Positions 1 to 29,819 of a stretch of 29,819 nucleotides of DNA are shown here, piece after piece. The stretch covers positions 1-29,819 of the IMG/VR virus record IMGVR_UViG_3300034152_000099, one strand, 5' to 3'. Below the pieces are notes generated by a model. That model searched no databases and was not told the DNA's origin. It worked only from the letters and a program-made list of their open reading frames with translations. Source of the stretch: a virus. Position numbers and translations under genes: made by a program. Every line of letters begins with the position of its first letter. The stretch's first letter is position 1.

Positions 1-180
1 GGAAGACATACAGAATTCGGTATTGCTCTTCTGAATTGTGCTGTTGTTATTTGCATCGGTGATGAAATGCAAAGTTCTAATCCTTTCGAACTTCTACCGA
101 AAGTTATGCACTACAAGGATGTGGAAGACTTCCTGAATAGAATCAGTATCCTGAAAGATTTTCTGAGACTTAGGAAATAA
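1..180 (+). CDS. C-terminal part of a nucleoside 2-deoxyribosyltransferase-like protein
   Basis: Frame 1 is open from the window edge to TAA at 178-180, giving 59 residues without a start. The segment begins GRHTEFGIAL, then has a hydrophobic strand (CAVVICIG), then NPFELLPKVMHY and a final helix containing VEDFL. This matches the end of nucleoside 2-deoxyribosyltransferase-like (Rossmann-type) proteins, where a G-R/G-H-x-E-F/L-G-I-A-L stretch carries the catalytic-region Glu and is followed by a short FxxLP loop. Such proteins cleave or transfer the N-glycosidic bond of nucleosides; many phage versions are uncharacterised. The next gene begins 2 bases after the stop, so it is probably in the same operon. 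Substrate cannot be told. Confidence 0.6.
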   Translation, partial: GRHTEFGIALLNCAVVICIGDEMQSSNPFELLPKVMHYKDVEDFLNRISILKDFLRLRK

Positions 181-182
181 TA

Positions 183-494
183 ATGAGAAAAGATAAGGCA
201 GAGAAGATCCAGCGTAAATCTCTAAAATGGTTTGCTGACAGGATGTTAGATAAACTTATGGAGAGATTAAGTAGAAATGACGGTGAACCTTTATTAGGAG
301 TACAAAAGGATCACAATGTTTATTTCTACTATAAAAGGATGATAGTAGAAACAAGAGAGCTACAGAAAGCTCTTAGTAAACACGATATTTATGATAGCAC
401 AATTTCTAAGCAAGCTGTTATCAGAGAATGTGCCGACGTAGCGAACTTTGTCGCTGCGATTGCAGAGATGATGAGAGAGGATGAAGATGAGTAA
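183..494 (+). CDS. MazG-like / all-alpha phage protein
   Basis: 103 residues, predicted mostly helical. The C-terminal part reads IRECADVANFVAAIAEM, which resembles the E-x-x-D helix of MazG-like all-alpha NTP pyrophosphohydrolases as seen in many short phage proteins with an ECADVANF-type motif. Those enzymes hydrolyse (d)NTPs to monophosphates with Mg2+. Only one metal-binding helix is clear here, so catalytic activity is uncertain. The tail is acidic (REDEDE). AGGA sits just upstream of the ATG. The next small gene begins inside its last codons (487). Confidence 0.5.
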   Translation: MRKDKAEKIQRKSLKWFADRMLDKLMERLSRNDGEPLLGVQKDHNVYFYYKRMIVETRELQKALSKHDIYDSTISKQAVIRECADVANFVAAIAEMMREDEDE

Positions 495-615
495 AATCAT
501 AGAAGGAGTAAAACGATTAACACGAAGAAAGAGTAAGCAGAGATCTTATCTCGTTAGTATTCCTAAGAGTATTAGTAGAAGATTCAGACGGATGCATGGA
601 GACTTTGAAAAATGA
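487..615 (+). CDS. Small basic protein, 42 aa
   Basis: ATG at 487 overlaps the end of the MazG-like gene by 8 bases, and its TGA (613-615) overlaps the next ATG (612) in an ATGA junction, a typical translationally coupled arrangement. The product is very basic and contains SYLVSIPKSISRRF followed by HGDFE. This looks like one half of an AbrB/SpoVT-type swapped-hairpin DNA-binding strand (VTIPKxIxxxLGLKxGD). That likeness is weak and the domain would be incomplete. No function is assigned. Confidence 0.55.
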   Translation: MSKIIEGVKRLTRRKSKQRSYLVSIPKSISRRFRRMHGDFEK

Positions 616-1247
616 AACAACCGAAACCCAGAACAACTCCCTTTATTTGGATATCTTGGCTGGCAAAGTTTATCGCAGGTGAAATTCAGTGCGACTATCA
701 ATGCTGGTTTAAGTCTCATTTTCAATATGAAAAACTTCCTAACGATTTCAATTTAATTAAATGGACTACCGATCATAATCAATTAGTTAGGAAGACCAGA
801 AAGAAACTCGAAAGCGATGGATATAAGGTTCTCATAGAAGATCAGAATTCCATTAAAGCTAAGTTTGTAGATGACGAAGCTGTCTTACAAGCTACAATAT
901 CTGCGAAGCCTGACATCGTCGCTTTTCGAGAAGATGAGAATCTAACCATTGATTGTAAAACTGGTAAGACTAAAAACAGTGACCAGATTCAAGTTTTACT
1001 GTATATGAAGTATTTGCCTACTTTATATCCTAATAAGAAATATTGGGATGGAAGGGTTGTTTATCCAAGTAGGTCAGTTGCTGTTCCCAGTGCTATGATG
1101 GATGGATCTTTCAATCGCCTTGTAGAGGATTCAGTTAGAGAAATTCTTAGTCCTGAAGCACATAAAGCTCCCAGCTTGGCGGAATGCCGACGTTGCGATA
1201 TTTGTTCAGAATATTGCAAAGACCGTATAAATGAAGACCGAGACTAA
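612..1247 (+). CDS. Cas4-like PD-(D/E)XK exonuclease with Fe-S cluster cysteines
   Basis: 211 residues. The nuclease core is visible as KPDIVAF (Asp101), then LTIDCKTGK (Asp114, Lys116), then a Gln in SDQIQVLLYM (Gln126), the usual RecB/Cas4 motif order. A cysteine pair near the N terminus (C27, C31) and a C-terminal cluster C192-x2-C195-x2-C198-x3-C202 fit the iron-sulphur cluster that ties the ends of Cas4/AddB-type nucleases together. Phage Cas4-like proteins are single-strand DNA exonucleases used in recombination or DNA processing; there is no CRISPR locus here, so a CRISPR role is not implied. The ATGA overlap with the preceding gene and the nearby ligase suggest a repair/recombination cassette. 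Confidence 0.8.
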   Translation: MKQPKPRTTPFIWISWLAKFIAGEIQCDYQCWFKSHFQYEKLPNDFNLIKWTTDHNQLVRKTRKKLESDGYKVLIEDQNSIKAKFVDDEAVLQATISAKPDIVAFREDENLTIDCKTGKTKNSDQIQVLLYMKYLPTLYPNKKYWDGRVVYPSRSVAVPSAMMDGSFNRLVEDSVREILSPEAHKAPSLAECRRCDICSEYCKDRINEDRD

Positions 1248-1356
1248 TGAAAACTTAACTCTTAGTTCTACGCATGATAATATAAGAAAGCAGCGAAAGC
1301 AGATTATTACTTCATGCGTAGATAAAGAATTAAGGGTTATCATAGTGGTAAGATGA
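1231..1356 (+). CDS. Possible small ORF, 41 aa
   Basis: ATG at 1231 lies inside the end of the nuclease gene; TGA at 1354-1356 overlaps the next ATG at 1353. The overlaps at both ends are what a real coupled gene would show, but the sequence (start MKTETNENLTLSS) has no recognisable domain. Most of its length is taken up by the inverted repeat at 1268-1321, so this stretch may instead be a spacer or structured RNA. Confidence 0.35.
   Translation: MKTETNENLTLSSTHDNIRKQRKQIITSCVDKELRVIIVVR
1268..1321. repeat. Perfect 10-bp inverted repeat, 34-nt spacer
   Basis: CTACGCATGA at 1268-1277 is the exact reverse complement of TCATGCGTAG at 1312-1321. Further AT pairs (TAATA against TATTA, with a small offset) can extend the stem inward, and the apex holds AGCGAAAGC. 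As RNA this is a long hairpin just ahead of the SLOG gene start (1353). As DNA it could be an operator for a dimeric protein. No T-run follows, so it is not a standard terminator. Confidence 0.55.
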
Positions 1357-1724
1357 TCATGAAAGTTGCTATTGTAGGAAGTAGAACTTTCATAAATTAC
1401 AACTTATTCACTAATACAATGGATAAGCTGTCAGACAGTGGTTTATTTGAAGTCACTGAGATCATAAGTGGCGGAGCAAAAGGAGTTGATACTTTAGCTG
1501 AACGATACGCTAATGAAAAAGGAATTCCCATCACTGTGATAAAACCAGATTGGGAATTACATGGAAAATCTGCTGGTATGATTCGTAATGGAGAGATTAT
1601 TCGTCAAACTGAGATGGTTGTAGCTTTTTGGGATGGAAAGAGTCGAGGAACAAGAAATACAATCGGTCGAGCTATGCAAGCTCAAATGACTTGTTTTATT
1701 ATCAATACTAATAGGTTATCATAA
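1353..1724 (+). CDS. SLOG-family (YspA / DUF2493-like) nucleotide-binding protein
   Basis: 123 residues. MKVAIVGSRTF is the first Rossmann strand and loop. IISGGAKGVDTLAERYA is the hallmark GGAxGxDxxA segment of DUF2493/SLOG proteins, and VVAFWDGKSRGT is the final strand with the WDGxSxGT loop. SLOG proteins bind or process nucleotides or nucleotide-derived ligands; single-domain phage copies are common and have no settled function. The start could be 1353 or the ATG at 1359 (MKVAIVG), which suits the family better. The stop overlaps the ligase start by one base (TAATG). Confidence 0.8.
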   Translation: MIMKVAIVGSRTFINYNLFTNTMDKLSDSGLFEVTEIISGGAKGVDTLAERYANEKGIPITVIKPDWELHGKSAGMIRNGEIIRQTEMVVAFWDGKSRGTRNTIGRAMQAQMTCFIINTNRLS

Positions 1725-2602
1725 TGGATGTAAAATTTCCTAAAATCAAAAATTTTCATAATCAACCTTTTTACTTCATACAACCGAAGTTCGACGGTCA
1801 TCTTACTAAAATCTTTAAAGGGGAGAAAGGACAAGTTCAGGTTCTCACTAAAAACAATAAAGATATTAGTGAGAAGATAATGAATATCCCCACTGTAGGA
1901 ATTCAGATCGCTGCTCTTCCCAATAAAACCATAGTATTCGGAGAACTTCATTGTCCAGGAATCAAAGCTACAAGTGTTCCTACATTATTAAATAATTCTG
2001 ATGAACGACTCGAACTCCCTGTATTCGCAGTTCCTCTCTTCCACGGTATCGATTGTAGGAATGATGATCTTATTGATGTCATGAAATTAATTTCCAATTA
2101 TGGAGTAGTTGGAACAAAAACGTGGAGAGTCCTTGGAGTAGAACTTGATGTAGATCCTATTCGAGTATCTTACATAGCTACTGATAAGATGGAATGTCAC
2201 ACAGACATGCCAAGTCTTCTAAATGTAGCTGTAAAACTAAAACTTGAAGGATGGGTGTTAAAGCAAAATCACATGTCTGGATGGTTTAAGTTTAAACCTA
2301 CAAAGACCGCTGATGTATTTGTGTTAAGCACTTGTAAATCTTTTGAGCCTACATATTATGGAGGTTTAAAGTCTATTCACGTAGGAGTGTTTAAAGGCTC
2401 TAAGGTTATTGATCTTGGCTATGTAGGAACTGGATTTGATCAAGAATTCAGAGAGACCGTTGATCAAGCAAGTCTTATCGATAGAGTTGCGGAGGTAGAA
2501 TATGATTCTTTAGCCGCCGATGGTAAGCTTCGCTTTCCTCGGTTTGTAAGATGGAGAGAAGATAAAGACAAGAAACAATGTACTTTTGACCAATTTGAAT
2601 AA
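1724..2602 (+). CDS. ATP-dependent DNA ligase
   Basis: 292 residues. Nucleotidyltransferase motif I is QPKFDGH, with Lys22 as the expected AMP-accepting residue. Motif III is VFGELHC (Glu75). Motif IV is LEGWVLK (Glu175) and motif V is GWFKFKP (Lys189, Lys191). The last ~95 residues look like the OB fold that clamps DNA (VAEVEYDSLAADGKLRFPRF). The length fits small phage ATP-dependent ligases with only the two core domains. It would seal 3'-OH/5'-phosphate nicks during replication or repair. Together with the Cas4-like nuclease upstream and the polynucleotide-kinase-like protein at 6758 it forms a plausible DNA end-repair set. Confidence 0.85.
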   Translation: MDVKFPKIKNFHNQPFYFIQPKFDGHLTKIFKGEKGQVQVLTKNNKDISEKIMNIPTVGIQIAALPNKTIVFGELHCPGIKATSVPTLLNNSDERLELPVFAVPLFHGIDCRNDDLIDVMKLISNYGVVGTKTWRVLGVELDVDPIRVSYIATDKMECHTDMPSLLNVAVKLKLEGWVLKQNHMSGWFKFKPTKTADVFVLSTCKSFEPTYYGGLKSIHVGVFKGSKVIDLGYVGTGFDQEFRETVDQASLIDRVAEVEYDSLAADGKLRFPRFVRWREDKDKKQCTFDQFE

Positions 2603-2618
2603 ACATAAAGGAACTGAA

Positions 2619-2981
2619 ATGATTGACAGTCGTTTAAGATTTGTTCTTACTTCCGAATGTACAAAAAGAGTTTACACTGTTACAGTTTTTGGAGAAACTT
2701 CTAAAGAGAATTTCATAGCTAACAAAGGATTTATTCTTGACGAACCAGCTATTCTCCAACTCTTAGAAAAGATACAAATAAAATTAATTGACGGACGATT
2801 CAGTCTCACAGTCGAAGATAAAGCCTGTAGCTATGTTGGAATATCTCTCTGGCTCTGTGAAAAGATAAAGAACGGATGTGCTATAATCGTAGAAGACGAT
2901 CTTGGTAATGCCGGTCGTTTTGTCAAGGATGAGTATTTAGAAAGAATCGAACCTTTTGGAGATTTCAGTAATGAAGTCTAA
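2619..2981 (+). CDS. Conserved-type phage protein of unknown function, 120 aa
   Basis: The ATG at 2619 is chosen because AAAGGA lies at 2607-2612, 6 bases upstream; an in-frame TTG at 2586 has no SD and would overlap the ligase. The product starts MIDSRLRFVLTSECTKRVY and alternates beta-strand-like stretches with an acidic middle. No domain recognised. It overlaps the next gene by 11 bases. Confidence 0.6.
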   Translation: MIDSRLRFVLTSECTKRVYTVTVFGETSKENFIANKGFILDEPAILQLLEKIQIKLIDGRFSLTVEDKACSYVGISLWLCEKIKNGCAIIVEDDLGNAGRFVKDEYLERIEPFGDFSNEV

Positions 2982-3333
2982 AGTTTTAGAAGCTAATCAA
3001 CTACAATGTGAAGTCTGTGATAAGATAGGAATTACCGGGGAAGATATTCATGTAGCTTGTGTTCCCGGAGTTCCTTACTCCGCTGCTTATTGTATTGAGT
3101 GTTTACAAGCAGATGCTCATCCTTGGGGAATTCTCATAGCGAATACAGCGTGTTGTGATGGTCTTCATAATACAGCCGATTGGTGGAAGTGGATGGTCAC
3201 AGACACTTGTGATCATCTCGACAGGTCTCTTGATGAATTCATTGAATCAGTAGAAATTTCAATGAAGGCTATCGAAGAAGATATGAAACGGAGATTTGAA
3301 AAGCAAAGTAAGCTCAATATCGAGGAATCATAA
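2971..3333 (+). CDS. Cys-rich probable zinc-binding protein, 120 aa
   Basis: ATG at 2971 is preceded by GGAG at 2958-2961. A CEVC pair near residue 13 and CIEC near residue 44 form a likely four-Cys zinc knuckle, followed by an ACC and a Trp-rich segment (ADWWKWM), then a charged C-terminal helix with EEDMKRRFEKQ. Probably a small zinc-binding phage protein; no function assigned. Its stop overlaps the next start (TAATG at 3331-3335). Confidence 0.6.
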   Translation: MKSKVLEANQLQCEVCDKIGITGEDIHVACVPGVPYSAAYCIECLQADAHPWGILIANTACCDGLHNTADWWKWMVTDTCDHLDRSLDEFIESVEISMKAIEEDMKRRFEKQSKLNIEES

Positions 3334-3602
3334 TGAAAGCAAGAATGAAAGATAATCCTGAATTAGTATTCACTACCGGAAAATTCAATACTCACGCTGT
3401 TGGTGAAGTTATTGGATACAGTGATTCTTTTGGAGCTGATTTATTTTTCATTAAGAATCTTGACGTTCAACTGTCTTCTGGAGAATGGAAAGATATGGGT
3501 CAAGCTTTTAAAGATCATGATATTATATGTGACAACTATAATACATGTTTCTTCGAACCTAAGAACGAAGAAGACCGTAAACGCGGTTTTACTTTACATT
3601 GA
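3333..3602 (+). CDS. Hypothetical protein, 89 aa
   Basis: Starts in a TAATG junction with the gene before it. It begins MKARMKDNPELVFTTGKF, is hydrophilic, and ends with a basic/acidic tail. The opening resembles small phage beta-barrel proteins that start MKARVKxTGE, but no domain is certain. A second frame open across the same bases (3400-3618) is a shadow. Confidence 0.55.
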   Translation: MKARMKDNPELVFTTGKFNTHAVGEVIGYSDSFGADLFFIKNLDVQLSSGEWKDMGQAFKDHDIICDNYNTCFFEPKNEEDRKRGFTLH

Positions 3603-3610
3603 GGTGAACG

Positions 3611-3776
3611 ATGAGTGACTGTATTTCAGCCGGGAAAGCTTTTGAAGCTGCGATGGAAGAAATGAAAACAAAGTGTCCAAAAGCTACAGATAAAAGTAAA
3701 AAAGCATAAATGGAAAGATGCTGGATGCTTCATAAAGCAATGTAGTCTTTGTAAGAAAGTCGTTTATACGAAGTAG
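3611..3776 (+). pseudogene. Small zinc-ribbon gene broken by a +1 frame shift
   Basis: ATG at 3611, with GAGGTG upstream, gives a 32-residue ORF ending TDKSKKA at TAA 3707-3709. In the +1 frame, starting at 3705, the DNA continues HKWKDAGCFIKQCSLCKK to TAG at 3774-3776. HKWK followed by CxxC is the classic form of tiny phage zinc ribbons. Removing one A from the AAAAAA run at 3698-3703 would join the two parts into a ~54-aa protein (SKK-HKWK). Either a real frameshift mutation, programmed slippage, or a homopolymer sequencing error. Confidence 0.55.
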
Positions 3777-3783
3777 GTGAGCC

Positions 3784-4293
3784 ATGAAATCCAAAGTATT
3801 TAATATTCTAATTTCTATCTGCACTATTCTTGTAGCTATTTGCTACTTAATAGGATTCTTATTTCTATATATGAAAATCTTTCCATTATGTTTTATGTAT
3901 GGAATTTTAGGATCAATAGGAGTTGTAAAACTTCGTTCTTGGTGGTGTGAAACTGGAGGCTTTGACAAGTATTTTAGTGAAGAATGTTTGTTTCATAATT
4001 GGTGGCTTATTCCTAAAGTAGCAGGAATAGATAGACGATATGGACGCAGATATAATCCATTCATAGACCGAAAACATGAGATCCGTAGATATTGTAGAGA
4101 ATGTGGAAAACAACAAGAATACAATGCTTATAGATGTCAATGGATTACTGTTTGGCATTTCAGATTAGACGGGAGTGGAGAAATATTATCTGCGATAAAT
4201 TGGTTAACGAAACTTTCTATACCATTACAAGATAAATATGCCAGATTAACATTAGAAAATTTGGTGAAAGAATACCGGAGGGAGAATGTCTAA
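3784..4293 (+). CDS. Membrane protein with cytoplasmic zinc-ribbon segment, 169 aa
   Basis: Two hydrophobic segments lie at the N terminus (about residues 7-28 and 33-50). The rest is soluble and contains ECLFHNWW and RRYCRECGKQQEY. This C-H-W...C-x2-C pattern echoes the HKW/CxxCGK zinc ribbon of the broken gene just upstream, so the two may be relatives. Function unknown; the membrane anchor suggests an action at the inner face of the cell membrane. GTGAGCC upstream is a weak SD. Confidence 0.55.
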   Translation: MKSKVFNILISICTILVAICYLIGFLFLYMKIFPLCFMYGILGSIGVVKLRSWWCETGGFDKYFSEECLFHNWWLIPKVAGIDRRYGRRYNPFIDRKHEIRRYCRECGKQQEYNAYRCQWITVWHFRLDGSGEILSAINWLTKLSIPLQDKYARLTLENLVKEYRRENV

Positions 4294-4509
4294 TATAAAA
4301 TTAGAACTAACATTAGATGAAGCTATGAATCTGGTTGCAGCATTTTCACCAGATAGTACGAATAAAGAATTATTTAAAGAAAAGGTGAAGAGGTTGTTAA
4401 GAAAATAGCTGATCAAGTAGACGCTACTATTGAAGGAATGGATAACGAAATGAATAAGGCTGGAGATGTAGAAATACGGCTAAATATGGACTCCCCAGTG
4501 CCTCTGTAA
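4286..4509 (+). pseudogene. Small helical protein gene with a -1 frame break
   Basis: ATG at 4286 overlaps the previous gene by 8 bases and gives 40 residues (MSNIKLELTLDEAMNLVA...) ending at TAG 4406-4408. From about 4388 the -1 frame stays open to TAA 4507-4509 and reads GEEVVKKIADQVDATIEGM, a natural helical continuation. Adding one A to the AAAA run near 4381 would give EKGEEVVKK and a ~74-residue protein. Disrupted gene, sequence error or frameshifted product; not distinguishable here. The 64 bases after it up to 4574 hold nothing I can recognise. Confidence 0.45.
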
Positions 4510-4573
4510 GCGACAAACGACTCAAAATCAGTGTTATTACACTAAAAACAAGGGTAAAATAGAGGAGATTAAT

Positions 4574-4756
4574 ATGGGACTCATAAGGCTTGGAACTGGT
4601 ATTATCGTAGGATTCGTCATTACTTCATGCTTAATAGCTTTATGTATGCACCGAATCGCTATGGTTTTAACCTTAGTCTATCAGACTCCATTAATCGCAG
4701 CGATTATATTTCTCATCATAGGAATAAGGATGGAAAACAATGCCCGATCAAGCTAA
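4574..4756 (+). CDS. Small double-spanning membrane protein, 60 aa
   Basis: Two hydrophobic helices separated by a short polar turn (MHR), with a basic/polar tail (RMENNARSS). GAGGAG precedes the ATG by about 8 bases. Size and topology fit small holins but equally many small phage membrane proteins; there is no lysin next to it, so I do not call a holin. Confidence 0.55.
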   Translation: MGLIRLGTGIIVGFVITSCLIALCMHRIAMVLTLVYQTPLIAAIIFLIIGIRMENNARSS

Positions 4757-4964
4757 TAAACAAGCGGCATTCAAAGTAATTTACACTTGTGATCGTTGTA
4801 GATTTAACTATTAAGAAACGATATAGCCTACTCGGGATGACTTAAAACTTTGTCCGATTCCTAAGATAGTTATCTGTCCTGAATATGGCAGTGCTCTTTC
4901 AGGTGTAAGAAGACTCGGCAAAATGGAAAAGTTTACTTCTATTCTCGATGTCAACAAACTTTAG
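4740..4964 (+). pseudogene. Zinc-ribbon gene with in-frame TAA and TAG and a lost cysteine
   Basis: ATG at 4740 overlaps the preceding gene. One frame reads through two stops: MPDQANKQAAFKVIYTCDRC, then RFNY, TAA (4812-4814), ETI, TAG (4824-4826), then PTRDDLKLCP, VICPEYGSAL and a tail to TAG 4962-4964. The layout (CxxC, an acidic stretch, LKLCP, ICPxCG) is that of a small phage two-knuckle zinc ribbon, but the last CxxC has become CPEY. Two stops plus a missing ligand indicate decay rather than recoding. Only the first 24 residues would be made. Confidence 0.55.
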
Positions 4965-6381
4965 ACCCTCTGATTTGAAAGGTAGGCAGATGCAAGAAGA
5001 GAACATACTGTGGGTACGAAACTACAGAGTAAGCTTTGTAGAAAAGGTTCTTAAGGATTTAGATAAAGGATTATCTCAGACTCAAATTCACAAGAAACAT
5101 AAAGTCCCTCGTCCTACTGTTCGATACTGGAAAGCTCATCAGGATGCTGGCGGAATTTTCTTACCTGAGAGTGAGAAGAAGCACTACTCAGAACAGCAAA
5201 AAGTGTATGCTAAGACGGAAGTAGAAGATGATTCCGCTCAGAATAGAAGAATCATCACTACTCGTTCTCTCGGTGTAAAAACATTAGAAGGAGCCTTAAG
5301 AGCGGCGAAAGTCGATCGCCGAGTGTGGGAAGTCGATCGACATGTCATAAATTTCTGGGAAGTAACAACTAAGTTAAAGAAGTTTAATAAAAAAGGAATC
5401 CGCGTCTCCGACCAACCTCACACTTACACAAACTATCAAGTGAAAGTCTGGTTGAAGAGAAAGAAACCTGAGCTTCTTGCTATGGAAGATATCTTAGCGG
5501 AAATAAAACGAACCAAGATTATCCAACCAAAGATAAAGAGAATTCCTCTCAAGAAGATGAAACATCGACGAACTCTGGAAGTGTCTATCATGGATCCTCA
5601 TCTTGGTCTCAGTTGTTATAAGCCAGGAGCCGACAATCCGTGGTCCATTGATAGATGTGAATCAATGGTAATGACCATGATCGATCGCTTAATTGATTTG
5701 AACAAAGTCTATGGCCCTTATGAAAGAATTCTTTTCCCGTTCGGTAATGATTTCCTTCATGCTGACACTGTCTTCCATACTACAACAGAAGGAACAAAAC
5801 AACCGGAGATGGAATCTTGGCAATACGTTTACATGAGAGCAGAGAAACTTGGAATCGCCATGATTAACCGGCTCCGTGAAGTTGCTCCGGTTCATGTTGT
5901 ATCAGTGATGGGGAATCATGCAAGACAAAGTGAATTCGCATTAGGAAGGACTCTTAATGCTTACTTCCATACTTATAATGACGTTACTTGTGATGTTGAT
6001 TCAAGTCCCTATAAGTTTTATCCTTATGGAGTCTGTCTTGTAGGGTTTGAACATGGTCATTCTATTAAACAAACAGTTCGCCTCGCTGCTTTAATGGCAA
6101 ACGAATGTCGTATTAATGGATGGCAAGAAGCAAGGTGGTGTGAATGGCATTTAGGTGATCAGCATCGCAAAGGAAGTGCTAAACCTGTTATGATGGAAGA
6201 GCAAGGAGTGTCTGTTGAATTCCTTCCCGGTTTAACTCCGCCGAATGAATGGCATAAAATTAAAAGTTTCAATTGGCAAAAGAGAGCCGGACTTGCGTTT
6301 GTGTGGGATAAGGTTCGTGGTCCCATTGCTCGTACGCAAATAAGTATCGACAACTACACTGGGGAAATTCTTGGTGGATAA
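4948..6381 (+). CDS. HTH plus calcineurin-like metallophosphoesterase
   Basis: 477 residues. Residues ~40-62 form a Hin/terminase-like helix-turn-helix (GLSQTQIHKKHKVPRPTVRYW). A basic linker follows, then a metallophosphoesterase core with DPH (216-218), FGNDF (GND 266-268), MGNH (321-324), EHGHS (HGH 369-371) and LGDQH (402-405), the metal-ligand set of SbcD/Mre11-type calcineurin phosphoesterases. Phages carry this HTH-phosphoesterase fusion widely; a DNA-processing role is likely but substrate and partner are unknown. The start lies within the decayed zinc-ribbon gene. Confidence 0.8.
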   Translation: MSTNFRPSDLKGRQMQEENILWVRNYRVSFVEKVLKDLDKGLSQTQIHKKHKVPRPTVRYWKAHQDAGGIFLPESEKKHYSEQQKVYAKTEVEDDSAQNRRIITTRSLGVKTLEGALRAAKVDRRVWEVDRHVINFWEVTTKLKKFNKKGIRVSDQPHTYTNYQVKVWLKRKKPELLAMEDILAEIKRTKIIQPKIKRIPLKKMKHRRTLEVSIMDPHLGLSCYKPGADNPWSIDRCESMVMTMIDRLIDLNKVYGPYERILFPFGNDFLHADTVFHTTTEGTKQPEMESWQYVYMRAEKLGIAMINRLREVAPVHVVSVMGNHARQSEFALGRTLNAYFHTYNDVTCDVDSSPYKFYPYGVCLVGFEHGHSIKQTVRLAALMANECRINGWQEARWCEWHLGDQHRKGSAKPVMMEEQGVSVEFLPGLTPPNEWHKIKSFNWQKRAGLAFVWDKVRGPIARTQISIDNYTGEILGG

Positions 6382-6469
6382 CTTTGGAATAAAATGGTGG
6401 GAAGTGTTAATCTGTGTAGGATTAGCACTTCTCATCTTAGTTTTTATAAGATGGTACATGTCACTATGA
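6374..6469 (+). CDS. Single-pass membrane peptide, 31 aa (GTG start)
   Basis: GTG at 6374 overlaps the end of the phosphoesterase gene and has GGGGAAA 8 bases upstream. The product is VDNFGIKWWEVLICVGLALL followed by ILVFIRWYMSL: one clear transmembrane helix with aromatic/basic ends. Its TGA (6467-6469) overlaps the next ATG (6466) as ATGA, arguing that both small genes are real and coupled. Confidence 0.6.
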   Translation: MDNFGIKWWEVLICVGLALLILVFIRWYMSL

Positions 6470-6711
6470 GATTATCTCGAAGAGTAATGATACAAAACAC
6501 GATAAATGGTTCCTTTGAATTATTCGGTGGCTTGTTTGTTTTATTAAGTGTGATAAAGCTATTGAGAGATAAGAAGGTGAAAGGAGTAAGCTGGATTCAT
6601 GTTACTTACTTTACTTTCTGGGGATACTGGAATATCTACTATTATCCTTTCTTAAAACAATGGATATCATTTATCGGTGGTCTTAGCGTTGTTTTCGTAA
6701 ATACTGTTTAG
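6466..6711 (+). CDS. Three-helix membrane protein, 81 aa
   Basis: The start at 6466 is chosen for the ATGA overlap with the preceding peptide; an in-frame ATG at 6394 would lengthen it by 24 unlikely residues. Hydrophobic segments at about residues 14-28, 40-53 and 61-78 alternate with KLLRDKKVKGVSW and FWGYWNIYYYPFLKQW. This FGGLFxLL...RDKxVxGVSW...FWGxWNxxYYPxLxQW pattern is a recurrent phage membrane protein family of unknown role with a faint PQ-loop look. Confidence 0.65.
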   Translation: MRLSRRVMIQNTINGSFELFGGLFVLLSVIKLLRDKKVKGVSWIHVTYFTFWGYWNIYYYPFLKQWISFIGGLSVVFVNTV

Positions 6712-6757
6712 CTTATTCTCATAGTATATATATATATTATCTTAAGAAAGAAAAGAA

Positions 6758-7264
6758 ATGAGAACAGCATACGTTTTAACAGGGATCATCGCCTCTGGGA
6801 AAAGTACATGGGCGAAAGAAAATGTTGATTCTAACACTTTCATTGTCTGCAAAGATGATATACGTTGTATGATCTACGGTCACTACGAATTTGTAGATGG
6901 TGATGAATCGCTCGTTGATAAAGTTGCTAAAGATATCGTTGCTCGTCTTCTTGATGAAGGAGCAAACGTCATTATTGATTTTGGTTGGGATACTCTGAAA
7001 AGAGGAGGACGTGTACGACTATTTCAATGGTTAAAAGAAGTAGGAGCTACAATGGTCTACCAGAAATTCTTTGCAGCTATTGAAGGAGCAGTTGAAAGGA
7101 GACTACAGAATAATCACGGGAATATCAAAAGAAAAACATGGGAAGTCTTGGTACAAAGTATGATAATGGATTTAGAAATTCCTGAGCGTGAAGATAAACT
7201 TGAACATTTCCATGAATGGATAGATATCACAAAGAAAGATGAAGGAGAAAAAGATGCCGAGTGA
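6758..7264 (+). CDS. P-loop kinase, polynucleotide-kinase-like (AAA_33)
   Basis: 168 residues. LTGIIASGKSTWAK is a Walker A loop (Lys15), FIVCKDDIR a typical post-P-loop strand of the PseT-type kinase domain, and VIIDFG the Walker B strand. Two Arg in VERRLQNNH may form the lid. This is the N-terminal kinase domain of T4 polynucleotide-kinase-type proteins without the phosphatase domain; it would phosphorylate 5' ends of nucleic acid or a small molecule. Its presence with a ligase supports end repair, but substrate is inferred. The next gene starts inside its C-terminal codons (7254). An AT alternating tract (about 6724-6740) precedes it. Confidence 0.75.
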   Translation: MRTAYVLTGIIASGKSTWAKENVDSNTFIVCKDDIRCMIYGHYEFVDGDESLVDKVAKDIVARLLDEGANVIIDFGWDTLKRGGRVRLFQWLKEVGATMVYQKFFAAIEGAVERRLQNNHGNIKRKTWEVLVQSMIMDLEIPEREDKLEHFHEWIDITKKDEGEKDAE

Positions 7265-7403
7265 CGATGATTATCGAGATATGGCTAAAGGAAGAGAAAA
7301 GGTCATAGATCAGTGTGAACACTGCGGAATGAAGTTTCATACTAAACATACCGCAGATACTGTGAAGTGTTGCCAACAAAGAATAATAATAATGAAAGGG
7401 TAA
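7254..7403 (+). CDS. Tiny zinc-finger-like protein, 49 aa
   Basis: ATG at 7254 overlaps the kinase gene by 11 bases, with AAGGAG about 10 bases upstream. The product contains QCEHCGMKFHTKHTADTVKC with a further Cys, giving C-x2-C...H...C-C ligands for one zinc. One of at least ten small Cys-knuckle proteins in this window. Confidence 0.6.
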   Translation: MPSDDDYRDMAKGREKVIDQCEHCGMKFHTKHTADTVKCCQQRIIIMKG

Positions 7404-7406
7404 GAA

Positions 7407-7652
7407 ATGGCTAAGAAGTACAAATTAGGAACGGACTTTCGATTCACTCCTAACGATATGATTTTCCGTCTTGACGAGATAAACGGAAAAGCATTTCTCG
7501 TTTGTCTTTGCGGTGGAGTGGAAGAGAAAACTGTAGGAGCAGCCATTAACAGTGACGGCACTGTTGATGCTCTTCCTATCAGTTGTCCAGAGTTATTCGA
7601 GGAGATCAGTGAAGAGGATCAACTGAACCAAGACTATGCAAAGAAAGTATAA
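7407..7652 (+). CDS. Hypothetical protein, 81 aa
   Basis: AAAGGG lies upstream of the ATG, which starts 3 bases after the previous stop. Begins MAKKYKLGTDFRFTPNDMIF; the middle LVCLCGG and the acidic C terminus (EEISEEDQ) suggest a small soluble beta-rich domain. Not recognised. Confidence 0.55.
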   Translation: MAKKYKLGTDFRFTPNDMIFRLDEINGKAFLVCLCGGVEEKTVGAAINSDGTVDALPISCPELFEEISEEDQLNQDYAKKV

Positions 7653-7713
7653 TTATCAAACAATAGGTGAACAAGAGATTAATAACTAAAACATGAATAT
7701 GAAAGGTAAGTAG

Positions 7714-8130
7714 ATGGATAACATTAATATATTGTTAATTAAATGCTTAACGATCTTAGTGTTAGGCTTCGTACAGAACGTTTCGTTCACTATTGTAAGC
7801 CGATCAAGGAATCGCGGAGATATCCGTTATCATGCAATAGCGGCGACCTGTTCCAATGGTATCTGGTTTCTAACATTCCGCCAACTCGTTCGTTCCGATA
7901 TGAATTTCATTTTGTTCGTACCTTATTGTATCGGAACAGTAACGGGAAGCATCATCGGAGTAAAGGTATCTATGTTTATCGAACGACTACTCGGTGCTTC
8001 GGCGGACGGACATCTACAAGGATCCGGAAGTGGTGGAACTGACCGTAAGAAAGCTTCGGTTAGTCAACTGTCCAAAGGATATGGTGCTGGAAGTAATAAA
8101 GGAGTGAAAGATACCAGAGGTAATAATTAA
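7714..8130 (+). CDS. Phage membrane protein with Gly/Ser-rich tail, 138 aa
   Basis: AAAGGTAAG precedes the ATG. Three hydrophobic helices (about residues 5-28, 42-58, 64-92) carry the motif FVQNVSFTIVSRSRNRGD, YHAIAATCSNGIWF and FVPYCIGTVTGSIIG, which I recognise as a recurrent phage membrane family of unknown function. The last ~40 residues are polar and Gly/Ser/Lys-rich. Confidence 0.6.
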   Translation: MDNINILLIKCLTILVLGFVQNVSFTIVSRSRNRGDIRYHAIAATCSNGIWFLTFRQLVRSDMNFILFVPYCIGTVTGSIIGVKVSMFIERLLGASADGHLQGSGSGGTDRKKASVSQLSKGYGAGSNKGVKDTRGNN

Positions 8131-8131
8131 T

Positions 8132-8290
8132 ATGCAAGCTTTTGGAATTGGTTGTTTGTTGGTCAGTGTAGTTCTTTTTGTTATAACAACGATACTTAGA
8201 ACTCATGGATTCGATGTAACAATTTACGAAAGACGGCGATCGCCCATAACAATAAACTCGGTGATAATATTAACTGACGAATTAATTTGA
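8132..8290 (+). CDS. Small single-pass membrane protein, 52 aa
   Basis: ATG at 8132 lies just after the previous stop. Starts MQAFGIGCLLVSVVLFVITT, a signal-anchor-like helix, then a basic and hydrophilic tail. Stop TGA at 8288-8290. No SD stronger than a short purine run is visible. Confidence 0.45.
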   Translation: MQAFGIGCLLVSVVLFVITTILRTHGFDVTIYERRRSPITINSVIILTDELI

Positions 8291-8301
8291 GAGGAACTAA
8301 A

Positions 8302-8556
8302 ATGAGAATGCCGAAAGAAAACGAAGATTTGTTCGGGAAGGTTTGTGTCTGTAGTGTAGGCCGACCATTCATCGTAACCGGGAAAATAGGGCCAGAGCAC
8401 AACTTACCTACGCTCGAAGGATCTTGGTCCGGTTTAGGCTTGGATGGGAAAGGGACTGCTTGCAGTTCCAATCCTTGTATCATCGCTGAATCGGGTCAAG
8501 AGTTTCACGATAAGCTGGTAAAACGCTTTAGTGGTAAGATGTCCTACAACGGATGA
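8302..8556 (+). CDS. Conserved-type phage protein, 84 aa
   Basis: ATG at 8302 has GAGAGGA at 8290-8296, so it is preferred to the TTG at 8287. Motifs LFGKVCVCSVGRPFIVTGK, SWSGLGLDGKGTA and NPCIIAESGQEFHDKL match a small phage protein type found in many genomes, apparently a compact beta fold. No known function. Confidence 0.6.
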   Translation: MRMPKENEDLFGKVCVCSVGRPFIVTGKIGPEHNLPTLEGSWSGLGLDGKGTACSSNPCIIAESGQEFHDKLVKRFSGKMSYNG

Positions 8557-8607
8557 GTTGATATTGACATTGTGAATTGAATTTGTTGTGTAGTAAGGAG
8601 AGAAGTT

Positions 8608-9150
8608 GTGAAATTCCAAGATGGTCTTAAAACTATTCGTTCTGCTTTAGAAACTTCTCAGTTGATCAAAGATGAGACAATTCGAGAAGCTTTGGAGGCC
8701 TTAGAAAGAAGTAGAATTACGGATATAATGAGACTTGGAGAAAGTGATCACGTGAAAAATGGATATCACGAAGATCTTTGGTATTTCGCTCATCCTTATT
8801 CAGGATACGGGATTAACAAGTTTAGGATACAAGAAGAGAACTGGAGAAAATGTTTAAACCGAAGTTGCTACTTGTTATCCAGTGGTTATCCCGTCTTCTC
8901 TCCTATTCTTCACACTCATCATGCTGAAATAGAATCACCCTACATCCAGAACATGACCAGTGAAGAGAAACATTTCTTCTTTATGAAATTAGATGTGACA
9001 ATGATAAGGAAATGTAATTTCACTGGTTTGATCTTAGCTCCTGGATGGAAGTTATCCCGTGGATGTCTCATAGAATATAGTCAATTCTTAGCTCTCAGAA
9101 AGCAAATTGTAGAATATGAAAACATAGTGAAGAGAATTGAAAATGTTTAA
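8608..9150 (+). CDS. DUF1937-type nucleoside deoxyribosyltransferase-like protein
   Basis: GTG start with AAGGAGAG upstream. The N-terminal ~50 residues are an extra helical part. Then come WYFAHPYSG, SGYPVFSPILHTHHAEIE, LDVTMIRKCNFTGLILAPGW and SRGCLIEYS, the DUF1937 pattern related to nucleoside 2-deoxyribosyltransferases: a phosphate/sugar site at HPYSG, the Asp of the MKLDVTMI helix, and the C-terminal SxGCxxE with the expected nucleophilic Glu. It probably acts on a nucleoside or nucleotide sugar bond. A second related fold lies at 1-180. Confidence 0.75.
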   Translation: MKFQDGLKTIRSALETSQLIKDETIREALEALERSRITDIMRLGESDHVKNGYHEDLWYFAHPYSGYGINKFRIQEENWRKCLNRSCYLLSSGYPVFSPILHTHHAEIESPYIQNMTSEEKHFFFMKLDVTMIRKCNFTGLILAPGWKLSRGCLIEYSQFLALRKQIVEYENIVKRIENV

Positions 9151-9715
9151 ACAAAAATTCTATGTTTATAATATTTATTTTCCTACAGTCGATAAATTCT
9201 ATGTAGGATGGTCTGGAAGATTATATGAAAGATTAAGAGATCATCTTGGAGAAAAGAATTTATTAGGAAGAGCACTTCGCAAGTATAATAACTGGAAAAT
9301 AAATATTCTTCATATTGTTAGTTCTTCAAAAGAAGCTAAGTTTTTAGAGATAGAAGAAATTCGTAAGTTCAATTCTATCAACCCAAACGGATACAATCTT
9401 ACTTCTGGAGGAGACGGATTAGAAAATCCTTCAGAAGACACTAAAAGAAAACTCAAAGAAAATCACCGAGGAATGCTTGGTAAGAATCATTCCAAACAAA
9501 CTCGTTTGCAAATGAGTGTATCTCATTCTGGAAAGAATAATAGTATGTACGGAAAGCAGCATTCACAAAAGACAAAATTGAAAATGAAATATTCTCAATT
9601 AAAACGAAGATTGGAAGAATATGAAAAGTTAGAGAAAATTAAATGTCCTTTCTGTGGATTTGAAATGTGTGACAATTTTGCTACATGTCCTAAATGTAAT
9701 GCTCTTCTGGACTAA
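9143..9715 (+). mobile_element. Free-standing GIY-YIG homing endonuclease gene
   Basis: ATG at 9143 overlaps the previous stop by 8 bases. 190 residues: the GIY-YIG core is VYNIYFPTVDKFYVGWSG, then a helix ending RDHL, a KYNNWKINILHIV strand, EEIRKFN with the catalytic-region Glu, and NPNGYNLTSGG. Two NUMOD3-like DNA-binding repeats follow (LGKNHSKQTR, MYGKQHSQKTK), and a C-terminal double knuckle (CPFCG, CPKC). Such enzymes cut intron-less or gene-less alleles to spread themselves. No group I intron signs were seen around it, so it is called free-standing. Confidence 0.85.
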
Positions 9716-9723
9716 GGAGAAGA

Positions 9724-9783
9724 ATGATGAAAAAGTTTTGGGTCTGGTGGGTCGGTCAGAAGTGCTATGCGATGAATGTTTAA
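9724..9783 (+). CDS. Possible 19-aa peptide or gene remnant
   Basis: AAGGAGA precedes the ATG pair at 9724/9727; the reading is MMKKFWVWWVGQKCYAMNV and then TAA. The start MKKFWVxW is that of longer phage proteins, so this may be the head of a gene truncated next to the GIY-YIG insertion. Confidence 0.3.
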   Translation: MMKKFWVWWVGQKCYAMNV

Positions 9784-9793
9784 GGATAAAGCA

Positions 9794-10426
9794 ATGAAAA
9801 AATTAATCATCGGTTTAGGTACTGGAAGATGTGGAACTACAAGTCTTACAAAGTTCTTGTGTCTTCAGCAGAGTGCATTCGTTACTCATGAGCATAAAGC
9901 TTCGAGGATAGGATGGTATAGAAGTTATGTTGGAGTAAAGACTTTCATAGAGGAGACGTTAAGATATCCTTATAATATTGTAGGTGACGTCGCTTTCTTT
10001 CTGCTTCCGTACGTTGAATATATCATAAAAGAATTCGAAGATAAAGCGGAATTATATTTTATATGCTTGAAAAGAAATAAAGTTGAAACAATAAACAGTT
10101 TTCGTAGGAAGCAAGGTTGGAACACTAAGAATAGACATCCTTGGTATGAAGGACCTGATTTTCCTCATTTCAATTGGGATAAGTGTTATCCTAAATTTGG
10201 ATTCTTATCTCAGGAAGATGCTATGTCTTATTATTGGGATATGTACTACGAGATATCGGAAAGATTTCAACAGAGACATCCCGATAAATTTAAGATTTTC
10301 GATATTGAATCTTTGAATTCTATTGAAGGTCAACGAAGCATATTGTTGTTCTTACAAATAAGTGAGAATGATATGATAGATTATGAAGGTTTGCCAAAAT
10401 GGAATAAAAGTAAATCTAATCAATGA
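9794..10426 (+). CDS. Sulfotransferase-family protein
   Basis: ATG at 9794 is preferred because AAGGA is at 9782-9786; the in-frame ATG at 9776 lacks an SD. IIGLGTGRCGTTSLTKFL is the 5'-phosphosulphate-binding loop of PAPS-dependent sulfotransferases, and FICLKRNKVETINSF the 3'-phosphate-binding segment with Arg and Ser. The ~210 residues fit a single sulfotransferase domain. It would transfer sulphate from PAPS to an unknown acceptor, or represent a repurposed P-loop fold. Substrate unknown. Confidence 0.7.
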   Translation: MKKLIIGLGTGRCGTTSLTKFLCLQQSAFVTHEHKASRIGWYRSYVGVKTFIEETLRYPYNIVGDVAFFLLPYVEYIIKEFEDKAELYFICLKRNKVETINSFRRKQGWNTKNRHPWYEGPDFPHFNWDKCYPKFGFLSQEDAMSYYWDMYYEISERFQQRHPDKFKIFDIESLNSIEGQRSILLFLQISENDMIDYEGLPKWNKSKSNQ

Positions 10427-10454
10427 TTAAACTGTGATTAATGAGAGGTGAATT

Positions 10455-10829
10455 GTGAAAGATCCGAGAGCTCATTCTAAATTCAGAGATAAAGTAGTTA
10501 AAGAACTGAAGAGTAAAGGATGTTGGGTTTTAAGCGTCCATGGACATAAACTCCAAAAGGTTGGAGTCAGTGATCTTCTCGTCATTGGTCGGTCGTGGAA
10601 AGGATTTCTTGAACTAAAGACGGGTAATGCAGTCTGTTCTCCAGTTCAAAAAGAATTCATCGAAAAAATGGTGCTTCGCAACTTTCCTACTTATGTGTTG
10701 CGATGGGATCCTTCGATCGGTGCTTCAGGTGCTGTTATAATTGAAAATCGTCAAGGAGAGATGTTGAATGTTGTCTGTCTGAAAGATGGACTCTGGGAAT
10801 GGTTGAAAAATCCACACATGATCTTATAA
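10455..10829 (+). CDS. VRR-NUC-like PD-(D/E)XK nuclease, 124 aa
   Basis: GTG start with GAGAGGTG upstream. An early Glu helix (KVVKELKSKG), then GVSDLLVI (Asp40), GFLELKTG (Glu53, Lys55) and SPVQKEFI (Gln65) give the VRR-NUC type active site. Phage versions are small structure-specific nucleases, related to Holliday-junction resolvases. It could process branched DNA before packaging. Confidence 0.75.
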   Translation: MKDPRAHSKFRDKVVKELKSKGCWVLSVHGHKLQKVGVSDLLVIGRSWKGFLELKTGNAVCSPVQKEFIEKMVLRNFPTYVLRWDPSIGASGAVIIENRQGEMLNVVCLKDGLWEWLKNPHMIL

Positions 10830-10846
10830 GTTATCTGTGAGGTAAC

Positions 10847-10912
10847 ATGAAATTATTGAAAACTATATTTACGTTTCTGTTTCTATACGGATTAACGATC
10901 GATATCATTTAA
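10847..10912 (+). CDS. Small hydrophobic peptide, 21 aa
   Basis: GAGGTAAC sits directly upstream of the ATG, a strong SD for so small an ORF. The product MKLLKTIFTFLFLYGLTIDI plus one Ile is one membrane helix with a basic N terminus. It could be a real membrane miniprotein or a leader; size limits certainty. Confidence 0.4.
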   Translation: MKLLKTIFTFLFLYGLTIDII

Positions 10913-10945
10913 GTAATTTAGATAAGAAACTTAAAGGAGAAGAAA

Positions 10946-11452
10946 ATGAAAGACAACCCTTTACTTCCGAAGATCAAAGATCTTGTAATCGCTCTGGCTA
11001 AAATAAGAAATGACGATTGTGATATTGAATATGCTAAGGAAGTTGCAAACTGTGCTCTTCTTAATTTGAATATAGACTATATGGATCTACTTCCCAACGA
11101 ATCTTTGAGACCTATAGAAATCTCAAATCAGGCTAAAGTCACCAGAATAATTGAAAAGTTTGTTACTTCTACGCAACGTGATCTTATCAAGAAGTATTTA
11201 AAGCTTGAATCTGAAAATGCAGAGTACAAACTTCGTGCAGATGCTTTCCATAAGATTCCTAATAAGTTCAAAGAAGACATCTGTCTGGGATGTGGAAAAC
11301 CTTCGAGTGTAGGTTGTGGATGTCCGGCCGGAACTGGAAGAGCTCTGAGAGATGATTGGCGAGTTTTATTGAATGAAAATGGGAAAAGTGTTCATCTAAG
11401 TGGTACGATCCACGTTCTAAGATCGGGGCGGGAAAGTGCTACAAAGGAATAA
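10946..11452 (+). CDS. Protein with Cys-rich knuckle, unknown function, 168 aa
   Basis: AAGGAGAAG precedes the ATG. The first ~105 residues are helical with a coiled-coil-like stretch (LIKKYLKLESENAEYKLRAD). Then CLGCGKPSSVGCGCP forms a compact four-Cys knuckle, followed by a basic strand-rich tail. Not recognised beyond a probable zinc site. Confidence 0.6.
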   Translation: MKDNPLLPKIKDLVIALAKIRNDDCDIEYAKEVANCALLNLNIDYMDLLPNESLRPIEISNQAKVTRIIEKFVTSTQRDLIKKYLKLESENAEYKLRADAFHKIPNKFKEDICLGCGKPSSVGCGCPAGTGRALRDDWRVLLNENGKSVHLSGTIHVLRSGRESATKE

Positions 11453-11596
11453 TAGAAAAGTGGTCTTAACGGTTACAGAGTTTTAGAATCTCGAAGGTGC
11501 TCGTAAACTACCAAAATCTTAATCTCAGGATCCCTGTAACTACAATAATTCTAATAAGATATGGAGAAGTTCGCGACATCATCATCATACATACAT

Positions 11597-11608
11597 ACTA
11601 TAGGGGGA
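11597..11608 (+). promoter_or_regulatory. ACTATAGGGGGA, resembling the 3' half of a T7-type promoter
   Basis: ACTATAGGG equals the -6 to +3 part of T7-class phage RNA polymerase promoters, but the upstream half (specificity region) does not match and no phage RNA polymerase is seen in the window. It is the only such motif I noticed. Treat as a weak candidate. Confidence 0.2.
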
Positions 11609-11614
11609 CGAGAC

Positions 11615-11638
11615 TGAGAGCGTGAGAGTGTGAGAAGG
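11615..11638 (+). repeat. Three tandem 8-mers TGAGAGCG / TGAGAGTG / TGAGAAGG
   Basis: Three contiguous imperfect 8-bp units on the purine-rich + strand, within the inverted-repeat element. Iteron-like spacing would place one unit about every 0.8 helical turn, which is not ideal for cooperative binding, so function is open. Confidence 0.4.
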
Positions 11639-11691
11639 TGTTACAAAATCTACCGTAACCGTTAAGACCACAATTCTTAATGAGGAATGAT

Positions 11692-12489
11692 ATGAGAAAA
11701 GAAAATAAATCGAAGGATTATATTGATCATCTACACGAAGTGTCTGTGGAAAGATCTGTTTCTGATGGACCACACGGCGAAGAGACATTCTTAGACGAAT
11801 TTGTAGGGTCATCTCGTGTTTGTCCTTCCTGTGGATATAAAGTAAGAGGAACATATAAGAAATGGTATTTCAATAGAGAGTTCTATAATGTGAGTTCTTC
11901 TCAAGAAAAGAAGGCGGCAGTTTGTTTAAGATGTATAAGAAGATTTGAAAATCTTAAAGACTTCTTGAGAATATTCTATCATCTTAATCCAGAGGATAAG
12001 ATTACATTCTCATGTCCATCTTGTAGTACTGAAGAGAAACCAATTGATTCTGTGACAAGAAAACTCAGTATGAAGAATTGGAGAGAGGACGCAGAAGAAG
12101 GATGGATGTGTAAGAAATGTTTCAACAGTAAAATTGCAAGTTGGAATGTAGATGGAATCAATGTTCATAATGAATTAGCTGTTCCGGCAGTGTGGAAAAT
12201 TCATGGACATTATTTGAGAGTTGTAAGAATAAGAGCTCAAGAATCGATAATAAAAGGAGAAGGATTAAATAGAAATGATTTAATAAAATATCCAGGGACA
12301 GGAAGAGAAAGGATTGAATTATCAGTGGAAGATTTAGCAAAAAGAACAGGAATTTCAAGAAATAATTGGTATCATCTCGAGAACGGACATACAAAAACAA
12401 TTTCTCGGATAAAATTAGAAAGTATAAAACAAGCTTTTAGATATTTTGGATTTGAGCCAGAGAATTTATTAAGAAATTGGCAGGAATGA
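11692..12489 (+). CDS. Zinc-knuckle and HTH (XRE-like) regulator, 265 aa
   Basis: ATG at 11692 has TGAGGA at 11681-11686; ATG 11680 is in frame but lacks an SD. Four CxxC pairs are visible at residues 44/47, 78/81, 108/111 and 140/143, enough for two zinc ribbons. Residues ~210-258 form an XRE-type helix-turn-helix (ELSVEDLAKRTGISRNNWYH, then LEN and a C-terminal helix). It is probably a DNA-binding regulator; the adjacent inverted repeat ends 20 bases before its start and is the obvious candidate site, by inference only. Confidence 0.6.
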   Translation: MRKENKSKDYIDHLHEVSVERSVSDGPHGEETFLDEFVGSSRVCPSCGYKVRGTYKKWYFNREFYNVSSSQEKKAAVCLRCIRRFENLKDFLRIFYHLNPEDKITFSCPSCSTEEKPIDSVTRKLSMKNWREDAEEGWMCKKCFNSKIASWNVDGINVHNELAVPAVWKIHGHYLRVVRIRAQESIIKGEGLNRNDLIKYPGTGRERIELSVEDLAKRTGISRNNWYHLENGHTKTISRIKLESIKQAFRYFGFEPENLLRNWQE

Positions 12490-12561
12490 TAATTTATAAG
12501 ACCGAACTTAGAAGTTACTCCCTCGCGAGAAAATCAAAGATCTTCTATCAAAGGAGCAAAG

Positions 12562-13266
12562 ATGCGTCCAAGATTAATCCATTATGCAAGATTTCACAGA
12601 TCAAAGATGTCTGCTTGCGGTCTCCATAAATATGGAATCATTAATCAAGCAGACTCTTCAAGATACAGAAACACTATTTATGATAAACCTCCTCATTATG
12701 AAATGCTCTTAACAAGATTCGTAGATTCTGTTTCTTGTGACAACTGTAAACGATCAAAGAAGTTTAAGGAAGCAAAAGAACGAAAAAGGAAAAGAGATCT
12801 CCGAAAAGCCATTAAAGAAAGTCCGAGTGTGAAAGGAATAAACAAAACTCAAGGACCGTGTTCAAGAAAAGTAAAATGGGTTAGAGACGGAAATCATTAT
12901 ACAGGAACAGAAGGAGATTGCGTGATAGGAATATTCTTTGTTATGTGGAAATGGATATTCTCATTAATAGGAAAAGAAATCGTTAAGAAAGCAGAGAAGA
13001 TAAAAGCTAAAGGGAAGTGGAATCATAGAAGGATTAATCGTAGACCTATTCTTATAGCAAAAGAACCTTCTAAAGAAGAGTTTAGAAAGTTTGTTAACAA
13101 TCCTCAAAGTTTTCCTATTCGGTTTCCAGGAATTGCAATAATAGACGCAGTGAAAGGATTGAATTACGTTGTAGCATTATCAAAAGGAGCTTCAAATTCT
13201 TTCAAAGAAGCAAAGAAAGAAAGCAAATCAACAGTTAAAATCCGCTGCTCAATTAGCTTGGGATGA
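12562..13266 (+). CDS. Basic zinc-motif protein, 234 aa; probably ends in a frame break
   Basis: AAAGGAGCAAAG precedes the ATG. N-terminal SACGLHKYG and VSCDNCKRSKKF make an ACGxH...CxxC zinc site; a single hydrophobic stretch (VIGIFFVMWKWIFSLIG) lies mid-protein; the rest is very rich in Lys/Arg. The last ~12 residues in this frame (VKIRCSISLG) look unnatural, while the +1 frame continues QQLKSAAQLAWDETKEVKEK straight into the next ORF. So 12562-13489 may be one gene with a +1 shift near 13220-13235, in an A/AAG-rich stretch. Confidence 0.5.
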   Translation: MRPRLIHYARFHRSKMSACGLHKYGIINQADSSRYRNTIYDKPPHYEMLLTRFVDSVSCDNCKRSKKFKEAKERKRKRDLRKAIKESPSVKGINKTQGPCSRKVKWVRDGNHYTGTEGDCVIGIFFVMWKWIFSLIGKEIVKKAEKIKAKGKWNHRRINRRPILIAKEPSKEEFRKFVNNPQSFPIRFPGIAIIDAVKGLNYVVALSKGASNSFKEAKKESKSTVKIRCSISLG

Positions 13267-13276
13267 AACAAAAGAA

Positions 13277-13489
13277 GTGAAAGAAAAGATTTCTCCGAAG
13301 CCGTCTTGTATGGATAAATTAGTTCATAAAACAAAGAAACAAGTTATCCATCTTGGAAGACCGTATGATGTTAATACAGCTTGCGGAATTCATCTATCAT
13401 CGGCCGGAGTTTCTTTCGTCGCTATTCCGAATAGGAAATTTGTGACATGTAAAAACTGTAGAAGATCCAAAGTTTTTAGATGTAAATGA
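13277..13489 (+). CDS. ACG-H / CxxC zinc-motif protein, 70 aa, possibly the 3' end of the previous gene
   Basis: GTG at 13277 gives MKEKISPKPSCMDKLVHKTK and a zinc motif (TACGIHLSS, FVTCKNCRRSKVF) that is clearly related to the N-terminal site of the 12562 gene (SACGLH, VSCDNCKRSKKF). The frame is open upstream past the GTG and has coding character, supporting a frame break rather than a separate gene. No SD is visible at 13277. Confidence 0.5.
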   Translation: MKEKISPKPSCMDKLVHKTKKQVIHLGRPYDVNTACGIHLSSAGVSFVAIPNRKFVTCKNCRRSKVFRCK

Positions 13490-13490
13490 A

Positions 13491-13847
13491 ATGAGAAAAG
13501 AACCGAATGAATCCAGACCTCTAATTTCTAAGTTTTTAAATGTAGAACTGATTAGAAAATATGGAATAACTTTAGAAACTTATGTGTTGTTATTTGAAAA
13601 GCAGAAAGGAAGATGTGCAATATGTGGGCGTTCACAGAAAGATTTCAAAAGAAGATTAGCTGTAGATCATGATCACGAAACAGGAAAGATAAGAGGTTTG
13701 TTGTGTGTTGGATGTAACAATCTTGTAGGACATTATGAGAAATTAAAAGATGAAGTAGATTATTATTTAACGAAGGCGAAACATTGTGCTATTAAGCCAA
13801 AATTTTTACAAAGAATCGTTGTAAGTCTATTAATAGTAATAGATTAA
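13491..13847 (+). mobile_element. HNH endonuclease, endonuclease-VII family
   Basis: 118 residues: RKYGITLETYVLLFEKQKG (the usual helix ahead of the core), RCAICG (C42, C45), LAVDHDHETGKIRGLLC (D59-H60-D61-H62) and VGCNNL (C75, N76). This is the recombination endonuclease VII (T4 gp49-like) beta-beta-alpha-metal fold in the short free-standing form spread as homing-type genes in phages. Two relatives lie at 20713 and 27069. The LIVID tail from ~106 may be read-on from the insertion site. Confidence 0.8.
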
Positions 13848-13869
13848 AAAGAGTCAAGAAATTTTATTT

Positions 13870-13898
13870 TTTACTTGCATTTCAACGCACAATATAGT
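13870..13898 (+). promoter_or_regulatory. Sigma70-like promoter for the packaging/head operon
   Basis: TTTACT (13870-13875), a 17-bp spacer, and TATAGT (13893-13898): 4/6 and 5/6 matches to the consensus with ideal spacing. It sits in the only clear gap (13848-13952) before the terminase genes and after the endonuclease, so transcription would begin near 13905 and run into the structural genes. Confidence 0.55.
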
Positions 13899-13952
13899 AT
13901 CATACAACGTATGTATGGTAAGTCTCTTAAATAGATCTTGGTATGGTTAGGA

Positions 13953-14534
13953 ATGCCCGATAGTGATTACGTATGCGAGGAGATAATTGATCATGTCGTA
14001 GACCTCCTCGGTCGACGATTTCGCAAGTCCCAGATCAAAGCGGCACTCGCAGAGATTAATGGAGGAGAAAGATTAAAAGGATGGGTCTCAGAGAAAATCA
14101 TAAATCTTGCTCGCAAAAAGATAAGAGAGACTTACAATACAGATCCGGTAGAATTCAAAGGAGCGGCAATTGAATTCTACGAATCTATTCTTCGTGGTCG
14201 GTATTCTCTTAGATATAAATTACAAGCTCGCCAACAATTGGATAAACTTCTCGGACTTGAGAACATTTCAACAGACGATCCGAGTATCTACACTGAGAAG
14301 GTTGTTGAAGCACTCCAGGAGATGGATGAATCTGTTCTCGGAAAACCTGATAATTCAGAAGAACCAAAGTCAGAACAAGAATCTGTTACTCAAGAAACTG
14401 AAGAAGCCTCGGTCAGATCTAACCAAACGGATGAGGAAGCAGATAAGCAGCGATTAGAAAAAGAACTGAAAGGAATAGTTCTTCCTGATAAGAAACGGAA
14501 TCTTGATATAGACCCTTCTTTGACAAGTGAATAG
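13953..14534 (+). CDS. terS: Probable terminase small subunit
   Basis: 193 residues from ATG 13953 (an in-frame TTG at 13938 is possible; neither has a good SD). Helical N terminus with an HTH-like stretch (FRKSQIKAALAEINGGERLKG-type spacing), then AAIEFYESILRGRYS and KLQARQQLDKLLGLE, the oligomerisation-type helices common in phage small terminases. The last ~70 residues are acidic and disordered. Position directly before the large subunit supports the call. It would recognise packaging sites on viral DNA. Confidence 0.65.
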   Translation: MPDSDYVCEEIIDHVVDLLGRRFRKSQIKAALAEINGGERLKGWVSEKIINLARKKIRETYNTDPVEFKGAAIEFYESILRGRYSLRYKLQARQQLDKLLGLENISTDDPSIYTEKVVEALQEMDESVLGKPDNSEEPKSEQESVTQETEEASVRSNQTDEEADKQRLEKELKGIVLPDKKRNLDIDPSLTSE

Positions 14535-14558
14535 CGGTTAGGGATCCAGCGTACTGAA

Positions 14559-15908
14559 ATGAATGGAACAAGAATATTAACGCCGAGATGGTATCCCTTA
14601 AGACCTCACAGAAGGCAACAAGAATATTATGTGTCGAAGACTCGATTCATAATCGCTCATTCCGGACGACGATCAGGAAAGACGGAAATTGCAAAACGAA
14701 AAATGGTTCGTCGGGCTTTGAGTTTTCATCTCCCAGATGGACGTTTCGTTTTCGGTGCTCCTACACATCAACAAGCCATTAAGATTTTCTGGGATGATGT
14801 TGTAGCTATGGTTCCTAAATGGGCTTTAAAGAAACCTATTTCCAGAGCTATTTCGTTATCTTCAAGAACGATACTTTTACAGAATGGAGCAAGGATCGAG
14901 ATAGCCGGTCTTGATAAACCGGAACGAATCGAAGGTCCTCCCCTCGATGGATTTGTAGGGGATGAGTATGGAAACTTTAAACCTGTTGCATGGTCTCAGA
15001 ATATTCGTCCTGCATTATCTACGTTAGGAAGATCGGGATTTGCAATTCTTATTGGAGTTCCAGAAGGTAAGAACCATTATTTTGAGTTAACGGAAGACGC
15101 TAAAAAGAAAGAAGATTGGGAGGTCTTTACTTGGCATACTTCGGAGATTAATCTTGAAGAAGCAGAGAAGGCAAGAGGTGATGTTGATGCTCTTACATTT
15201 TCTCAGGAGTACGAAGGAGCGTTTGTTTCATTTCAAGGGAAAGCTTATTATGCTTTTGATCCTGAATTCAACTGTCCTCCTGAAGACAAGCGAGCAATTT
15301 ACAATCCGAGTTATCCATTAATTTTCTGTCATGATTTTAATAGAGTTCCTGGAACGTGTGTTATTGCACAAGAGCTTCCTGCTCCGGATTGGTTGAAGAA
15401 AATAAATCAGGGGAAAGATCGTGATCTTGTAACTACTTATATTGATGAAGTATTTTTCAGACAGGATTCAAACACTGAAAAAGTTTGTGACGAGTTGATT
15501 CGAAGATGGAGAAAGCATACTGGAACAGTGAATATCCATGGAGATGCCTCGGGTGGAGCAAAAGTATCATCGGGTGTTGATGGTAGTGATTGGGATATTG
15601 TAAGAGCGAAACTAAAACCACATTTCAATATTCGTGAATGTTGGCCAAGAGGGAATCCTCCAGTTCGTACCAGAATAAACGCCATGAATACACGTCTTCG
15701 ATCGGCGGACGGATATGTGTCTTGCATAATTGATACAAAAGGATGTCCTATGCTTATTCGAGACTTTGAATCAGTAACGTGTAACGATGCTGGTGATCTT
15801 GAAAAGAGTGAAGCTCTTCTTACTCATATCAGTGATGGTGCTTCTTACTATGTTGCTGAGGAATTTCCATGTGGCGGAGGAGCTGAGATGAGCTTTGGAG
15901 AGGTGTGA
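14559..15908 (+). CDS. terL: Terminase large subunit
   Basis: 449 residues. ATPase part: AHSGRRSGKT Walker A (33-42) and LDGFVGDEYG Walker B (Asp135, Glu136). Nuclease part (RNase H-like): IFCHDFNR (Asp259), IHGDASG (Asp329) and HISDGASYYV (Asp426), the three acidic metal ligands. It powers DNA translocation into the prohead through the portal and cuts the concatemer. The length is typical. It ends in TGA overlapping an ATG at 15908. Confidence 0.92.
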   Translation: MNGTRILTPRWYPLRPHRRQQEYYVSKTRFIIAHSGRRSGKTEIAKRKMVRRALSFHLPDGRFVFGAPTHQQAIKIFWDDVVAMVPKWALKKPISRAISLSSRTILLQNGARIEIAGLDKPERIEGPPLDGFVGDEYGNFKPVAWSQNIRPALSTLGRSGFAILIGVPEGKNHYFELTEDAKKKEDWEVFTWHTSEINLEEAEKARGDVDALTFSQEYEGAFVSFQGKAYYAFDPEFNCPPEDKRAIYNPSYPLIFCHDFNRVPGTCVIAQELPAPDWLKKINQGKDRDLVTTYIDEVFFRQDSNTEKVCDELIRRWRKHTGTVNIHGDASGGAKVSSGVDGSDWDIVRAKLKPHFNIRECWPRGNPPVRTRINAMNTRLRSADGYVSCIIDTKGCPMLIRDFESVTCNDAGDLEKSEALLTHISDGASYYVAEEFPCGGGAEMSFGEV

Positions 15909-16019
15909 TGAATAAAGAAACTAAGATGTCCTCTTCTTAATGTTGGGCCACCTATTACAGGTGAAAAAGTTGTCACTGTGATAATGCAATATAAAATGAG
16001 AGAAGTAATTAAGAGGTGA
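15908..16019 (+). other. Likely broken small ORF after the large terminase
   Basis: ATG at 15908 (ATGA overlap) gives only MNKETKMSSS. In the +1 frame the DNA is open from 15912 to TGA 16017-16019 and reads LRCPLLNVGPPITGEKVVTV then IMQYKMREVIKR, which has coding character but no start. A +1 shift near 15920-15930 would join them into a ~40-aa protein. I do not recognise it. Confidence 0.35.
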
Positions 16020-16022
16020 AAG

Positions 16023-16340
16023 ATGGCAGAAAAGACGGTAGAAAGTGAAGAAGTTCTCAGAAATGCCTTGTTGTTAATGAATAAAGAAACAAATTCATTA
16101 GCATTTATAAGTAAGAGTCTGGGAGTTTCAAAAGCAGTTCTACGAAACACTGTCGAACATCATCTCGGTAAATTATCGGGAAATGATTGGCTTGAAGCTT
16201 ATAGAATAATGCGACAAAAGAAATTAGAAAGATGTCATGACTGGACAGTATGGGAATGTCAAATCTGTATGTATGAACATACGAACAAGTTTTCTAAGTG
16301 TCCATGCTGCGGATCCTACTGTATTCAGGAGAAAGTCTAA
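16023..16340 (+). CDS. Small HTH plus zinc-ribbon protein, 105 aa
   Basis: AAGAGGTGAAAG lies just before the ATG. Residues ~24-45 (SLAFISKSLGVSKAVLRNTV) look like a helix-turn-helix; the C-terminal part has CHDW, ECQICMYEH and KCPCCGS, a rubredoxin/RanBP2-like zinc ribbon. It could be a late regulator or nucleic-acid binder; function inferred only from the motifs. Confidence 0.5.
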   Translation: MAEKTVESEEVLRNALLLMNKETNSLAFISKSLGVSKAVLRNTVEHHLGKLSGNDWLEAYRIMRQKKLERCHDWTVWECQICMYEHTNKFSKCPCCGSYCIQEKV

Positions 16341-16361
16341 GAAACTTTATTGGAGGCGATC

Positions 16362-16820
16362 ATGAAAAGAATAAGAGTTTTGTTTCTGTTGATGTTTGTT
16401 TTGGCATTCATCAACGGATGTGTAGTTAGTAAGAACGCAGATGGGAGTAAATCTTATTCCGTCGATCCTAAATTTTTGAACAAGGCAGAAGAGGTCGGAG
16501 AATCAACTGTCGGATTGGCAGAAGCATTAGCTCCCCTTCTTGGACCGGCTGGAGGCATGGTAGCTGGAGGTCTGGCAACTGGATTAGCGGTCTTTAAGAA
16601 AGTGAAGCCAAAATTGGAAAAGTCTCAAAAAGATTATGAACTTTCAAATACTGTCGCATCTATTTCCGTCGAAGCAATTGAACAGATAAAGAAAGATCAT
16701 CCTCAAGTTTGGGACGCTGTGAAAACAAAGATAACTAAAGAGTGTGAAGAGAGCGGATTGGATACAAGAGTTGTGAAGAACGCTATTCGTGGATTACGAG
16801 GACTTCCGCCGAAGACCTAA
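16362..16820 (+). CDS. Phage lipoprotein, 152 aa
   Basis: ATG at 16362 with TTGGAGGCG upstream. MKRIRVLFLLMFVLAFINGC is a lipoprotein signal with Cys20 as the lipidated residue (lipobox INGC, slightly off consensus). A Gly/Ala-rich hydrophobic segment (LAPLLGPAGGMVAGGLATGL, ~60-80) could span a membrane, and the C terminus is helical and charged. No Rz pair is present nearby; it may be a superinfection-exclusion or envelope protein. Confidence 0.6.
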   Translation: MKRIRVLFLLMFVLAFINGCVVSKNADGSKSYSVDPKFLNKAEEVGESTVGLAEALAPLLGPAGGMVAGGLATGLAVFKKVKPKLEKSQKDYELSNTVASISVEAIEQIKKDHPQVWDAVKTKITKECEESGLDTRVVKNAIRGLRGLPPKT

Positions 16821-16840
16821 GAAATCATCTTTCTCCCGGT

Positions 16841-16868
16841 TCCGCTGACACACGAGTACGTCGGCGGA
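16841..16868 (+). terminator. Hairpin after the lipoprotein gene
   Basis: TCCGCTGAC (16841-16849) pairs with GTCGGCGGA (16860-16868) with one G-U and a 10-nt loop. A T-rich but broken run (TTCCGTCATTATTT) follows, so it may be a weak terminator or an RNA-stabilising hairpin. Confidence 0.45.
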
Positions 16869-16890
16869 TTCCGTCATTATTTATAAATAT

Positions 16891-17124
16891 GTGTGTGACG
16901 AAAATTTAAAACTCTTTTTGTTACAAGATAAAGATGAAGTTATTGATTTAATTTGTGATATCGATGACTCTGAGTCTGGGAGACGAAACGCTATCAATTT
17001 AGTATTAGCTATTCATGAAGAATTGATAGCTTCAGATTTAGATCTTCGTTGGTATTGGATGATCGGAGAATGTGATATCTGCGAATTTGAGCAGGTTTTA
17101 ATTCTTCCTGCTCAGAATTTTTGA
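16891..17124 (+). CDS. Acidic protein with one Cys pair; probably truncated by an extra T
   Basis: GTG start, 77 residues, acidic (DKDEVIDLICDIDDSESGRR), ending ECDICEFEQ...AQNF. Dropping one T from TTTTT near 17117-17121 would let the frame run on as AQNFEDGIVGQECGSCHN, supplying a second CxxC to complete a zinc ribbon. That restored frame has no stop before the protease ORF start (17195), so the ancestral end is unclear. Frameshift or homopolymer error. Confidence 0.45.
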   Translation: MCDENLKLFLLQDKDEVIDLICDIDDSESGRRNAINLVLAIHEELIASDLDLRWYWMIGECDICEFEQVLILPAQNF

Positions 17125-17194
17125 AGATGGAATAGTCGGACAAGAATGCGGTTCGTGTCACAATATGTCAATTTTTCCACAAAGGAGAGAGACG

Positions 17195-17932
17195 ATGCTA
17201 CGTTCGAGTGAAAAGAGAAAATTCTATTTGAAATGGTTTGTTGTTTTCTTCATCGCAGCTTTAATCGGTTTTCTCTTCACTGGTGGATATACTCCTCAGT
17301 CGAACGTTCTACAATCACAGAGTCAAGAAAACATTAAAATTTATCAAACATATATTCGTTCTACTGTTACAATTTATGGTGATTACCGATTTGATAGAAG
17401 TGATGAATTGATCTCTGTCGGGACTGGGTGTTTTATTGACAATACTCATATTCTAACTTGTTTTCATGTTGTGAATAGCGTTGATGCAGATACTCTTTTC
17501 ATTCAGCAACATGAATGGACGAAGATTAGAGTTTCAATTTGTTTAGTTGATGAAAGCACTGATTTAGCAGTATTAGAAATAGAACATCCAAATCAATTGT
17601 CTAATTTTGCTTGTTTATCGTTACGACCAGAAGTAGAAGTTGGAGAAAGAGTGTTTATGATCGGCACTCCTTACGGACTTGATTTCTCATTCTCTATTGG
17701 AACTATTATGAGAAAGGATGCTAAATTAGATTTTCCAATAAGACAGGGAATAATTTCATTTTATCAAATGTTTAATGTTCATCTGGTACAAATATCCTCT
17801 GCTCCAGGATTCTCTGGGAGTCCGCTTATAGGTAGTGATGGAAAGCTTGTTGGAATCCATAAGGGACACGTGGGACCGATAGGAGCAGCGATCACAGGAT
17901 ATGCTATAAAAGATTTATTGTCTCGAATGTAA
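17195..17932 (+). CDS. Membrane-anchored trypsin-like (HtrA-type) serine protease
   Basis: ATG at 17195 has AAAGGAGAG upstream; the in-frame ATG 17165 does not. 245 residues: basic N terminus, transmembrane helix ~13-30, then a chymotrypsin-fold domain with VGTGCFID, ILTCFHVV (His91), ESTDLAVLEI (Asp123) and APGFSGSPLI (Ser208), a complete catalytic triad. There is no PDZ domain. DegP/HtrA-type proteases face the periplasm; with an N-in anchor this one would too. Its place between lipoprotein and portal is unusual, as phage head proteases are normally of other families. Confidence 0.8.
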   Translation: MLRSSEKRKFYLKWFVVFFIAALIGFLFTGGYTPQSNVLQSQSQENIKIYQTYIRSTVTIYGDYRFDRSDELISVGTGCFIDNTHILTCFHVVNSVDADTLFIQQHEWTKIRVSICLVDESTDLAVLEIEHPNQLSNFACLSLRPEVEVGERVFMIGTPYGLDFSFSIGTIMRKDAKLDFPIRQGIISFYQMFNVHLVQISSAPGFSGSPLIGSDGKLVGIHKGHVGPIGAAITGYAIKDLLSRM

Positions 17933-17962
17933 TGATCCCCTGTTTTCACTGGAGAAAGTTCA

Positions 17963-19447
17963 GTGGTTCAGCAAGGTAAGAATTTAGAGGTCGCAGTTCC
18001 TTGCGTTGGATATCAAGAGATGTCCATCAGTTGGGAACTGATTCACGATTTACTTGGTGGAACTCAAGCGATGAGAGAAGCTGGTGAAAAATGGCTTCCT
18101 CGAGAACCACGAGAAGAAAGTTATAATGCAAGATTGAATCGTTCTATTCTCTATAATGGCTATCGTGATACCAGAAATAAATTAGCGAATAGACCGTTTT
18201 CTCATGAGATTCAGTTCAATGAGATTCCTGAAGAGTTAGAATATCTCAAGGATGACGTAGATGCAACAGGTCGTCCCTTTTCTTCTTTTGCTAAAGAACT
18301 CATGTCTGATCTTTTAGATTACGGTATCGCTCACATTTTTGTAGATCACACTGCCATTTCGGAGATCGAAGAGGGAGAAACTCTTACTAAGGCAGATGAA
18401 GAAAGAATAGGAGTCAGAGTTCTTTTTAACATTGTTCATCCTCCTAATTTAATAGGATGGCAAACTGAGGTCGTGAATAAAAAAGTAAAGCTGAAACAAA
18501 TCCGCATTAAAGAAACAGTGATTGAACCGAGTGGGGGATTTGGTGATGTTGAAGTCACTTATGTAAAAGTTTATTACGAAGATAGTTGGGAGAAGTATGA
18601 GCTGAAACAAGATCAGGATAAACAAGATTATTGGGACTTAGTTGATCAAGGAACTTTCACTCTTGGTAAAATTTCTCTCACCACTATCTATGCTAATCGA
18701 ACTGGTTACATGACCGCCGAACCTTCTCTCATGGACTTAGCTTGGTTGAATCTGGCTCATTGGCAATCTTATTCTGACCAAAGAAATATTCTTCGTCTTT
18801 CACGATTCGGTATCTTGTTTGGACGAGGATTTCCAAAAGATCTTGTAGGACAACCTCTTCCCATAGGACCGAGTAAAGCTTTTATCACCGATAAAACTGA
18901 TGCTGATTTGAAGTATGTGGAGCACACTGGAAATTCGATCGAAGCAGGAGCAAAGGACATCGAAGATATTGAAATTAAGATGGAGATCTTAGGTCAACAA
19001 CCTTTGATGCGATCTTCCAATTTAAGCACCGCGACGGCAAAACGAATCGATGAAAGTAGAAATGTTAGTCAATTAAAAACGTGGGTGAAAAATCTTGAAG
19101 AAGGATTAAGGAAAGCTTTAGAATTAGCTTGTGAATGGAGACAACTTGAACCTCACGAAGATATGCGAATCGATATCTTTAATGATTTTGAGGTTTCGAT
19201 TTACGGTAATACGGATAAGGAACTGTTATTGAAATGTCGTACTGAAGGAGAGATTACGAGAGAACGGTTCTTGAGAGAGGAACAACGTCGTGGAGTCTTT
19301 TCTGGTGAGATGGATCCTGAAGAGGAGGCTAATGCTGTTGAGAATGAAAGTGTAAATAGCTTAAAGAAATATATTGAACCAGATGAGGATGAAGATCTAG
19401 AACCGGAGGAAAACCCTCCGGAGGAAGAACTTCCCGTTGAAGAATGA
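17963..19447 (+). CDS. Portal protein (DUF4055 family)
   Basis: GTG start with GGAGAAAG upstream, 494 residues. Portal-type features: an early region with RPFSHEIQF, the FAKELMSDLLDYGIAHIFVD core, and the conserved LGQQPLMRSSNLSTATAKRIDESRNVSQL segment in two parts (QQPLM...STATA...N.SQL) leading into the long helix LEEGLRKALELACEW. The C terminus is very acidic (EPDEDEDLEPEENPPEEE). It forms the dodecameric DNA-entry ring that docks terminase. TGA overlaps the ATG of the truncated GIY-YIG ORF. Confidence 0.85.
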   Translation: MVQQGKNLEVAVPCVGYQEMSISWELIHDLLGGTQAMREAGEKWLPREPREESYNARLNRSILYNGYRDTRNKLANRPFSHEIQFNEIPEELEYLKDDVDATGRPFSSFAKELMSDLLDYGIAHIFVDHTAISEIEEGETLTKADEERIGVRVLFNIVHPPNLIGWQTEVVNKKVKLKQIRIKETVIEPSGGFGDVEVTYVKVYYEDSWEKYELKQDQDKQDYWDLVDQGTFTLGKISLTTIYANRTGYMTAEPSLMDLAWLNLAHWQSYSDQRNILRLSRFGILFGRGFPKDLVGQPLPIGPSKAFITDKTDADLKYVEHTGNSIEAGAKDIEDIEIKMEILGQQPLMRSSNLSTATAKRIDESRNVSQLKTWVKNLEEGLRKALELACEWRQLEPHEDMRIDIFNDFEVSIYGNTDKELLLKCRTEGEITRERFLREEQRRGVFSGEMDPEEEANAVENESVNSLKKYIEPDEDEDLEPEENPPEEELPVEE

Positions 19448-19596
19448 AAACTAAGAAGAAAATTTTTATCTATGTGATTTATTTTCCAACTTCTAATAAG
19501 TATTACGTTGGACAAACTTGGGATTTAAATTACAGAATGATGTATCATCTAAAAGATTGTAATAAGAGCATTGGAGCCTGGAATTTATGCTTATAG
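19444..19596 (+). pseudogene. Truncated GIY-YIG endonuclease fragment, 50 aa
   Basis: Starts in an ATGA overlap with the portal stop. IFIYVIYFPTSNKYYVGQT is the GIY-YIG core, nearly the same as in the intact gene at 22248 (IYIYAIYFPVSDKYYIGQT). Homology ends around MMYHLKDCNKSIG; the catalytic Glu segment and DNA-binding repeats are gone, and the frame stops at TAG 19594-19596. Confidence 0.75.
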
Positions 19597-19693
19597 AATT
19601 CGATTCAATACTCTTGGTAAATATGTTCTTGTGTTCCTGGAAGATGGAGTAAAGCAATTGATTAGTATAATAACAGTTGAAAAAGATGGCTAA
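19571..19693 (+). pseudogene. 3' remnant of a head-operon gene cut off by the GIY-YIG insertion
   Basis: In another frame, from TTG 19571 to TAA 19691-19693, the DNA reads EPGIYAYRIRFNTLGKYVLV and FLEDGVKQLISIITVEKDG, with a strand-rich, coding-like pattern. It ends 8 bases inside the MuF gene, as a coupled upstream partner would. No SD precedes the TTG. I infer a small structural gene whose 5' end was replaced by the endonuclease; alternatively a +1 shift fuses it to the GIY-YIG fragment. Confidence 0.5.
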
Positions 19694-20726
19694 GACTGTC
19701 AATGAAAAGCTCGTTGATAAATATATTCGCCACGCGATTTCTATTGAAAGGCTTAAGAATAGTGAAGCGAAAGCTATCTCTCAATTTCTTGGGAAGCAAG
19801 TCTTCCCTGAACTCATTGATAAACTATTAAAAGAGCTGGATAAAATCGATCCTGCTAAAATGACAGCTAAATGGGTGACGACAAGATTAAGAAGAATGAC
19901 TGCCGCAATTGACAAACTGATTATAGCTGGTATGGGAAGAGCCGAAGATGCTTTGGTCGGGAATCTCGTAGATCTTGGTAATTTTGAAGCTGAGTGGATT
20001 AAGACAACGATCGAAGATACAATTCCTGTTGATATTGATCTTTCCTCACCGAGTAAAGCAGTTATTAGGACATCAGTTCTTTCTGCTACTTTTGATGATC
20101 ATAAATTGAAAACTTGGCTGAAAGCTTATAAAAAGTCTGTTCGAGTGGAGATGATAAAAGAAACTACGAAAGGAGTGGTACAAGGAGAATCTATTCCCCA
20201 GATTGGAAGAAGGATACGCAAATTAGCTTCGGTGAAAAGAAAACAAGCCGAACACATTGCGAGAACAGCAGTGAGCAGCATTGTGAACAGAGCACGTGAT
20301 TCGGTTTATATTGAGAACAAAGATATTATTACTAAGGTTCAATATCGAGCTACTCTGGATACTCGCACTACTTTAATATGTATCAATCTGGATGGAAAAG
20401 TCTTCCCGACAGATGAAGGACCACGACCTCCTCAACATTTTAATTGTAGGAGTATCGCTGTTCCAGTTATTGCTTCTTGGAAGAAGTTTGGATTAAAAGA
20501 TCCTCCAGCAGCGACCAGAGCAAGTATGAACGGAGCAGTTCCAGCAAAGACAACTTATCCTCAATGGTTAAAGAAACAATCTGCAAAAGTGCAAGATGAG
20601 GTTCTTGGAAAGACTCGTGGAAAATTGTATCGTGCTGGAAAAGTAAAAATTGATAAGTTCGTTAGTAAAGATTATAAACCTCTTACTTTGATTCAATTAA
20701 AGAAAAGCGGAATTGATATTGATTAA
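19686..20726 (+). CDS. SPP1 gp7 / Mu gpF-like minor head protein
   Basis: ATG at 19686 (the TTG at 19677 is less likely). 346 residues, helical N-terminal half, then the MuF domain: AEHIARTAVSSIVNRARDSV, VQYRATLDTRTTLICINLDG, KVFPTDEGPRPPQHFNCRS (the HxNCR end motif). A C-terminal region with KTRGKLYRAGK and PLTLIQL closes it. MuF proteins are few-copy internal head proteins acting next to the portal in head assembly. The gene after it begins within its last codons. Confidence 0.85.
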   Translation: MAKTVNEKLVDKYIRHAISIERLKNSEAKAISQFLGKQVFPELIDKLLKELDKIDPAKMTAKWVTTRLRRMTAAIDKLIIAGMGRAEDALVGNLVDLGNFEAEWIKTTIEDTIPVDIDLSSPSKAVIRTSVLSATFDDHKLKTWLKAYKKSVRVEMIKETTKGVVQGESIPQIGRRIRKLASVKRKQAEHIARTAVSSIVNRARDSVYIENKDIITKVQYRATLDTRTTLICINLDGKVFPTDEGPRPPQHFNCRSIAVPVIASWKKFGLKDPPAATRASMNGAVPAKTTYPQWLKKQSAKVQDEVLGKTRGKLYRAGKVKIDKFVSKDYKPLTLIQLKKSGIDID

Positions 20727-21165
20727 TAAGACAAAAATTTGTCCTAAGTGTAAAATTTCTAAGTCTATCAGCGAATTTAATAAAGATAGACATAGAAAAG
20801 ATGAATTAAGATATGCTTGCAGACAATGTAACGACAATAGACCAAATAAAAAGAAAGAAAACAGGAATCACGTTCTTAGGAAATTTGGTATTACAAATCA
20901 ACAATATGAAGATTTGTATAAAGTTCAAAATGGATTATGTGCAATTTGTGGGAAACCAGAAACTTCAATAAATCAACACAATAAAATGAGCTTAGCTGTA
21001 GATCATGATCATAAAACTGGAATAATTCGAGGACTACTTTGTAGTTCTTGTAATAGAAGATTAGGAACATACGAGAATACTAAGGAAATTTTTGAAGATT
21101 ACTTGAGTGAATCTCCTAAAAGAATGATAAAAATTTATCGACTTTGGGTCGAAAGGAGATTATAA
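20713..21165 (+). mobile_element. HNH endonuclease, endonuclease-VII family, with N-terminal zinc knuckles
   Basis: No ATG is available; TTG at 20713 or 20719 must start it, both within the end of the MuF gene. 150 residues: CPKC (10-13) and CRQC (36-39), FGITNQQYEDLYKVQNGLCA, CAICG (76-79), LAVDHDHKTGIIRGLLC (D97-H100), SSCN (113-114). The N-terminal double knuckle followed by the HNH core is the standard layout of free-standing phage endonuclease-VII-like homing genes. It is wedged between MuF and a head gene whose start is altered. Confidence 0.8.
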
Positions 21166-21166
21166 A

Positions 21167-21418
21167 ATTCCTTACGAAAATTGGCATTCAGCAAGAATAA
21201 GACAGCCGGGAAGGTTTGTTAGGATTCGAGTTCTTTGGTCAAGACAAGGAATAATGACTTATGGAGGTCCGTTAAAAACTGATCCAAGAGGATCTTCAAA
21301 GATTCAATCTATTCGTTTCAGAGCGTCGAAGTGGAGCGTAAAAGAAGCTAAAGATTGGCTTCGTAAACATAAATATAAATGGTCTGAGTTTGAAAAAGCC
21401 AGCGGAAAATCGAAATAA
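21167..21418 (+). CDS. Small head-region protein with apparent ATT start, 83 aa
   Basis: The frame from ATT 21167-21169 to TAA 21416-21418 reads (M)PYENWHSARIRQPGRF, GGPLK, IQSIRFRASKWSVKEAKDWL. In other phages this short protein begins MPYxNEHSAR and ends with a WxVxxAxxWLxxH helix, so the whole gene is present and the ATT falls exactly where Met is expected. GAAAGGAG at 21151-21158 gives a proper SD distance (8 bases). No ATG, GTG or TTG lies upstream in frame. The HNH gene ends one base before it. It lacks a known function; structural location suggests head assembly. Confidence 0.6.
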   Translation: MPYENWHSARIRQPGRFVRIRVLWSRQGIMTYGGPLKTDPRGSSKIQSIRFRASKWSVKEAKDWLRKHKYKWSEFEKASGKSK

Positions 21419-21434
21419 TTTGGAGGCCTAAATT

Positions 21435-22031
21435 ATGTTGGCAGCAGTTTTGGACAGTCTCGATGGTCTTAGTGATCAAGAGAAAGAGCACTACGTAGAA
21501 AGGGAAGGAAAATGGTACTTGGAGGTAGAACCCGTTTTAGGATTGGCCTTAGAGGATGTCGGTGGTTTGAAGAAGACTGTCGGAACTCTTCGGCAAAGTG
21601 AATCTTCTTTGAAGAAGCAGTTGGAAGAAATGCAAAAGACGTATGAAGGAATCGACGCAGAAGAGGCGAGGAACGCTCTTTCGAAGTTCGATGAGATTAA
21701 GAACTGGGATGGAGACAAGAAAGCTCAAGAACAGATCGAAGCTGCGAAGCGTGAGCTCGTGAAAAGACATCAGAAGGAGAAAGAAGATTTGGAGAATCAA
21801 CTTTCCAATGCTCAAGATCAACTGACAGATGCTCTTGTTAATACAAAGATCGTCGAGGCACTTCAGAAAGAGGAAGGAAATGTTGAACTTCTTATGCCTC
21901 ATGTGAAGGAACATGTTCGTATGGTGCAGAATGCTGAAGGACGGTTTTATCCGGAAGTAACCGATGAGCACGGAAATCAACGTATCGGTGATGGAGATGG
22001 ATCACCAATGACCATTCATCAGTACATTTAA
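21435..22031 (+). CDS. Scaffolding protein (N-terminal and central part)
   Basis: 198 residues with TTTGGAGGCC upstream of the ATG. Acidic start, then GALKKTV-type heptads and a long coiled coil (about 50-145: SLKKQLEEMQKTYEG, REL/RHQKEKEDLENQLSNAQ), then VRMVQNAEGRFYP, VTDEHGN and SPMTIHQYI before TAA 22029-22031. Scaffolds of this layout precede the coat gene in many phages and end with MTxxExxxEM...FAxAFPGSGxSG. That ending is found in frame right after the stop (next entry), so the gene looks split by a single TAA. Confidence 0.7.
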   Translation: MLAAVLDSLDGLSDQEKEHYVEREGKWYLEVEPVLGLALEDVGGLKKTVGTLRQSESSLKKQLEEMQKTYEGIDAEEARNALSKFDEIKNWDGDKKAQEQIEAAKRELVKRHQKEKEDLENQLSNAQDQLTDALVNTKIVEALQKEEGNVELLMPHVKEHVRMVQNAEGRFYPEVTDEHGNQRIGDGDGSPMTIHQYI

Positions 22032-22034
22032 GAG

Positions 22035-22238
22035 ATGAAAGGTAACAAAACCTTTTCAGCAGCATTTCCGGGAGCTAATCAGTCTGGCTCTGGTGGAAAC
22101 AATAATGAAACCCAGAAAGACCAGAGAAATAACAATAACAAGAAAGCGAAAATCGTTAATTCAAGCGATACCAAAGCTTGTTCCGATAATCTGGAGGACA
22201 TAGCGAAAGGTGACGTAGTCGTCGATTTGAGTCAGTGA
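22035..22238 (+). pseudogene. Detached C-terminal domain of the scaffold, in the same frame
   Basis: Directly after TAA and one GAG codon the frame goes on: MKGNKTFSAAFPGANQSGSG, an Asn/Gln-rich linker, then AKIVNSSDTKACSDNLEDIA and KGDVVVDLSQ to TGA. The AFPG...GSGG linker and the terminal D-x-V-V-D match scaffold C termini. It could be made by reinitiation at ATG 22035 (SD weak), by readthrough of TAA, or be dead. In P22-type scaffolds the extreme C terminus contacts coat protein. Confidence 0.55.
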
Positions 22239-22247
22239 TTAAAGACC

Positions 22248-29500: not shown

Positions 29501-29819
29501 ATGGCTGCATATACAATCGAGTTGACAGGCACTCAAAATAGTGCAACAATCACTCCTTTATTTGTTTTCTCCGGTACGATAGAAGTGGAAATAGACGACG
29601 TCTCTCAAGGATTTCTTACATCCGGAGTAGCGGGATCCTTTACCTTAAATAATGGAGAGAAACTCGAATATATATGTAGTGATTGGGATAGTATTACTAA
29701 AATTGATATAGGAGTAGATAAAGTCTCAGGTGATATCTCCGGTTGGACACTGCCGAGTTCATTAGTGGATTTTTATATTAATTCTACGTCTGTTTCAGGT
29801 GATATCTCCGGTTGGACAC
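29501..29819 (+). CDS. Leucine-rich-repeat-like tail protein, 5' part
   Basis: GAGGTCTAAG precedes ATG 29501; the frame is open to the window end. The N-terminal ~65 residues (YTIELTGTQNSATITPLFVF...) form a strand-rich domain, then 23-residue repeats begin: SGDISGWTLPSSLVDFYI, NSTS, and again SGDISGWT. This is an LRR-like unit as in some phage fibres and bacterial surface proteins, a probable ligand-binding surface. Confidence 0.65.
   Translation, partial: MAAYTIELTGTQNSATITPLFVFSGTIEVEIDDVSQGFLTSGVAGSFTLNNGEKLEYICSDWDSITKIDIGVDKVSGDISGWTLPSSLVDFYINSTSVSGDISGWT
29726..29819 (+). repeat. Direct repeat units of 69-nt period
   Basis: TCAGGTGATATCTCCGGTTG plus GACAC occurs at 29726-29750 and again at 29795-29819, identical over 25 nt at a 69-nt period (23 codons). 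More copies are expected past the window end. Confidence 0.75.

Follow-up and report, generated by a model that had tools for sequence, protein, structure and literature searches.

The stretch of viral DNA analysed here (the window, 29,819 nt) is a 29.8-kb phage fragment that encodes a terminase, a P22-type coat protein, a DUF4055 protein and a Trypsin-like protease, whose gene (17165-17932; Trypsin_2, E 8e-21) lies between those of the terminase and the DUF4055 protein. Many homing-type genes are packed into this one fragment, which carries five free-standing endonuclease genes (9137-9715, 22248-22748, 13491-13847, 20713-21165 and 27063-27467), two of them GIY-YIG with NUMOD3 and three of the Endonuclease VII type. 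Two other sites of the window stand out by their folds. The intergenic region after a PD-(D/E)XK gene (1240-1360; z -4.6 on the + strand) contains an 11-bp stem, TCTACGCATGA/TCATGCGTAGA, with an inner hairpin, and an 18-pair hairpin followed by TTAGTTTTTA (6396-6436; z -6.8), a candidate strong intrinsic terminator, lies at the start of the called ORF 6394-6711.

The element described below is an inverted-repeat unit that is entirely intergenic, lying between two co-directional genes, from the stop at 11452 to the start at 11680 or 11692. The gene upstream, of unknown function, encodes 168 aa and ends at 11452. The gene downstream begins either at ATG 11692, behind GAGGA (11682-11686), or at the upstream ATG 11680; its product of 265-269 aa has zinc-ribbon cysteines and matches HTH_19, HTH_31 and HTH_26 over the cut-off, and it is placed just ahead of the packaging and structural genes. 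The locus comprises the following features:

11454..11457, + strand: outer extension AGAA, pairing with TTCT at 11674-11677 across a 2x2 AA/AA loop
11460..11476, + strand: left arm, GTGGTCTTAACGGTTAC, with a counterpart of different sequence in seven relatives
11477..11654, + strand: 178-nt interior, with homology to the interiors of four relatives (L101-L104) that is weak for the window, and no conserved fold
11508..11515, + strand: motif CTACCAAA (CTACAAA in relatives), 30-33 nt past the left arm in the closest clade
11535..11543, + strand: motif TGTAACTAC, TRTAACTAC in most relatives of the clade
11577..11607, + strand: microsatellite CATCATCATCATACATACATAC then TATAGGGGG, in the close clade about 55 nt upstream of the right arm
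11655..11671, - strand: right arm, the exact reverse complement of the left arm, from the inverted-repeat search
11692..12489, + strand: gene for a zinc-ribbon and Cro/C1-type HTH (Zn/HTH) protein, directly downstream of the element, also in relatives

The perfect 17-bp inverted repeat named in the original prediction is exact (11460-11476 and 11655-11671, spacing 178 nt), and its arms can be extended past the 2x2 internal loop to 23 nt at 91%. This pair is the longest perfect inverted repeat with a spacing <500 bp in the window, the runners-up being 14 and 12 bp, and by our own estimate the chance of a 17-bp pair at 178-nt spacing is about a few per thousand. While the unit as a whole folded better than shuffled sequence (z -3.5 and -4.5), its interior folded no better than shuffles on either strand (z +0.8 to +1.2), so that the whole fold excess lies in the arms. 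The same prediction had proposed an RNA switch between two folds, in which GTTACAG (11472-11478) pairs either with CTGTAAC (11534-11540) or with the right arm. Both heptamers are present, but shuffled sequence yields a 7-nt match of this type in 7.6% of cases and the competing pairing is private to the window, no relative having one of that length; the switch is therefore not supported. A known RNA family was rejected, as the element, whether from the window or from six relatives, had no Rfam match at the gathering threshold; so was a tRNA or tmRNA, since ARAGORN found none in the window or the element-bearing loci. A literature search found nothing on this element.

Relatives were found through the terminase. 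One contig (L016, 61%) came from a terminase alignment, and the window and L016 together led to nineteen more at 55-74% (L100-L118); the terminase also matches distant records at 43% and had no match in genome contigs. Scans with alignments of the HTH protein gave only further views of contigs already found, the motif pattern search retrieved only L016 itself, and the HTH protein had no match in deposited phages or in genome contigs. The Zn/HTH gene and a gap upstream of it were present in nine distinct contigs (the window, L016, L101, L102, L103, L104, which equals L105, L107, L109 and L112).

In all of these (9/9), a gap of 227-390 nt lies directly upstream of the Zn/HTH gene, and in 8/9, the window and seven of the eight relatives, this gap contains a 16-25-bp inverted repeat. 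The arms are 193-235 bp apart, centre to centre, in the seven relatives, with paired positions numbering 17/17 in the window, 25/25 in L016, 17/19 in L101, 18/20 in L102, 18/18 in L103, 22/23 in L104, 19/19 in L109 and 15/16 in L112. The exception, L107, has a broken repeat only, read by eye as GCTnnTTCGTG followed by a 6-nt insertion in the left arm. In the two longest contigs examined, taken whole, the repeat was clearly the strongest inverted repeat (score 20 vs 13 in G002, 75.9 kb; 25 vs 13 in G001, 50.9 kb). The upstream neighbour gene varies (VRR-NUC-like, NUDIX or unknown) and the downstream HTH gene is constant. The arms can be aligned inside the window's clade, and nothing in them resembles the arms of L016, L109 or L112. 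That the same place and arrangement recur in relatives despite differing sequence argues that the element functions as a control site and is neither accidental nor mobile, and we infer that it is a conserved phage control site.

The sharp inverted ends, which are of the right length, would suit a MITE-like insertion, one of the alternatives in the original prediction, or a segment inverted by a recombinase. However, there was no second copy in the window and none in 50,697 deposited phages (blastn), and the relatives carry unrelated ends at the same fixed place, by which a mobile element was rejected. Searches with the copy in L102 yielded only chance-level matches in phages and plasmids, and a 16-mer of the arm had nine chance matches in viral contigs, none with a partner arm. 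An invertible segment was likewise rejected: the element has one orientation in all members, and no tyrosine integrase, resolvase or reverse transcriptase was found in five records (the window record and the contigs, possibly fragments, of four relatives). A mobile or invertible element is thus very improbable. A retron-like RNA was rejected too, no reverse transcriptase having been found.

The arms change jointly. The consensus fold on a structure-blind alignment of the window, L101, L102, L103 and L104 recovered the arms, with two-sided changes in 18/22 arm pairs. For the arms and a possible second helix, 89.2% of the cells were paired as compared with 69.1% in shuffles (0/500 as high), a percentage biased upward because the structure was derived from the consensus of the same sequences; the two-sided counts (27 cells vs 8.1 in shuffles) are the safer measure. 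Sliding the partner by 1-3 columns reduced pairing to 29-43%. Across eight lineages the arms are 89-100% identical as inverted copies, and 151 of their 157 positions are Watson-Crick pairs, 6 are other mismatches and none is G-U, a count in which arm borders set by Watson-Crick matches create a bias against G-U, at the ends more than inside. Read on the minus strand, about half of the 6 mismatches would become G-U, a number too small to carry weight. The closing helix covaries, and two-sided change of this kind is also expected of twin DNA sites. The original prediction had set beforehand that an element keeping its place ahead of the HTH gene, with changes that compensate each other, would be a regulatory RNA or an operator, and this is the pattern that was found.

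The first of these, a structured 5' leader RNA, would have the two arms pair in the mRNA of the HTH gene as a long closing stem (P1) that ends about 10 nt before the Shine-Dalgarno sequence, with conserved unpaired motifs enclosed by the stem and read by a protein or the ribosome. Like mRNA leaders with long closing stems, the element has arms that are always inverted and complementary, changes on both sides, and a position on the coding strand in the leader of a regulator. In L101 and L102 the mismatched stem positions fall at the same place while the flanking pairs have changed on both sides; in L103 and L104 the stem can be extended by a second helix with G-U pairs (AGCUU/AAGCU); and in L102, L103, L104 and L112 the plus-strand interior folds better than the minus-strand one. 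In RNA stems, however, G-U is normally no rarer than true mismatches, and the lack of G-U in the arms is unusual for a stem on the coding strand. The element also differs from such leaders in its lack of an Rfam family and of an inner fold conserved beyond shuffles, the second helix is weak in the window, and in L016 as many as about 130-150 nt separate the right arm from the start codon. On balance, a leader RNA is a close rival of the reading favoured below, a real possibility that we nevertheless consider probably not the case.

The interior is conserved in sequence in the close clade. In a search of 1.6 Mb, a profile built from any four members retrieved the remaining one with E 5e-11 to 3e-3 in the case of L101-L104, and the window interior was the best extra match, at the right place and on the right strand, but at E 1.4. 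Interior homology is claimed only for L101-L104 and, weakly, for the window, because direct alignment of the window and L016 interiors was no better than chance; the interiors of L016, L107, L109 and L112 have only short words in common with the clade. The conserved words are GCTT, CTACAAA, TRTAACTAC and a microsatellite followed by TATAGGGG (the GGGG spacing near the microsatellite was read by eye), and the TGTAACTAC/TRTAACTAC motif lies 18-21 nt past the CTACAA hexamer in 5/5 close members. No conserved interior fold was found clearly beyond column shuffles on either strand (best case 5/100, L101-L104, + strand). A T7-like promoter suggested by ACTATAGGGGGA gained no clear support: this motif occurs only once in the window, and the RNA_pol family had no match, though the control genomes were likewise without one.

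The alternating or trinucleotide repeats that precede TATAGGGG in the middle of the element in most close members would also fit a replication origin or packaging site, in which inverted sites around an easily melted microsatellite centre are read by an initiator or the terminase, whose genes lie 1-3 kb downstream of the element. Iteron-type phage origins adjoin a primase-helicase gene (P4 alpha/ori type), and the relatives without the HTH gene (L110, L113, L114 and L106) have short repeats, arrayed in both orientations, ahead of their terminase genes:

L113, 6585-6964: five left-hand copies of TTTATGACA, with inverted copies to the right
L110, 8640-9011: TTTAGGTAAAAA eight times
L114, 8207-8692: AATGGTAATAAAAA
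L106, 26-602: TGGGAATG thirteen times, further upstream

The first three of these resemble P4 alpha/ori-type origins in that their arrays separate the terminase small-subunit gene from a gene for a DUF5906-type primase-helicase. The repeat differs from phage to phage, and the arrays look like protein-binding iterons and are possibly origins. The window's lineage differs in having the Zn/HTH gene as neighbour and a single arm pair in place of an iteron array. Genes run one way through the element, and the origin that the original prediction had proposed to examine by GC skew gained no support from it, as the skew of the window and of three whole contigs stays unchanged across the element, a result not decisive for every replication mode. 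We consider an origin or packaging site in the HTH lineage unlikely.

The reading that fits best, which we favour while giving it slightly less than even confidence, is that of twin inverted binding sites that co-evolve with the adjacent Zn/HTH protein and bracket the leader of its gene, together forming a cis-acting control site of that gene. Each arm would be one recognition site for the protein, the inverted copies, about 195 bp apart, flanking the leader of its own gene, perhaps together with the promoter; with protein on both arms, the two would be bridged and the DNA between them looped out, and the looping would set the phage's level of the regulator, giving autoregulation. Paired DNA sites are favoured because the arms lack G-U, the interior is unstructured and an HTH gene lies next door. 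Bipartite looping operators of the GalR OE/OI and AraC O2/I1 type place their sites on either side of a promoter or leader, about 100-210 bp from each other, and the element resembles them in having two near-identical site copies around the control region of an adjoining gene for a DNA-binding protein. The Zn/HTH protein varies along with the arms. It is 22-49% identical to those of the relatives (the HTH assignment in L104 and L016 being by alignment only), and between L101 and L102, whose proteins are 80% identical, three paired arm positions differ, as do two residues within the predicted recognition helix or next to it. An AlphaFold model of the protein was of low confidence (pLDDT 57). 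The short-repeat arrays of the HTH-less relatives fit twin binding sites as well, because such arrays are expected of protein-binding sites, but they may be a different thing, given the DUF5906 primase-helicase neighbour in three.

Several observations weigh against twin binding sites. GalR-type sites are dyadic and have further targets, whereas the putative sites here are mostly asymmetric, strictly inverted and limited to a single pair per genome. The arms are always inverted and never direct though most lack dyad symmetry (they are partly dyadic in L016 and L104), for which pairing is the simpler explanation and which also speaks for the leader RNA. The Zn/HTH protein would lack other targets, because no further arm copy was found in L016, L103 or L109 and the only one in the window, with 3 mismatches, lies inside the terminase gene. 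Moreover, two separate sites must change together every time, the repeat of L107 is broken, with the insertion in one arm, and the promoter-like spacing past CTACAA does not correspond to a sigma-70 consensus. Nevertheless, twin operators of the adjacent zinc/HTH regulator, listed last in the original prediction, remain the best-fitting reading; that prediction had thus picked out a real element and named what appears to be the right class among several, its RNA switch and MITE falling away.

A further reading, which we hold to be doubtful, is that the element is defined solely by the complementarity of its ends, which drift freely between phages, always as a matched inverted pair without wobble, around a conserved, non-folding core. 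Such an element would lie ahead of a zinc-ribbon HTH regulator where replication genes give way to packaging genes; it would represent a family not described before and act either as DNA or as a duplex with Watson-Crick pairs only.

A repeat that was a lone oddity has become a conserved element, apparently not described before, which an uncultured phage group carries ahead of a regulator and the packaging genes. Its natural arm pairs and their matching HTH proteins form a ready collection for tracking the joint change of a regulator and its target site and, if the RNA reading were true, the element would constitute a new leader RNA family.
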